From assembly GCF_000423645.1 (NCBI RefSeq), contig NZ_AUIJ01000002.1, positions 1 to 64,000 of the forward strand: DNA of 64,000 bases, read 5' to 3'. The notes under the pieces are model-generated. The model was given only the letters and a program-made list of their open reading frames with translations, was not told the DNA's origin and did not search any database. The stretch comes from Sediminimonas qiaohouensis DSM 21189 (GTDB lineage: Bacteria > Pseudomonadota > Alphaproteobacteria > Rhodobacterales > Rhodobacteraceae). Every line of letters begins with the position of its first letter. Position 1 is the stretch's first letter. Positions 1-64,000 of this stretch are shown here, piece after piece. A program made the position numbers and the translations under genes.

Positions 1-128
1 ACCGGTTCGAACGCTTCGGCGCCGCCGGCCAGGCCAGCCGCATCAAACCCATCCCCCTCGACGACATGGCCGAGCGATACGCAAAGGGCACGTTGGCCCC
101 GCGCATCCCCGCATCCAAAGCCGCCTGA
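1..128 (+). CDS. cbbA: Fructose-bisphosphate aldolase class II, Calvin-cycle type, C-terminal end (partial)
   Basis: Only the last 41 codons are in the window; the frame starts at base 3 and stops with TGA at 126-128. The tail reads RFERFGAAGQASRIKP followed by a LDDMAERYAKG-type ending, which resembles the C-terminus of class II fructose/sedoheptulose-bisphosphate aldolases of the Calvin subtype. In other Rhodobacterales cbbA lies directly before the RuBisCO gene, and here the RuBisCO start is 24 bases downstream, so the two are probably co-transcribed. The identification rests on a short tail plus context; the catalytic domain lies outside the window. Confidence 0.75.
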   Translation, partial: RFERFGAAGQASRIKPIPLDDMAERYAKGTLAPRIPASKAA

Positions 129-137
129 AACCACCCC

Positions 138-144
138 AAGGAGG
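138..144 (+). promoter_or_regulatory. Strong ribosome binding site of cbbM
   Basis: AAGGAGG lies 8 bases before the RuBisCO ATG. It is close to a full anti-Shine-Dalgarno match and fixes the start at 153. It fits the need for very high RuBisCO synthesis. Confidence 0.8.
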
Positions 145-152
145 AATTAGAA

Positions 153-1538
153 ATGGACCAGTCAAACCGCTACGCCGACCTGACCCTGAGCGAGGCCGAT
201 CTTATGTCGGCAGGCAATCATGTACTTGTCGCCTATCACATGCGCCCGAAAACCGGATACGGATACCTGGCAACCGCCGCGCATTTCGCCGCCGAAAGCT
301 CGACCGGGACGAATGTCGATGTCTCGACCACCGATGATTTCACGCGCGGGGTCGATGCGCTTGTCTACGAGATCGACGAGGCGAACGAGCTGATGAAGAT
401 CGCCTATCCGGTCGATCTGTTCGATCGCAACATCACCGACGGGCGGGCGATGATCTGCTCGTTTCTGACCCTTGCCATTGGCAACAACCAGGGCATGGGT
501 GACGTGGAATATGCCAAGATGCACGATTTCTGGGTGCCGCCCGCGTTCTTGCGTCTGTTCGATGGGCCCTCGACCACGATCAGCGATCTGTGGCGCGTTC
601 TGGGCCGGCCCCACGTCGATGGCGGCTTCATCGTCGGCACCATCATCAAGCCAAAGCTGGGCCTGCGTCCCAAACCCTTTGCCGATGCGTGCCATGACTT
701 CTGGCTGGGCGGCGATTTCATCAAGAATGATGAGCCGCAGGGCAATCAGACATTTGCGCCGCTCAAGCAGACGATCCCGCTGGTTGCGGACGCGATGCGC
801 CGGGCACAGGATGCCACCGGCGAGGCCAAGCTGTTCTCGGCCAATATCACCGCCGATGACCACCACGAGATGCTGGCACGCGCGGAGTTCATCCTTGAGA
901 CCTTTGCCGAGAACGCCGATCACGTTGCGTTCCTGGTTGATGGCTACGTTACCGGCCCGGCGGCGATCACCACCGCGCGGCGCAGTTTCCCGCGCCAGTA
1001 CCTGCATTATCACCGGGCCGGGCACGGAGCCGTGACCTCGCCCCAATCCATGCGCGGCTACACCGCGTTCGTTCTGTCGAAAATGGCCCGGATGCAGGGC
1101 GCAAGCGGCATTCACACCGGCACCATGGGCTTTGGCAAGATGGAAGGCGAAGCCGCCGACAAGCTGATGGCCTACATGATCACCGATGACAGCGCCGATG
1201 GCCCCTATTTCCATCAGGAATGGGCCGGAATGGGGCCGACCACGCCGATCATCTCCGGCGGCATGAACGCGCTGCGCATGCCCGGCTTCTTCGGTAACCT
1301 GGGGCATTCCAACCTGATCCTGACCGCCGGCGGCGGCGCGTTCGGGCATATCGACGGGGCCGCGGCGGGGGCCACCTCGCTCAGGCAGGCCGAGGAATGC
1401 TGGAAGCAAAGCGCCGACCCGCTGGAGTTTGCCAAGGATCACAAGGAGTTCGCCCGCGCCTTTGAAAGCTTCCCGCAGGACGCCGACGCGCTCTACCCCG
1501 AATGGCGCAAGGCATTGCGGCTCAACTCCGCCGCCTGA
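153..1538 (+). CDS. cbbM: Ribulose-1,5-bisphosphate carboxylase/oxygenase, form II large subunit
   Basis: Carboxylates (or oxygenates) ribulose-1,5-bisphosphate in the cytoplasm; form II enzymes are assemblies of large subunits without a small subunit. At 461 residues it has the usual form II length (Rhodospirillum rubrum CbbM 466). All catalytic landmarks fall at R. rubrum positions: K166 in GTIIKPKLG, carbamylated K191 with D193 and E194 in [14 protein letters not shown]287 in [10 protein letters not shown], and loop-6 K329 in [10 protein letters not shown]. No cbbS-like gene follows. It sits between cbbA and rpe in one operon. Form II enzymes have low CO2/O2 specificity, which matches the two side-product phosphatases encoded downstream. 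Regulation by CbbR is likely, but the promoter lies upstream of the window. Confidence 0.98.
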
Positions 1539-1599
1539 CCTCCCCCCGGCGCGGGGCGGCTTGCCGGGTCGCCCCGCGCCAAAAACAAGGACAATCCCC

Positions 1600-2289
1600 A
1601 TGCCCAAACGACAAGACATCAAGATCGCACCGTCGATCCTTTCGGCCGACTTCGCGGATTTCGGGGCCGAGATCCGGGCGATCGAATCGCAGGGCGCCGA
1701 CTGGGTGCATGTGGACGTGATGGACGGCCACTTCGTGCCCAACCTCACCTTCGGCCCGCCCGCGGTGGCGGCGTTCCGGCGGCATGTGACCACGGTGATG
1801 GACGTGCACCTGATGATCGCGCCGGTGGACCCGTATATCGAGGCGTTCGCGCAGGCCGGCGCCGATATCCTGACCGCGCATCTGGAGGCGGGTCCGCACA
1901 TTCACCGCACGTTGCAGGCGATCCGCGCGGCGGGGTGCAAGGCGGGCCTTGCGCTCAATCCCGGCACCCCGGCCGAGGCGGTGGCGCCGCTTCTGGACAT
2001 GGTCGATCTGGTCTGCGTGATGACGGTGAACCCCGGCTTTGGCGGGCAATCGTTTCTGGACCTGACGGACAAGGTGCGCACCCTGCGCGCCCTGATCGGC
2101 GATCGTCCCGTGCATATCGAGATCGACGGCGGCGTCACCCCCGACACCGCACCGCTGGTCGCGGCCGCCGGAGCGGACGTTCTGGTCGCCGGATCGGCGG
2201 TGTTCAAGGGCGGCTCCGTCTCGGACCCGGACCCCTATGGCACCAATATCCGCGCCATCCGAAAGGCGGCACAGGGCGCGATCGGGTGA
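1600..2289 (+). CDS. rpe: Ribulose-phosphate 3-epimerase
   Basis: Interconverts xylulose-5-phosphate and ribulose-5-phosphate in the regeneration arm of the Calvin cycle and in the pentose phosphate pathway. The 229-residue TIM barrel has the family signatures APSILSADFADFG near the N-terminus, VHVDVMDGHFVPNLTFG (metal-ligand His and Asp), VDVHLMI-type strand 3, MTVNPGFGGQ for phosphate binding and IDGGV near residue 175. The start at 1600 was chosen because family proteins begin just before the KIAPSILSADF strand. It is 61 bases after cbbM, and its stop overlaps the next start (TGATG), so it is translationally coupled to cbbY. Inside a cbb operon it would be called cbbE. Confidence 0.97.
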   Translation: MPKRQDIKIAPSILSADFADFGAEIRAIESQGADWVHVDVMDGHFVPNLTFGPPAVAAFRRHVTTVMDVHLMIAPVDPYIEAFAQAGADILTAHLEAGPHIHRTLQAIRAAGCKAGLALNPGTPAEAVAPLLDMVDLVCVMTVNPGFGGQSFLDLTDKVRTLRALIGDRPVHIEIDGGVTPDTAPLVAAAGADVLVAGSAVFKGGSVSDPDPYGTNIRAIRKAAQGAIG

Positions 2290-3026
2290 TGAACACGGTG
2301 GAATTGAATCCGCTAACGGCGCTGATCTTCGACGTTGACGGCACCCTTTCCGAGACGGAAGAGCTGCACCGCCACGCCTTCAACGCCGCCTTCAAGGCGT
2401 CGGGCCTTGATTGGCATTGGACGATACCGCTCTATCGTGCGCTGTTGATGACGACGGGCGGCAAGGAACGCATCCGCGCATATATCCAGAATCACGCGCC
2501 CGGCGATGCGCTGAGCCCCGACCAGATTGCACAGCTTCACGCCGACAAGACCCGGCGCTATGGCACCATGGTCGCGCAGGGACACATCGCCCTGCGCCCC
2601 GGGATCGCGGGGCTGATTGCGCAGGCGCGCGCGGAAGGGCTGCATATCGCAATCGCGACAACTACCAGTAGGAGCAACGTTGATGCCTTGATCCGCGCCA
2701 CGTTCAAGCAGCCAGCCGCGCATGTTTTCGACGTGATCGCCGCCGGGGACGAGGTGGCCAACAAGAAACCTGCACCGGACGTCTATAACCTTGCGCTGCG
2801 CCGGCTGGGCCTCCTGCCCACGCAGGCCCTGGCGCTTGAGGATAGTCGCAACGGCCTGTTGTCGGCGCACCGGGCCGGGATCGCTTGCGTCGTATCGCCG
2901 GGGCCCTATACGCTAGGGCAGGACTTCGCGCTTGCACGCGCGGTGTTGGACTCGTTTGCCGATCTACGGCTGTCCGACTGGCAGCAGCCGGGCACAAAAC
3001 ACACAAGGAGGATGGAATGGCCGTGA
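2289..3026 (+). CDS. cbbY: CbbY, HAD-family xylulose-1,5-bisphosphate phosphatase
   Basis: A 245-residue HAD hydrolase with motif I FDVDGTLSETEE, motif II Thr/Ser in IATTTSRSN, motif III Lys in NKKPAPDVY, and motif IV ALEDSRNGLLSA. CbbY proteins of Rhodobacter and plants hydrolyse xylulose-1,5-bisphosphate, a misfire product that inhibits RuBisCO, to xylulose-5-phosphate. Family and context (directly after cbbM and rpe) both support this. The start ATG overlaps the rpe stop by one base. Its last codons contain the Shine-Dalgarno of the next gene. A general sugar-phosphate phosphatase is the alternative, but the conserved operon position makes CbbY much more likely. Confidence 0.9.
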   Translation: MNTVELNPLTALIFDVDGTLSETEELHRHAFNAAFKASGLDWHWTIPLYRALLMTTGGKERIRAYIQNHAPGDALSPDQIAQLHADKTRRYGTMVAQGHIALRPGIAGLIAQARAEGLHIAIATTTSRSNVDALIRATFKQPAAHVFDVIAAGDEVANKKPAPDVYNLALRRLGLLPTQALALEDSRNGLLSAHRAGIACVVSPGPYTLGQDFALARAVLDSFADLRLSDWQQPGTKHTRRMEWP

Positions 3027-3571
3027 CGCCCCCTGTTTGCGATTTCGACTGGCCCGCGCCGGACTTCACCCTGCCCGGCACGGACGGGCGCAGCTATGGC
3101 TTGGCGGACATAGCGGGCAAAAACGGCACGCTGATCATGTTCATTTGCAACCACTGCCCTTACGTCCTGGCGGTCCTCGACAGGATCATCCGCGATGCGC
3201 GGGAGTTGCAGGACCATGACATCGGCGTGGCGGCGATCTGTGCCAATGATGCAAACACACATCACGACGATAGCTTTGACAATATGAAGGCGCTTGCCGA
3301 AGCGCGCGGGCTCCCCTTTCCCTACCTTCATGACGAGAACCAGGCAGTGGCGCGGGCCTATGGTGCGGCCTGCACGCCCGATTTTTTCGGGTTCAACGCG
3401 GATCTTGGCCTGCAATACCGGGGACGGCTGGATGCATCGGGGCGCAACCCGGCGCCGGCGGACGCGCCGCGCGAATTGTACGAGGCAATGGTACAAGTTG
3501 CACAAACCGGGCGTGGCCCGGCCGAGCAAACGCCCTCGATGGGCTGCTCAATCAAATGGAAAGCAGCATGA
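3017..3571 (+). CDS. Thioredoxin-fold (AhpC/TSA-like) protein in the cbb operon
   Basis: A 184-residue cytoplasmic protein (no signal peptide). It has an AhpC/TSA-like N-terminus (PAPDFTLPGTDG), then a putative redox site C44-N-H-C47 followed by PYV, and a cis-Pro-type segment CTPDFFGF around residue 115. This matches the widespread 'thioredoxin family protein' group related to peroxiredoxins and ResA, whose physiological role is unclear. The start at 3017 has AAGGAGG at 3005-3011 and overlaps the cbbY 3' end by 10 bases; an upstream in-frame ATG would give an implausible Arg-rich extension. Its stop overlaps the next start (ATGA). Tight coupling between two RuBisCO-repair phosphatases suggests a linked job, possibly thiol redox control, but that is inference. 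Confidence 0.85.
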   Translation: MAVTPPVCDFDWPAPDFTLPGTDGRSYGLADIAGKNGTLIMFICNHCPYVLAVLDRIIRDARELQDHDIGVAAICANDANTHHDDSFDNMKALAEARGLPFPYLHDENQAVARAYGAACTPDFFGFNADLGLQYRGRLDASGRNPAPADAPRELYEAMVQVAQTGRGPAEQTPSMGCSIKWKAA

Positions 3572-4239
3572 GCGCAATCGTCTTCGACCTTGACGGCACC
3601 CTGATCGACAGCGCGCCGGATATCCGCATCATCGCCAATACCGTGCTGGGCAAGCGGGATTTGCCACCCCTGACCATGACACAAACGCGCAGTTTCATTG
3701 GCCACGGCGCTGGCCACTTCGTCGCGCAGATGATGGCCGCGAACGGGTTTGATCGCGCATCGACCGGATTTGACGCCACGCACGCAATCCTGCTGGCAGA
3801 GTTCACATCGCTCTACGAGACGACGTTCGAGGCAACAACGCTCTATCCAGGCGTTGCAGACACGCTCGACATACTGGCGGGGCTTGGCTACCGTCTTGGC
3901 CTGTGCACCAACAAGCCCGCGCTGGCGACACAGGCCGTGCTAAAGCACTTCGGCCTGCAAGACATGTTCGCGGCGGTTGTGGGCGGTGACACGCTGCCGG
4001 AGAAAAAGCCCGATCCCGCGCCGCTCAAGCTGGCCTTCGACAAGCTGGGCGCAGGGGCGCACGCCTATGTCGGCGACAGCGAAGTGGATGCCGACACCGC
4101 GCAAGCGGCCGGCATCCCCTTTGCCCTCTTTACCGAAGGGTATCGAAAATCGCCCGTCGACGCGCTACCGCACATGGTGCGCTTTGACGATTTCAGCGCC
4201 CTGCCCGGCCTGATGCAACGTCTCAAGGGCGCCGCTTAG
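3568..4239 (+). CDS. gph: Phosphoglycolate phosphatase (CbbZ-like)
   Basis: HAD-superfamily phosphatase of 223 residues that converts 2-phosphoglycolate, made by the RuBisCO oxygenase reaction, to glycolate. Motif I is VFDLDGTLIDSAPDI at the N-terminus, motif II is LGLCTNKPA, the Lys motif is PEKKPDPAPL, and motif IV is YVGDSEVDADTA. The start at 3568 forms an ATGA overlap with the preceding thioredoxin-fold gene; another in-frame ATG at 3556 lies inside that gene and is less likely. It is the last gene of the cbb operon and is convergent with coxM. Operon context supports a photorespiratory role over DNA-repair housekeeping. Confidence 0.92.
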   Translation: MSAIVFDLDGTLIDSAPDIRIIANTVLGKRDLPPLTMTQTRSFIGHGAGHFVAQMMAANGFDRASTGFDATHAILLAEFTSLYETTFEATTLYPGVADTLDILAGLGYRLGLCTNKPALATQAVLKHFGLQDMFAAVVGGDTLPEKKPDPAPLKLAFDKLGAGAHAYVGDSEVDADTAQAAGIPFALFTEGYRKSPVDALPHMVRFDDFSALPGLMQRLKGAA

Positions 4240-4255
4240 CCCCCCCGGGGGGGGG
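4240..4255. terminator. C7G9 homopolymer palindrome between convergent cbb and cox operons
   Basis: Seven C residues (4240-4246) are followed directly by nine G residues (4247-4255), right after the gph stop. The core is self-complementary and sits between two convergent operons, so it may act as a transcription barrier. There is no T-tract, so it is not a canonical intrinsic terminator. Confidence 0.35.
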
Positions 4256-4291
4256 CCGCCGACCCGTCGCCGGCGCCCCCTGAGCGCGGCG

Positions 4292-5080
4292 TTACCCTGC
4301 CGCAGCCACCGCGCGCTTGGTCAGCACACCGACCAGATGCGCCCGATACGCGGCAGACCCGTGCAGGTCCGCGATCATCCCGTCCGCACTGACGCTCAGC
4401 CCTTCCACCGCGGAGGGCGAGAAATCCGACGACAGCGCTTTCTCGGCTTCGCCCCAACGGAACACCCCCTCTTCCGAGGCGCCGGTGACCGCAACGCGCA
4501 CGCCATCTTTGAGCTTCGCCACGAACACCCCCACAAGGGCAAATCGCGAGGCGGGTTGCTCGAACTTCTGGTAGTTCGCGGCCTGCGGAATGGGGAACCG
4601 CACCTCGGTGATGATCTCACCATCTTCAAGGGCGTTGGTGAACATCCCCTCAAAGAAGTCGTCGGCGGCAATCTCGCGGTTGCTGGTCACAACCGTCGCG
4701 CCCGATCCCAGCACGGCGGCGGGGTAGCAGGCCGATGGGTCGTTATTCGCCAGGCTACCGCCGATCGTGCCGCGGTTGCGCACGGCCGGGTCACCGATAT
4801 GGCGCGCCAATTCGGCCAGTGCGGGATAATCGCCAGCCTCGCGTTCCACCGTGGCATGCGGTGTCGCGCCCCCGACGACAAGCTCGCCCGCGGCGTTCTT
4901 ACCTACGCCCTTCATTTCCGCAATGCCGCTCAGACTGACCAGCTTGGCCGGCATCGCCAGGCGTTGTTTCATCGTCGGGATCAACGTCTGCCCGCCGCCA
5001 AGTGCCTGCGCCTCTTCGGTGCCAAGGGCCTCGACCGCCTCCTTGATGCTGGAGGGCTTCACGAAGTCGAAATTATACAT
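4292..5080 (-). CDS. coxM: CO-dehydrogenase-like medium (FAD) subunit CoxM
   Basis: FAD-binding subunit of a molybdenum hydroxylase of the xanthine oxidase family. The 262 residues include the FAD signatures ALGGGQTLIP (about residue 27) and TIGGSLANNDPSACYP (about 104), followed by the CO-dehydrogenase flavoprotein C-terminal domain. It passes electrons from the 2Fe-2S subunit to a quinone or other acceptor. It is the last gene of coxS-coxL-coxM, starting 12 bases after the coxL stop with an AGGAGG 7 bases before the ATG. The actual substrate follows from coxL, which is form II, so CO should not be assumed. Confidence 0.93.
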   Translation of the reverse strand: MYNFDFVKPSSIKEAVEALGTEEAQALGGGQTLIPTMKQRLAMPAKLVSLSGIAEMKGVGKNAAGELVVGGATPHATVEREAGDYPALAELARHIGDPAVRNRGTIGGSLANNDPSACYPAAVLGSGATVVTSNREIAADDFFEGMFTNALEDGEIITEVRFPIPQAANYQKFEQPASRFALVGVFVAKLKDGVRVAVTGASEEGVFRWGEAEKALSSDFSPSAVEGLSVSADGMIADLHGSAAYRAHLVGVLTKRAVAAAG

Positions 5081-5092
5081 GGGAATGCCTCC

Positions 5093-7456
5093 TCAAGCGT
5101 TCATGGCCTGCCACACGCGCGACGGCGAGAGCGGCATATCGATATGGGTGAGGTCGTGTCCGCCGCTACGCAACGCGTTAACCACCGCGTTGACAACAGC
5201 CGGCGGGCTGCCGATGGCTCCTGCCTCGCCGCAGCCCTTCACCCCCAACGGGTTGTGCGTGCACGGTGTCTGGCACGAATGATCCACCTGGTAGAACGGC
5301 ACATCATCGGCGCGCGGCATGGCATAGTCCATGTAAGAGCCGGTAATAAGCTGTCCGTTCTCGTCGTAAGCGCATCCTTCAAGAAGCGCCTGACCGATAC
5401 CCTGACCAATCCCGCCATGCACCTGCCCGTCAACGATCATCGGGTTGATTATGTTGCCGAAATCGTCTGCAGCGGCGAACCGTTCGATCGTGACCTTGCC
5501 GGTCTCCGGGTCCACCTCGACCTCGCAGGCATACGCGCCCGAGGGATAGGTGAAGTTGCTGGGGTCATAGAACGCGGTCTCTTCCAGCCCGGGTTCGATA
5601 TCCTCCAGCGGGTAGTTGTGCGGCACATAGGCGGCCAGGGTCACGTCGCCCCAAGCGACCGACTTGTCGGTGCCCGCAACGGTGAACTGACCATCCTTCA
5701 GCTCGATATCGGCCTCGCTTGCCTCCATCAGGTGCGCGGCGATCTTCTTGGCCTTGTTGATTACCTTCTCGGTGGCGCGCACCATCGCGCTGCCCCCGAC
5801 CGCAAGGCTCCGCGAGCCATAGGTGCCCATCCCCATCGGCACCCGGGCGGTATCGCCGTGCACGATGTCGATCATCGACTCGTCAATGCCCAGCATATCG
5901 GCAACCACCTGGGGAAAGGCGGTCTCATGCCCCTGCCCGTGGCTGTGACTGCCGGTCATCACGCTGATCGATCCGGTCGCGTTGACACGAACCGTGGCGC
6001 TTTCATAAAGGCCCGCGCGTGCGCCAAGCTGTCCCACAAGGTTGCTGGGTGCGATGCCGCACGCTTCGATATAGGTATTCACACCCAAGCCCCGCAGACG
6101 TCCGCGCGCCGCGGACTCCTTGCGCCGCGCCTCGAACCCGGACAGATCGGCGATCTCTTCCAGCTTGTCCATCGTGGCGTGATAATCACCCGTGTCATAG
6201 GCCACGGCCACCGGCGTTTCATACGGGAACTCGGTGATGAAATTCTTGCGCCGCAACTCGATCGGGTCCACGCCCAATTCGATCGCGGCCTTGTCGATCA
6301 CCCGCTCAAGCTGAAAGGTCGCCTCGGGACGGCCCGCGCCGCGATAGGCATCGACCGGCACCGTGTTGGTGAACACCGCTTTCACGTTCACGTAAATCAG
6401 CGGCGTCTTGTAGTTGCCCGCCATCAATGTCCCATGCAGCCATGTCGGAACCGACGGCGCAAAGGTACTCAGGTATGCGCCCATGTTGGCATAGGTGTCC
6501 GTCCGCAACGCGGTGAAATTGTTGTCCGCATCCAGGGCAAGCTCGATCTTGGTCACGTGGTCGCGGCCATGTGCATCCGACATGAACGCCTCGGACCGTG
6601 ACGCCGTCCATTTGACCGGCCGCGCCAGTGCCCGCGCCGCAAAGGTACAGAACGCCTCTTCAGCATAATGAAAGATCTTGGTGCCAAAGCCGCCGCCGAC
6701 ATCCGGCGCCACGACGCGCAGCTTATGCTCGGGTATACCCAGCACGAACGCCCCCATCAGCAGCCGGATTACGTGCGGGTTCTGGCTGGTGGTATAGAGC
6801 GTGCTTTCATCGGTGGCGCGGGCATAGTCGCCCACGGCCACGCGCGGCTCCATCGGGTTGGCGATCAGGCGGTTGTTGACCAGCTCCAGCGTGGTCACAT
6901 GCGCAGCCTTCTCAAACGCCTCGTCGACCGCTGGCTTGTTTTCCTCGACAAACCCCCAGTCGTAGCAAAGGTTGCTCTCCAGGTCGTCATGTACCTTGGG
7001 CGCGTCGGGCTGGACCGCCTTTTTCATGTCGATCACGGCCGGTAACTCGTCTATATCATACTCGATTGCTTCCGCCGCGTCGCGGGCCTTCGCGGCCGTC
7101 TCGGCCACTACCGCCGCGATGGGATCACCAACATGACGCACCTTGCCTTGGGCCAGCACCGGATGCGCTGGTTCCTGCATGGGCTGGCCATGCTTGTCGG
7201 TCACCTGCCACCCGCAAGGCAGACCGCCGACGCCGTCGAAATCCGCGCCGGTAAAGATGCGCACGACCCCGGGCATCGCCTCGGCCGCCGATGTGTCCAC
7301 CTTGTTGATTTTCCCATGCGCCACGTCCGAGCGCAGGAAATGCACATAAGCCTGACCGCGTAGATTGATGTCGTCGGTGTAATTCCCGACCCCGGTCAAA
7401 AACCGTTCGTCCTCGCGCCGCTTGCTGCTGGCGCCGATTCCATGATCCTTTGGCAT
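5093..7456 (-). CDS. coxL: Form II CO-dehydrogenase-like molybdenum hydroxylase large subunit
   Basis: Molybdopterin-cytosine-dinucleotide-binding catalytic subunit, 787 residues. The diagnostic active-site loop reads A370-Y-R-G-A-G-R376. This is the form II (BMS) signature; form I, the proven CO oxidisers, has AYxCSFR with the Cu-binding Cys. The catalytic Glu is present at E744 in [10 protein letters not shown]. Other family motifs are DVGGGFGTK near 252 and [11 protein letters not shown]. With form II, CO oxidation is unproven; aldehyde, purine or other heterocycle oxidation is possible. It has GGGAGG 7 bases before the ATG and lies between coxS and coxM in one operon. Confidence 0.94.
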
Positions 7457-7504
7457 TTCAATTCCTCCCTGAATAAACGGCGGGCCTTATTGTGTCGCCC
7501 TGCC

Positions 7505-7526
7505 CTTCATCTTGCCAAAAATACTC
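7505..7526 (-). repeat. Intergenic repeat element, copy 1 (GAGTATTTTTGGC... on minus strand)
   Basis: Within the 115-base gap between coxS and coxL the minus strand reads GAGTATTTTTGGC followed by AAGATGAAG. A related version (GGATATTTGGGGCC then AGAAGAAA) occurs at 10319-10341 in the next gap of the same gene cluster. From general knowledge, short elements of this shape recur between genes in Rhodobacteraceae. The function is unknown. Confidence 0.5.
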
Positions 7527-7571
7527 AACCGCCTCGCCCGCCTTTTCGCGCACGGCTGGCGGTATTGCGTG

Positions 7572-8057
<486 letters not shown>

Positions 8058-8183
8058 GGTCTTCCTCCCTGGATTTATATTTGGAACAATAATCTAGAGT
8101 TAAGCATGCAGGTGTCCACTTGAGAAGGGGGCAATTGGTACATTGATAAACAATCGCCGACCACGCCGCGCCGCCGGGCGGGC

Positions 8184-9215
8184 CTAGGTGTCGGTGTTTC
8201 CTGATCCTTTTCGCGGCATCGGGCGCGTGGGCATTTCCTTGAGAAGACCGCCCACACCCATTTCCGCGATCTCTCTGGAATTGGGAGGCAGGCCGCAGGC
8301 GACGCGGGCCAGCATCCAGTCCGCGCCGTGCAGCACCGAGGACCGCGCACTGCCGGGCAGACCGATCACCGGGCGGGCGCCAAGCGCGCCCAGAAACAGC
8401 AGATTTCCGGGGTCCACGGGAATGCCGAACCGCTCAAGCTGCCCCCCGGCGGCGCGCAGGGCTGCGGGTGCGACATCGCGCGCATCCGAGGTCGCGGTGG
8501 CGGTCAGGATCAGGATCATATCACCCCGGGCCTGCGTGATCGCATCGGCCAGCGCCCGCGTCTCGTGGGGCACTCGAAGGGTTTCCCGCAAGGTCATGCC
8601 CAGCATGTCCAGCCGCCCGCGCACGGCCCGGCGCCCCTTGTCCGCCAGCTTGGCCGCCGGCCCCTCATCGACGGCCCCGGGCGCGTCGGTCAGGATCAGG
8701 GTCGCGTCGCGGTGGACCGGGGGCTGCACCCGCAAGGCGCCTGCCGCGGCGGTGCAGGCTTTCTCCAAACGGTCCATCGCAACCGCGTAGGAGATGATCT
8801 TGACCGTGGCGACCATCCCGTCGGGGCGGACCTGCCGCCACGGCGGGACGGTGGCAAGGGTGATCCCGGGATCGACCTGGTTCACGGCGACGATCGCGGC
8901 GGGGGTCATCACCACGATGCCGGCGGAATCAGCCATCAGGTTGACGCGGCCGGTGGCGGCGCCGCTCAGGCGCAAGTGGGCCTGCTCGGGGTCCGGCACG
9001 AGGGCACGTCCCAGGCGAAGGGCCGCCTCATCCTCGTGGACATCACCGGGGTCGAGGCGGGCGACGGTGACACCGTCATACCCGGCATGAGAAAGCGCGG
9101 CGAGGTGATCGGCCTCTAGGGTCAACCCCTTTCGCAGCCGACCGCCGGGGAGCGAGACGGAATGCGCAAGGATCGCGTCCTGAGCGTCCCACAGTGAAAC
9201 GCGACCAAACTTCAT
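8184..9215 (-). CDS. Molybdopterin-binding domain protein (MoeA/MogA-like), cox-associated
   Basis: A 343-residue cytoplasmic protein resembling proteins annotated in Rhodobacterales as molybdopterin-binding or molybdopterin biosynthesis protein. The C-terminal half contains the MoCF-type pattern: GDMILILTATATSDARDVAPAALR, then PGNLLFLGALGARPVIGLPGSARS, the loop where MoeA and MogA bind molybdopterin. The N-terminal part (about residues 1-150) is not a standard MoeA domain. Its start overlaps the stop of the preceding xdhC-like gene (ATGA), and it precedes coxS by 126 bases, so a role in cofactor supply or insertion for the hydroxylase is likely. The exact reaction is not known. Confidence 0.75.
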   Translation of the reverse strand: MKFGRVSLWDAQDAILAHSVSLPGGRLRKGLTLEADHLAALSHAGYDGVTVARLDPGDVHEDEAALRLGRALVPDPEQAHLRLSGAATGRVNLMADSAGIVVMTPAAIVAVNQVDPGITLATVPPWRQVRPDGMVATVKIISYAVAMDRLEKACTAAAGALRVQPPVHRDATLILTDAPGAVDEGPAAKLADKGRRAVRGRLDMLGMTLRETLRVPHETRALADAITQARGDMILILTATATSDARDVAPAALRAAGGQLERFGIPVDPGNLLFLGALGARPVIGLPGSARSSVLHGADWMLARVACGLPPNSREIAEMGVGGLLKEMPTRPMPRKGSGNTDT

Positions 9216-10168
9216 TTCATTCTCAATATCTTAACTGCCTCGCCAAGGATTGATAAACCAATTTCCGCAGGGCCAGCCGCGCCAATATCGAGGCCGACAG
9301 GGCCGTGAATACGCGCGATGGCGTCATCATCGTGACCTGCCGCGCGCAACCGCTCGACCCGCGCCGCGTGGGTGCGGGTGGAGCCGAGCGCGCCGATATA
9401 GAACACCTCGGACGAAAGCGCCCGCTCCAGCGCGGGATCGTCCAGCTTGGGATCGTGGGTGAGCAGAACCAGCGCGGTGCGCGCGTCGAGGCCAAGCGCA
9501 TCCAGCGCCTCGTCGGGCCAGTCGCGCACGATCCGTTCGCCGGGAAAGCGGGCCTCGGTGGCGAAGCTGTCGCGCGGGTCGATGATGATCGGATCAAAGC
9601 CCACGATCCGCGCCATCGGCACCAGCGCCTGCGCGATATGCACCGCGCCGATGACGATCATCCGCAAGGGCGGGTTATGAATGGCGATGAACTGCCGCTC
9701 GCCATCCTCGAACCCGGAGCGGTCGAGGCGGAAGCGGTCGGGGTATCCCCGATCGGTCAGGCTTCGGGCGCCGGTTTGCATGTCCACCACGTAGGCGACA
9801 GCGCGGCGCACGGCGCGAGCGGCAACCAGATCCTCAAGCAGATCAGCGGGCATAACGCTGCCAACGGGTTCCACCAGGACGCGAATCGTGCCGCCGCAGG
9901 CCAGACCCACGGCAAAGGCGTCGCCATCGCTAACGCCGAACTCCAGCAGCCGCTGCTCGCCCTCTTCGAGGGCCTCGAGCGCCTCGACCACGACCGCGCC
10001 TTCGACGCAGCCGCCGGAAACGGAGCCTTCGATCTCGCCCTCGCCGGAAATGGCCAGTTGGCTGCCGACGCGGCGCGGGGCGCTGCCCCATGTTTCCACC
10101 ACGGTGGCCAGCGCGGCGCCCTTGCCCGCCTTGTGCCAATCCAACGCAATCTCGGGTGTGTTGTCCAT
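9212..10168 (-). CDS. XdhC/CoxI-family molybdenum-cofactor insertion factor
   Basis: A 318-residue protein. The N-terminal XdhC domain includes TVVETWGSAPRRVGSQLAI and SVSGGCVEGAVV (conserved Cys). The C-terminal Rossmann-like domain begins LRMIVIGAVHIAQALVPMA and ends in the FYIGALGSTRTHAAR and GPVGLDIGAAGPAEIGLSI motifs typical of XdhC/CoxI. Members bind and sulfurate or deliver molybdenum cofactor to xanthine-oxidase-family enzymes. The ATGA overlap with the downstream molybdopterin-binding gene implies a shared transcript. It is best called CoxI- or CoxF-like; the two are hard to separate by sequence. Confidence 0.9.
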   Translation of the reverse strand: MDNTPEIALDWHKAGKGAALATVVETWGSAPRRVGSQLAISGEGEIEGSVSGGCVEGAVVVEALEALEEGEQRLLEFGVSDGDAFAVGLACGGTIRVLVEPVGSVMPADLLEDLVAARAVRRAVAYVVDMQTGARSLTDRGYPDRFRLDRSGFEDGERQFIAIHNPPLRMIVIGAVHIAQALVPMARIVGFDPIIIDPRDSFATEARFPGERIVRDWPDEALDALGLDARTALVLLTHDPKLDDPALERALSSEVFYIGALGSTRTHAARVERLRAAGHDDDAIARIHGPVGLDIGAAGPAEIGLSILGEAVKILRMK

Positions 10169-10527
10169 TGATGGCTCTCCCCTGGCTGCGCCCTCGCGCG
10201 TATCATCCGCCGGATGGCCGTCAATTGCAAACGGCCACTCCAGAGGGTGGAGCGCCTTGTGTGGAGGGCAAGGGGGTTGGGGGCTTTGCCCCCGCCGCGC
10301 CGGTGGCGCGTCTCCCCCAGGATATTTGGGGCCAGAAGAAACCGGGTAAAGCAGGGGCGTGGGGGGTGTTCCGCTGGCGCGGCGGCTGTTGATCCGCGTC
10401 CCGTCACCCTATCGAGTCGCGCGAAGGCCAGTGCGACGAAGCCAAGCCCGCGCCGAGGAGCAGACCTCTGCCGAACATCAGGACCGAGCATGTTCCGATG
10501 GCCAGCAGTATGGGTACGTGTCGGTGA
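10169..10527. other. Non-coding gap of 359 bp between coxE and the xdhC-like gene
   Basis: I find no credible gene here. It contains a perfect 6-bp hairpin GGGGGC-TTT-GCCCCC at 10279-10293 and, 25 bases further on, the intergenic repeat copy at 10319-10341. The xdhC-like gene has a GGGAGAG ribosome site at its upstream edge. The rest is featureless GC-rich sequence. Confidence 0.6.
10319..10341 (+). repeat. Intergenic repeat element, copy 2
   Basis: AGGATATTTGGGGCC followed by AGAAGAAA, similar to the element at 7505-7526 on the other strand. It is preceded by a GC hairpin (10279-10293) and a run of C residues. The pairing of hairpin, C-run and element looks like a family of intergenic modules rather than a gene-specific site. 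Confidence 0.5.
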
Positions 10528-11781
10528 TCAGATCATGGCCATCAGGCGGGCCTTTTCGCCGCTGTCGCGGCTATCGGAAATAGCGCGGGCCAGGTCTTCG
10601 AGGCTAGCGATGGAATGGCCGGCGCGGAACGCGTCGACATGGGGCAGCATGGCAGAGATGCCGCGCGCCTTGGGTGCGAAGCCATCCCAGCGGAGCAATG
10701 GGTTGAGCCAGATCAGGCGGCGCGCGCTGAGGTGCAGGCGCTCCATCTCGCGGGCGAGATCGGCGCTATCGTCGCGGTCGAGGCCGTCGGTAATAAGCAG
10801 CACCACCGCCCCCTGCCCCATCACCCGGCGCGACCAGTCGCGGTTGAACTCGTGCAGGCAGGAGCCGATGCGGGTGCCCCCCTCCCAATCCTGCGCCTCG
10901 GCGCCGGCGGCGGTGAGCGCCTGATCGACATCGCGCGCGGCTAGATGGCGGGTGATATTGGTCAGCCGGGTGCCGAAGGTGAAGGCGTGTACCTTGGCCC
11001 AGCCGGCGCCTTTTTCATTGGCGACGGCATGGAGAAAATGCAGGACCATGCGGCTATACTGCGACATCGAGCCGGAGATATCGCAAAGCACCACAAGGTT
11101 GGGCCAACGCAGACGGGGCCGTTTGAGCGCGATCTTCTGCACCTCGCCGCCACGCCGCATGGCCAAGCGCATCGTGCGGCGCTGATCAACCAGGGCGCCA
11201 CGCGTACTGGCCATCGCGCGGCGGGAGGGCAGCGGCTTGACCGGCAGCGACAGACGGGCGAGCATGCGCTTGGCCTGCGCGATTTCATCGGTGCTCATTT
11301 GCTCAAAGTCCAGCGTCTTGAGGCGTTCCTCGGCCGAGATGGTCATCGAGGCGTCGACCTCAATCTTGGTTTCTTCCTCGGGGGTGTCCTCGGGGGCGGG
11401 CATGTCGCGGTCGGCATCCCCCAACAGCGCTTGCGCGGCGCGCTTCTCGGCGGCTTGCGCGCTGCGTTCTTCCTGTACACCGCGGATGGCGGGCAGCATC
11501 ATCGACATCATGTGTTCCATGAACCGCGGATCGCGCCAGTAGAGGCGGAAGACCTGATCGTAGATCTGGCGGTGCTCGGGGCGGTTGACGAAACAGGCGT
11601 GCAGCGTCCAGTAGAAATCGCGCCGGTTGGTGAACCCGGCCACTTGCAGCGCGCGCACCGCGTCCATCACGCGGCCCGGCCCGATAGGCAGCCCGGCCTT
11701 GCGCAGTGCGCGGGCGAAATGCGCGACGTTTTCAATCAGGCGCGGGTTGTCCGGCAATTCAAGCGGCAGGTATTCCGGCAT
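10528..11781 (-). CDS. coxE: VWA-domain protein CoxE
   Basis: A 417-residue cytoplasmic protein with an N-terminal CoxE helical region (ENVAHFARALRKAGLPIGPGRVMDAVRAL), an acidic linker near residues 127-145, and a C-terminal von Willebrand A domain. The MIDAS motif is D234-I-S-G-S238-MS, and further metal-site residues lie in GGTRIG and LLITDGLDRDD. In Oligotropha, CoxE works with the AAA+ ATPase CoxD to build the CO-dehydrogenase active site. Here no MoxR/CoxD ATPase neighbours it; the gene upstream is an unrelated transglycosylase. It may use a partner encoded elsewhere. Same strand and cluster as coxSLM. Confidence 0.9.
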   Translation of the reverse strand: MPEYLPLELPDNPRLIENVAHFARALRKAGLPIGPGRVMDAVRALQVAGFTNRRDFYWTLHACFVNRPEHRQIYDQVFRLYWRDPRFMEHMMSMMLPAIRGVQEERSAQAAEKRAAQALLGDADRDMPAPEDTPEEETKIEVDASMTISAEERLKTLDFEQMSTDEIAQAKRMLARLSLPVKPLPSRRAMASTRGALVDQRRTMRLAMRRGGEVQKIALKRPRLRWPNLVVLCDISGSMSQYSRMVLHFLHAVANEKGAGWAKVHAFTFGTRLTNITRHLAARDVDQALTAAGAEAQDWEGGTRIGSCLHEFNRDWSRRVMGQGAVVLLITDGLDRDDSADLAREMERLHLSARRLIWLNPLLRWDGFAPKARGISAMLPHVDAFRAGHSIASLEDLARAISDSRDSGEKARLMAMI

Positions 11782-11852
11782 CGGGTGTCCTGTTCAGCGG
11801 TTCTGCGCCAGCCTGCACCCGCACGCGGATTTGTCCAGCCCTGACGCTGCAA

Positions 11853-12446
11853 TCAGCCACTGGCGCCCCAGATCACACGCACGTAATTGCGCGTCTCGTT
11901 GTAGGGGGGTACGCCGTTGTGGCGCTGCACCGCCTCGGGGCCGGCGTTGTAGGCGGCAAGCGCCAGCCGCCACGAGGCGAACCGTTTGTATTGCTGCGCA
12001 AGGTAGCGGGCACCGCCATCGAGGTTCTGATAAGGGTCTTCGGGATCTACGCCAAGGCGCCGTGCGGTATCTGGCATAAGCTGCGCCAGGCCAAGCGCCC
12101 CCTTGTGCGAAACCGCACGCGGATTGAACCCCGATTCCTGCTGCACCAAGCGCAGGAACAGATCGGCGGGAACGCCGTGGCGCATCGCGGCGCTGCGCGC
12201 CATGTCAAGGTACGGGCCATCATAGCGACCCTTGTAGGGCTTTGCGCTTCCCCATTTTGTCGGCGTGACAACGCGTGGCGCGGCAAGGCGAACCTTGTCC
12301 GCCTTCTTGGTCGCGTTGCGCTTGTCCAGAACGCTGGTTTGCCCCTGGAAAAGGGCCATGCGGGAACTGGACGCCGTGTCAGCGCCGCCTGCGCCGACAG
12401 AGGCCAAGACAAACAGACCCGCGAAAACAGAAACCCCGATACGCAT
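11853..12446 (-). CDS. Lytic transglycosylase, SLT domain, secreted
   Basis: A 197-residue exported enzyme that cleaves the peptidoglycan glycan chain to 1,6-anhydro-muropeptides. It begins with a signal peptide ([21 protein letters not shown]). The SLT domain covers roughly residues 90-190 and has the catalytic Glu in [14 protein letters not shown], then [18 protein letters not shown] and [14 protein letters not shown]. The start at 12446 was chosen because it places the signal peptide at the N-terminus and has a GGGGGA stretch in front; an upstream start would bury it. It is divergent from ssb and unrelated in function to coxE. Confidence 0.9.
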
Positions 12447-12626
12447 GTGTCCCCCAATCATGCATCCGAGCGCGTAGTATAGGCCAAAGCACAGGGATTT
12501 TCCAGCCCCGACAGACACCCGCGCGGAAGGCCGAAAAAATTCCGCCGTAGTGAAGAAAGATTAACCTTTCCTTCAGATCGCTGCGGTGGTGTAACCTGTG
12601 CACAAAGGATTCGACGGGAGAATGGC

Positions 12627-13106
12627 ATGGCCGGTTCGGTAAACAAGGTAATACTCATCGGCAACCTGGGCCGCGACCCCGAGGTGCGCACGTTCCAGAA
12701 CGGCGGCAAGGTGTGCAATCTGCGCATCGCCACCTCGGAAAACTGGAAGGATCGCAATACCGGGGAACGGCGCGAGAAAACCGAATGGCATAGCGTTGCC
12801 ATCTTCTCGGAGCCGCTGGCCCGCGTGGCCGAACAGTATCTGCGCAAGGGTTCCAAGGTCTATCTCGAAGGTCAGCTTGAGACCCGCAAATGGCAGGATC
12901 AGAACGGGCAGGATCGGTATAGCACCGAGGTGGTGCTGCGCCCCTACCGCTCGGAATTGACGATGCTGGACGGTCGCGGCGAAGGCGGCGACAGTAGCGG
13001 CGGCGCATATGGTGGCGGCCAGAGCGGCGGCGACTATGGCGATCCCGGCCCGCAATCGGGCGGTGGCGCCCCTTCGCGCGATCTGGACGACGAAATTCCG
13101 TTCTGA
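12627..13106 (+). CDS. ssb: Single-stranded DNA-binding protein
   Basis: A 159-residue SSB. The N-terminal OB fold (about residues 1-110) begins [21 protein letters not shown] and contains [18 protein letters not shown] Gly/Ser-rich disordered linker follows, then the acidic tail DLDDEIPF that recruits repair and replication partners. The start at 12627 has ACGGGAG 7 bases upstream; an ATG five bases earlier is out of frame. uvrA and recA are also in this window, but no GTTC-N7-GTTC SOS box is visible before ssb. A hairpin lies immediately downstream. Confidence 0.97.
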
Positions 13107-13108
13107 TC

Positions 13109-13128
13109 GGGGGCTGATCTCAGCCCCC
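13109..13128 (+). terminator. Hairpin after ssb
   Basis: GGGGGCTGA-TC-TCAGCCCCC, a perfect 9-bp inverted repeat starting 3 bases after the ssb stop. There is no T-run, so termination may be weak or factor-dependent. Confidence 0.6.
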
Positions 13129-13263
13129 GCGCCGGCCTGTGCATGGCCATGGCGCAGCTTTTCACCTTGCGCGGCCCGGTTGGGCCGTGCCTTTGCGCCT
13201 TTGCCTCTGGTATTCCGCTGCGATGCGGTATAGGTGGCCGCAAACACCCCCAAAGGACGCACC

Positions 13264-15084
13264 ATGGATCTGCGAAATATCGCCATTATCGCGCATGTTG
13301 ACCACGGCAAGACAACGCTCGTGGACGAGTTGCTCAAGCAATCGGGCACATACCGCGAGAATCAAGCCACCACCGAACGCGCAATGGACAGCAACGACTT
13401 GGAACGTGAGCGCGGCATCACGATCCTGGCCAAGGCCACGTCGGTCGAGTGGAAAGACACCCGCATCAACATCGTCGACACCCCCGGCCACGCCGATTTC
13501 GGCGGCGAGGTCGAGCGCATCCTTTCGATGGTCGATGGCGTGTGCCTGCTGGTCGATGCCGCCGAGGGCCCGATGCCGCAGACCAAGTTCGTCACCTCCA
13601 AGGCATTGGCCCTGGGCCTGCGCCCGATCGTAGTGCTCAACAAGGTGGACAAGCCCGCCGCAGAGCCCGACCGCGTGTTGAACGAGGTGTTCGACCTGTT
13701 CGCCAACCTGGACGCCGACGAGGACCAGCTTGATTTTCCGCATATCTATGCCTCGGCCATCAACGGCTGGGCCGATGCGGATCTGGACGGCCCGCGCAAG
13801 GACATGTCGGCGCTATTCAACCTGATCGTCAACCACGTCGCGCAACCCCGCCAGATCAACCACCAGAACGAACCGTTTCGCATGCTGGCAACCACGCTGG
13901 GGGCCGATCCGTTCCTGGGCCGGATCCTGACGGGGCGCGTCGAATCGGGCCGGATCAAGGCCGGCGCCACGGTTCAGGCACTCAGCCGCATAGGCCAGAA
14001 GATCGAGCAGTTCCGCGTGTCCAAGATCATGGCGTTCCGCGGGTTGGGGCAGCAGGAAATTCCCGAGGCCGTCGCCGGCGACATCGTTAGCCTGGCAGGC
14101 ATGTCCAAGGCCACGGTTTCCGACACGATCTGCGCACTGGCGGTGGAAGAGCCGATTGAGGCGCAACCGATCGACCCGCCCACCATCACCGTGACCTTCG
14201 GCATCAACGACAGCCCGTTGGCCGGCCGCGACGGCAAGAAGGTGCAAAGCCGCGTCATCCGCGAGCGCCTGATGAAAGAGGCGGAATCAAACGTCGCGAT
14301 CAAGGTGACGGACACCCCCGGCGGCGAGGCGTTCGAGGTGGCCGGGCGCGGCGAATTGCAGATGGGCGTCCTGGTCGAGAACATGCGGCGCGAGGGCTTT
14401 GAGCTGTCGATTTCGCGGCCGCAGGTTCTGTTTCGCGAAGACGAGAATGGCAACCGCCTGGAGCCGATCGAAGAAGTCACCATCGACGTGGACGACGAAT
14501 ATTCCGGCGCCGTGATCGAGAAACTGACCGGCCCGCGCAAGGGCGAGCTGGTCGAGATGAAGCCGGCCGGCGCCGGAAAGACGCGGATCGTGGCGCATGT
14601 GCCCGCGCGCGGCCTGATCGGGTATCACGGCGAATTCCTGACCGACACGCGCGGCACGGGCGTTCTCAACCGCGTTTTCCATGGCTGGGCGCCGCACAAG
14701 GGCTCGATCCCCGGACGGCGGGCCGGCGTTCTGATCTCGATGGAAAACGGTGTGTCGGTGGCCTATGCCCTGTGGAACCTGGAAGAGCGTGGCCGCCTGT
14801 TCATCGGCGCGCAAGAGCAGGTTTACCAAGGCATGATCATCGGCGAGCACAGCCGCGAGAACGACCTTGAAGTGAACCCGCTGAAGGGCAAGAAACTGAC
14901 CAACGTGCGCGCCAGCGGAAGCGACGATGCCGTGCGCCTGACCACGCCCGTCACCTTGTCGCTGGAAGAGGCGATTGCCTATATCAACGACGACGAGCTG
15001 GTCGAAGTGACGCCCAATGCCGTTAGACTGCGCAAGCGGTTCCTCGATCCGCACGAGCGCAAGCGCATGTCCAAAACGAGCTGA
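13264..15084 (+). CDS. typA: Ribosome-associated GTPase TypA/BipA
   Basis: A 606-residue translational GTPase of the EF-G type that acts in ribosome assembly and stress adaptation. G1 is [15 protein letters not shown] at the N-terminus, the switch region is ERERGITI, G3 is [14 protein letters not shown], and G4 is LNKVDKP. Domains II, III and V and the BipA-specific C-terminal domain follow ([17 protein letters not shown] and [18 protein letters not shown]). The length is normal. The start at 13264 gives the canonical [16 protein letters not shown]; the earlier in-frame ATG adds ten unconserved residues. A strong hairpin follows the stop. Confidence 0.97.
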
Positions 15085-15095
15085 GCGCGCCACTA

Positions 15096-15116
15096 CCCGG
15101 CCCCGCGCGGGCCGGG
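15096..15116 (+). terminator. Hairpin downstream of typA
   Basis: CCCGGCCC-CGCGC-GGGCCGGG, a perfect 8-bp stem 12 bases after the typA stop, with only a short pyrimidine run after it. Confidence 0.55.
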
Positions 15117-15147
15117 CTCCCTTCCTGCATCCATATAACTTGTATCT

Positions 15148-15171
15148 CTGAAACCGACGCCTCGGTTTCAG
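15148..15171. promoter_or_regulatory. 9-bp inverted repeat upstream of the Gly-rich protein gene
   Basis: CTGAAACCG-ACGCCT-CGGTTTCAG, perfect arms with a 6-base spacer, about 200 bases before the gene at 15369. It has no T-tract and lies past the typA hairpin, so it could be an operator or an RNA hairpin. Confidence 0.4.
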
Positions 15172-15246
15172 TGGTAGTGAATGGTCGCCAAATTTTCACC
15201 ATTTCTGCGCCACAAGTCTGCCGCAATTTTAAACATCCATCTTAGA

Positions 15247-15287
15247 TGTACTATACTAGGGTAGTAATACTAAAGAATAGTATGGTG
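15247..15287 (+). promoter_or_regulatory. AT-rich promoter region with repeated TACTA/TAGTA motifs
   Basis: Between 15247 and 15287 the otherwise GC-rich sequence becomes AT-rich and carries repeated TACTA, TAGTA and ATACTA pentamers in both orientations. It lies about 80 bases before the start of the gene at 15369 and is the likely promoter/operator zone of that gene. No specific factor can be named. Confidence 0.35.
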
Positions 15288-15368
15288 CACCCTCTGGATG
15301 CCTTTGACGCAAGCGATTTCTCTTAAGGCTGACCAGAGCGGAGCGTGGGGTATTAGGAAGGAGTAACC

Positions 15369-15935
15369 ATGATTTTTGTACAAACAGTCAAGACCATCGC
15401 ACTCGCGGCGGGGCTATCGCTCATGACGACGGCGGCGCCCGCAATTGCCCAAACCGACGGGGACATGGCCGTGGCGATGCCGACGATAGAACGCGTCCGT
15501 GGCCAGGGCTACGTTGTATCGCGCATGATCAAGAACCCGCGCGAGGGTCATCTCAAATTGGTCGCGTACAACGAAACGTATGAGCGGCAGCTCACGCTGA
15601 ACAATTCAGGCAACCTGATGCTTGATCAGAAGCGTCCGTTGGATATCCAGCCGCTTCTTGATCGCAATGGCCGGGTTGTTGTTGATCAGAACGGGCTTCC
15701 GGTTCCGGCTTCGGAAGGCGTCCAGGTCAGCAGCAGCAGCGGAAGCAACAGTTCGTCTGGCTCCGGCGGTGGCAGTACTGGCGGTGGCGACACCGGCAGT
15801 GGTGGCTCCGGCGGTGGTGGTTCCGGAGGCGATAACGGCAGCGGCGATGGCGACGCCGACGGTGGTGGCATCGGCGTCGGCGCAGGCGTTAGCGTTGGTG
15901 GCATCGGCGTCGGCGTTGGTGTCGGCATCGACTGA
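15369..15935 (+). CDS. Secreted Gly/Ser-rich protein of unknown function
   Basis: A 188-residue protein I cannot assign to a family. Residues 1-27 form a signal peptide ending APAIAQ. Residues 30-115 look globular and include a repeated phrase around RNGRVVVDQNGLPVP. From about residue 118 the chain is Ser/Gly-rich (SSSSGSNSSSGSGGG), then Gly/Asp-rich, and it ends with alternating Gly-Val/Ile units finishing GVGVGVGID. Such tails suggest an extracellular matrix, adhesin or surface-assembly role, but this is inference. GAAGGAG precedes the ATG. An unusually AT-rich upstream region suggests its own regulation. It is convergent with the DUF1330 gene. Confidence 0.75.
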   Translation: MIFVQTVKTIALAAGLSLMTTAAPAIAQTDGDMAVAMPTIERVRGQGYVVSRMIKNPREGHLKLVAYNETYERQLTLNNSGNLMLDQKRPLDIQPLLDRNGRVVVDQNGLPVPASEGVQVSSSSGSNSSSGSGGGSTGGGDTGSGGSGGGGSGGDNGSGDGDADGGGIGVGAGVSVGGIGVGVGVGID

Positions 15936-15945
15936 CGACAGGCCG

Positions 15946-16233
15946 CTATTCCGACGTTTCAACGATCAGTAATTCGCGTTCCGACGCGTCCCGCGCATGG
16001 CTTAGCGCCTCTTGGTACGCGTCGGAGCGATAACATTCCTCGGCCGCCTCAACGGAGGGGAATTTCGCGACCACGTTGCGCGGGCGATCCTTGCCTTCCA
16101 GCTGTACATAGCGACCGCCGCGGGCGATGAAGTGCCCCCCGTGCGCGGCAATCGCCGGACCGGCCAGCTTGGCATATTTCCCGTAGGCGTCTTCGTCCGT
16201 TACCGTGACATGCGCTATCCAAAGTGCGGGCAT
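15946..16233 (-). CDS. DUF1330 domain protein
   Basis: A 95-residue dimeric alpha/beta-barrel-type protein (MPALWIAHVTVTDEDAYGKYAKLAGPAI, then FPSVEAAEECYRSDAYQEA) matching the DUF1330 family, whose biochemical role is not established. Its AGGAGG ribosome site overlaps the alaS stop codon, and the start is 3 bases beyond, so it is translationally coupled to alaS. Confidence 0.9.
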   Translation of the reverse strand: MPALWIAHVTVTDEDAYGKYAKLAGPAIAAHGGHFIARGGRYVQLEGKDRPRNVVAKFPSVEAAEECYRSDAYQEALSHARDASERELLIVETSE

Positions 16234-16236
16234 TGC

Positions 16237-18903
<2,667 letters not shown>

Positions 18904-18979
18904 CGCGGGCTCTTTCCGGGCTGATCGGGATTTCCCGTTCGTTTATATCCGCTTGCCCCCGCTGTCCACCGCAACTCGA

Positions 18980-19003
18980 CGCCCCGGCCGGTAGGCCGGG
19001 GCG
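18980..19003 (-). terminator. Hairpin downstream of recA
   Basis: GCCCCGGCC-GGTA-GGCCGGGGC with one more C-G pair outside; it starts 9 bases past the recA stop on the minus strand. No U-tract follows. Confidence 0.6.
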
Positions 19004-19011
19004 CGAGGGGA

Positions 19012-20085
19012 TCATGCCTCGACGATATCGTCGTCTCCGTCATCGCGCGGCGCGTCGAATTCCAGCCCGTGCGCGGCGCGGATCTGGTCCTCAATCTCGA
19101 ACGAGATCTTGGTGTTATCCTTGAGGAACTGCTTGGCGTTCTCGCGCCCCTGCCCGATACGCTCGTCTCCATAGCTGAACCAAGAGCCGGACTTGTCCAC
19201 CACGCCGGCCTTGACCCCGAGATCCAGAAGCTCACCTGTCTTCGAGATCCCCTCGCCATACATGATGTCGAACTCGACCTGCTTGAACGGCGGCGCGACC
19301 TTGTTCTTGACGACCTTGACGCGCGTTGCGTTGCCCACGACCTCGTCGCGATCCTTGACCGCGCCGATGCGCCGGATGTCCAGCCGCACGGAGCTGTAGA
19401 ACTTGAGCGCGTTGCCGCCCGTCGTCGTTTCCGGGCTGCCGAACATGACGCCGATTTTCATCCTGATCTGGTTGATGAAGATAACCATGCAGTTGCTGCG
19501 CGCCATCGAGCCGGTAAGCTTGCGCATCGCCTGGCTCATCAATCGCGCCTGTACGCCGACGCTGCTATCGCCCATATCGCCCTCCAGCTCGCTCTTGGGC
19601 GTGAGGGCGGCGACCGAATCCACCACGACCATACTGACCGCCCCGGACCGCACCAAGGTATCGGTGATTTCCAATGCTTGCTCGCCGGTGTCGGGCTGCG
19701 AAATCAGCAATTCATCAAGGTCCACCCCAAGCTTGCGGGCATATTGCGGGTCCAGCGCGTGTTCGGCATCGACGAAGGCGCATACGCCGCCCTTCTTCTG
19801 CTCCTCGGCGACGCAATGTAGCGTCAGCGTCGTCTTGCCCGAGCTTTCCGGCCCGTAAACCTCGACAATCCGTCCCTTCGGCAAACCGCCGATCCCGAGC
19901 GCGATATCGAGGCCGAGCGAGCCGGTCGAGGTCGATTCGATGTCGCGCATGGCGTTGTCGCCACCCATCTTCATGATCGAGCCCTTGCCGAACTGGCGCT
20001 CAATCTGCGCCAAGGCGCTATCGAGCGCCTTTTGCTTGTCTGCGTTTTTCTTGCTGTCCATTGAAAGAAGATCTGCCGTTGCCAT
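19012..20085 (-). CDS. recA: Recombinase RecA
   Basis: DNA-dependent ATPase for homologous recombination and SOS induction (LexA co-protease), 357 residues. Walker A is GPESSGKTT, Walker B lies in [25 protein letters not shown]-binding loop L2 is [28 protein letters not shown], and the C-terminus is acidic ([10 protein letters not shown]). A GTTC-N7-GTTC LexA box lies 52-66 bases upstream of the start codon. A GC hairpin follows the stop, and alaS is next on the same strand. Confidence 0.98.
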
Positions 20086-20136
20086 TGGATTTGGTTCCTT
20101 ATTTCACAGAGACCGCGATGCAGCAATCGCTGGATT

Positions 20137-20151
20137 GTTCTACCTATGTTC
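20137..20151. promoter_or_regulatory. LexA (SOS) box upstream of recA
   Basis: GTTC-TACCTAT-GTTC, an exact match to the alphaproteobacterial LexA direct-repeat consensus GTTC-N7-GTTC. It lies about 52 bases upstream of the recA start codon (plus-strand orientation). LexA repression of recA is known in Rhodobacter. Confidence 0.85.
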
Positions 20152-20277
20152 CATCCCAACTTATGAGCACAAAATGAGAACATTGCAAATAAAATCTATA
20201 CCATCGACTGTTGCCCAAGTTGGTTAAAGAGTGGTTTATTCTGGAAACTTCTCATAAAATCAGGGACAAGAGGCGTC

Positions 20278-20880
20278 ATGCTGGTATTTTGGAAACAACG
20301 ACTCGTGTTCCTGTCAGTGCCCAAGACGGGCACCACGGCCTTTGAGGCTGTGCTCGCGCCGATGGCCTCGATGGCGATTCTCGAGCCGCCGGAACTGAAA
20401 CATGCGCCGGTCTATCGCTACAACCGCTTCTTTCGGCCCATGTTCGAGAAGGCCTGCAAGACCGACGACATGGAAACCCTGGCGGTGATGCGCGAGCCGA
20501 TCAGTTGGCTGGGAAGCTGGTACCGGTTTCGGCGGCGCCCGTTCATGCGTGGGCGCCCCAATGCCACCTTCGACATCACTTTCGATGAGTTCGTCGAGGG
20601 GTACATGGACAATCCACGCCCCGGTTTTGCCAATGTCGGCAGCCAGGCCAAGTTCCTTGAGCCGCGCCCGAACGGGACCAGGGTGACGCACCTGTTCCGC
20701 TATGAGGATCAGCCATCGCTGATCGCGTTTTTGCAGGAGCGGCTTGACGCGACATTGGACTTGCCACGCCTGAACGTGTCACCCGATATCGAATTGACGC
20801 TGTCGCATGACGTGGAAAAGAAACTTCGGCGCAAATGCGCGGCCGAGTTTGACCTGTGGGAATCCATCGGCCCGCGATAG
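20278..20880 (+). CDS. Sulfotransferase-like protein (PAPS-loop motif)
   Basis: A 200-residue protein with the start MLVFWKQRLVFLSVPKTGTTAFE. V14-PKTGTT20 matches the 5'-phosphosulfate-binding loop of sulfotransferases, which is P-loop-like. A 3'-phosphate-type segment may be LAVMREPISWLGSWYRF around residues 70-86 (R-E-P with a following Ser/Trp, as in sulfotransferase motif II). The substrate is unknown. GAGG lies 6 bases before the ATG, in an AT-rich spacer shared with recA. It is convergent with cckA, with 22 bases between the stops. Similar short proteins in Rhodobacterales carry various unconvincing names. Sulfotransferase fold is likely, activity untested. Confidence 0.65.
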   Translation: MLVFWKQRLVFLSVPKTGTTAFEAVLAPMASMAILEPPELKHAPVYRYNRFFRPMFEKACKTDDMETLAVMREPISWLGSWYRFRRRPFMRGRPNATFDITFDEFVEGYMDNPRPGFANVGSQAKFLEPRPNGTRVTHLFRYEDQPSLIAFLQERLDATLDLPRLNVSPDIELTLSHDVEKKLRRKCAAEFDLWESIGPR

Positions 20881-20902
20881 GCGCTAATAGGCCCGCGCCC
20901 CC

Positions 20903-23245
20903 TCATTGCAATTGGTGAGAAACCGTTTCCGTCAGTTGGGACAATGAGAACGGTTTGGGCAGAAACACGGAGTTCAGGATATGGGCCCGCACGTTTCCAA
21001 ATGCTTCCTCCGCGTATCCGGACACGAATATCACCCGTACGTTGGGCCGACTCTTGAGCGCCTCGACCACCCAGCTGGGACCATCCATGCCCGGCATCAC
21101 GACATCGGTGACGAATACGTCAACCGCAAGATCGCTGTCTTGCAATGTCTCGAGCGCGCCCTCGGCGGATTCCGCTTCGAGGACAGTATAGCCACGTAGC
21201 CGCAACGCGCGCGCCGCGAAGGCCCGCACCGGCGCCTCGTCCTCGACCAGCAGGATAACCCCCTCTTCGGGTTCCTTGAGCATTTTCGCGCTCTGCGGTT
21301 CGGGTGCCTCGATCCGGTCGGCCGGGGATAGCTCGTGCAACGGAAAGATAAGTGAAAAGCTGCTGCCGCTGCCCGGCACGCTATCGGCAAAAATGTATCC
21401 GCCACTTTGCTTGATAATCCCATAGGCCGTCGACAGGCCAAGCCCTGTCCCCTCGCCGGTCCGCTTGGTGGTGAAGAACGGCTCGAACACCTTCGGTAGC
21501 TTTTCGGGATCAATTCCCACACCATCATCGGACGCCATGATGCGGACGTATTTCCCGGGCGGCACAATCGCGCGATCCCGTTCGAGCGGCGATTTCAGGG
21601 TGATGCAATCGGTCTCGATGCGTATTTCACCCCCCTCGGGCATCGCGTCGCGCGCGTTAACGACGAGGTTCATCATCACCTGCTCAAGCTGGCGCTTGTC
21701 TGCGCGGATCATCGGGTTCTCCGGATCATGCGTCAGGTTCAGGCGCACCCGCTCGCCGACCAATCGGTTGAGCAGATGGGTCAGGTCGGACAGCGTATTC
21801 CGCAAATCGAGCACTTCTGGGCATAGCGTCTGCTTGCGCGAAAACGCCAGTAGCTGCCCGACCAAGGACGCCGCGCGGTTGGCATTCTGGTTGATCTGGA
21901 CCAGGTCGGCATAGGCCGGATCACCCTGGTCATGGCGCAGCAGCAACAGATCGCAATGACCTGAAATCGCCGTCAGCAAGTTGTTGAAATCATGCGCAAC
22001 CCCGCCGGCCAATTCCCCTATTGCTTGCATCTTCTGGCTTTGGACAAATTGCGCCTCAAGCGTCTTGAGCTTCGTCGCGTCATTGATAACGGCAATCAGC
22101 GAGGGCGCGCCGTCCGTGTCGACACGCGTCAGTGTCACCTGAACGAACACCTCGCGGTCCGTACGGCTGAGCCGCAGAAATTCGGAATTGCGCGCGGGCC
22201 GTCCGTCGATCGCTTCGGCCAGCCAATCGGCTACGGAGCGCCCCAACCCCTCCATCAGGTTCGGAAGGCTCTGGCCTTCGCAATTTCCCTTTCCAAAAAG
22301 ATCCCGGGCAAGTCGATTCGACAAGATAATAGACGCGTCGGCATCAAGACGCAGAAGCGGCACTGGCAGGTCCTCGAAAAACCGCCAACCGCCGGCAACT
22401 TCGGGCGATTTGGCCGGCACCAGCACGATCTCGCGGCGTCCTCCGGTGGCGGGTCCGTCCGAGACCAGGCAGGCGCGCTGCCCCTCCACCGTGTTAATCA
22501 TGTTGATCTCGCCCATGCGGGGCGCGGCGCCGCCAAACAGCGCCTCGATCGATTTGACTCGGTGACCGATAAAGACGCGAGCCGCCTCGTTCATGAACAG
22601 GATCGTGCCCCCGCGGCCCGCCGTGATCATCGGCAACCGCTGCGCCAACCCAAAGCGCCCGGGCGCTGGCCTGTCGGCGATATCCTCGAACCGCCACAGG
22701 AACGCGCCATGGTTCAAACGGTGCACAGCGATGCGCAGATGCCCCTGGCGCATCACCGCATCCTCGCGCGCTGCGCCGTTGGTCTGCGCGCGCAATTGCA
22801 GCCGGTGCAACACCGCCGAGGGATTGGCGAAGACGTCCGGCAAGAGGCTGGCGACAGTAGCGTTTTCGGATACGCCGAATCGCGCCCGCGCGGAGGCGTT
22901 GGCGTGGCAAATGCCACCGTCTGCATCGGCGAGGACGCTGGGGGCGGCGTCATGCGCGACAAACTCCGTAACTGCGCGCACCGACTGGCGGTTGCGGCGG
23001 CGGGCCAGGCGGCCAACGACCCACGCCATTGCCATCACCGCCAACAGTGCCCCCGCGACCGAAAATAGCGCAGATGCAAACAATGCATCGCGCACCAGCA
23101 CCGCAGCCACCGCCGCGGACGCCCCCAGGCCAAGCATCGCGCCTCCGTGGCGCAGCACCCGTTTGGATACGCGCGTCATCGGCCCATCTGAGATCGCCGC
23201 AAATGGCACTGCTTCCCCTCCCGCACTTGGTTGCAGATTCGGCAT
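20903..23245 (-). CDS. cckA: Hybrid sensor histidine kinase/phosphatase CckA
   Basis: Top of the CckA-ChpT-CtrA phosphorelay, which controls cell cycle, motility and gene-transfer-agent genes in Rhodobacterales. It has 780 residues: two N-terminal membrane helices (about 37-52 and 55-79), PAS-like sensor segments (about 95-190 and 285-395), a dimerisation domain with phospho-His H418 in [17 protein letters not shown], and an ATPase domain ([31 protein letters not shown]). A C-terminal receiver domain follows, with D714 in [14 protein letters not shown] and the CckA-typical tail [20 protein letters not shown]. An exact TTAA-N7-TTAA CtrA-type site lies 26-40 bases upstream of the start codon. 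A shorter start at 23179 (MTRVSKRV) is possible. Confidence 0.95.
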
Positions 23246-23270
23246 CGCCCATCATTGAGCGCACAAAGCC

Positions 23271-23285
23271 TTAACCGGTTCTTAA
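23271..23285. promoter_or_regulatory. Candidate CtrA box upstream of cckA
   Basis: TTAA-CCGGTTC-TTAA, an exact match to the CtrA consensus TTAA-N7-TTAA, in the 74-base gap between cckA and the RNA methyltransferase gene. TTAA is rare in sequence of this GC content, so a double match at exact spacing is notable. Confidence 0.65.
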
Positions 23286-23319
23286 TTCAGATCATTTTGC
23301 AGCTTTGGGTTGCGCGCCA

Positions 23320-24492
23320 TCAGTCTCGACGGCGCAATAGCTGCGCGACAAAAAAGCCGTCGCCGGATGGCCCCGGGTCCCAATGCCGCCGGGCCTGCGT
23401 GGTCCAGGTTTCATGACGCGCCAGGAACGCATCGACCCGCGCGTCGTTCTCGGACCCGAGGATCGAGCAGGTCGCGTAGGCAAGCGTGCCGTCCTGCGCG
23501 ACAAGCGTGGCGGCCTGATCAAGGATCTGATCCTGGAGAGCCTGCAATCGCGCCAATGCGTCCGGGTCCAGCCGCCACTTGGCATCAGGCGCGCGGCGCC
23601 ACGCGCCGCTGCCAGAGCAGGGGGCGTCACACAGCACCAGATCGAAGGGCGCCAGGGCCCGCGCGTCGTGCAACGTGACCTGCCGAACCGTTGCCCCCGC
23701 CCGCAAGGCGCGCTGCGGCAGGTCGCGCATACGGCCCGGGTCGGCGTCATGCGCGAACAGCTCGATATCCGCGCGCGCGGCCATGGCCAGTGCCTTGCCG
23801 CCGCCACCGGCGCAAAAATCAAGCACTTTCATGCCACTTACAAGGCGAAGCTCATCCACAATGGATTGACTCGCGCCGTCCTGAAGCTCTACCAATCCGT
23901 TGGTATATGCGCGCGCGGCCCGAATACGTCGCCCCCCCGCATTCACCTTGAGCGCAGTCGGGGAAATGCTATCGGGAGCGGCGTCGACCCCGTCTTCGGC
24001 CAGCATGTCGATGGCATCGGCGCGCGCCCCCTTGCGCAGGTTCACGCGAAGCATCACCGGCGCCCGTTTACGCAGTTGCAAGGCCAGATCAGCCGCCCTT
24101 TCATCGCCCTCGGCCTCGCGCAGCAGGGTCCAGAGCCAATCAGGCAGGTCCATCGCCTCGGCGCCTTCCGGAGAGCGGCCCGCGCGCGCCTCCTCATCGC
24201 TGAGCGGTGCGGGCGCGTGCCCCTGCCCGGTGAAATACGCGCCCGGCTCTTCGCCGCGCTCGCGCAGCAGGCCGATCATAACGGCGCGGCCCGTCATTCC
24301 CCCACCCCGCGCGGCGGCGGATCGCAAGCGGCGCAGGGCATCAAACACATGATCGCGCACCGCGGCCCTGTCTCCAGAGCCCGCATACCGCGCGCTGCGC
24401 GCCCAGCCTGTGAGCGCCTGTTCGGCCGCGGCACCGGCAAGCACCTTGTCCAGCACCTCGGACGCGGCGGCAATTCGGGCGGCGGGCGTCAT
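23320..24492 (-). CDS. RsmB/Nop2/Sun-family rRNA m5C methyltransferase
   Basis: A 390-residue SAM-dependent RNA cytosine-C5 methyltransferase. The N-terminal region (about 1-150) resembles the NusB-like/RNA-binding part. The Rossmann domain has motif I MKVLDFCAGGGGKALAMAA, motif IV LVLCDAPCSGSGAWRR (release Cys) and motif VI TLAYATCSILGSENDARV (catalytic Cys). A conserved LVELQDGASQ lies before motif I. It ends with the family's DGFFVAQLLRR strand. rRNA is the probable target, but the exact site cannot be read from sequence. It lies between guaB and cckA on the same strand. Confidence 0.9.
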   Translation of the reverse strand: MTPAARIAAASEVLDKVLAGAAAEQALTGWARSARYAGSGDRAAVRDHVFDALRRLRSAAARGGGMTGRAVMIGLLRERGEEPGAYFTGQGHAPAPLSDEEARAGRSPEGAEAMDLPDWLWTLLREAEGDERAADLALQLRKRAPVMLRVNLRKGARADAIDMLAEDGVDAAPDSISPTALKVNAGGRRIRAARAYTNGLVELQDGASQSIVDELRLVSGMKVLDFCAGGGGKALAMAARADIELFAHDADPGRMRDLPQRALRAGATVRQVTLHDARALAPFDLVLCDAPCSGSGAWRRAPDAKWRLDPDALARLQALQDQILDQAATLVAQDGTLAYATCSILGSENDARVDAFLARHETWTTQARRHWDPGPSGDGFFVAQLLRRRD

Positions 24493-24540
24493 GCCTTGAT
24501 CACATGAATTATGTCGCCCAATGCGCTGATATGAAACAAG

Positions 24541-25992
<1,452 letters not shown>

Positions 25993-26209
25993 TCATCTCC
26001 ATGGACAGATCGTTTGGCACGTCCCTATTACACGTCTCGGACAAGGATGAAAGGGCCATTTCCCCGCATGACCAGCCACGCGCCGGACATCACGACAAGA
26101 TCGGCCGGACAAAAATGACGCTGGCGCGCGATTATCTGACGTTCCTCACCCTTTCGCGTCCTATATGGGGAATAAGGTAGCCCCGAGCGCAACGAACAGG
26201 ACGAGTCAC

Positions 26210-28255
26210 ATGAGCACTGACCCCCTCGTGGTCTTTACCCCTTCGGGCAAACGGGGCCGCTTTCCCAAGGGCACCCCCGTCCTGACTGCGGCCCGGCAAC
26301 TTGGCGTGGACTTGGATTCGGTCTGCGGCGGGCGCGGGATTTGCTCCAAATGCCAGGTGACGCCGTCCTTTGGCGAGTTTTCCAAGCACGGCGTCACATC
26401 GTCGCCCGGCGCGCTATCCGAATGGAACGCGGTCGAAGAACGTTATGACAGCAAACTAGGGCTGAAACCGGGGCGCAGGCTGGGCTGTCAGGCTACGGTT
26501 CAGGGGGACGTGGTGATCGACGTGCCCGCCGAAAGCCAGGTGCACAAACAGGTCGTGCGCAAGGCCGCCACCGCCCGCGACATCGTGATGGACCCGGCGA
26601 CGCGGCTGTACCTCGTCGAGGTGGAAGAGCCCGACATGCACGAGCCGACCGGCGACCTTGAACGCCTGGCGCGGGCGCTTGCGGCGCAATGGGACATCCC
26701 ACGCATCGCCGCCGATCCCGGGCTTCTGGGTCGGTTGCAGCCCACCCTGCGCAAGGGCGGTTGGCAGGTGACAGTGGCGGTGCACCACGATCACACCGGC
26801 GCCAAGCCGCGCGTGCTTGAGGTATGGCCCGGCCTGCACGAGGGGGGCATATACGGCCTTGCCATCGATCTGGGATCAACCACCATCGCCGCGCACCTGG
26901 TCGACCTGGTGGACGGTCAGGTGCTGACCTCGGCGGGCGTGATGAACCCGCAAATCCGCTTTGGCGAAGACCTTATGAGCCGCGTGTCCTACGCCATGAT
27001 GAACCCCGGCGGCGACAAGGAGATGACCCGCGCCGTGCGCGAGGCGATCGACACCCTGATCGCCGAGTTGGCGGGCGAGGCCGGCATCGCGCCGCAGTTG
27101 ATCCTCGAGGCGGTGATCGTGTGCAACCCGGTGATGCACCACCTGCTCTTGGGTATCGACCCGGTGGAGCTGGGCCAGGCGCCGTTCGCGCTGGCCACTT
27201 CGGACAGTATCTCGATTGGCTGCGCGGCGCTGGACCTGACGGCGCCCAACCCGCGCGCGCGATGCTACATGCTGCCGTGCATCGCCGGGCATGTCGGCGC
27301 CGACGCCGCCGCCGTGGCCCTGTCGGAAGAGCCGCACAAATCCGACGACCTGGTGCTGGTGGTCGATGTAGGGACCAACGCCGAAATACAGCTTGGCGAC
27401 AAATCGCGGGTTCTGGCCTGTTCCTCGCCTACCGGCCCCGCGTTCGAGGGCGCACAGATCAGCGCCGGACAGCGCGCTGCCCCCGGCGCGATCGAACGGG
27501 TCGAGATCGACACCAAGACCCGCGAGCCGCGCTTTCGCGTGATCGGGGTCGAGCCTTGGTCGGACGAGGAGGGCTTTGCCGAGGCCGCCGCGGTCACCGG
27601 CATCACCGGCATCTGCGGCTCGGGCATCATCGAAGCAGTGGCCGAGATGCGCATGAGCGGTGTGCTGGACCCCTCCGGCCTGATCGGGTCGGCAGAACAG
27701 GTGGGGACGCCGCGCTGCATCACCGAGGGGCGCACGCATGCCTACGTGATCCACGATGGCCGCGATCAGGGCGGCCCGCTGGTGGCCGTCACACAAGGCG
27801 ATATCCGCGCCATTCAACTTGCCAAGTCGGCGCTTTATGCGGGGGCGCGACTGTTGATGGATGAAATGGGCGTGGACAAGGTCGATCGCGTGGTGCTGGC
27901 CGGTGCCTTTGGCGCGCATATCAGCCCCAAGCATGCCATGGTTCTGGGCATGATCCCCGACGTGCCGCTGGACAAGGTCACCAGCGCCGGCAACGCCGCC
28001 GGAACCGGCGCGCGCATCGCGCTCAGCAACGTCGCCGCCCGCGCCGAGATCGAGGAAGTCGTGCACCGCATCACCAAGGTGGAAACCGCGATCGAACCGC
28101 GCTTCCAAGAGCATTTCATCGCCGCCAACGCGATCCCCCACGCGACCGACCCGTTCCCTGAACTATCGGCAATCGTGCCCCTCCCCGATGTCAGCTACAA
28201 CACCAAGGGACAGGACACCGACGGTGGCGGACGGAGGCGGCGCCGAAGGGCTTGA
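26210..28255 (+). CDS. Ferredoxin-ASKHA protein, RACo-like corrinoid-protein reductive activase
   Basis: A 681-residue protein. The N-terminal plant-type 2Fe-2S domain (about 1-95) has Cys ligands in SVCGGRGICSKCQV and LGCQATVQGD. A linker follows, then an ASKHA ATPase domain starting IYGLAIDLGSTTIAAHLVDL and including LVVDVGTNAEIQLGD, GICGSGIIEAVAEM and VLAGAFGAHI. This is the architecture of RACo/RamA-type proteins, which use ATP to reduce inactive Co(II) corrinoid proteins. No corrinoid protein or methyltransferase is encoded nearby. The last 11 residues are GGG followed by six Arg and Ala, an odd basic tail. The start at 26210 (MSTDPLVVF) was preferred over an ATG 45 bases upstream that lacks a ribosome site. 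Confidence 0.85.
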   Translation: MSTDPLVVFTPSGKRGRFPKGTPVLTAARQLGVDLDSVCGGRGICSKCQVTPSFGEFSKHGVTSSPGALSEWNAVEERYDSKLGLKPGRRLGCQATVQGDVVIDVPAESQVHKQVVRKAATARDIVMDPATRLYLVEVEEPDMHEPTGDLERLARALAAQWDIPRIAADPGLLGRLQPTLRKGGWQVTVAVHHDHTGAKPRVLEVWPGLHEGGIYGLAIDLGSTTIAAHLVDLVDGQVLTSAGVMNPQIRFGEDLMSRVSYAMMNPGGDKEMTRAVREAIDTLIAELAGEAGIAPQLILEAVIVCNPVMHHLLLGIDPVELGQAPFALATSDSISIGCAALDLTAPNPRARCYMLPCIAGHVGADAAAVALSEEPHKSDDLVLVVDVGTNAEIQLGDKSRVLACSSPTGPAFEGAQISAGQRAAPGAIERVEIDTKTREPRFRVIGVEPWSDEEGFAEAAAVTGITGICGSGIIEAVAEMRMSGVLDPSGLIGSAEQVGTPRCITEGRTHAYVIHDGRDQGGPLVAVTQGDIRAIQLAKSALYAGARLLMDEMGVDKVDRVVLAGAFGAHISPKHAMVLGMIPDVPLDKVTSAGNAAGTGARIALSNVAARAEIEEVVHRITKVETAIEPRFQEHFIAANAIPHATDPFPELSAIVPLPDVSYNTKGQDTDGGGRRRRRRA

Positions 28256-28295
28256 CCTCTGCGCGCCGCTGGCATACCAGTCAGCGGCGCCTCAG

Positions 28296-28369
28296 GCGGG
28301 TGTAGCTCAATGGTAGAGCAGCAGCTTCCCAAGCTGACGACGAGGGTTCGATTCCCTTCACCCGCTCCA
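28296..28369 (+). tRNA. tRNA-Gly (anticodon CCC)
   Basis: A 74-nt cloverleaf: acceptor stem GCGGGTG/CACCCGC, D arm GCTC-AATGGTA-GAGC, anticodon loop TTCCCAA giving CCC, T arm GAGGG-TTCGATT-CCCTT, discriminator T and encoded CCA. The top pair of the anticodon stem is a G-A mismatch. It reads glycine codon GGG. Confidence 0.96.
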
Positions 28370-28960
28370 GCGCCCAGCCCTTTGTATTTTGTGGTGCAGG
28401 TGAGCGATACCAAGGCTCGGGGCGCTATGACTGCTCCGAACCCTTTGTGCCGGATCAGGCCGGCACGGTATTGGCGGCGTATGGCCTTGAGCGCACATTG
28501 CACAACCGGCTGAGAAGCCGCGCATCGTCGGGCCGCGGTGCGGCGATCCTTCGCTGGTGCGGGGCACTTTATTCCAGCCAAATCCGAACAACATCAGAGC
28601 GTTGCGCGGACGTCAGCCCAATCGCCGTGCCGTCACGCCAGAGGCGTGCCGATTATAGGCGGCGCCCCTTTGGGGCGACGGGCGGCCCGGCGATGCGCGG
28701 CGCCCTTCGGGCGCTATTTCGCGCGAGGCGTTATATGAGATGCCCCCTCCAGGCCAGCTTTCCCATGTCCCGAACCGACCCGAACGCCCGCTTTGTCCGC
28801 TTAACCGACATTTAGCTCAGACACCTCGCGACGGATCTTTCGAGAGCTCATGTTCGACAGGGCGTCGTTGTCCACAAGGCGCTCGGCGGGTAGGTGCGCC
28901 ACGGAATGCAAGGCGCTGGCTCCAACACCCCTCCCTTGATTGATCGCTTCGGTCTGCCGC
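28370..28960. other. Gene-free 590-bp stretch after tRNA-Gly with clustered hairpins
   Basis: No convincing complete gene. Three short hairpins with 6-bp stems and 3-base loops occur within 81 bases (28634-28648, 28663-28677, 28700-28714). On the minus strand from about 28967 to 28801 an open frame without a clear ATG ends with a protein-like stretch (AERLVDNDALSNMSSRKIRR), which could be a gene remnant. No 3' tRNA repeat or integrase is visible, so I see no proof of an inserted element. Confidence 0.5.
28634..28714. repeat. Cluster of three GC hairpins
   Basis: CACGCC-AGA-GGCGTG, CGCCCC-TTT-GGGGCG and GCGCCC-TTC-GGGCGC follow each other at intervals of 14 and 22 bases. All have perfect 6-bp stems and three-base loops. 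A structured RNA or a DNA-binding landmark is possible. Confidence 0.5.
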
Positions 28961-30955
28961 TCAGAGCGTCAGCGCGCATTTGCGGCCCTCGTGGATTGCC
29001 GCCGCTGCGTTGCGTGGGGCCAGGGCATCGCCAATCAGGATCGGCACACGTCCAATGGTACGAAGCACGGCGGCAAGTTCGGTGTCTGCCCGCACGCCAG
29101 CGGCCAAGACCAGCGTATCGGCTGCGATCTCCTCGGCCTTTCCGGTCAATAGCGACACGACCTCGGCCCCCTGCCCCGCGTGCCAGCGGGTGATCGCGCT
29201 TTCGACGACAAACCGCACGCCCAGATCGGCCAGCGTGCGTCGTGCCGGGCCATCCGTGGCAGAGCGCTGCAAATCCTGCGCCACCATCGCGTCGGGCGTC
29301 ACGATGGTGACCACGTGCCCGTCTTGCGCCAATTTCCACGCGGTCCCGATGGCGCGCCATGCGCCGCCTTCGTCCAGCACGATAACCCGCGATCCGGGGC
29401 GGGCAGCGCGCGCCATCACGTCCTCGGCGGTGCAGACGCCGCCACCTCCCACGCCGGGCAGCGCGGGCACATGCGGCATCGCTTTTTGAAAGCCGCTCTC
29501 GTCCGGCAAAGCCCCGGTGGCAAGGATCACGTGATCGGCGGCAAACTCCGCGATTTCGTCCGCATCGAGGTAGCAATTCAGCCGCGTTTTGACGCCTAGC
29601 CCGTCAAGCTGCCGCTCGTACCACGCGATCAGCTCGGTGATCTGGCCGCGCCGGGGTTGCCACCCCGCCAGCATGAACCGCCCGCCAAGCGCCGGACCGG
29701 CCTCGGCCAAACTCACCTGGTGCCCGCGCTCGGCGGCGACGCGCACCGCCTCCAGCCCCGCGGGGCCGCCCCCCACCACCAGCACGCGCGCGGGGCTGCG
29801 CGCCGCTGTAAAGCGATCGCCGCCCCACTCGGCCTCGTGCCCCGCAGACGGGTTCACGACGCACGAAATCCAGTAATCCCGGCCCCGCCGGCCCCAGCAT
29901 TGCTGATTGCACGACAGGCAGCCGCGAATATCCTCGTCCCGACCACCTTGTGCCTTGGCCACAAGATGCGGATCGGCAATCTGTCCGCGCACGATCGACA
30001 CCATGTCGGCCTGCCCCGCGCCCAGAACGGTATTGGCGTTCTCGGGCGTGCGAAGCTGTGCCTCGCTGATCACCAGCGCGGTCTTCAATTCCGCCTTCAG
30101 TCGCGTGCACAGGTCCACCGACAGCATCTCGCCATACTGGAAGCTCGGGATGATCTTGTAAAAATCGAGGTAGCTGCCCATGCCCACGGTGACGTAATCC
30201 ATCAACCCTTCGGCATCGTGCAGCGCGATGATCTGCACCATTTCGTCGTGATCAAGCATCACCGCGCTGTCCGGCTCGTCGTTCACGGCCAGACCGACGA
30301 TGAAATCCTCGCCACAGGCCGCCCTGATCCTGCGCAGGATCTCGCGCGAGAATCGCGTACGGTTTTCCAGGCTGCCGCCCCATCGATCGTCGCGCTGATT
30401 GGAGAACGGCACCCAGAACTGATCGAGCAGGCAGTGATAGGCCGCCCAAACCTCGACCCCGTCGAAGCCGGCCTGCTGGCACCGCCGTGCCGCCGCAACG
30501 AAACCCGCGATCGTCTCTTCGATCTCGTCCTCGGTCATTTCGTGGCTGCCATCGTTGTCGTGATAGCTGGGCCCGCCCGAGGGCGACCAATGCGCGTGCC
30601 AGCTGTTGTCCCAGTCGCCATGCGCGCCGACGTGATAAAGCTGTTGGATCATCACCGCGCCTTCGGCTTGGCAGGCTTCGACCATCTGGCGAAACGGCGT
30701 GATCACCTCATCGGAGCACGGGCGAAAATTGCCGCGCGTCAGCACCGCGGCGGGGTGCACCGGTATCGGCTCGACCACGATCATCGCCGCGCCGCCCATG
30801 GCCCGTTCGCGGTAATAGGCCGTGTGGCGCGCGCCGGGCAGGCCATCCTCGGCCATGTTGGTGGTGTGCGCGCCGAACACGATACGATTGCGCAATTCCT
30901 TGTGGCGCAGGCGCAGCGGCTTGAAGATGTGAGGATATCCCATAGCAGACCTCAT
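28961..30955 (-). CDS. NADH:flavin oxidoreductase of the trimethylamine dehydrogenase / 2,4-dienoyl-CoA reductase type
   Basis: A 664-residue Old-Yellow-Enzyme-type fusion. An N-terminal FMN TIM barrel begins HIFKPLRLRHKELRNRIVFGAHTTNM. A 4Fe-4S cluster motif follows around residue 345 (CLSCNQQCWGRRG then ISCVVNP; spacing C-x2-C-x3-C-x11-C), then a C-terminal FAD/NAD domain (RVLVVGGGPAGLEAVRVAAERG, VILATGALP, VIVLDEGG). This is the layout of FadH, trimethylamine/dimethylamine dehydrogenase, and flavoproteins that demethylate N-methylprolines (stachydrine route). The substrate cannot be decided; the last class is a reasonable guess in marine Rhodobacterales. The start at 30955 has GGAGG 7 bases upstream; 30943 is an alternative. 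It is divergent from the AbrB-family gene. Confidence 0.85.
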   Translation of the reverse strand: MRSAMGYPHIFKPLRLRHKELRNRIVFGAHTTNMAEDGLPGARHTAYYRERAMGGAAMIVVEPIPVHPAAVLTRGNFRPCSDEVITPFRQMVEACQAEGAVMIQQLYHVGAHGDWDNSWHAHWSPSGGPSYHDNDGSHEMTEDEIEETIAGFVAAARRCQQAGFDGVEVWAAYHCLLDQFWVPFSNQRDDRWGGSLENRTRFSREILRRIRAACGEDFIVGLAVNDEPDSAVMLDHDEMVQIIALHDAEGLMDYVTVGMGSYLDFYKIIPSFQYGEMLSVDLCTRLKAELKTALVISEAQLRTPENANTVLGAGQADMVSIVRGQIADPHLVAKAQGGRDEDIRGCLSCNQQCWGRRGRDYWISCVVNPSAGHEAEWGGDRFTAARSPARVLVVGGGPAGLEAVRVAAERGHQVSLAEAGPALGGRFMLAGWQPRRGQITELIAWYERQLDGLGVKTRLNCYLDADEIAEFAADHVILATGALPDESGFQKAMPHVPALPGVGGGGVCTAEDVMARAARPGSRVIVLDEGGAWRAIGTAWKLAQDGHVVTIVTPDAMVAQDLQRSATDGPARRTLADLGVRFVVESAITRWHAGQGAEVVSLLTGKAEEIAADTLVLAAGVRADTELAAVLRTIGRVPILIGDALAPRNAAAAIHEGRKCALTL

Positions 30956-31097
30956 CGCGTTGCCTCCGCCCGGTGCAGAGCCAGAGCATGACACTTGTGT
31001 CGCTGGTACCGACACGTATGTCAATTCCGATCTTGCACGCACCCGCTTCCAACCCGGCGCGCATCGCGCTAAGCATGGCGCAACCACGCAGGCCGCC

Positions 31098-32165
31098 ATG
31101 TTCGCATCGACCCACCTTGCCACGCTCATCCTGATTTGCCTCGGCGCCATCGGCGGCACGGTGGCGACGCTGACGCCGCTGCCCCTGCCGTTCATGCTGG
31201 GCAGTTTGATCGTGTCTGCAGCGGTGGCGATCATGGCCGCGCACCGCTTGCCCGCGGGGTATCTTTTCCCGCAGCCGCTACGCCTTGTGTTCATTGCGGC
31301 GATCGGCGTGATGATCGGCGCGCAGGTGACGCCGGATCTGGCCGCGCTCATCCCCTCGATGGCGATCAGCCTGGCGGCGCTGACGCTGTTTGTCGGTCTG
31401 GCCCATGCCGGGAACTTCGCGATTTTTCACCACCTCGGCGGTTATGATCGCAGCACCGCCTTCTATAGCGGCACACCCGGCGGGTTGATGGAATCCATCG
31501 CCATGGGCGAAGATGCCGGTGCCGATGTCGCGGTGATCGGCCTGCAACAGTTCTTGCGTATCATCCTTGTCATCACCTTCGTGCCTGTGGGCCTGTCGCT
31601 GTGGTACGGCGCGCCGGTGGGCAGCGCCGGCGGCGCCAGCCTTGCGCCCGCGCAAACCGGCCTTTCGGAGCTGCCGCTGGTTGCCGTCGCAGGGGGTGCC
31701 GGGCTGTGGCTTGGCCTGAAGTTCCGGCTGCCGGCGGGGCAGTTGACCGGGCCGCTGTTTGTCGCGGCGGTCATGTCGCTGTCTGGAATCGGCGCGCCGG
31801 CCCTGCCCGATTGGCTGATCCACGCGGCACAGGTAGTCATCGGCACATCGCTGGGTCTGCGGTTCACCGGGCTGGCCCGGTCGGACATGATGCGGGCGCT
31901 ATGGCTGGGGCTTATTTCGGTCACGGCGATGCTGGCCCTGGGCACGGTGCTTGCATTGGCCGTGCACCAGATCACCGAGACCGCCTTTGACGTTGCATTG
32001 ATCAGCCTTGCCCCCGGCGGCGTGACGGAGATGGCGCTTGTCGCGCTCAGCCTCAACGCCAACCCCGCGATCGTCAGCGCGAACCACATCTATCGCATCA
32101 TCCTGACAGTGATCGAAATCTCGATCCTGGCCCGCATTCGGCGCTACCGCGACAACTCGCTTTGA
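31098..32165 (+). CDS. AbrB-family integral membrane protein (putative transporter)
   Basis: A 355-residue protein made almost entirely of hydrophobic helices (about ten), in two internally similar halves: LPLPFMLGSLIVSAA / IGVMIGAQVTPDLAALIPSM and LPAGQLTGPLFVAAVMSLSG / VIGTSLGLRFTGLARSDMM. It has the typical YSGTPGGLMESIAMGEDAGAD segment. This is the AbrB membrane-duplication family once labelled putative ammonia monooxygenase; the substrate is unknown. It has nothing to do with the DNA-binding AbrB. The start at 31098 gives a normal inner-membrane N-terminus. It is divergent from the flavoprotein gene, which may be functionally linked. Confidence 0.85.
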   Translation: MFASTHLATLILICLGAIGGTVATLTPLPLPFMLGSLIVSAAVAIMAAHRLPAGYLFPQPLRLVFIAAIGVMIGAQVTPDLAALIPSMAISLAALTLFVGLAHAGNFAIFHHLGGYDRSTAFYSGTPGGLMESIAMGEDAGADVAVIGLQQFLRIILVITFVPVGLSLWYGAPVGSAGGASLAPAQTGLSELPLVAVAGGAGLWLGLKFRLPAGQLTGPLFVAAVMSLSGIGAPALPDWLIHAAQVVIGTSLGLRFTGLARSDMMRALWLGLISVTAMLALGTVLALAVHQITETAFDVALISLAPGGVTEMALVALSLNANPAIVSANHIYRIILTVIEISILARIRRYRDNSL

Positions 32166-32188
32166 CAGGGCGCGCGTCGCCACGTTAT

Positions 32189-32204
32189 CTGAACGCATGT
32201 TCAG
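32189..32204. promoter_or_regulatory. TetR-type palindrome upstream of the SDR gene
   Basis: CTGAAC-GCAT-GTTCAG, a perfect dyad 20 bases before the start of the SDR dehydrogenase. A near copy lies before the acyl-CoA dehydrogenase at 49320-49333. The shape fits operators of TetR-family regulators of acyl-CoA metabolism. Confidence 0.5.
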
Positions 32205-32224
32205 TTTGAAAGGACGACCAGCAC

Positions 32225-32980
32225 ATGCGTATTGAAGACACTGCCGCGATCGTCACCGGCGGCGCCTCGGGCCTGGGCGAGGCGACGGCCCGCGCCCTTA
32301 CCGCCGCGGGGGGCAAGGTGACGATCCTTGACCGCGACGCTGCGCGCGGCACCGAAGTCGCACAAGAGATCGGCGCCACCTTCCACAGTTGCGACGTCAC
32401 CGACGAGGCATCGGTCCAGACCGCCATTGATGCCGCGCGCGCAACGATGGGGCGGCTGACCGCTGCGGTGAACTGCGCCGGGATCGCCACCGCCGAGAAA
32501 ACGCTGGGCCGCGAGGGGCCTCACCGGTTGGAGAGCTTCCGCCGCACCATCGACGTCAACCTCGTGGGTACGTTCAACGTGGCGCGGCTGGCGGCCAGCG
32601 CGATGTCGGAAAACACCGCCTCGCCCGACGGACTGCGCGGGGTGATCGTCAACACCGCCTCGATCGCCGCGTTCGACGGGCAAAAGGGCCAGGCCGCCTA
32701 TGCCGCCTCAAAGGCGGGGATCGCGGGGCTGTCCCTGCCGATGGCGCGCGATTTGTCCCGCGATGGCATCCGTGTCATGGCAATCGCACCGGGTATCTTC
32801 CGCACGCCGATGCTGATCGGGCTTGGCGAAGAGGTGATGCAGGGGCTTGCGGCCGATGTCACCTGCCCCAAGCGGTTGGGCGATCCGGCCGAGTTTGCCG
32901 ATCTGGCGCGATTCATCATCGCCTCGGATTACCTGAACGGTGAAACCATCCGCCTTGACGGAGCATTGCGCATGCGCTGA
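32225..32980 (+). CDS. SDR-family dehydrogenase, 3-hydroxyacyl-CoA dehydrogenase type 2-like
   Basis: A 251-residue classical short-chain dehydrogenase. The NAD-binding motif is [10 protein letters not shown] (residues 11-20), an acidic residue after beta-2 (ILDRD) indicates NAD(H), and there is NCAGIA. The catalytic Ser lies in [15 protein letters not shown] and the YxxxK motif is YAASK. The insertion around [20 protein letters not shown] and the C-terminus [18 protein letters not shown] are typical of HSD17B10 / 2-methyl-3-hydroxybutyryl-CoA dehydrogenases, which act in isoleucine and branched fatty acid breakdown. It stands alone, with a palindromic operator-like site 20 bases upstream. 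Convergent with the K+-channel-like gene. Confidence 0.88.
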
Positions 32981-32995
32981 GCCCGCCGCAAGGCC

Positions 32996-33021
32996 GCCGC
33001 CCGCCGATCCGCGCGGGCGGC
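32996..33021. terminator. Hairpin between convergent SDR and ion-channel genes
   Basis: GCCGCCCGC, an 8-base loop, then GCGGGCGGC: a 9-bp stem in the 42-base gap between the two stops. It could serve both transcripts. Confidence 0.55.
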
Positions 33022-33022
33022 G

Positions 33023-33790
33023 CTATTGTTCGGCACCTTCGGTTTCGATCTTCAACTCGCGGCCGCAATGCTTGCAATGGATCGCGTCCGGGTCGTGCCG
33101 CGACAGGCCGCACCCGGCGCATTTGTGCCTGATCTTGGCCGGCACGAAAATCGCCCGCGCCAGCCGCACGAACAGCGCCACGCCGAAAATCATGATAAGC
33201 ACCGACAGAATTTTGCCGGTGGTCGTGCTAAGCACGATATCGCCAAACCCCGTCGTGGTTAGCGCCGCAACGGTAAAATACAGAGCGTCAATATAGCTGC
33301 TCAACTCCGAGCTGTCGCCGCCGCGCAGGAAAAACACCACGGCCGTCATCAGGAAGACAAACACGAACAGGTTTACGGCGGCGATGATCGCATCCTCGTG
33401 CAGCCGGAAAAAGCGGTTGTCGCGGCGCAAGTCACGCAGCACGTGATAGGAATGCAGAAGGCGCAGCGCCCGCACCACGCGGAACAGGCCCAGTGTCTGC
33501 CCCATCAGCGGCGCCGCCAGTAGCGAGGCAAGAACGACAATATCCGCGATCACGTAGATCTGCCGCAAGAACCGAAGCCTGTTTTCCGTGATCCACAGCC
33601 GTGCGCACAGATCAGCAAAGATCAGCACCCCCAGGACGCCATCGACAAGCAATAGCACCGGCGTAATCGGTAGCGGCGCCGTGCCGATGAAAAACAGGAT
33701 TGTCACCGCGTCGAACACCAGCAACGCATAGCGAAACTGGGTCGCCCGCTTGGACCGCCCCGTATAAAGTAGCCTGATCCGGTCTTTCAC
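33023..33790 (-). CDS. Voltage-gated-type K+ channel protein with C-terminal zinc ribbon
   Basis: A 255-residue inner-membrane protein from a GTG start at 33790 (KDRIRLLYTG...), with GGAGG 9 bases upstream; an ATG at 33865 would overlap the neighbouring ABC-F gene. Helices S1-S4 lie within residues 20-125, including an Arg-rich S4-like stretch LFRVVRALRLLHSYHVLRDLRR. S5 is NLFVFVFLMTAVVFFL, the pore has the selectivity filter TTTGFGDI, then S6 (ILSVLIMIFGVALFVRLAR). The last ~30 residues form a Cys4 motif (CAGC, 11 residues, CKHC). K+ conduction is inferred from the TTGFGD filter; the zinc ribbon is an uncommon addition. Confidence 0.85.
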   Translation of the reverse strand: MKDRIRLLYTGRSKRATQFRYALLVFDAVTILFFIGTAPLPITPVLLLVDGVLGVLIFADLCARLWITENRLRFLRQIYVIADIVVLASLLAAPLMGQTLGLFRVVRALRLLHSYHVLRDLRRDNRFFRLHEDAIIAAVNLFVFVFLMTAVVFFLRGGDSSELSSYIDALYFTVAALTTTGFGDIVLSTTTGKILSVLIMIFGVALFVRLARAIFVPAKIRHKCAGCGLSRHDPDAIHCKHCGRELKIETEGAEQ

Positions 33791-33825
33791 TGCGCCATGC
33801 CTCCGCCTCGGGTGCCTCACCGGCA

Positions 33826-35658
33826 CTATAGCGCTGCTTCGGCCTTTTCTTCCAGAGCGAGCCACTCCTCCTCGGCGGCGGCAAGGGTCTTTTGCCGCTC
33901 GGCCAAGGCCTTTGTCGCCTTTTCGAACTTCACCGGCTCGCGTGTGTACAGGTCGGGCGCCGACAGGAACTCTTCCAGTTTGGCGATCTCGGCCTCAAGG
34001 CGCTCAATCTCGCCGGGCAGTTCCTGGCGCCTGTGTTCCTCGGTGAACGACAGGGTCGAGGCGGCCGTGCCTTGGTCCTTCTTGGGGGCCTTGGACGCCC
34101 CGGTACTTGGCTTTTGCTTTTTCTGCGCGGCCTCTTGTTCGGCCTCCGCCTCGGCCTTTTGCGCGCGGTAGTCGCTCCAGCCGCCGGCATAGACGGTGGC
34201 GCGGCCGTTGCCCTCCATCGCGACGGTCGCTGTTGCCACGCGATCAAGGAAATCGCGGTCGTGGCTAACCAGCAGGACCGTGCCGTCGTAATCGTCTAGC
34301 AATTCCTGCAACAGGTCCAGCGTTTCAACGTCCAGATCGTTGGTCGGCTCGTCCAGCACCAGGATGTTACTTTCGCGCGCCATCAGTTTCGCCAACAAAA
34401 GGCGCGCCTTCTCGCCGCCCGACAGGGCCCGCACCGGCGCGCGAGCCTGACGCTCGTCGAACAGGAAATCCTTCAGATAGCCCACCACGTGGCGCGGCTC
34501 GCCCCGCACCATCACCTGATCAGCCTTGCCGGACACGCGCATTTCGGCATCGCCAGTCAGGCTGTCCCAAAGGGTCATGTCCGGGTCAAGCTGGGCGCGC
34601 GCCTGGTCGAACACCGCCGGCATCAGGTTGGTGCCGCGGCTGACGCTGCCGCTGTCTGGCTCAATCTCGCCCATCAGCATCTTAAGCAACGTCGTCTTGC
34701 CCGCTCCGTTGGGTCCGACAAAGGCCACGCGATCGCCGCGCTGTATCCGGATCGAGAAGTCGCGCAGAATGACATCGTCGCCATACGCCTTGGAAATCCC
34801 TGTGGCCTCGATCACCTTGCGGCCCGATTTCGGCCCTGATTCCAGGGCCATTGCCGCCGTACCCTGCCGCTTGATCTGGCCGGCGCGCTGATCCCTGAGG
34901 TCGCGCAGCGCACGCACCCGGCCCTGGTTGCGCTTGCGCCGGGCGCTGATGCCTTCCACGGCCCACCGGGCCTCGGACTTGATCTTGCGGTCAAGCTTGT
35001 GGCGCTGCTGATCCTCTTCTTCCCAGACCTTGTCGCGCCACGCCTCGAACCCTTCGAACCCGATCTCCTGTCGGCGCACGGCGCCCCGGTCGATCCACAG
35101 GGTCGCCCGCGTCAACGCCCGCAGGAACGCGCGGTCGTGGCTGATCAGGACATAGCCCGCGCGCGTAGCCTTCAGCTCCTGCTCAAGCCACGCGATCGCC
35201 TCGATATCGAGGTGGTTGGTCGGCTCGTCCAGCAGCATCAGCTCGGGCGCCTCGGCCATCAGGCGCGCCAGCGCGGCGCGCCGCCGCTCACCGCCCGACG
35301 CAGTGGCAACCCGGCGGTCCGGGTCGAACTTCAGGCCCTCGGCGGCCATTTCAACGCGGTACATCTCGCCCGGCTCAAGGGTTTCCGAGGCAAATTCGCC
35401 GAGCGTTTCAAACCCTTCCATGCGCGGCTCTTGTTCCATGTAGCCCACGGTGACACCCGGTGCAGTCGTACAGGTGCCGGTGTCCGGCTCGACAAGGCCC
35501 GCCATCACCTTCATCAGGGTTGATTTTCCGGACCCGTTGCGCCCCACCAGTGCGACCCGGTCACGCTGATGCACCACAAGGGACATGTTGGCGAACAAGG
35601 GCGCGCCGCCAAAGGTCAACGAAACATCGGAAAGTTGCAAAAGTGGTGTGCGTGCCAT
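33826..35658 (-). CDS. uup: ABC-F family ATPase (Uup-like)
   Basis: A 610-residue soluble protein with two ABC domains and no membrane segment. Domain 1 has Walker A GRNGSGKSTL, signature ASGGERRRAALA and Walker B LMLLDEPTNHLD. Domain 2 has GPNGAGKTTLL, LSGGEKARLLLA and ILVLDEPTNDLD. The inter-domain linker (about 195-280) is highly charged. The C-terminal ~90 residues form a Lys/Glu-rich linker and a coiled coil (LPGEIERLEAEIAKLEEFL) as in Uup, which binds DNA or ribosomes. ABC-F proteins act on stalled ribosomes. It is followed on the same strand by the ion-channel gene. Confidence 0.92.
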   Translation of the reverse strand: MARTPLLQLSDVSLTFGGAPLFANMSLVVHQRDRVALVGRNGSGKSTLMKVMAGLVEPDTGTCTTAPGVTVGYMEQEPRMEGFETLGEFASETLEPGEMYRVEMAAEGLKFDPDRRVATASGGERRRAALARLMAEAPELMLLDEPTNHLDIEAIAWLEQELKATRAGYVLISHDRAFLRALTRATLWIDRGAVRRQEIGFEGFEAWRDKVWEEEDQQRHKLDRKIKSEARWAVEGISARRKRNQGRVRALRDLRDQRAGQIKRQGTAAMALESGPKSGRKVIEATGISKAYGDDVILRDFSIRIQRGDRVAFVGPNGAGKTTLLKMLMGEIEPDSGSVSRGTNLMPAVFDQARAQLDPDMTLWDSLTGDAEMRVSGKADQVMVRGEPRHVVGYLKDFLFDERQARAPVRALSGGEKARLLLAKLMARESNILVLDEPTNDLDVETLDLLQELLDDYDGTVLLVSHDRDFLDRVATATVAMEGNGRATVYAGGWSDYRAQKAEAEAEQEAAQKKQKPSTGASKAPKKDQGTAASTLSFTEEHRRQELPGEIERLEAEIAKLEEFLSAPDLYTREPVKFEKATKALAERQKTLAAAEEEWLALEEKAEAAL

Positions 35659-35728
35659 GGCGCGCAGCTATCCCGCTACGCGGGGGGCCGTCAAGGCGCC
35701 TTGCACACGCCCGCACGCCCAAGGCCCA

Positions 35729-36463
35729 TCACGAAGCGACTGCGCGCAGCAGGCGCTGCCGTCCCGGCGGGATCGCCCCGATCTCAAGCCCGGTGAACAC
35801 GTGCAGCGTATTCAGTGCGTCATCGACAACCGCATGGTCACTGACCCAGCCGCCCATCACCAGGTAAGTCTTGAGCAAAGGCGGCATCCGGCGCATCGCG
35901 CGGCGCATGTCGGTATCCTTGCCCGCGCCGTCGCCGAAGCGCACCACGCGCGGCGCCTTGATCCGCGGCCACCACCGCCGCGGCGCCAGGTGCCGCGCAT
36001 TCAACAGGGCAAACGCATCGTCGTAGGCGCCGGCATCCGTGCCCCGGAAGGACGAGCAGCCAAACAGCATCTCGATGCCGCATTGATCGACATACTGCGT
36101 CAAGATCCCCCATCCGAGGCGCAGGATGTCCGCGTCGCTCCAGTCGGGATCGATGCAGAAGCGGCCCATTTCCGCCATCGGGCCACCGAACCCTTCAAGC
36201 GCGGACAGATCGTAGAACTGCGCCGAATAGCTTTGCCCAATCCGCGCGCCGCTCTCTATGGGCAGGACACGAAAGCAGCACACCAATTGCCCGCTATCCC
36301 GGTCCTCGATCAGGAAATGCCGGCAAAGTTGGTCGAACCCGTCGCTGTCCAACCCCGTCGCGGACCCTCGAAAACACCGCTGCCTGAGGCGCTGCGCGCG
36401 CTCAATATCGGCATGCGTCTCGGCAATCCTGCCCCGGTAGCGCCCTTTTTCAAGAATCGGCAT
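35729..36463 (-). CDS. olsB: Ornithine-acyl-ACP N-acyltransferase (ornithine lipid synthesis)
   Basis: Adds a 3-hydroxyacyl chain from ACP to ornithine, giving the lyso-ornithine-lipid precursor. The 244 residues contain GNAT-like OlsB signatures: RIAETHADIERAQRLRQRCFRG near the N-terminus, the central CFRVLPIESGARIGQSYSAQFYDL, EMGRFCIDPDWSDADILRLGWG, and MLFGCSSFRGTDA. The acid partner OlsA is not in the window. The start at 36463 (MPILEKGRY) has GGAG 9 bases upstream. A 16-bp palindrome lies about 60 bases upstream of the start. Ornithine lipids often replace phospholipids under phosphate limitation, but I see no clear PHO box. Confidence 0.88.
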   Translation of the reverse strand: MPILEKGRYRGRIAETHADIERAQRLRQRCFRGSATGLDSDGFDQLCRHFLIEDRDSGQLVCCFRVLPIESGARIGQSYSAQFYDLSALEGFGGPMAEMGRFCIDPDWSDADILRLGWGILTQYVDQCGIEMLFGCSSFRGTDAGAYDDAFALLNARHLAPRRWWPRIKAPRVVRFGDGAGKDTDMRRAMRRMPPLLKTYLVMGGWVSDHAVVDDALNTLHVFTGLEIGAIPPGRQRLLRAVAS

Positions 36464-36523
36464 CCACTTCGCTCCGCATACCCGCACTATCTGTCCCGAC
36501 GCAGGCGCGTAGCACGCCGGTCA

Positions 36524-36539
36524 TGTCACCGCGGTGACA
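36524..36539. promoter_or_regulatory. Perfect 16-bp palindrome between bamE and olsB
   Basis: TGTCACCGCGGTGACA, self-complementary over all 16 bases, with a further outer GCCGG/CCGGC pair. It lies downstream of bamE and upstream of olsB (both minus strand), so it may be a bamE terminator stem or an operator for olsB. Confidence 0.5.
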
Positions 36540-36555
36540 CCGGCCGCAGCGTGGA

Positions 36556-37014
36556 TCAGTTTCCAAGCATGCTGTCGGCACTGAAGCGCCCGAGCTTGCT
36601 CATCAACTGCCGCAGGATGTTCGTATCCACCACCGACGAATCCGTCACCCGGCGCGAGATCGGCACGACATTGCCATCCTCCAGCGTGAACCGCTCGATA
36701 TTGCGAACGACGCCGCCCCTGTCAAAGCTGATGGCCACCACCTCGCGCTTGACCACTTGGGGCCGCTGATAGGCGAAATGGCGCATCCGGCTCTGGACGT
36801 AATAGAACGCACTGTCATCCAGAACGCCGCCGGTGGTCGGCGCGCCAACGGTTTCCTCGACACTGGCGCGGGTGTCCACGCCGACGGTGATCTTCTGCAG
36901 ATCCTCCTCCAGCGGAATGTAGCCGTGATTGCGGTAGGTGGCCGAGCAGCCCGCCAGCGCCAAAAGGCACAAGCCGATGACGATATTACGAAGTCCCGTG
37001 CGTTTCGCAGACAT
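36556..37014 (-). CDS. bamE: Outer membrane assembly lipoprotein BamE (SmpA/OmlA)
   Basis: A 152-residue lipoprotein of the BAM complex that folds outer-membrane proteins. The signal peptide ends in lipobox LLALAGC (lipidated Cys23). The SmpA/OmlA fold follows, with ITVGVDTRASVEETVGAPTTGGVLDDSAFYYV and VVAISFDRGGVVRNIERFTLEDG. Length and layout are normal for alphaproteobacteria. It is transcribed divergently from yceD, a gene order common in Rhodobacterales. Confidence 0.93.
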   Translation of the reverse strand: MSAKRTGLRNIVIGLCLLALAGCSATYRNHGYIPLEEDLQKITVGVDTRASVEETVGAPTTGGVLDDSAFYYVQSRMRHFAYQRPQVVKREVVAISFDRGGVVRNIERFTLEDGNVVPISRRVTDSSVVDTNILRQLMSKLGRFSADSMLGN

Positions 37015-37102
37015 GGTTGCCCTCTTGAAATGGCCGATCGCGCCTTTTATCGACGCTTATAGAAGGATCATCTTCGGTTCAAGAAAGGAAACGGGTCAAC
37101 GC

Positions 37103-37678
37103 ATGTCCGAATCTTCGGTGCACACCCAGGCCGCCTTGCGCGTGGCCAAGCTGTCAACGCAGTCCCCGACCGAATTCAACCTGCGCCCCGGCGCCGAGGA
37201 ATTGGCCGCGATCGCCGAGGAGCTGGACCTGAGCGGGCTACGCAAGCTGTCGTTTTCGGGCACTGTGCGCGCCGACGGCCCGCGCGACTGGCGTCTCGAC
37301 GGGCAGCTTGGCGCAACTGTCACGCAGCCCTGCGCGGTCACGCTTGCCCCCGTGACCACCCGCATAGACGAGGCCGTGACCCGGCGCTATCTGGCCGATC
37401 CCACCCCCATCGAGCCCGACAGCGAAGAGGCCGAGATGCCCGAGGACGACACCGCCGAGCCCCTGCGCAGCGTGATCGACCCCGGCGCCGTCATGATCGA
37501 GGCGCTCAGCCTCGCGCTGCCGATGCACCCTCGCGCCCCCGGTGTCGAGCTGGGAGAGGCGGTGCATACCGAGCCGGGCGCAACCCCCATGCGCGACGAG
37601 GACACGCGCCCCTTCGCCGGCCTGGCGGACCTGATGGCCGAGAAGCCCACGGACAACGATGATGACAATGACCGCTGA
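37103..37678 (+). CDS. YceD-family (DUF177) protein
   Basis: A 191-residue protein of the DUF177/YceD family, usually encoded just before rpmF as here. Visible features: SPTEFNLRPGAEELAAIAEELDL near the N-terminus, the conserved QPCAVTLAPVTTRIDEAVTRRYL block and an acidic region DSEEAEMPEDDTAEP. A C-terminal stretch ends in DNDDDNDR. YceD is linked to 23S rRNA processing in plants and bacteria, which fits its place next to L32. The start at 37103 was preferred over upstream in-frame ATGs that lie within the bamE promoter region. Confidence 0.9.
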   Translation: MSESSVHTQAALRVAKLSTQSPTEFNLRPGAEELAAIAEELDLSGLRKLSFSGTVRADGPRDWRLDGQLGATVTQPCAVTLAPVTTRIDEAVTRRYLADPTPIEPDSEEAEMPEDDTAEPLRSVIDPGAVMIEALSLALPMHPRAPGVELGEAVHTEPGATPMRDEDTRPFAGLADLMAEKPTDNDDDNDR

Positions 37679-37829
37679 GCATTGAAAAAACCGCTTGCGA
37701 CTCTGGGCAATGTCGGTATTTTCCGCCCCTCATCCGAATTTTGGGTTGGACATGTCGGCATTGACCGAATATGAGCCGTGAACCCACGCGAAACCGGGCG
37801 ATGTGCCCACAGGAAATCGAGGTTGTGAC

Positions 37830-38036
37830 ATGGCTGTCCAGCAGAACAAAGTCTCCAAATCGCGGCGCAACAACCGTCGCGCACACGATGCGCTGGTTGC
37901 GGCAAATCCCAACGAATGCGTCAACTGCGGCGAACTGAAGCGCCCGCACCACGTTTGCGCATCCTGCGGTCACTATGCCGACCGCGAAGTCGTCGCCATG
38001 GCCGACGAAGTCGATCTGGACGAAGACGCAGCCTGA
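37830..38036 (+). CDS. rpmF: 50S ribosomal protein L32
   Basis: A 68-residue L32: [21 protein letters not shown] at the basic N-terminus, then the zinc-type [18 protein letters not shown], and an acidic tail [10 protein letters not shown]. It is followed 23 bases later by plsX, the widely conserved rpmF-plsX-fabH arrangement that ties ribosome and lipid synthesis together. Confidence 0.98.
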
Positions 38037-38059
38037 TCCAGCAACAAGCGGGCGTTCAG

Positions 38060-39166
38060 ATGACTGCGGAGCAGGATCACTCCAACGCCAAGGCCGGGCG
38101 CATCACCATTTCAGTTGACGCCATGGGCGGCGACCTTGGGCCGGCGACTGTTGTCGCCGGTATTGCCCGTTCCGCCAAGAAAAACCGCAACATCGCTTTT
38201 ATCCTGCACGGCCCCCGGGCCGAACTGGAGCGGCTGGTGGCCAAGCGCAAGCCGCTGATCGGCCGCTGCCAGATCCGCGATGCCGAAGGTGTCGTGCGGA
38301 TGGAAGACAAGCCAAGCCAGGTCATGCGCCACGGCAAGGGCACGTCGATGTGGTCGGCGCTTGAATCGGTACGCGAAGGCGAGGCCGAGGTTTCCGTCTC
38401 CTGCGGCAACACCGGGGCGCTGATGGCGCTGTCGATGGTGCGCCTGCGCAAGCTGCCCGGCGTCGACCGCCCCGCCATCGCGATTCACTGGCCCTCGCGC
38501 AATCCGCAGCAATTCAACGTCATGCTTGATGTCGGCGCCGATATCCGTGCCGATGCGCGCGATCTGCTACAATATGCGCTGATGGGCGCCTCCTATGCCC
38601 GCAACGGCCTCGATCTGAGCTATCCTCGCATCGGCCTGCTCAATGTTGGCACCGAAGAGCACAAGGGCCGGCCCGAGCTGCACGACGCCAACGACCTGAT
38701 CGCGGAGTTCGCCCCGCGCGCCAATTTCGACTATGTCGGCTTTGTCGAAGGCAAGGACATCCCCGGCGATGCCTGCGACGTGATCGTGACCGACGGCTTT
38801 ACCGGCAATGTTGCCATCAAGACGGGCGAAGGCACCGCCAGCCTGATCTCGGACTTGCTGCGCGAGGCGTTCCGGTACACCCCCCTGTCGCGGCTGGCGT
38901 CGATCCTGGCGTACACGTCGATGCAGCGGCTCAAGAAACGCATCGACCCGCGCCGCGCCAATGGCGGCGTTTTCCTGGGCCTTAACGGAACCGTGGTCAA
39001 ATCCCACGGTGCGGCAGATGCCACCGGGGTTTCCTCGGCGGTCAAGCTGGCCTTTCACCTCGCGCATTCGGGCTTTTCCGAAAAGCTTGCTGCAAGGGTT
39101 GCATCAGCCCCCGCACTGGCCGAAGATGATGTAAATGATCAACCCTCAGATGGTGATAAGAAATGA
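38060..39166 (+). CDS. plsX: Phosphate acyltransferase PlsX
   Basis: Makes acyl-phosphate from acyl-ACP for phosphatidic acid synthesis; peripheral at the inner membrane. 368 residues with the PlsX signatures ISVDAMGGDLGPATVVAG, SVSCGNTGALMAL, NVMLDVGAD, GLLNVGTEEHKG, DVIVTDGFTGNVAIKTGEG and the C-terminal GGVFLGLNGTVVKSHGAAD. The C-terminus ends in an acidic tail that overlaps the fabH start by 4 bases (ATGA). The start at 38060 was chosen for spacing from rpmF. Confidence 0.97.
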   Translation: MTAEQDHSNAKAGRITISVDAMGGDLGPATVVAGIARSAKKNRNIAFILHGPRAELERLVAKRKPLIGRCQIRDAEGVVRMEDKPSQVMRHGKGTSMWSALESVREGEAEVSVSCGNTGALMALSMVRLRKLPGVDRPAIAIHWPSRNPQQFNVMLDVGADIRADARDLLQYALMGASYARNGLDLSYPRIGLLNVGTEEHKGRPELHDANDLIAEFAPRANFDYVGFVEGKDIPGDACDVIVTDGFTGNVAIKTGEGTASLISDLLREAFRYTPLSRLASILAYTSMQRLKKRIDPRRANGGVFLGLNGTVVKSHGAADATGVSSAVKLAFHLAHSGFSEKLAARVASAPALAEDDVNDQPSDGDKK

Positions 39167-40134
39167 CCCGACGCGCCGTTGTCAAAGGCGTCGGGCACTA
39201 CCTGCCCAGCCGCGTGGTGCCCAACAGCGAATTCGAGAAATCGCTCGACACAAGTGACGAGTGGATTCGCTCCCGCTCGGGGATCGAACGCCGTCATTTC
39301 GCCGCCGAGGGCGAGACGACATCAACGCTTGCCACCCACGCGGCGCGCGCCGCGCTTGAGGATGCCGACCTTGCGGTTGACGATCTCGATGCGATCATCC
39401 TCGCCACCTCGACCGCGGACCTGACATTCCCGTCAGCCGCCACGATGGTGCAGGCCAACCTAGGTATGACCAGCGGCTTTGCCTTCGACGTGCAGGCCGT
39501 CTGCGCCGGGTTCGTCTACGCCATGGCCAATGCCAGCGCCCTGATCGCCTCGGGGCAGGCAAACCGCGTGATGGTGATTGGGTCCGAGACGTTCAGCCGG
39601 ATCATGGATTGGACGGACCGTTCGACCTGCGTGCTGTTCGGCGACGGTGCCGGCGCGCTGATCCTTGAGGGGCAAGAGGCCGCGGGCACCTCGCAGGATC
39701 GCGGCATTCTGTCGACCGACCTGCACTCGGATGGCCGATATCGCGATATCCTCTATGTCGATGGCGGTGTCTCCACGCAAAGCACCGGCCACCTGCGCAT
39801 GCAGGGCCGCGAAGTGTTCCGCCACGCCATAGACAAGCTGGCCGCAACTGCGCACGCCGCTTTGGACAAGGCCGACCTTGACGGGGGCGACGTGGATTGG
39901 ATCGTGCCGCACCAGGCAAATATCCGCATCATCCAGGGCACCGCCAAGAAAATGAACCTTCCGATGGATCATGTCATCGTCACGGTTCAGGATCACGGCA
40001 ATACCTCCGCCGCGTCGATCCCGCTTGCGCTGTCGGTCGGGCGCGATCGCGGCCAGATAAAAGAGGGCGATCTGCTGGTGACCGAGGCCATCGGCGGCGG
40101 CCTTGCGTGGGGCTCTGTCGTCCTGCGCTGGTAG
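39163..40134 (+). CDS. fabH: 3-oxoacyl-ACP synthase III
   Basis: Condenses acetyl-CoA with malonyl-ACP to start fatty acid synthesis. 323 residues with the thiolase-fold catalytic triad: C114 in [14 protein letters not shown]250 in [11 protein letters not shown] and N280 in [15 protein letters not shown]. The N-terminus [18 protein letters not shown] and C-terminal [13 protein letters not shown] are typical. ATGA overlap with plsX implies coupled translation. Confidence 0.98.
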
Positions 40135-40241
40135 CCGCGCAACACCCTGCCAAACTGTGGATAAACGGCGCTTCCCAAGTCATTGATATTGACTCGGAAA
40201 TTCTCTTCACCCTATTGTCGCTCAAAACGGGGGACTCCGGC

Positions 40242-40544
40242 ATGAGCGAAAAGACACTGACCCGAATGGATCTGAGCGAAGCCATCTTTCGCGAAGTGGG
40301 GTTGTCACGCAACGACTCGGCCCAGATCGTCGAAAGCGTCCTGACCCGCATGTCCGATGCACTGGTTGCGGGGGAGCAGGTCAAGATCTCCTCTTTCGGC
40401 ACGTTCTCGGTCCGGGACAAGGCCGCACGCATCGGCCGCAACCCGAAAACCGGCGAAGAGGTGCCGATCAATCCGCGCCGTGTTTTGACGTTCCGGCCAT
40501 CGCACCTGATGAAGGATCGCGTGGCGGACGGTAACAAACGCTGA
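40242..40544 (+). CDS. ihfA: Integration host factor subunit alpha
   Basis: A 100-residue DNA-bending protein of the HU/IHF family: [30 protein letters not shown] helices, beta-arms with [29 protein letters not shown] (the conserved RxGRNPxTG arm with Pro that kinks DNA) and [14 protein letters not shown]. It pairs with IHF-beta, encoded elsewhere. It has its own 107-base upstream gap after fabH, and the MerR gene follows in the same direction. Confidence 0.96.
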
Positions 40545-40567
40545 GGCGGGGATAAAAGGGGGCGCTT

Positions 40568-41395
40568 ATGGGCAAATCACCCGACGCCTTTCGCACGATC
40601 AGCGAAGTGGCGGAATGGCTGGATCGTCCCGCCCATGTGCTGCGCTTTTGGGAAAGCAAATTCTCACAGATCAAGCCCGTCAAGCGCGCGGGCGGGCGCC
40701 GTTATTACCGGCCGCAGGACATGCTGTTGCTCGGCGGTATCAAGAAACTTCTGCATGACGAGGGCATGACCATCAAGGGCGTGCAGAAAGTCCTGCGGGA
40801 AAATGGCGTCAAACACGTCTCGGACCTTTCCGATCCGCTTGATGATACCTTTGCCGACGATGCGCCCGCCTATCAGGCGCATAGCGAGGCAAGCGCCCAA
40901 GGCAGCATCGACGTGCCCGAGGACGCCCCGCAAAGCGCGCGCGTGCTGACTTTCCCGCGCGAAGGGCAGCCGCAACAGCCCGCCGCCAAGGCAGAGCCTG
41001 AAACCCAAGCGGTGGAGGCCGACCTTGAGGCGCCCGACACCCCCGCGCCGCAGGCCCCCGACGCCACACAAGACGCGCCGCACCCCGAGCCCGCGCCGGA
41101 GGAAGAGCAAGCCGCACCCCCTGCCGAGGCCATGCCCGCGCATACCGCCGCGCCGGATGATACCGCGCCCGAGCCGGAGTCAGAGGCCCCCGCGGACACG
41201 CAGCCTGAGCCGGCACCCAAGCCAAGCGCCCCTGTCCCGACTGTCCCGGCCAATGATGCCCCCGCCGCGTCGCTCTGCGCCACCATCGCCGCGCTGAGGG
41301 GGCCCATCGACGCAGACAACAGCGCCCGGGTGCGCGCCCTGCTTGAGCAGTTGACCGCCCTTTACGCCCCCACCGAAGACGCTCGCAAAGAGTAG
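40568..41395 (+). CDS. MerR-family regulator with long Pro/Ala/Glu-rich C-terminus
   Basis: A 275-residue protein. Residues 8-80 form a MerR winged helix ([45 protein letters not shown]), then [24 protein letters not shown]. From about residue 115 to 255 the chain is low-complexity and rich in Pro, Ala, Glu and Asp. A short C-terminal helix ([18 protein letters not shown]) ends it. No effector-binding Cys pattern is seen, so the signal is unknown. It follows ihfA by 23 bases, a conserved Rhodobacterales arrangement. Confidence 0.88.
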
Positions 41396-41455
41396 CGGAA
41401 AATTGGTAATTTCCCCTTGCCCTGCCAGCCAGAAACGGTATGAAAGCGACATCGT

Positions 41456-41532
41456 CGGGCTATGGCGCAGCCTGGTAGCGCGTCCGTCTGGGGGACGGAA
41501 GGTCGCAGGTTCGAGTCCTGCTAGCCCGACCA
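41456..41532 (+). tRNA. tRNA-Pro (anticodon GGG)
   Basis: A 77-nt cloverleaf: acceptor CGGGCTA/TAGCCCG, D arm GCGC-AGCCTGGTA-GCGC, anticodon stem TCCGT/ACGGA with loop CTGGGGG giving GGG, T arm GCAGG-TTCGAGT-CCTGC, discriminator A and encoded CCA. It reads CCC and CCU. It lies 60 bases past the MerR gene. Confidence 0.97.
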
Positions 41533-41605
41533 TTTCAAAACAACGCTACCAAACACCCCTCCGAGGGGCGCGGCGTGCGGCGTTCATCCATCCACGAGGG
41601 CCACA

Positions 41606-42682
41606 ATGACCGGCGTCATCCCGTCCCAGACATTGCGCAAAATGATCGATGACGGCCAGATAGGCGCCGATCCCGCCATTCCCGCCGATCAGGTCCAACC
41701 CGCCAGCCTCGATCTCAGATTGGGCACCACCGCGTACCGCGTGCGGGCCTCGTTCCTGGCCGGTGAAGGCGCCAGCGTCGCCGAGCGGCTGTCGCGGTTC
41801 GAGATGCACCGCGTGGACCTCAGCGCCGGCGCGGTTCTGGAAAAGGGCTGCGTTTATGTGGTCCCTCTGATGGAACATCTGGACCTGCCCGCAGGCATCC
41901 ACGCGGTCGCCAACGCCAAAAGCTCGACTGGGCGCCTCGATATCCTAACCCGCCTGATCACCGATGGCGGCGTGGAGTTCGACAGGATACAGCCGGGCTA
42001 CTCTGGCCCGCTATATGCCGAGATTTGCCCGCTGTCTTTCTCGGTGCTGGTGCGATCGGGCATGCGCCTCAATCAAATCCGCTTTCGCGAGGGGCACGCC
42101 ACCCTGCCCGACCGCGACCTGCGCGCGTTGCACACCGCCACGCCGCTGGTCGATGGCCCCGCCGTGATCGACGCGGGGCTGGGATTTTCCGTCGATCTGG
42201 CGCCGCGCGCGGGCACGCTGGTGGGCTACCGCGCCAAGCCGCATACCGGCGTTATCGACCTGGACCTGATCGATCACTACCGCCCCGCCGATTTCTGGGA
42301 GGAACTGCATAGCAGCGATGGCCGGATCATCCTTGATCCCGGCGCCTTCTACATCCTTGTCAGCCGCGAGGCGGTGCATATCCCGCCCGCCTATGCCGCC
42401 GAAATGGCGCCCTACCTGGCCATGGTCGGGGAATTTCGGGTGCATTACGCGGGGTTCTTCGACCCCGGTTTCGGCCATGACGGCGCCGGCGGACGCGGCT
42501 CACGCGGGGTGCTTGAGGTGCGCTGCCACGAGACGCCCTTTGTCCTGGAACACGGGCAGGTCGTCGGTCGCCTTGTGTACGAGCATATGGTCACCGTCCC
42601 CGATCAGCTCTATGGCGCGGGGATTGCCTCGAATTACCAAGGGCAAGGCCTCAAGCTCAGCAAGCATTTCGCGGCACCCTGA
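41606..42682 (+). CDS. dcd: 2'-deoxycytidine 5'-triphosphate deaminase, long two-domain form
   Basis: Deaminates dCTP to dUTP for thymidylate synthesis. At 358 residues it is almost twice the size of E. coli Dcd (193) and corresponds to the long form found in alphaproteobacteria. The N-terminal half has QVQPASLDLRLGTTAYRV, VANAKSSTGRLDI and VEFDRIQPGYSGPLYAEI. The C-terminal half repeats the fold: IDAGLGFSVDLAPRAGTLVG, then FRVHYAGFFDPGFGHDG and a LEVRCHETPFVL strand with VGRLVYEHM. It follows tRNA-Pro and is convergent with a small gene whose stop is 5 bases away. Confidence 0.9.
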   Translation: MTGVIPSQTLRKMIDDGQIGADPAIPADQVQPASLDLRLGTTAYRVRASFLAGEGASVAERLSRFEMHRVDLSAGAVLEKGCVYVVPLMEHLDLPAGIHAVANAKSSTGRLDILTRLITDGGVEFDRIQPGYSGPLYAEICPLSFSVLVRSGMRLNQIRFREGHATLPDRDLRALHTATPLVDGPAVIDAGLGFSVDLAPRAGTLVGYRAKPHTGVIDLDLIDHYRPADFWEELHSSDGRIILDPGAFYILVSREAVHIPPAYAAEMAPYLAMVGEFRVHYAGFFDPGFGHDGAGGRGSRGVLEVRCHETPFVLEHGQVVGRLVYEHMVTVPDQLYGAGIASNYQGQGLKLSKHFAAP

Positions 42683-42687
42683 CCGGG

Positions 42688-42936
42688 TCAGAACTTGCCC
42701 ATGCGTCGCCCGATGCGCAGGCTCTGGCGCGTGCGCTTGTTCGTGCCGGGATCGTTGTAGTCACTGTTTTTCCCGCTCTCGGCCTTGCTGCTCTTGGCTT
42801 GTGCGTCGCCGCTGCCGTCCTGCCCCGACTTGCCCTTGCGGTTCGCGAACTTGTTGATGCCCGCGCTCATGCCCTTTTGCATGACTGTACGCATCACCAT
42901 GCGCACCACCATGTTGACGATCTGGTTGACGTTCAT
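42688..42936 (-). CDS. Small conserved-type protein of unknown function
   Basis: An 82-residue protein. The N-terminal amphipathic or membrane-associating helix is Met/Val-rich (MNVNQIVNMVVRMVMRTVMQKG), followed by a hydrophilic Lys/Ser-rich segment and a basic C-terminus (TRQSLRIGRRMGKF). I do not recognise a family. The start at 42936 is supported by AGGAG 6 bases upstream. It may associate with membrane or nucleic acid, but this is only composition-based. Confidence 0.7.
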   Translation of the reverse strand: MNVNQIVNMVVRMVMRTVMQKGMSAGINKFANRKGKSGQDGSGDAQAKSSKAESGKNSDYNDPGTNKRTRQSLRIGRRMGKF

Positions 42937-43008
42937 CTCGCACTCCTGTTTGCGGCACACACAAGGTAGCATCAAATTATGCTGATTTCAGGGCGTGTTA
43001 GCCAAAAA

Positions 43009-43983
43009 TTACTGCTCCTCGCCCCGCAAGCGCGCCAACCGGCCCCACAGGGGCGCAATGCCATGCGTCACAACCGGGACCAGCAGCAGCCCAAGCGCCA
43101 GCCCTGCCAACCCATTCAGGGCCGCGCCAACAAACCATTCCACCGCGCCCTGCGCCGCACGCGGCACCGCATGGGCGGCCCCCACAGCCAGATCATGTAC
43201 CAGATGCGCTGGCCAGACCTGGCCAAGCTGCTCAAGCCCGTGGGTAATGATTGCGCCGCCGACCCATAGCATCGCCGCGGTACCCACGATCGTCAGCGCC
43301 TTCAGGACGCCCGGCATCGCCCTGACGATGCCGCGCCCTGCCCCGCGTGTCAGGTTCAGGCGCCCACCCTTGGCCATATGCAGCCCCAGATCGTCCGCCT
43401 TCACGATCAGGGCCACGCCGCCATATACCACGGCCGTGATCGCAACCCCCACCACCGCGAGCGTGGCCGCCTCGACCCACAAGGTCGATTTCGGAATTTC
43501 CGCCAGCGCGATGGTCATGATCTCGGCCGACAGGATGAAATCGGTCTTGATCGCACCCGCCGCCTTGCTTTCCTCAAGGTGGGCGGGGTCCTGAACATTG
43601 AAATCGGCCTCGACGGCGTGGTCGGCGTGCGGAAACAGCGCGTGCACGATCTTCTCGGCCCCTTCGAAACACAAATATGCCCCGCCCAGCATCAACAAAG
43701 GCGCAATCGCCCAAGGCGCAAACGCCGACAGGGCCAGCCCCACGGGCAGCAGGTACAGCAGCTTGTTTTTCAGCGATCCCTTGGCAATCCGCCACACGAT
43801 CGGCAATTCGCGGGACGCCTCGAACCCATGAAGGTATTTTGGCGTCACCGCCGCATCGTCGATCACCGCGCCCGCCGCCTTGGACCCGGCCTTGGTGGCC
43901 TGCCCAACCACGTCATCGACCGACGCCGCCGCCACCTTGGCAATCGCCGCGACATCGTCCAGAAGGGCCAGCAATCCGCTCAT
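43009..43983 (-). CDS. DUF808 (YedI) inner-membrane protein
   Basis: A 324-residue multi-helix membrane protein. The DUF808 hallmark MSGLLALLDDVAAIAKVAAASVDDV opens it, followed by DDAAVTPKYLHGFEASRELPIVWRIAKGSLKNKL, LMLGGAYLCFEGAEK, IKTDFILSAEIMTIALAEI and several hydrophobic segments. Family function is unknown. It stands alone, divergent from the GAPDH gene. Confidence 0.9.
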   Translation of the reverse strand: MSGLLALLDDVAAIAKVAAASVDDVVGQATKAGSKAAGAVIDDAAVTPKYLHGFEASRELPIVWRIAKGSLKNKLLYLLPVGLALSAFAPWAIAPLLMLGGAYLCFEGAEKIVHALFPHADHAVEADFNVQDPAHLEESKAAGAIKTDFILSAEIMTIALAEIPKSTLWVEAATLAVVGVAITAVVYGGVALIVKADDLGLHMAKGGRLNLTRGAGRGIVRAMPGVLKALTIVGTAAMLWVGGAIITHGLEQLGQVWPAHLVHDLAVGAAHAVPRAAQGAVEWFVGAALNGLAGLALGLLLVPVVTHGIAPLWGRLARLRGEEQ

Positions 43984-44089
43984 GTCCGCTCTCCGTCATT
44001 CATTGCCCGCCCTGCGGCGGTTTTGTCCACCCTATCGCGCCCCCGGCTGGCGACAAGGGCTGTTGGCGCGGCGCGACAGCCCGGCACAC

Positions 44090-44120
44090 GTTAGCGCAAC
44101 CATCCCTGTTTTGCGCTAAC
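44090..44120. promoter_or_regulatory. Paired LacI-like half-sites upstream of the GAPDH gene
   Basis: GTTAGCGCAA (44090-44099) and TTGCGCTAAC (44111-44120) form a perfect 10-bp inverted repeat with an 11-base spacer, so the centres are 21 bases (two helical turns) apart. Each half matches 10 of 12 bases of the dyad GTTAGCGCTAAC, which I recall as LacI-family (CceR-like) in alphaproteobacteria. Distance to the start codon is 87 bases. Confidence 0.6.
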
Positions 44121-44207
44121 ATGTTCGGAAATCTGCATTTTCCACCTTTCGGCACGGGGCGCTGCGGGATATATCGCGGCCACAGCACCTGATCAGGAGT
44201 CTATCGC

Positions 44208-45209
44208 ATGACCATCACCGTCGGTATCAACGGGTTTGGCCGCATCGGCCGCTGCACCCTGTCCCACATCGCACAGAGCACCCGCGAGGACATCAAGGTG
44301 GTCAAGCTTAACGCCACCGGCCCGCTGGAAACCGCGGCGCACCTGATCCGCTATGATTCGGTGCACGGGCGCTTCCCCGGCACGATCACCACCGGCGAGG
44401 GGTGGATGGATCTGGGCCGCGGCGCGATCGAGGTTTCCTCGACCTATGACATGGATGCGCTGGACTGGTCCGGCGTTGACGTGGTGATGGAATGCACCGG
44501 CAAGTTCAACGATGGCAAAAAGGCCGCCAAACACCTCGAGCGCGGCGCGCGCAAGGTCCTGCTGTCAGCCCCCGGCAAGAACGTGGATCGCACCGTTGTC
44601 TTTGGCGTCAACCACGACAAGCTGCGCGCCAGCGACAAGATGATTTCGAATGGCTCGTGCACCACCAACTGCCTCGCGCCGCTGGCCAAGGTGCTGGACG
44701 AGGCGATCGGCATCGAGTCCGGCATCATGACCACAATCCACAGCTACACGGGCGATCAGCCGACGCTGGACCGGCGCCATGACGATCTATACCGCGCCCG
44801 CGCCGCCGCGATGGCGATGATCCCCACCTCAACCGGCGCCGCCAAGGCCCTGGGCGAGGTGCTGCCCGGTCTCAAGGGCAAGCTTGACGGATCGGCCATA
44901 CGCGTGCCCACGCCCAACGTGTCGGCGGTGGACCTGACCTTCGTGGCCAAGCGCGACGTGACTGAGACCGAGGTGAACGAGGCCGTCGCCCGCGCCGCCA
45001 CCGGCGCAATGCGCGGGGTTCTGGCCTATGACCCCGAGCCCAAGGTGTCGATCGATTTCAACCATACCGAGGAAAGCTCGATCTTCGCGCCGGACCAGAC
45101 CAAGGTCACCGGCAAGCGCCTTGTGCGGGTGCTGGCGTGGTACGACAACGAATGGGGCTTTTCGTGCCGCATGGCCGATGTCGCCGTCGCCATGGGCCAG
45201 ACCAACTAA
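44208..45209 (+). CDS. gap: Glyceraldehyde-3-phosphate dehydrogenase, GapB-like cofactor site
   Basis: Interconverts glyceraldehyde-3-phosphate and 1,3-bisphosphoglycerate. 333 residues with the Rossmann motif GINGFGRIGR, catalytic C151 in SNGSCTTNCLAPL and H178 in TTIHSYTGDQ. The loop that selects the cofactor reads VVKLNATGPLETAAHLI. The Asp that binds the NAD ribose in glycolytic GAPDH (IND in E. coli) is Ala36 here, as in NADP-dependent Bacillus GapB (INAS). This suggests NADPH or dual use in the gluconeogenic/Calvin direction. A pair of LacI-like half-sites lies upstream. A tiny membrane peptide gene follows. Confidence 0.95.
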   Translation: MTITVGINGFGRIGRCTLSHIAQSTREDIKVVKLNATGPLETAAHLIRYDSVHGRFPGTITTGEGWMDLGRGAIEVSSTYDMDALDWSGVDVVMECTGKFNDGKKAAKHLERGARKVLLSAPGKNVDRTVVFGVNHDKLRASDKMISNGSCTTNCLAPLAKVLDEAIGIESGIMTTIHSYTGDQPTLDRRHDDLYRARAAAMAMIPTSTGAAKALGEVLPGLKGKLDGSAIRVPTPNVSAVDLTFVAKRDVTETEVNEAVARAATGAMRGVLAYDPEPKVSIDFNHTEESSIFAPDQTKVTGKRLVRVLAWYDNEWGFSCRMADVAVAMGQTN

Positions 45210-45288
45210 GGCGCCCACCGATCCATCGCTTGCACCTGCGGGGGCCCTGCGGCATACCAATGTCCAGTGCCGCCCGCAGGAGCCTTTG

Positions 45289-45432
45289 ATGACCGATAGG
45301 ATCGCCCTCTACATTGGCGTTTTGATCGCCCTGTGTCTCGCACTGGATTGGTATCTTTGGGATTGGGCCAACACCCTTTTCCTGGCCCGCAAATTCGCGG
45401 CGCTGATCGAATGGACCGCGTTCTGGCGCTGA
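45289..45432 (+). CDS. 47-residue single-helix membrane peptide
   Basis: A 47-residue protein with one clear membrane helix (IALYIGVLIALCLALDWYLW) and an aromatic C-terminal half (DWANTLFLARKFAALIEWTAFWR). AGGAG at 45279-45283 precedes the ATG at good spacing, which supports real translation. It starts 79 bases after gap and may share its transcript. Function unknown. Confidence 0.7.
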   Translation: MTDRIALYIGVLIALCLALDWYLWDWANTLFLARKFAALIEWTAFWR

Positions 45433-45452
45433 GCGGCTGAGCGCCCGCGCGC

Positions 45453-45953
45453 TTAACCGGGCTTGCCCATGCGATCGAGCAGGTGACGGCGCACCGCGGG
45501 AGTGACGAATTTCGACACATCCCCATCCAGCCGCGCGATTTCCTTGACCAGCTTCGACGCGATCGCCTGGTACTCGGCATCCGCCATCAGGAACACCGTC
45601 TCGACCGAACTGTCCAGCGCCCGGTTCATCCCGACCATCTGATATTCGTATTCGAAATCGGTCACCGCCCGCAGGCCCCGCACGATCAGTTGCGCGCCCA
45701 CGTCATGCGCGCAGTTGATCAGCAGGTTCTCGAACGGATGCACCAGGATCTCCATCCCTGTCTCTTTCGACAGGGTGGCGGTTTCCTCCTCGATCATCGC
45801 GACCCGCTCTTCCAACTCAAACAAAGGTCCCTTGTCGCGGTTGATGGCCACCCCGATGACCAGACGGTCAACCAGGGACGCCGAGCGCCTGATGATATCG
45901 ATATGCCCCAGCGTGATGGGATCGAAGGTGCCGGGATAAAGGCCGATGCGCAT
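45453..45953 (-). CDS. coaD: Phosphopantetheine adenylyltransferase
   Basis: Penultimate step of coenzyme A synthesis; 166 residues, the normal length. The nucleotidyltransferase signature is IGLYPGTFDPITLGHIDII with the T/HxGH-type motif, later LIVRGLRAVTDFEYEYQM, and SSSxVKE-like IASKLVKEIARLDGDVS. The start at 45953 (MRIGLYPG) has GGAG 8 bases upstream; a longer in-frame reading overlaps the upstream gene and is unlikely. Confidence 0.97.
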   Translation of the reverse strand: MRIGLYPGTFDPITLGHIDIIRRSASLVDRLVIGVAINRDKGPLFELEERVAMIEEETATLSKETGMEILVHPFENLLINCAHDVGAQLIVRGLRAVTDFEYEYQMVGMNRALDSSVETVFLMADAEYQAIASKLVKEIARLDGDVSKFVTPAVRRHLLDRMGKPG

Positions 45954-45987
45954 TGGGTGGCTCCACTGCCGGAATAGTTGCCGCGCA

Positions 45988-46002
45988 CGCAATATTATTG
46001 CG
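45988..46002. promoter_or_regulatory. 15-bp AT-centred palindrome upstream of coaD
   Basis: CGCAATA-T-TATTGCG, perfect arms, in the 80-base gap between the CBS-protein and coaD genes, 35 bases before the coaD start. A shorter relative, GCAATATTGC, lies at 55781-55790. Confidence 0.4.
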
Positions 46003-46033
46003 CCGGGAAATGCAAGCGGGAAAAATGCCGCCC

Positions 46034-46468
46034 CTACCAGCCCTTGACCATCCCCTCGAGTGCATCCTTCTCCATCGCCAGCTCCTGAAGCCGCGCCTTG
46101 ACCACGTCGCCGATGGTCACGATCCCGACAAGGGTCTGATTCTCGACCACGGGCATGTGGCGAAACCGGCCATCGGTCATCCGCTGCAGTACCGCGTCCG
46201 AGGTATCCTCGCGCCGGCAGCAGGTCGGGTTGCGGGTCATCATGTCCTGCGCCTTTTCCTGCAGGCACACCGCCCCGCGCAGCGCAAGCGACCGCACGAT
46301 ATCGCGCTCCGAGAGGATACCGACGATGTCGTCCCCGTTTCTGGACACGATCACGCCGCCGATCCGGCGCTCGGCCATGACCTGCGCCACGTCCGAGATC
46401 GCATCGTCCGGTTTCACGGTTATCACCGCGCTATCGCCTTTGGATGACAGGATGTTCTGGACGTGCAT
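46034..46468 (-). CDS. CBS-domain-pair protein
   Basis: A 144-residue protein made of two CBS motifs: VITVKPDDAISDVAQVMAERRIGGVIVSRNG (about 16-46) with GILSERDIVRSLA, and MTRNPTCCRREDTSDAVLQRMTD (about 78-100) with HMPVVENQTLVGIVTIGDVVKARL. Such stand-alone pairs bind adenosine nucleotides or NAD and regulate other proteins. The partner is unknown. Adjacent Cys residues (TCC) sit in the second motif. Confidence 0.9.
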   Translation of the reverse strand: MHVQNILSSKGDSAVITVKPDDAISDVAQVMAERRIGGVIVSRNGDDIVGILSERDIVRSLALRGAVCLQEKAQDMMTRNPTCCRREDTSDAVLQRMTDGRFRHMPVVENQTLVGIVTIGDVVKARLQELAMEKDALEGMVKGW

Positions 46469-46527
46469 GATGGACCTCCGCCATTGTCGCTATGTGAAAT
46501 CAAGCGTCCTCCACCCGCGACACTCTG

Positions 46528-47424
46528 TCAAGTCAGCGCTTCGAGGCGCTGCACCTCGTTGCGAAGGCCCGCCGTCAACGCATCGGCAAACCGGTTGAGC
46601 CGCTCAAGCCGCTGATCGTCGGCGTGGCGGATCAGGTAGAAGGCCCGCGTCAGGCTGATATGATCGGGTAGCACCTTGCGCAGCGGCCGCGACATCGGCA
46701 GCGAAAAGTCGTGCACCACGCCCAGCCCCGCGCCATGGCGCAACCAGTTCACCTGCACCGAGACCGAGTTGCTGGCCAACGGGACGCGCTCGACCCCGAG
46801 ATCGGACAGATAATCCAGCTCCTTGTCGAAAATCATGTCGGGGATATAGCCCACCATCCGGTGCCCGCGCAGGTCTTCGGGCGTGGTGATCGGCGGCTTG
46901 TCCTTCAGGTACCCCCGCGCCGCCGCGAGGTGCAGCTTATACTCGGTGATCTTCTGCACCGTCAGGCGCCCGGCCTCGGGCGGGCTGACGCCGATGGCCA
47001 TGTCCGCCTCACGCTTGGACAGGTTGAACACCCGCGGCAGCGCGATGATCTGGATATCCAGGTCGGGATTGTCGCGCACGATTTCGGCACAGACCTGCGG
47101 CAGCAGGAAATTGGCGCAACCATCCGGCGCCCCGATGCGGATCTGCCCCGACAGCCCCCCCTCCTGCCCGGCCAGCTCTTCCTGGGCGGCGCCCATGGCC
47201 TGCTCGGCGCGCTCGGCATGGGCCATCAGGCGCATGCCCGCGTCCGTCGGCGCATAGCCCTGTGGGCTCTTGGCGAACAGCGGCGCACCCAGATTCTGCT
47301 CGAGCCGCGCGATGCGCCGGCCCACCGTCGCCGGATCGACCCGCAGCACCTTGCCCGCGCCTGACAGGCTCTCGGCCCGGGCCACGGCCAGAAAAACCCG
47401 CATGTCATCCCAGTGCAATGTCAT
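46528..47424 (-). CDS. LysR-family transcriptional regulator, divergent from mmsA
   Basis: A 298-residue regulator with an N-terminal winged helix (WDDMRVFLAVARAESLSGAGKVLRVDPATVGRRIARLEQNLGAPLF) and a substrate-binding domain from about residue 85 (GQIRIGAPDGCANFLLPQVCAEIVRDNPDLDIQII). The start at 47424 is preferred (MTLHWDDM); alternatives at 47436 and 47439 lie within the tandem repeats. Divergent layout with mmsA strongly suggests it controls valine-catabolic genes. The inducer is unknown. The intergenic region has three 11-bp tandem repeats suited to LysR binding. Confidence 0.9.
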   Translation of the reverse strand: MTLHWDDMRVFLAVARAESLSGAGKVLRVDPATVGRRIARLEQNLGAPLFAKSPQGYAPTDAGMRLMAHAERAEQAMGAAQEELAGQEGGLSGQIRIGAPDGCANFLLPQVCAEIVRDNPDLDIQIIALPRVFNLSKREADMAIGVSPPEAGRLTVQKITEYKLHLAAARGYLKDKPPITTPEDLRGHRMVGYIPDMIFDKELDYLSDLGVERVPLASNSVSVQVNWLRHGAGLGVVHDFSLPMSRPLRKVLPDHISLTRAFYLIRHADDQRLERLNRFADALTAGLRNEVQRLEALT

Positions 47425-47438
47425 GGCCTCCCTCATCA

Positions 47439-47471
47439 CGTCGGTATTTCGTCGGTATTTCGTCCGTAAAC
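47439..47471. repeat. Three 11-bp tandem repeats in the LysR-mmsA intergenic region
   Basis: CGTCGGTATTT occurs twice in tandem (47439-47449, 47450-47460), followed by a degenerate third copy CGTCCGTAAAC (47461-47471). The 11-bp period is close to one helical turn, so the repeats face one side of the DNA. This is a candidate operator for the LysR protein. Confidence 0.6.
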
Positions 47472-47602
47472 CGACTGTATGAAACCAAAATCCTTAAAGG
47501 ACTTCGGACCTCTATTTTTGCAAAACCCTTTTGGAACCTTGCCTCTTTTCATCGGAAATTTGCAAGCCTATCCTTCGCGCAATCATTGCGGAGGAGATAC
47601 CC

Positions 47603-49102
47603 ATGCAAGAACTGACCCACTACATCAACGGCGCCCACGTTAAAGGCACATCGGGGCGCTTTTCCGATGTCTACAACCCCGCCACCGGCGAGGTGCAGGC
47701 CAAGACCCCGCTGGCCAGCGCGGCCGAGATGGACGCCGCCGTGCAGGCCGCCATGGCCGCACAGCCCGCCTGGGCGGCAACCAACCCACAGCGCCGCGCG
47801 CGCGTCCTGATGGCCTTTGTCGGGCTGCTCAACCGCGACATGGACAAGCTGGCCGAGGCTCTGAGCCGCGAGCACGGCAAAACCTTCCCCGACGCCAAGG
47901 GCGACGTGCAGCGCGGCCTGGAAGTGGTCGAATACTGCATCGGCGCGCCCGAGCTTCTGAAGGGCGAGTTCACCGATGGCGCCGGCCCCGGCATCGACAT
48001 CTACTCGATGCGCCAGCCGCTTGGCGTCACCGCCGGCATCACGCCGTTCAACTTCCCGGCGATGATCCCGATGTGGATGTTCGCGCCCGCCATCGCCTGC
48101 GGCAATGCCTTCATCCTCAAGCCGTCCGAGCGCGACCCTTCGGTGCCGCTGATGCTGGCCGAGCTGATGGAAGAGGCCGGTTTGCCCAAGGGCATCTTGC
48201 AGGTCGTCAACGGCGACAAGGAAGCGGTCGATGCGATCATCGATCATGACGTGATCCAGTCGATCGGTTTTGTCGGCTCAACCCCGATCGCCGAATACAT
48301 CTACGGGCGCGGCTGCTCCAACGGCAAGCGCGTGCAGTGCTTCGGCGGTGCCAAGAACCACATGATCGTGATGCCCGACGCCGACATGGATCAGGCCGCC
48401 GACGCCCTTGTTGGTGCCGGATACGGCGCCGCGGGCGAGCGGTGCATGGCGATCTCGGTCGCCGTGCCGGTGGGGGACGAAACCGCCGATCGCCTGATTG
48501 AAAAGCTGGTTCCGCGGATTGAGAAGCTCAAGGTCGGCCCCTACACCGCCGGCGATGATGTGGATTACGGCCCCGTCGTGACCGCCGCCGCCAAGGAGAA
48601 GATCCACGGGCTGGTGCAATCGGGCATCGATCAAGGCGCCGAGCTCGTCGTCGATGGCCGCGACTTCTCGCTTCAGGGGTACGAGGATGGCTTCTTTGTC
48701 GGCCCGCACCTTTTCGACAAGGTCACGCCCGACATGGACATCTACCAGCAGGAGATCTTCGGCCCGGTCCTTAGCACCGTGCGCGCCGGCTCCTACGAGG
48801 AGGCGCTCAAGCTGGCGATGGATCACGAGATGGGCAACGGCACCGCGATCTTTACCCGCGACGGCGACGCCGCCCGCGATTTCGCGAACCGTGTCAACGT
48901 GGGCATGATCGGCGTCAACGTGCCGATCCCGGTGCCGCTGGCCTATCACACCTTCGGCGGCTGGAAGAAATCCGCCTTTGGCGATCTCAACCAGCACGGC
49001 CCCGACGCGTTCAAGTTCTACACGCGCACCAAGACGATCACCTCGCGCTGGCCGAGCGGCATCAAGGAAGGCGGCGAATTCCACTTCAAGCAAATGGAAT
49101 GA
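47603..49102 (+). CDS. mmsA: CoA-acylating methylmalonate-semialdehyde dehydrogenase
   Basis: Oxidatively decarboxylates methylmalonate semialdehyde to propionyl-CoA (valine) and malonate semialdehyde to acetyl-CoA. 499 residues of the aldehyde dehydrogenase fold with catalytic C281 in GAAGERCMAISVAVP, NAD-site GFVGSTPIAEYIY, and the MMSDH-specific CFGGAKNHMIVMPDAD. The C-terminus is KTITSRWP. The start at 47603 has GGAGGAG upstream. It is divergent from the LysR gene and followed, after a 267-base gap, by the acd-hibch-mmsB operon. Confidence 0.96.
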   Translation: MQELTHYINGAHVKGTSGRFSDVYNPATGEVQAKTPLASAAEMDAAVQAAMAAQPAWAATNPQRRARVLMAFVGLLNRDMDKLAEALSREHGKTFPDAKGDVQRGLEVVEYCIGAPELLKGEFTDGAGPGIDIYSMRQPLGVTAGITPFNFPAMIPMWMFAPAIACGNAFILKPSERDPSVPLMLAELMEEAGLPKGILQVVNGDKEAVDAIIDHDVIQSIGFVGSTPIAEYIYGRGCSNGKRVQCFGGAKNHMIVMPDADMDQAADALVGAGYGAAGERCMAISVAVPVGDETADRLIEKLVPRIEKLKVGPYTAGDDVDYGPVVTAAAKEKIHGLVQSGIDQGAELVVDGRDFSLQGYEDGFFVGPHLFDKVTPDMDIYQQEIFGPVLSTVRAGSYEEALKLAMDHEMGNGTAIFTRDGDAARDFANRVNVGMIGVNVPIPVPLAYHTFGGWKKSAFGDLNQHGPDAFKFYTRTKTITSRWPSGIKEGGEFHFKQME

Positions 49103-49204
49103 CCCCGCACCGCCCCTAACCAACCGGTTGCGCGCCTGTCCTAGTGGCGGGCGCGCAGTCCCCCCCCAACATGCTTGCGCCTAAGCGCCCTGCGCTTGAC
49201 AATT

Positions 49205-49217
49205 GAACGCCGCGTTC
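49205..49217. promoter_or_regulatory. Dyad GAACG-CCG-CGTTC in the acyl-CoA dehydrogenase promoter region
   Basis: Perfect 5-bp arms, just after a TTGACA hexamer (49197-49202) that could be a -35 box. It shares the GAACG/GTTC core with the dyads at 32189 and 49320. Confidence 0.4.
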
Positions 49218-49319
49218 CAAGGATGGCGGATGGCACCCCGGCGCCGCGCCCGGGCCGCCCAGGCAGGCACGGCACACCGATGCTTGCAGGCTTGAAAAAC
49301 TCCTGAAAGAATCAAGAAT

Positions 49320-49333
49320 TAAACATACGTTCA
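49320..49333. promoter_or_regulatory. TetR-type dyad upstream of the acyl-CoA dehydrogenase
   Basis: TAAACATACGTTCA; its reverse complement TGAACGTATGTTTA matches 12 of 14 bases of TGAACGCATGTTCA upstream of the SDR gene (32190-32203). It lies 36 bases before the start codon. Confidence 0.5.
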
Positions 49334-49369
49334 TTTAGCGGCCAAGCGCCGCCCACGCGGAGGAAAGCC

Positions 49370-50515
49370 ATGGATTTCGCCCTGACCGAAGAACAAACCG
49401 CCATTTTCGACATGGCCCATGCCTTTGGGCAGGACCGCATCGCACCCAATGCCCGCGATTGGGAAGCCCAAGGTACCATCCCCAAGGAGTTGTGGCCGGA
49501 AATCGCGCAGCTTGGCTTTGGCGGGCTCTACGTGTCCGAGGAAACCGGCGGCGCCGGGCTGGGCCGCCTTGACGCCACGCTGGTGTTCGAGGCGCTGTCG
49601 ATGGCCTGCCCCTCGGTCGCGGCGTTCCTGTCAATCCACAACATGTGCGCCAAGATGATCGACACCTTCGGCAGTGATGACATCAAGTCCCGCTACATGC
49701 CCGGCGTTCTGTCGATGGATACCGTGCTCAGCTATTGCCTGACCGAGCCGGGATCGGGCAGCGATGCCGCCGCCCTGAAGACCCGTGCCGCCCGTTCCAA
49801 CGCGGGCTATACCCTCAACGGCACCAAGGCGTTCATCTCGGGTGGTGGCTATTCCGACGCTTATGTCGTCATGTGCCGCACCGGCGATGCGGCCGGGCCC
49901 AAGGGCATCTCGACGGTGATCGTGGATGCGGGCACTGACGGGCTGAGTTATGGCGCGCTCGAGGACAAGATGGGCTGGAGGAGCCAACCCACCCGGCAGG
50001 TGCAGTTCGACGATTGCACCATCCCCGCCGACAACCTGATCGGCGACGAGGGCAAGGGCTTTGGCTATGCCATGGCCGGGCTGGACGGCGGCCGCCTCAA
50101 CATCGCGGCCTGTAGCCTTGGAGCCGCGCAAACCGCCTTGAACATGACGCTGGATTACATGGGCGAGCGCAAGGCCTTCGGCCAGTCGATAGATCAGTTC
50201 CAGGCCCTGCAATTCCGCCTCGCAGAGATGGAGATCGAGATGCAAGCCGCCCGCACATTCCTGCGGCAAGCGGCATGGAAGCTGGACCAGAACGCGCCGG
50301 ACGCCACCAAGTTCTGCGCCATGGCCAAGAAATTCGTGACCGAGGCGGGTTCGAAAACCGTCAACCAGTGCCTGCAATTGCATGGCGGCTACGGCTACCT
50401 GGCCGATTACGGAATCGAGAAACTGGTGCGCGATTTGCGCGTGCACGAAATCCTTGAGGGCACGAACGAGATCATGCGCCTGATCGTGGCGCGGCAATTG
50501 CTGGCGGAGCGCTAA
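49370..50515 (+). CDS. Acyl-CoA dehydrogenase, isobutyryl-CoA dehydrogenase type
   Basis: FAD-dependent oxidation of isobutyryl-CoA to methacrylyl-CoA in valine breakdown. 381 residues with the ACAD folds: MDFALTEEQTAIFDMAHAF, FAD/substrate region YCLTEPGSGSDAAALKTRA, the GGYSDAYVVMCRT strand, and MLDGGRLN-type motif LDGGRLNIAACSLGAAQ. The C-terminal LQLHGGYGYLADYGIEKLVRDLRVHEILEGTNEIMR has catalytic Glu at about 363. Similarity to ACAD8 in this tail and the following hydrolase and MmsB genes support the isobutyryl assignment. GAGGAAAG precedes the ATG. Two dyads lie upstream. Confidence 0.92.
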   Translation: MDFALTEEQTAIFDMAHAFGQDRIAPNARDWEAQGTIPKELWPEIAQLGFGGLYVSEETGGAGLGRLDATLVFEALSMACPSVAAFLSIHNMCAKMIDTFGSDDIKSRYMPGVLSMDTVLSYCLTEPGSGSDAAALKTRAARSNAGYTLNGTKAFISGGGYSDAYVVMCRTGDAAGPKGISTVIVDAGTDGLSYGALEDKMGWRSQPTRQVQFDDCTIPADNLIGDEGKGFGYAMAGLDGGRLNIAACSLGAAQTALNMTLDYMGERKAFGQSIDQFQALQFRLAEMEIEMQAARTFLRQAAWKLDQNAPDATKFCAMAKKFVTEAGSKTVNQCLQLHGGYGYLADYGIEKLVRDLRVHEILEGTNEIMRLIVARQLLAER

Positions 50516-50517
50516 CC

Positions 50518-51579
50518 ATGACCGAAGAAAGCGCCGAGATAGATATCCGCACCCAGGGGCGCGCCGGGCGTATCACGCTCAACCGGCCCAAGGCGCTCAA
50601 TGCGCTGACCTACGATATGTGCCTCAGGATCGAGGCCGCGCTGGACGCGTGGCGCGATGACGCGGCGGTTGATCTGCTGATCATCGACGCGGCGGGCGAC
50701 AAGGCGTTCTGTGCCGGCGGCGACATCGCCGAGCTGTATCGCACCGGAAAGGCCGGCGACTACGTCCATGGCCGCCGCTTCTGGGCCGATGAATACCGCA
50801 TGAACGCCAAGCTGTTCGAGTTTCCCAAACCCGTGGTCAGCCTCATGCAGGGCTTTGTCATGGGCGGCGGCGTTGGCGTCGGGTGCCACGGCAGCCACCG
50901 CATCGTGGACACCAACGCGCAGATCGCAATGCCCGAATGCGGCATCGGGTTGGTGCCCGATGTCGGCGGCTCACTTCTCTTGGCCAGGGCGCCGGGGCGC
51001 GTGGGTGAATACCTGGGGCTGACCGCGGCGCGCATGTCCGCGGGCGACGCCATATTCGCGGGCTTCGCCGATGCCTGCCTGCCCCGGGATGCGTGGCCTG
51101 ACCTGATTGCCGATCTGTGCGCAGCCGGCGACATCGACGCCGCCGAGCGCCCCTGCGCCGAGGCGCCGCCCGCCTCCGATCTCAGCACCCAGATGGACAA
51201 TATCACCGCCCATTTCGGTGGGGAGCGACTGGATGATATCCTGCGCAGCCTGCAAGCGCAGGAGAATGAATTCACCGCCGCCGCCCTCAAGCAGATGGGC
51301 CGCAACTCGCCCCTGTCGATGGGCTGCACCGTGGAAATGATCCACCGCCTGCGCGGCCCCTCGGCCGAGATCCGCCGCGCGCTGGATCTTGAATACCGCT
51401 TTACCTTCCGGTCCATGGACCAGGGCGATTTCCTCGAAGGGGTGCGCGCCGCCATCATCGACAAGGACCGCAATCCACACTGGAAGCATACCCTGCATGC
51501 CCTGCCCGACGTGGCGGTGTCGCAGATGCTTCTGCCATTGGGCGATGACGCCCTAACCCTTGAGGAGAAGACGACATGA
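50518..51579 (+). CDS. 3-hydroxyisobutyryl-CoA hydrolase (enoyl-CoA hydratase/isomerase family)
   Basis: Releases 3-hydroxyisobutyrate from its CoA ester in valine catabolism; it may also accept 3-hydroxypropionyl-CoA. The 353 residues have a crotonase core: GRITLNRPKALNALTYDMCLRIEAAL, oxyanion-hole FCAGGDIAELYRTG, FVMGGGVGVGCHGSHRI and MPECGIGLVPDVGGSLLLARAPG, where Glu and Asp are the HIBCH catalytic pair. The C-terminal extension of about 100 residues distinguishes hydrolases from plain hydratases. It starts 2 bases after the dehydrogenase stop and overlaps mmsB by 4 bases. Confidence 0.92.
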   Translation: MTEESAEIDIRTQGRAGRITLNRPKALNALTYDMCLRIEAALDAWRDDAAVDLLIIDAAGDKAFCAGGDIAELYRTGKAGDYVHGRRFWADEYRMNAKLFEFPKPVVSLMQGFVMGGGVGVGCHGSHRIVDTNAQIAMPECGIGLVPDVGGSLLLARAPGRVGEYLGLTAARMSAGDAIFAGFADACLPRDAWPDLIADLCAAGDIDAAERPCAEAPPASDLSTQMDNITAHFGGERLDDILRSLQAQENEFTAAALKQMGRNSPLSMGCTVEMIHRLRGPSAEIRRALDLEYRFTFRSMDQGDFLEGVRAAIIDKDRNPHWKHTLHALPDVAVSQMLLPLGDDALTLEEKTT

Positions 51580-52448
51580 AAATCGGATTTATCGGGCTGG
51601 GCAACATGGGCGGTCCGATGGCCGCCAACCTCGCCGCGGCCGGGCATGACGTGACGGGCTTTGACATGGCCGACGTCTCTATCGAGGGCGTCAGCAACGC
51701 CGCCACCGTCGAAGAGGCGGCCAATGGCGCCGACGTGGTGATCACCATGCTGCCCAACGGCGCCATCATGCACGCCGTCGCCGACCAGATCCTGCCGGTG
51801 ATGCAGGCGGGGGCGGCCCTTGTCGACAGCTCGACCAGCGACGTGGACAACACCCGCGCCGTCGCCGCCATCGCCGAAAAGGCCGGCATCCATTTCCTCG
51901 ACGCGCCCGTCTCGGGCGGCATCGGGGGGGCCTCGGGCGGCACCCTGACTTTCATGGTCGGCGGCACGCAAGAGGGTTTTGACAAGGTCGCGCCACTGTT
52001 CGACGTGATGGGTCAGAAGGCCGTTCTGTGCGGCGAGGCGGGCGCCGGTCAATCGGCCAAGGTGTGCAACAACATGATCCTTGCCGGCACCATGATCGTC
52101 ACCTGCGAGGCCTTCGCGCTGGCTGACAAGCTGGGCCTCGATCGGCAGAAGATGTTCGATGTGGTGTCCACCTCCTCGGGGCAGTCGTGGTCGATGAACA
52201 CCTATTGCCCGGCCCCCGGCGTTGGCCCGAAATCGCCCGCCGACAATGACTATACCCCCGGTTTCGCGGCCGAGCTGATGCTCAAGGATCTCCGCCTGAG
52301 CCAGCAAGCCGCCGAAACCGCCGACGCCGACACCCCGGTGGGAAAACTCGCCACCGCGCTATACGAGCAGTTCGTCGAGCAAGAAGACGGCGAGGGCAAG
52401 GACTTCTCCGCCATGCTGCCCCGGTTCGAAAAGCGCAGCCGCAGCTAG
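51576..52448 (+). CDS. mmsB: 3-hydroxyisobutyrate dehydrogenase
   Basis: Oxidises 3-hydroxyisobutyrate to methylmalonate semialdehyde, the MmsA substrate. 290 residues: NAD-binding IGFIGLGNMGGPMAANLAAAGHDV with D-M-A after strand 2, FLDAPVSGGIGGASGGTLTFMVGG (substrate Ser/Gly), and catalytic Lys in GAGQSAKVCNNMILAG. The C-terminal helix domain includes GFAAELMLKDLRLSQQAA. ATGA overlap with the hydrolase gene. It closes the valine operon. Confidence 0.96.
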   Translation: MKIGFIGLGNMGGPMAANLAAAGHDVTGFDMADVSIEGVSNAATVEEAANGADVVITMLPNGAIMHAVADQILPVMQAGAALVDSSTSDVDNTRAVAAIAEKAGIHFLDAPVSGGIGGASGGTLTFMVGGTQEGFDKVAPLFDVMGQKAVLCGEAGAGQSAKVCNNMILAGTMIVTCEAFALADKLGLDRQKMFDVVSTSSGQSWSMNTYCPAPGVGPKSPADNDYTPGFAAELMLKDLRLSQQAAETADADTPVGKLATALYEQFVEQEDGEGKDFSAMLPRFEKRSRS

Positions 52449-52557
52449 ACCTGTGCGCCCTCCGCGCCACTTGCGCGCGGGGGCCTCGATTTTCAGGACA
52501 GATCAGCGCCCCTGTAGTATTGTTAACACGCGACTCATTTTACAGGAGGTCTATTTC

Positions 52558-52755
52558 ATGACCAAGAATGTCGGCACGATCGACCGCATCCTTCGCATCG
52601 TGATCGGTGCGGCACTGATCGCGGGGTTCTTTCTCAACCCCGACGCCAAGTATGGCTGGCTCTACCTGATCGGGATCATCCCGCTGGCCACCGGGCTGCT
52701 GTCAAGCTGCCCGCTCTATTCCATCCTCGGGATGAGCACCTGCGCGCGCAAGTAA
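52558..52755 (+). CDS. DUF2892 small membrane protein
   Basis: A 65-residue protein with two membrane helices (ILRIVIGAALIAGFFL and WLYLIGIIPLATGLL) and the family motif SSCPLYSILGMSTCARK with two Cys. The MTKNVGTIDRILRI start is typical of DUF2892, often found near rhodanese or sulfur genes; here a rhodanese gene lies across uvrA. ACAGGAGGT before the ATG is a near-perfect ribosome site. Function unknown. Confidence 0.9.
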   Translation: MTKNVGTIDRILRIVIGAALIAGFFLNPDAKYGWLYLIGIIPLATGLLSSCPLYSILGMSTCARK

Positions 52756-52778
52756 CCCCGCCCGCCGGCACCGCATGA

Positions 52779-52804
52779 CCAAAAGGGGCGCGCCGCGCCC
52801 CTTT
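52779..52804. terminator. Bidirectional intrinsic terminator between DUF2892 and uvrA
   Basis: AAAAGGGGCGC-GCC-GCGCCCCTTTT, an 11-bp perfect stem with T-tracts on both strands, between two convergent stops (52755 and 52815). This is the clearest rho-independent terminator in the window. Confidence 0.92.
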
Positions 52805-52814
52805 TTCATGCGCC

Positions 52815-55673
52815 CTACTCCGCTGCCAGGGTGCGCCCCCTCAGCATCGGCTTGAGGTAGCGGCCGGTATGGCTGCGCTCTACCTCGGCCACCTGTTCGG
52901 GCGTGCCCTCGGCCACGATCTCGCCGCCGCCATCGCCGCCCTCGGGGCCGATGTCGATGATCCAGTCGGCAGTCTTGATCACGTCAAGGTTATGCTCGAT
53001 CACCACTACGGTGTTGCCCGCATCAACCAGGTGATGCAGCACCTCCAGCAGCTTTTTCACATCGTCGAAATGCAGCCCCGTCGTCGGCTCATCAAGGATA
53101 TAGAGCGTCCGGCCCGTCGCCCGCTTGGCCAGCTCCCGGCTTAGCTTCACGCGCTGCGCCTCGCCGCCCGATAACGTCGTCGCCTGTTGACCGACCTTGA
53201 TGTACCCAAGGCCCACCTGCGCCAGCGCATCCATCTTCTCGCGGATGCTCGGCACCGCCTTGAAGAAGTCCTGCGCCTCTTCAACCGTCATATCAAGAAC
53301 GTCCGCTATGCTCTTGCCTTTAAAACTAATTTCCAAAGTTTCGCGATTGTAGCGGGCGCCCTTGCAGGTCTCGCAGGTGACATAGACATCGGGCAGGAAG
53401 TTCATCTCGATCTTCAGAACGCCGTCGCCCTTGCACGCCTCGCAGCGCCCCCCCTTCACGTTGAACGAAAACCGCCCCGGCTTGTAGCCGCGCGCCTTCG
53501 CCTCGGGCAGACCGGCAAACCAGTCGCGGATCGGGGTAAAGGCGCCGGTATAGGTGGCCGGGTTGGAACGCGGCGTGCGCCCGATCGGGCGCTGGTCGAT
53601 GTCGATCACCTTGTCCAGATGCTCCAACCCCTTGATCGTCTCGCAGGGCGCCGGCGTCTGCCGCGCCCCGTTCAGGCGCATCGACGCCGTCTTGAACAGG
53701 GTCTCGACCGTCAGGGTCGATTTGCCGCCGCCCGACACGCCCGTCACGCATACCAGCTTGCCCAGCGGGAACTCCGCCGTCATGTGGGCCAGGTTGTTGC
53801 CGGTCGCGCCGACCACCGTCACCTTTTTGCGGTTGCCCTTGCGCCGCTTGCCCGGCACGGCGATCTCGCGCGCGCCCGACAGGTATTGCCCGGTCAGCGA
53901 CGCCGCATCGCCCGCCACCTCTTCTGGGGTGCCGTGACTGACCACCTGCCCGCCATGCACACCCGCGCCGGGGCCGATGTCGAACACGTAATCGGCCTCG
54001 CGGATCGCTTCTTCGTCATGCTCGACCACGATCACGGTATTGCCCTGATCACGCAAGTTCTTCAGCGTGCCAAGAAGCCGGTCATTGTCGCGCTGATGCA
54101 GCCCGATGGATGGCTCGTCCAGAACATACAAGACCCCGGTCAGGCCGCTGCCGATCTGGCTGGCCAGGCGGATACGTTGGCTTTCGCCGCCCGACAACGT
54201 GCCGCTGGAGCGTGACAGCGTCAGGTATTCCAACCCGACATTGTTGAGAAAACTCAACCGCTCGCGGATTTCCTTGAGGATGGCGCGCGCGATCTCGTTC
54301 TTTTGCGCGCTCAACTGCCCGGGCACGCCGTCGCACCATGCATGCGCCTCCTTGATCGACATCTCGACGACCTTGCCGATATGCAGATCCCCGATCCGCA
54401 CCGCCAGCGCCTCTTCGCGCAGGCGATAGCCGTTGCAGGTGCCGCAGGGGCGGTTATTTTGGTAACGCTCGAACTCTTCGCGCACCCAGGCGCTATCGGT
54501 TTCGCGGTAGCGACGCATCATGTTGGGGATCACCCCCTCGAATGCGCGGCTGACCTGGTAGACGCGCCCGCCCTCGTCATAGCGGAACTGGATCTCGTCC
54601 GCGCCCGAGCCATAGAGGAACACCTGCTGCACCTCCGGCGACAGATCCTTCCAGCGGGCGTTCTTGTCAAACCCGTAATGCTTGGCGATCGCCTCGATCG
54701 TCTGCAGGAAGTAGGGCGATTTACCCTTGCGCCACGGCGCCAGAGCGCCATCGCTGATCTTGAGGTTCTGATCGGGCACCACAAGGCGTTCGTCGAAAAA
54801 CAGCTCCTTGCCAAGGCCGTCGCAATCGGGGCACGCTCCGAACGGCGCGTTGAACGAAAACAGCCGCGGCTCGATCTCGGGGATGGTGAACCCCGACACC
54901 GGGCAGGCGAAGCTTTCCGAGAACATGATCCGCTCCGGCTCGCCCTCACGCGGGGCGGTCTCGAGAACCGCCAGCCCCGATGTCAGGTCCAGCGCGGTGC
55001 GGAAACTGTCGGCTAGACGCGTCTCAAGCCCGTCCTTCACCACGATTCGGTCAACCACCACGTCGATATCGTGGCGGAATTTCTTGTCGAGCGTGGGCGG
55101 CTCGTCCAAATCGTGAAACGCGCCGTCGACCTTGACGCGCTGGAACCCCTGCTTGCGCAACTCCATGAAATCCTTTCGGTATTCGCCTTTGCGGTCGCGC
55201 ACGATCGGGGCCAGAAGATAGGCGCGCGTGCCCTCTTCCATCGCCATCACCCGGTCGACCATGTCCTGCACCTGCTGCGCCTCGATCGGCAGGCCCGTGG
55301 CCGGGCTATAGGGCGTGCCGGCCCTCGCGAACAGAAGGCGCATGTAGTCATAGATTTCCGTCACCGTGCCCACGGTCGAGCGGGGATTTTTCGACGTGGT
55401 TTTTTGCTCGATCGAAATCGCCGGGCTCAGGCCGGTGATGTGATCGACGTCCGGCTTTTGCATCATGTCCAGGAACTGCCGCGCATAAGCTGACAGCGAT
55501 TCGACATAGCGGCGCTGCCCCTCGGCATAGATCGTATCGAACGCCAGCGACGACTTGCCCGACCCCGAAAGCCCGGTGATCACCACCAACTGATCGCGCG
55601 GAATATCCACGTCGATGCTCTTGAGGTTATGCTCGCGCGCGCCGCGCACCTCGATTTTCTTGAGTTCCGCCAT
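52815..55673 (-). CDS. uvrA: Excinuclease ABC subunit A
   Basis: DNA damage recognition ATPase of nucleotide excision repair, 952 residues. ABC domain I has [26 protein letters not shown]; the first zinc module is CPDCDGLG with CGTCNGYRL; signature [22 protein letters not shown] domain II has [10 protein letters not shown], the zinc finger [14 protein letters not shown] / CETCKGARY, and [12 protein letters not shown] with [16 protein letters not shown] at 55673 is preferred over an adjacent GTG codon. A GTTC-N7-GTTC LexA box lies 66-80 bases upstream. A bidirectional terminator follows. Confidence 0.98.
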
Positions 55674-55738
55674 CACAGCCCCCGGCCTTGCTGGTTAACA
55701 GATAGTTGAGCCGCCCCGGATCGCCAACCCAAAAATGC

Positions 55739-55753
55739 GAACATTAGATGAAC
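55739..55753 (-). promoter_or_regulatory. LexA (SOS) box upstream of uvrA
   Basis: On the minus strand GTTC-ATCTAAT-GTTC, an exact GTTC-N7-GTTC match oriented toward uvrA, 66 bases before its start. The R. sphaeroides uvrA gene is known to be LexA-controlled through this motif. Confidence 0.88.
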
Positions 55754-55780
55754 ATTCTTTAATTCACATCCGCAGTTTGC

Positions 55781-55790
55781 GCAATATTGC
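55781..55790. promoter_or_regulatory. Perfect palindrome GCAATATTGC between uvrA and rhodanese genes
   Basis: A 10-bp self-complementary AT-centred site in the divergent region, about 110 bases from either start. It resembles the longer dyad upstream of coaD. No factor identified. Confidence 0.3.
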
Positions 55791-55902
55791 ATCGTAACGG
55801 CACAAACATTCCGTTTTATGCATTTATTTGCCGCGCGCATCTTGAACCCCGCACCGCCGATCCGATATCACGCGGACAAAACAACACATCCGAGGACATG
55901 AC

Positions 55903-56259
55903 ATGCTTGGCTTCATGCGCGCCCCTCAGCCCAAGGCACAGCTTGACGACCTGATCGATCAGGTCGCCAAGGACGAGGTCACGCTGATCGACATCCGCGA
56001 TGCCGCGGAGCTGGCCCAGACAGGGCAGGCCAAAGGCGCGCTGCACATCCCCATGACGCGCCTGCCGATGGTCGCCGATCCGCGCCACCCGGACCATGAC
56101 GCGCGCCTGTCGCAGGGCAAGCCGCTCGCGCTTTATTGCGCCAGCGGTGCGCGCTCGGGCATGGCCGCGCGACTTCTGCGGCAACTGGGATACGAGGATG
56201 TGCGCAACGCCGGCGGCCTTGCCGACTGGATCGCCGCAGGCGGCCCCTGCACGCGGTGA
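55903..56259 (+). CDS. Rhodanese-domain protein
   Basis: A 118-residue single-domain rhodanese (sulfurtransferase fold). Features: VTLIDIRDAAELAQTGQAKGALHIP, then active-site loop C79-ASGARS in LALYCASGARSGMAARLLRQLGY, and a C-terminal NAGGLADWIAAGG. The six-residue active loop after Cys is standard for sulfurtransferase activity. No signal peptide. Divergent from uvrA. Substrate unknown. Confidence 0.92.
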   Translation: MLGFMRAPQPKAQLDDLIDQVAKDEVTLIDIRDAAELAQTGQAKGALHIPMTRLPMVADPRHPDHDARLSQGKPLALYCASGARSGMAARLLRQLGYEDVRNAGGLADWIAAGGPCTR

Positions 56260-56356
56260 TATTGTTCGCGCCAGGCCCCGAGGATAGCCGCGAACCGGAT
56301 CACCTTGCGATCCGGCGCACAACTGAAAATGTTGCTACTTTCGCACTCGCGGTAAA

Positions 56357-57751
56357 TCAGTAATGGATCGCCCGATCATACGCGTCCAGAACCGATTCGT
56401 GCATCATCTCCGATAGCGTCGGATGCGGGAAGACCGAGTTCATCAGCTCCGCCTCGGTCGTCTCAAGCGTCCGCCCCACGACATACCCCTGGATCAACTC
56501 CGTCACCTCGGCGCCAACCATGTGCGCGCCAATCAGCTCACCGGTATCCGCGTCGAACACCGTCTTGACCAGGCCCTCGGCCTCGCCCAATGCGATGGCC
56601 TTGCCGTTGCCGATGAACGGGAACCGCCCGACCCTGATCTTGCGCCCTGCTTCCTTGGCCTGCGCCTCGGTTTGGCCGACGCTGGCGATCTGCGGCTGGC
56701 AGTAGGTGCAGCCGGCGATGCTATCGGGGTCCACCGGGTGCGGGTCGCCCCCGGCGATCAGCTCGGCCACCATCACGCCCTCGTGGCTGGCCTTGTGCGC
56801 CAGCCATGGCGCGCCGGCGATATCGCCGATGGCATAGATCCCCTCGACGCCGGTGCGGCAGTGCTTGTCGGTCACGACATGGCTGCGATCCACCTTCACG
56901 CCCAACTCCTCAAGGCCCAGCCCCTCGGTATTGCCGACGATCCCGACGGCGGAAATCACCGTGTCGAACTCTTGCTTGCCGACCTTGCCGCCGCTCTCGA
57001 TATGCGCGGTCACCTTGGTCTTGGTGCGATCAAGCTGCTTGACGGTGGATTTCTCCATGATCGTCATGCCCTGCTTCTTGAACTGCTTGCGCGCGAAATC
57101 GGCGATCTCGGCATCCTCCACCGGCAGGATGCTGTCCATCACCTCGACCACCGTCGTCTCGGCCCCTAGCGTGTTGAAGAAGCTGGCAAACTCGATCCCG
57201 ATCGCGCCCGATCCGATCACCAGCAGCTTCTTGGGCATGCGCGAGGCCTGCAGCGCGTGACGATAGCTCCAGACGCGATCGCCGTCGGCCTCCAGCCCGG
57301 GCAAGTCGCGTGCCCGCGCGCCAGTCGCCACGATGATCGACGGCGCTTGCAATTCCTCGCGGCCCTTGTCGGTCTTGACCGCAACGCGCCCCTTGGCGGG
57401 GATCGTCGCCTCGCCCATGAAGACGCTGACCTTGTGCTTTTTCAGGAGGTGCCCGACCCCGCTATTGAGCTGCCCCGCCACCTTGCGCGAGCGTTTCACA
57501 ACCGCGTCCAGGTCAAAGCCGATATCGCCCGCCTTCAGGCCAAACTCGCCGGCGCGGTGCATCAGGTGGTACACCTCGGCCGAGCGCAGCATCGCCTTGG
57601 TCGGGATGCAGCCCCAGTTGAGGCAAATGCCGCCAAGGTTCTCGCGCTCGACGATCGCGACCTTCAACCCCAGTTGCGCCGCGCGAATGGCCCCTACATA
57701 GCCGCCCGGACCAGATCCGATAACGATCACATCAAACGATTTGGCAGCCAT
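56357..57751 (-). CDS. lpdA: Dihydrolipoyl dehydrogenase (E3)
   Basis: Reoxidises dihydrolipoamide of 2-oxoacid dehydrogenase complexes and the glycine cleavage system. 464 residues: FAD motif DVIVIGSGPGGYVGAIRAAQLG, redox disulfide C43/C48 in GGICLNWGCIPTKAM, NAD domain LLVIGSGAIGIEFASFF, GDIAGAPWLAHKASHEG, and active-site His-Glu in VFPHPTLSEMMHESV near the C-terminus. The start at 57751 is chosen because GGAGG lies 7 bases upstream; an ATG 6 bases earlier is too close. No E1/E2 genes are adjacent. A 32-base dyad lies just upstream. Confidence 0.96.
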   Translation of the reverse strand: MAAKSFDVIVIGSGPGGYVGAIRAAQLGLKVAIVERENLGGICLNWGCIPTKAMLRSAEVYHLMHRAGEFGLKAGDIGFDLDAVVKRSRKVAGQLNSGVGHLLKKHKVSVFMGEATIPAKGRVAVKTDKGREELQAPSIIVATGARARDLPGLEADGDRVWSYRHALQASRMPKKLLVIGSGAIGIEFASFFNTLGAETTVVEVMDSILPVEDAEIADFARKQFKKQGMTIMEKSTVKQLDRTKTKVTAHIESGGKVGKQEFDTVISAVGIVGNTEGLGLEELGVKVDRSHVVTDKHCRTGVEGIYAIGDIAGAPWLAHKASHEGVMVAELIAGGDPHPVDPDSIAGCTYCQPQIASVGQTEAQAKEAGRKIRVGRFPFIGNGKAIALGEAEGLVKTVFDADTGELIGAHMVGAEVTELIQGYVVGRTLETTEAELMNSVFPHPTLSEMMHESVLDAYDRAIHY

Positions 57752-57767
57752 GCGCATCCCTCCGATT

Positions 57768-57799
57768 CCGCTGTTAGTTTGACGTTAAACTATCAGCGG
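57768..57799. promoter_or_regulatory. 32-base near-perfect dyad upstream of lpdA
   Basis: Left arm CCGCTGTTAGTTTGAC, right arm GTTAAACTATCAGCGG, directly abutting. Fourteen of 16 positions are Watson-Crick paired; one is a G-T wobble and one a T-T mismatch. It begins 16 bases upstream of the lpdA ATG and ends 55 bases past the DUF924 stop. The tight symmetry suggests an operator or leader hairpin rather than a terminator (no T-tract). Confidence 0.55.
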
Positions 57800-57854
57800 C
57801 ACGGCTTCAATGCGGTGCCGAAACGCCGCGTACATCGCGCGTGGCATGGATCGC

Positions 57855-58433
57855 TTAGCCGGCCTGCAAGCTTTGCACGGTGGTGCCGTACCCGCCGTCG
57901 CTGACATAGTCGCGCTCCGGCGTGGTCGAGCGCCGCGACAGCGCCTCGTTACGATACGGGAACCGCCCGAACAGCCGGATCACCTCGCGATGCGCCTTGG
58001 CATGCAGCAGGTTGCCGGAGCCGGTCTCCGGCATCCGCTCCAGCATCAGCCGCACACAGCGCTCCTGATCGCAAAGGTTCTCCGAATGCATCAGCGGCAG
58101 GTAAAAGAACTGCCGCTCAGGCTCCGGTATCCGCAGGTCCCACTTCCTGTCGATCGCCAGCTTTGCCGCCGCCAGCGCGACACCGTCGCTGGCAAAGGCC
58201 TGCGCCGTGCCGCGGAACATGTTCCTGGGAAACTGATCCATCAGGATGATATACGCCAGCGCACTGCGCGCGTTTGTCATCCACTTCTTACAACTGCCCG
58301 ATCCTTGCGCATCTCGCCAGATGTCGCCAAACCGATCCCTTATCGTGCTGTCCAGGTCGGGATTGGCGTCATACCAACCCTTTGGTCCGACCTCCTGTAG
58401 CCAGAACGACAGGATTTCTTCCGGTTGCACCAT
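57855..58433 (-). CDS. DUF924 family protein
   Basis: A 192-residue all-helical protein (TPR-like fold in known structures): EEILSFWLQEVGPKGWYDANPDLDSTIRDRFG, then IILMDQFPRNMFRGTAQAFASDGVAL, FFYLPLMHSENLCDQERCV and the C-terminal HREVIRLFGRFPYRNEALSRRSTTPE. These are DUF924 signatures; function unknown. The start at 58433 has GAGGAGG 6 bases upstream. It lies upstream of lpdA on the same strand with a 103-base gap. Confidence 0.93.
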   Translation of the reverse strand: MVQPEEILSFWLQEVGPKGWYDANPDLDSTIRDRFGDIWRDAQGSGSCKKWMTNARSALAYIILMDQFPRNMFRGTAQAFASDGVALAAAKLAIDRKWDLRIPEPERQFFYLPLMHSENLCDQERCVRLMLERMPETGSGNLLHAKAHREVIRLFGRFPYRNEALSRRSTTPERDYVSDGGYGTTVQSLQAG

Positions 58434-58529
58434 TGCGAGCCTCCTCAAACTCACCAGATTTGCCTGTAATCAAAGTGTTACATTCGTCTCGGGCGATTTG
58501 AACAGTAAACTTTTGCAACAACTGCAACA

Positions 58530-59789
58530 TCACAAAGAATTTTCCGCCTCGTCCTGCGCCGTTTCCGCCGCGTATTCCTGCGCAATCCCCACCGCCACGG
58601 GCGATGCGGACGGCGACACCGGCGCATAGCTGGCGGTGTCCTCGACATCGGGTGCGGCGCGCTGCGTCATACGGTAGGCGGCGTAGCCCGCGAGCGCCAC
58701 CAGCAAGAGCGCGATCTGCAGGAAAAAGCCCGGCGCGCCGATTATGCCCATCAACCACCCGGCGATCAGCGGCCCGGCAATCGCGCCAACCCCGTTGATG
58801 AACACCATCCCGCCGGACGCGGCGGCCATGTCATCAAGCTCAAGAAAATCGTTGGTATAGGCGATCAGCAGCGAATAGAGCGGGTTGCTCATCCCCCCGA
58901 TCAGGAACGCCGCGATCAGCAGAATCGTGAACGATCCGCCGGCGATCATGCCCAAAACCGCGCCGCCGCCGCCAATGGCCGCGACCACCATGATCAAAAG
59001 CCGCCGGTCCATCCCGTCCGACAGCCAGCCAAGCGGAAACTGCAGCAGCGTCGCCCCGATATAGAAGGAGGATACGAACATCGCGATCTGGCCCAGCTCC
59101 AGCCCCGCCTTCGCGCCGTAGACCGCCGCCATACCGAATTGCGACGCAAACACGCCCCCCAGCAGGAACATCCCTACGCATCCAAGGGGCGAGACGCGCA
59201 TGATCTGGCGCAGTGTCATCGGCTTGGCCGTGTCAAACGCCGGCGTCGGCGTGATCGACAACAGGATCGGCGCGAACGAGATCGACACCAGCACCGAAGG
59301 GATCACGAACAAAATGAACCCCGAAGGATCAGCCACCAGCAGCAAGCCCTGCGCCGCCACGATCCCCGCCATCTGCACCATCATGTAAAGCGAGAGCGCC
59401 TGGCCGCGCGTCTCGTTGGTGGCGGCGTTGTTGAGCCAGCTTTCGGCGGTCACGTAAACGCCCGAGAAACAGAACCCGATCACCACGCGCCCGATGGTCC
59501 ACGCCCACGGATCGGCAAATGTCGGATAGAGGATCAGCACCGCCGAGATGAAGCTGGCCAACGCGGCGAACACCCGCACATGCCCGACGCGGCGAATCAT
59601 CTCGGGCGCCATCCTCGAGCCGCCAAGGAAACCCACGAAATACGCCGACATCACCAGCGACATCTGGTAGGTCGAAAACCCCTCGATCTCGCCGCGGACA
59701 CCCAAAAGCGTGCCCTGCAAGCCGTTGCCGATCATCAACAGCATCATGCCCAACAACAGGGCCCATGCGTTCGAGGCAAACTTAATCAT
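58530..59789 (-). CDS. Major facilitator superfamily transporter
   Basis: A 419-residue inner-membrane protein with 12 hydrophobic segments. The cytoplasmic loop between helices 2 and 3 is GGSRMAPEMIRRVGHVRVF. FCFSGVYVTAESWLNNAATNETRGQALSLY is typical of the YcaD-like MFS subgroup, and the mid-protein repeat loop is GWLSDGMDRRLLIM. The C-terminal ~35 residues are hydrophilic, acidic and Ala-rich. The substrate cannot be inferred. Confidence 0.88.
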   Translation of the reverse strand: MIKFASNAWALLLGMMLLMIGNGLQGTLLGVRGEIEGFSTYQMSLVMSAYFVGFLGGSRMAPEMIRRVGHVRVFAALASFISAVLILYPTFADPWAWTIGRVVIGFCFSGVYVTAESWLNNAATNETRGQALSLYMMVQMAGIVAAQGLLLVADPSGFILFVIPSVLVSISFAPILLSITPTPAFDTAKPMTLRQIMRVSPLGCVGMFLLGGVFASQFGMAAVYGAKAGLELGQIAMFVSSFYIGATLLQFPLGWLSDGMDRRLLIMVVAAIGGGGAVLGMIAGGSFTILLIAAFLIGGMSNPLYSLLIAYTNDFLELDDMAAASGGMVFINGVGAIAGPLIAGWLMGIIGAPGFFLQIALLLVALAGYAAYRMTQRAAPDVEDTASYAPVSPSASPVAVGIAQEYAAETAQDEAENSL

Positions 59790-59901
59790 CGTGAGACTCC
59801 GAAAAATGTGCGGCGGGATGGCCGGCTTGCGGCGCGCGATGTCAGGCGCATACGCCCCTCTCCCGCCCGGTGTCTGTCCGGATTGCGACGCAGGCCGGGC
59901 A

Positions 59902-60978
59902 CTATCGACTGCTGTCAGACTCCGGCGCCGGGATCAACAGCGACGCGTCGCCATAGGAAAAGAACCGGTATCCATGCGCCACCGCATGGTCGTAGATGCG
60001 CGCGATCGTATCGCGCCCCATCAGCGCCGCCACCAGCATCAGCAGCGTCGATTTCGGCAGGTGGAAATTCGTGATCAACGCATCCGTAACCCGGAACCTG
60101 AAGCCGGGATAGATAAAGATATCCGTCTCACCCCGCCACGGCGCGATCCGGCCTGTCTCGCGCGCCGCCGTCTCAATCAGGCGCAGCGCGGTGGTGCCCA
60201 CCGGGATCACCCGGCCGCCCCCCTCGCGGGTCTGCGCGATCTCTTGCGCGGCCTGCGCGCTAACCTCGCCCCATTCGGCATGCATCTTGTGGGTGGTCAC
60301 ATCCTCGACCTTCACCGGCAGGAACGTGCCCGCGCCAACGTGCAAGGTGACATGGCTGAACGTCACGCCCCGCGCCTCCAGCGCGGCCAACAGCGCATCG
60401 TCGAAATGCAGCGACGCGGTCGGCGCCGCCACCGCGCCGGGGCTGCGCGCCCATACCGTCTGATAGTCGGTCTTGTCCTGCGCATCCGCCGCCCGTCGCG
60501 CCGCGATATAGGGTGGTAGCGGCATCGCGCCCGCCCGCTCCAGCGCGGCGTCGAAATCATCGCCGCTCAGGTTGAATTCCAGCACCGCGCGCCCCTCGCC
60601 GCGCGAGACCACGGTTGCGCTGAACCCGTCGCCGAACGTGATCGTCTCGCTGTCGCGCACCTTCTTGAGCGGCTTCAGCAGCGCCTGCCAGCAGCCCCCC
60701 TGCGCCGCCGGCTCAAGCAGCGTCACCTCGATCCGCGCGGCCGTCTCGCCCGCCTCACCGCTGCGATGGCGCAGCCCCGACAGGCGCGCCGGGATCACTC
60801 GCGTATCGTTCAGCACCAAACGATCGCCGGGGCGCAGCCAATCGGGGAGCTGATAGACATGCGCATCGCTGATCGCATCCCCCGCGGCCACCAGCATCCG
60901 CGCCGCGCTGCGCGGGCGCGCGGGTCGCGTCGCGATCAGCCGCTCGGGCAAATCGAAATCGAAATCGCTCAGTTTCAT
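59902..60978 (-). CDS. queA: S-adenosylmethionine:tRNA ribosyltransferase-isomerase
   Basis: Transfers the ribosyl part of SAM to preQ1 in tRNA to make epoxyqueuosine. 358 residues with QueA signatures: [95 protein letters not shown]-type [28 protein letters not shown] and [19 protein letters not shown]. It starts 8 bases after the stop of the upstream AsmA-like gene. Confidence 0.97.
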
Positions 60979-60986
60979 GGCGGGGG

Positions 60987-63900
60987 TTATGGCCTTGTCT
61001 GCTGCTTTGGCGGTTGCCGTTTCGGCGCCTGCGCCCCCTCGCCCGAGTCGGGGTCCGGCGGCGGGCGGCGGAATATCTCGCGGAACATGCCCGGTGTAAA
61101 GATCGATAGCGGATTGACCTGCACGCGCGGATCCTCGGCGGTGCCGCGCATCCGGTAATTGAACCCGATGAGCCCCTCGCCCTTGCGCGTCAGGATCGAA
61201 CCGATCGCGTTGAACATGTAAAACGGCGAGATCACCCCCTGCATGTCCATGCGTCCACTCTTGAGACTGTAAATCCCGTCCATAGACAGACCCAGAGACG
61301 CGCCGACCGCGCTGCTCGATTCCACCACCACCCGCGACGGGGTCAGGCGGAACTGCGCATCGACCTCGCCAAACAGCAGGCCATTGCCGCTCAACTGCTC
61401 CAAGATGCCCACCACGCTCACGGCGTTCAGCAGCGCCGCCATCGCCGGAGCGTTGCGCAGCCACACGTCGCGCACCTTGAGCTGCCCGTCATAAGTGCCC
61501 GGTGCCCCCACCGGCAGCAAAGTCAGGTCCATTGCCCCCCGCCGCGCCTGTTTCAACAGCCCCGCCGCCGCGAACACCGCGCCGGCATCAGCCGATTGGA
61601 TGCGAAACGCGCTGCGCCCGCCTTGCGGCACCACCCGGCCCGTCACCTGCGCCTCGCCGTTGACCGCCCCGGTAAAGGTCCCGTCCAGCCCGCCGGCGGT
61701 GGAAAACTGCCCCTCGAAGTCGCGCAGGGCAATCCCTTCGGACACCTGCAAACGGTCCAGCGACAGGATCAGCGGTCCGCCATTCCCCGCCTGGCCGCCT
61801 TCACCGTCACCGCCGCCAATGCCCGCCGCCGAGGTGCGCCGCAGATCGATCCACCCGCCCGTTACGCGCACCTCGGGCGCAGTTTGCGGGCCGCGCCCGA
61901 CCAACTCCACCGGCGCGTTCAGCCAATCCTCGACGCGCACGTTGATGAACTCCGCGCGCTCCAGCGTCCCGCCCTCGGCCAGGCTCACCTGCCCCGACAG
62001 CTCCAGCCCATCCGCCTCCAGCGATAGCCGGTCGATGCGCGGCGGCTCTCCTAGTGCGCCTGCCACCTCCAGCCGCCCCTGCCCCGCCTCGGGCAAGGCC
62101 CAGCCGATCCACGGCAGGTTCAAACCCAGCCCCGCCAGATCCGATTGCAGGGTAAACGCCGGTTGGCTGCCGCGATTGAACACGATCTCGAAAGGCGCCG
62201 CGTTTCGCCCCGAAACGGACCCAGGCGGTAGGCCAACGCGGAACTCCTCGACGAACTCCTGCGACAGGGTCACGGTGCCGTCTACGCGGCTTTTGCCCGC
62301 ATCCTCCTTGCGCAACCCGCTGTGCCATACGGCATCGAATGGCACGCGACCGACCCGGCCCTTGCCACTGATGGTCACCGCGTCATTGTCGGCCTCCACC
62401 TCCAGCAGCGGCGCCGCCAATACCCGCTCCGGCACGATCTTTTCGCTGCGCACGTCGCGCAAGTGCCCGCGCGCGGAAAACACTACCTCCTCGGGCTGCA
62501 ACCCCTTCTTCAGCCTCAGCGCGAGCGAGGCGCGCACCTCCGCACGCCCGTCGGCCAGCGTCACCGGCTGTCCCGCTTTCTCGATAAAGTTGAGCGGATC
62601 GCTGTCCAGCATCGAAAGCGCCGCCGTGATCGTGCTTTGCGATCGCAAATGCACCGTCGCCGGCGCCTCGTGGATGCGCACATCGGGCACCACCAGGCTG
62701 GTGCCCGCCACGTCCAGCGCGCCGCCCTGCGGGGGCGTGACATGCCCGCGCGCGGCGGTTACGACAAAGCGGTTATTCATCAACGTCGCATGCCCCGCGC
62801 CGCCGTGCAGAACCGGCAATTGGCGCGCGTATGTCACCTCGGCCTCGTCGAACTCGAACTCTAGGAACACGGTCTGGCGGACATCCATCCCGGTGCGATA
62901 CGCCAGCCGGATATCGTGCACCGACGCACTGTGCAGGTTCTCGACGATCCAGTTGCGCGTGCGCGGCTTGATGCGTTGCGGCCAAAGCGCGACCACACGA
63001 TCGGGGCTGATCGCGTCCATCTCTCCGTTCAGCGCCAGCGCCCAGCCCCCGGCCCCCGCATCCAGCGTTCCGTCCAGATGCAGCACCTGTTCCTGGTCGG
63101 TGATGCTGACCTGCCCGATATCCAGCGAAAATGGATCAAGCCGCAGGCGGAAATCCATCTCGGCCCGCTCAAGCTTCACCGGCTCGGGATAGAGCGCGTC
63201 GGGGTTGGCGGCGATGTCGCGCAGAGTGAACTGCCCCAGCATCTCGCGCGGCCAGCCGTCTTGCATCCCCCGCAACGTCGCGCGCCCCTCGGCCCGCAGA
63301 CTGACCCATTTGCTGCTGACCGAAACCTCGTCAAAGCGCAATTGCTCCGTCGTCGGCGAATATGTCAGGTAGGCGCGCGCCGCATCGAACGGGATCGGGC
63401 GCGTGGCCTCGGTCGGTTGCACAACGCCCGCCCCGATCTGCAACGTCGCGTTCAGCGGCCCAAGCGCCCCCGCCCCGTTCAGCGACGCCCGGATCGCCCC
63501 CGAAATCGGCGCCCGCAGCACGTTCAGCCACGCCAGCGCCGGCGCCTGGTCGGCAATGTCGGCCGCCGCCATGTCGCGAAAGCTCATCCCGAATTGCGCC
63601 GCGGACGAGCCAAGCGCGCTGGAATAGCTCAGCTCGAGCGTGGTGGCGTAATCATACCCGCCAAGAAGGGCGAAGTCGCCGCTCACGCTCAGCTCTCCTT
63701 GCTCCCGCGTCAGGCGCAGCCGCCCGCCATCCACCGTCCAGGCCCGCCCCGCGCGCGCATCCTCATAGCGCACGGTCAGCGCCTCGGCGGTGACGCTGCG
63801 CAGCGACGATAGCTGCGGCCGTGCCATCAGGGCATCCACCGCCTCGACGATCTGCGCCGCGCTTACCGCCTGCCCCAGCGGGCGCAGGTCCGCCCCCAGC

Positions 63901-64000
63901 GACAGATCGAACACCCCGTCCGGCGTGCGCCGCACCTTGACCCGCGCCCCCGACAGGCGCACCCGCCCGGGCCGTATCCGCCCCTCCAGCAACGCCGCGC
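60987..64000 (-). CDS. AsmA-like / DUF3971 envelope protein, C-terminal ~1000 residues (partial)
   Basis: The frame stays open to the window edge, so the N-terminus (expected to hold a signal anchor) is missing. About 1000 residues remain, made of long beta-rich repeats with few Cys or Trp. Segments such as [18 protein letters not shown]-type strands and the C-terminal block [44 protein letters not shown] match the AsmA_2/DUF3971 (YhdP-like) C-terminus. Such proteins bridge the periplasm and are linked to phospholipid transport to the outer membrane. It ends with a Pro/Gln/Lys-rich tail. queA follows. Confidence 0.85.

Follow-up and report, generated by a model that had tools for sequence, protein, structure and literature searches.

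A predicted CtrA full site in the cckA promoter of Sediminimonas qiaohouensis and its conservation among the Rhodobacteraceae

Described CtrA-cckA systems and the site in the window

The control of the kinase gene cckA by CtrA, the response regulator of the same phosphorelay, has been predicted in Rhodobacterales since 2010 (PMC2877005, PMC3692519, PMC4046655, PMC6473078), with mixed expression data, the reporter and transcriptome results being in conflict as far as the accessible text of these sources goes. In the work of Brilli (2010; PMC2877005), CtrA was predicted to control cckA and divL in 'cluster B' Rhodobacterales, and the target gene, the regulator, the feedback idea and the bacterial order are all the same as here. 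However, according to the accessible part of that work, it used a position weight matrix and representative genomes, whereas the present analysis relies on the exact site, spacing controls, the distance to the start codon and counts across the family, and finds in addition a GANTC site in the same cckA promoter (46 of 75 promoters). In Dinoroseobacter shibae, too, a CtrA site has been predicted before cckA and described as part of a feedback loop, and the ctrA mutant shows lower cckA in the stationary phase and no effect in the exponential phase (PMC4046655, PMC6473078, PMC7232146); ctrA works in those studies, while ctrA of the genome considered here is split by an insertion element. In Ruegeria sp. 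KLH11, a full CtrA site is located 62 bp upstream of the predicted CckA start (Zan 2013, PMC3692519), which, counted from the far end of the box, equals the usual spacing of the family (48 bases past the box in the Ruegeria locus L084). The plasmid-borne CtrA left cckA-lacZ of KLH11 unchanged in a strain keeping the wild-type cckA, and the activity of the plasmid PcckA-lacZ, 48 Miller units, dropped to 1.6 when quorum sensing was lost by mutation (PMC3692519). As cited in the same paper, the R. capsulatus ctrA mutant has an unchanged cckA transcript and a lower level of CckA protein, and the D. shibae literature cites an action of LexA on the cckA promoter in R. capsulatus. The ctrA promoters P1/P2 of Caulobacter present another gene of the CtrA system with both GANTC and CtrA input, as here (PMC8116508, PMC3667746), but in our case the gene is the kinase cckA, and the box and GANTC, a candidate site for methylation and GcrA, share one compact promoter.

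The window, that is, the whole stretch of 64,000 nucleotides analysed from S. qiaohouensis DSM 21189, contains a new instance of this known prediction; the comparative support is stronger here, two points are corrected and one element is added. The hybrid histidine kinase gene cckA (20903-23209, minus strand), recognised by NCBIfam and sequence match, lies in an open frame extending from ATG 23245 down to 20903; the best NCBIfam matches of the kinase are two CckA models, both under the curated cut-offs, and the N-terminal half of CckA has one match in the genome. Upstream and in the same direction follows rsmB, encoding the 16S rRNA methyltransferase (23320-24492, minus strand), and the gap between rsmB and the cckA open frame is 74 bases. 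The CtrA-type full site, identified by sequence match and conservation and listed without a strand, occupies 23271-23285 in this gap (TTAACCGGTTCTTAA on the plus strand, TTAAGAACCGGTTAA in the cckA sense), with its two TTAA tetramers exactly 7 bases apart, as a full site requires. This confirms the exact TTAA-N7-TTAA claimed before cckA in the earlier note made on this DNA.

The exact pattern matches the window once, at these coordinates, while in 100 dinucleotide shuffles of the window the mean was 0.02 and one match was reached in 2 of the 100. The genome (3,554,982 bases) holds six exact sites against 23 for the pattern read backwards. The tetramer itself was said to be scarce at this GC content, and it is: TTAA occurs 26 times in the window (64.2% GC), against about 66 calculated from the base composition. 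The chance of an exact site in one 74-base gap, calculated from the genome-wide density, is about 1.2e-4, a figure which the earlier note could not give for its view that such a pair is unlikely by chance, and the conservation settles the question of chance. The CtrA full site is given as TTAA(N7)TTAA (PMC6180460), and the extended form TTAA-N7-TTAAC is the ChIP-derived CtrA motif in Hyphomonas neptunium. In the window, the second TTAA is followed by G when read in the cckA sense and by T on the opposite strand, and the box is therefore not classed as the extended form; the final C is treated as a preference for the full site.

Conservation of the site and the start of CckA

The species genomes were scanned with the CckA of the window, and the best 80 loci, none of them dropped, were taken as the named relatives, the closest being a Sediminimonas MAG. 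The exact site was found upstream of cckA in 74 of these 80 loci and was the only one in the locus in all of the 74 but two (L090 and L108). Every other spacing from 0 to 20 near the start was present in at most 3 of the 80 loci, and so was each of seven control tetramer pairs at N7; the rest of the 80 loci, 594 kb, contained just two further N7 sites. Among the six misses (L043, L055, L071, L080, L095, L115), the site with one mismatch is carried by L043, L071, L080 and L095, and none by L115. The locus L055 begins at a contig end, and another contig of what is probably the same genome, G182:C46, has the exact box followed by the opening bases of L055, so that this miss is probably a contig break. 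In the 75 promoters, composed of the window and the 74 relatives with the exact site (the TTAA columns being thus selected for), the 7-base spacers are pairwise 30% identical and 70 of them are distinct. It follows that the tetramers are held rather than the region, and that the likeness is not just due to recent shared descent.

A wider sample of about one genome per genus, 37 genomes including that of the window and two more of its genus, gave 33 family loci (L007-L036 and L127-L129), with G001, G016, G031 and G035 having no CckA-level match. After the exclusion of L031, L034 and L129, where the upstream part was cut or the frame broken, and of L128, whose orthology was uncertain, 29 loci were assessable, L021 and L035 being counted with an exact site that lies inside the stop-to-stop frame but ahead of the usable starts. 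The exact site is present in 25 of the 29, the window's own included, and all four misses carry a one-mismatch version. In other alphaproteobacterial families, no exact site was found in 16 of the 17 stretches obtained from 24 genomes (L144 and L145 reach least far upstream), and the one match, in L139, is inside an open frame of a stretch with 43% GC. A further 23 loci were selected because their CckA N-terminal match is weak or because a CtrA-level match is lacking; the exact site is present in 13 of them, the one-mismatch version in 6 and neither in 4. Judging from these counts, the site appears as a family trait fading in diverged lineages. A strict promoter pattern, matched by 15 of 295 family genomes, was too strict to be useful.

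The absence of conservation in relatives was named beforehand as grounds for refuting the site, and the site is kept. A chance occurrence of the box without function, for which the small but non-zero expectation of an exact match in the 74-base gap could speak, is refuted by the retention in 74/80 and 25/29 loci with a near-random spacer, and its probability can be regarded as negligible.

The position of the site relative to the gene depends on the start codon. The GTG at 23207-23209 (minus strand), 36 bases inside the frame that opens at ATG 23245, stands behind a likely ribosome-binding site, GGGAGGGG (23215-23222, minus strand), and is 61 bases past the box, which therefore lies 62-76 bases upstream of it. 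Translation from this GTG gives VPFAA against VSFAA in the locus L037 of the same genus, and a simple score of the ribosome site gives it little advantage over the ATG (5 against 4 of 6). Among the 74 named relatives with the site, an in-frame start was found 40-70 bases past the box end in 73, of which 60 are at 48-52, and 0-30 bases past the box in 38. The search covered 40-70 bases past the box, within which L109 gave no start, and the spread of the box-to-start distance, 2.9, is bounded by that range. The leader of the window is some 10 bases longer than usual in relatives and longer than that of KLH11. By the place relative to the box and the N-terminal residues common with relatives, CckA probably starts at GTG 23209 rather than at ATG 23245, which would fall about at the inferred start of transcription. 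Thus, the distance of 26-40 bases between box and CckA start put forward earlier holds for ATG 23245 and has to be replaced by 62-76 bases for the likely start.

The gene rsmB is on the same strand in 79 of the 80 named loci, the 80th (L055) being truncated by the contig end, and the synteny gives consequently no independent test of a link between the box and rsmB. However, in the 74 named loci with the site the rsmB stop lies anywhere from 12 to 283 bases before the box, while the box-to-start distance is 48-52 bases in 60 of 73, which indicates that the box goes with cckA. A role of the box tied to the rsmB end is less likely, since the rsmB distance varies widely and the cckA-start distance does not. 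With the site exact in most of the family loci examined and at a near-fixed place in the promoter, selection can be taken to maintain it.

Promoter geometry and a second candidate element

When the 75 promoters are aligned on the box, the column after the second TTAA contains C in 42, G in 29, T in 4 and A in none; TT is common at 4-5 bases beyond the second TTAA, the peaks of C (48) and A (57) are at the columns 26 and 30 from the box start (taken as 0), and a G-rich block precedes the start codon. The conserved columns 26-31 correspond in the window to a putative -10-like element, CTCAAT, at 23254-23259 (minus strand). If CTCAAT is assigned correctly, transcription would start near 23247 and the box would cover about -38 to -24. 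In the scanned stretch, no match to the sigma-70 consensus promoter and no terminator were found, and no Rfam family was reported in the gap, so a structured RNA or terminator there was set aside. An AACC-type element is mildly conserved about 15-26 bases upstream of the box in relatives, near 23300-23312 in the window.

The flgB2 promoter of R. sphaeroides requires CtrA elements at -35 and -27/-28, and in Caulobacter the activator CtrA sites are near -35 whereas the repressor half-sites overlap -10 (PMC6180460). The box near the inferred -35 is placed as the known CtrA-activating sites are, which makes activation the better reading; the best description of the box is a predicted CtrA full box in the activator position. 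We give a probability of about three in four to the reading that this CtrA full box is an activator element of the cckA promoter serving a feedback, left as an orphan in the sequenced isolate, the binding, the activation and the transcription start being deduced. Under it, phosphorylated CtrA would bind TTAA-N7-TTAA beside RNA polymerase and raise the cckA transcription, and CckA, through ChpT, would phosphorylate more CtrA or, in the phosphatase mode, dephosphorylate it; the level of the top kinase could thereby be tied to the bottom regulator. This feedback reading is favoured by the lower cckA of the stationary-phase D. shibae ctrA mutant and, as set out below, by the other boxes of the genome and the joint loss of CtrA and CckA. 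Against it stand the second TTAA without the C of the extended consensus, the absence of a sigma-70 consensus and the lack of effect in exponential-phase D. shibae.

A different role of CtrA, binding to the box and repressing or fine-tuning cckA while the main drive comes from another factor, such as quorum sensing, GcrA/CcrM or LexA, has to be weighed at this point. That cckA transcription did not respond to added CtrA in KLH11 nor, as cited, to the ctrA mutation in R. capsulatus agrees with such a role, as do the fall of PcckA-lacZ in the quorum-sensing mutant, whether it acts through CtrA or not, the cited action of LexA at the R. capsulatus promoter, and GANTC in 46 of 75 promoters. However, the box is near the inferred -35 and not over the -10, and cckA goes down, not up, in the stationary-phase ctrA mutant of D. 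shibae; we consider this role improbable, though the most serious competitor of activation by CtrA. Since the site is kept by selection, the assay conditions are the likelier cause of the negative reporter results.

The added element is GAATC, a GANTC (CcrM-type) site at 23236-23240, listed without a strand, between the -10-like element and the ribosome-binding site. GANTC occurs at +20 to +35 past the box in the window and in 45 of the 74 named relatives, 46 of 75 promoters in all, whereas 1000 shuffles of the letters of each promoter stretch gave 3.6 on average and never more than 10, a comparison in which the relatedness of the promoter sequences makes the shuffles overstate independence. 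It is the commonest gapped 5-mer of its kind in this interval, with the middle base variable; between box and start, 48 of the 75 promoters have it, where its density in the loci would predict about 7%, and the 40 bases before the box contain no copy in any of them. In an overlapping sample, GANTC is at most 50 bases from the box in 14 of 37 loci (13 of 24 in the genus sample and 1 of 13 in the diverged set). The 29 promoters of the 75 lacking it include most of the Leisingera, Phaeobacter, Epibacterium, Tritonibacter and MED193-like loci and also several Roseovarius and others; the Ruegeria locus L084 has GANTC in its cckA leader. Of the 46 promoters whose GANTC could be read with its flanks, 30 match the extended GcrA activation motif YGAKTCK (PMC7987155), which one in four of all flanks would satisfy; the window copy, CGAATCT around 23236-23240, does not match it.

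The genome has matches over the cut-off to GcrA (PF07750) and to RAMA (PF18755), the latter matching in Caulobacter only over 14 control genomes, and the RAMA match probably marks a CcrM-type methylase here. A GANTC in the promoter thus stands together with gcrA and a CcrM-type methylase match in the genome, as the sequence of a GcrA/CcrM target would predict, which suggests a joint control of cckA by CtrA and GcrA/CcrM. No report of a GANTC element in a Rhodobacterales cckA promoter was found in the accessible text of the literature searched. The GANTC element adds a second possible input, and it is conceivable, as a tentative proposal only, that many Rhodobacteraceae cckA promoters are two-input switches, with a CtrA box at -35 and a CcrM-methylated GANTC, often of the GcrA-activating form, just past the transcription start. 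If so, active CtrA and the recent passage of the replication fork over this locus would together set the level of the top kinase, contrary to the printed view, in the accessible text of PMC2877005 and PMC8116508, that in Rhodobacterales the phosphorelay regulon is isolated from CcrM and methylation has no major role; the sequenced isolate, with its interrupted ctrA, would then be a natural test of the promoter without CtrA.

Interrupted ctrA, the regulator in the family and other boxes

In the genome of the window, and outside the window, the CtrA model matches in two halves, the residues 1-125 near the end of the contig C9 and 122-224 near the start of C33 (C9:143971-144570 and C33:1-635). 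Between them lie the two ends of an element with terminal inverted repeats (21 of 25) and a target duplication of 3 bases; its coding parts match the HTH_Tnp_1 and rve domains, as in IS3-type elements, after which it may be named. The split gene would encode 163 residues without the DNA-binding half, whereas the genome G002 of the same genus has a full-length ctrA, to which the joined flanks are 88% identical over 238 residues. The left 225 bases of the element have five genome copies at 98% identity or more, that in ctrA included, plus shorter matches; of the five, those on C9 and C10 stop exactly where the contig does, and those on C8 and C40 lie within 100 bases of a contig end. Further copies of the element were noticed on C40, C10, C8 and C29, most of them at or near the contig ends.

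Since the target duplication is clean, the break in ctrA is probably recent, and the isolate is probably a natural ctrA mutant; a mixed culture or an assembly fault is possible. Both cckA and chpT are present in the genome, but the intact ctrA on which a working loop in the isolate depends was not found there, and the feedback loop is probably cut by the element. The box would then be probably an orphan, left intact because the ctrA loss is recent. It is evidence against the feedback reading that the genome's own ctrA is disrupted, yet the box and cckA are intact. The same intactness in an assembly without intact ctrA could favour a different regulator sharing the motif as the owner of the TTAA pair. 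However, TTAA-N7-TTAAC is the CtrA motif derived from ChIP in H. neptunium, the exact N7 spacing is what is kept, the nearest full-length CtrA paralogue (L119) is matched better by the PmrA/QseB models than by the CtrA model, and the break with its clean target duplication is probably recent, so that another regulator appears very unlikely. For control by CtrA, the proposal of the earlier note that the bottom regulator feeds back on the kinase gains from the conservation, the activator geometry and the published proposals, and loses from the null data of KLH11 and R. capsulatus and from the split ctrA of this isolate. The interrupted gene is also a reminder that finding a conserved box in a genome is no proof of a working regulator in that isolate.

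Across 295 family genomes, a CtrA-model match with an E-value of 1e-40 or better was found in 280 (266 over the cut-off) and a match to the CckA N-terminal half in 266. Of the 15 genomes without a CtrA match, 13 are also without the CckA N-terminal match (for five of them this is deduced from the list of matching genomes, in which they do not appear), and the remaining two, G192 and G259, are incomplete; judging from these matches, CtrA and CckA tend to be lost together. However, among the 29 genomes in which the CckA N-terminal half finds no match, the CtrA model still matches in 16 (10 strong and 6 at the paralogue level, 1e-41 to 1e-47), and by this measure the two genes are not always together. 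The CckA N-terminal query evolves fast, and some non-matching genomes may hold a diverged CckA. In the 10 family genomes with strong CtrA and no CckA N-terminal match, such as G080, G202 and G220, CckA may be diverged or lost. A natural test by the genomes with cckA but without ctrA was abandoned: in the near-complete G210 (locus L226), the CtrA matches are only at the paralogue level and the box is still exact, but cckA has an internal stop, so that its intact box tells nothing either way, and G192, G224, G238 and G259 are incomplete.

The Tad pilus, flagella, DivL and quorum sensing have been discussed as CtrA-linked in Rhodobacterales, and the other exact sites of the genome lie near a gene of an SLT transglycosylase, with an RcpC/CpaB pilus gene beyond it (tad-pilus region), before an MshEN-glycosyltransferase gene, before the UDP-glucose dehydrogenase gene (ugd) behind FlgN and rod-binding flagellar genes, in the narrow interval separating regB from a PAS-domain gene (L004:1501-1515; G000:C11:39433-39447), and upstream of a LuxR-type autoinducer-binding regulator (L006:1501-1515; G000:C12:78140-78154). 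The PAS-domain protein behind regB has no NCBIfam match and may be the short DivL of Rhodobacterales. The box of the LuxR-type regulator suggests, by its position, that CtrA acts on quorum sensing, a link already proposed in D. shibae.
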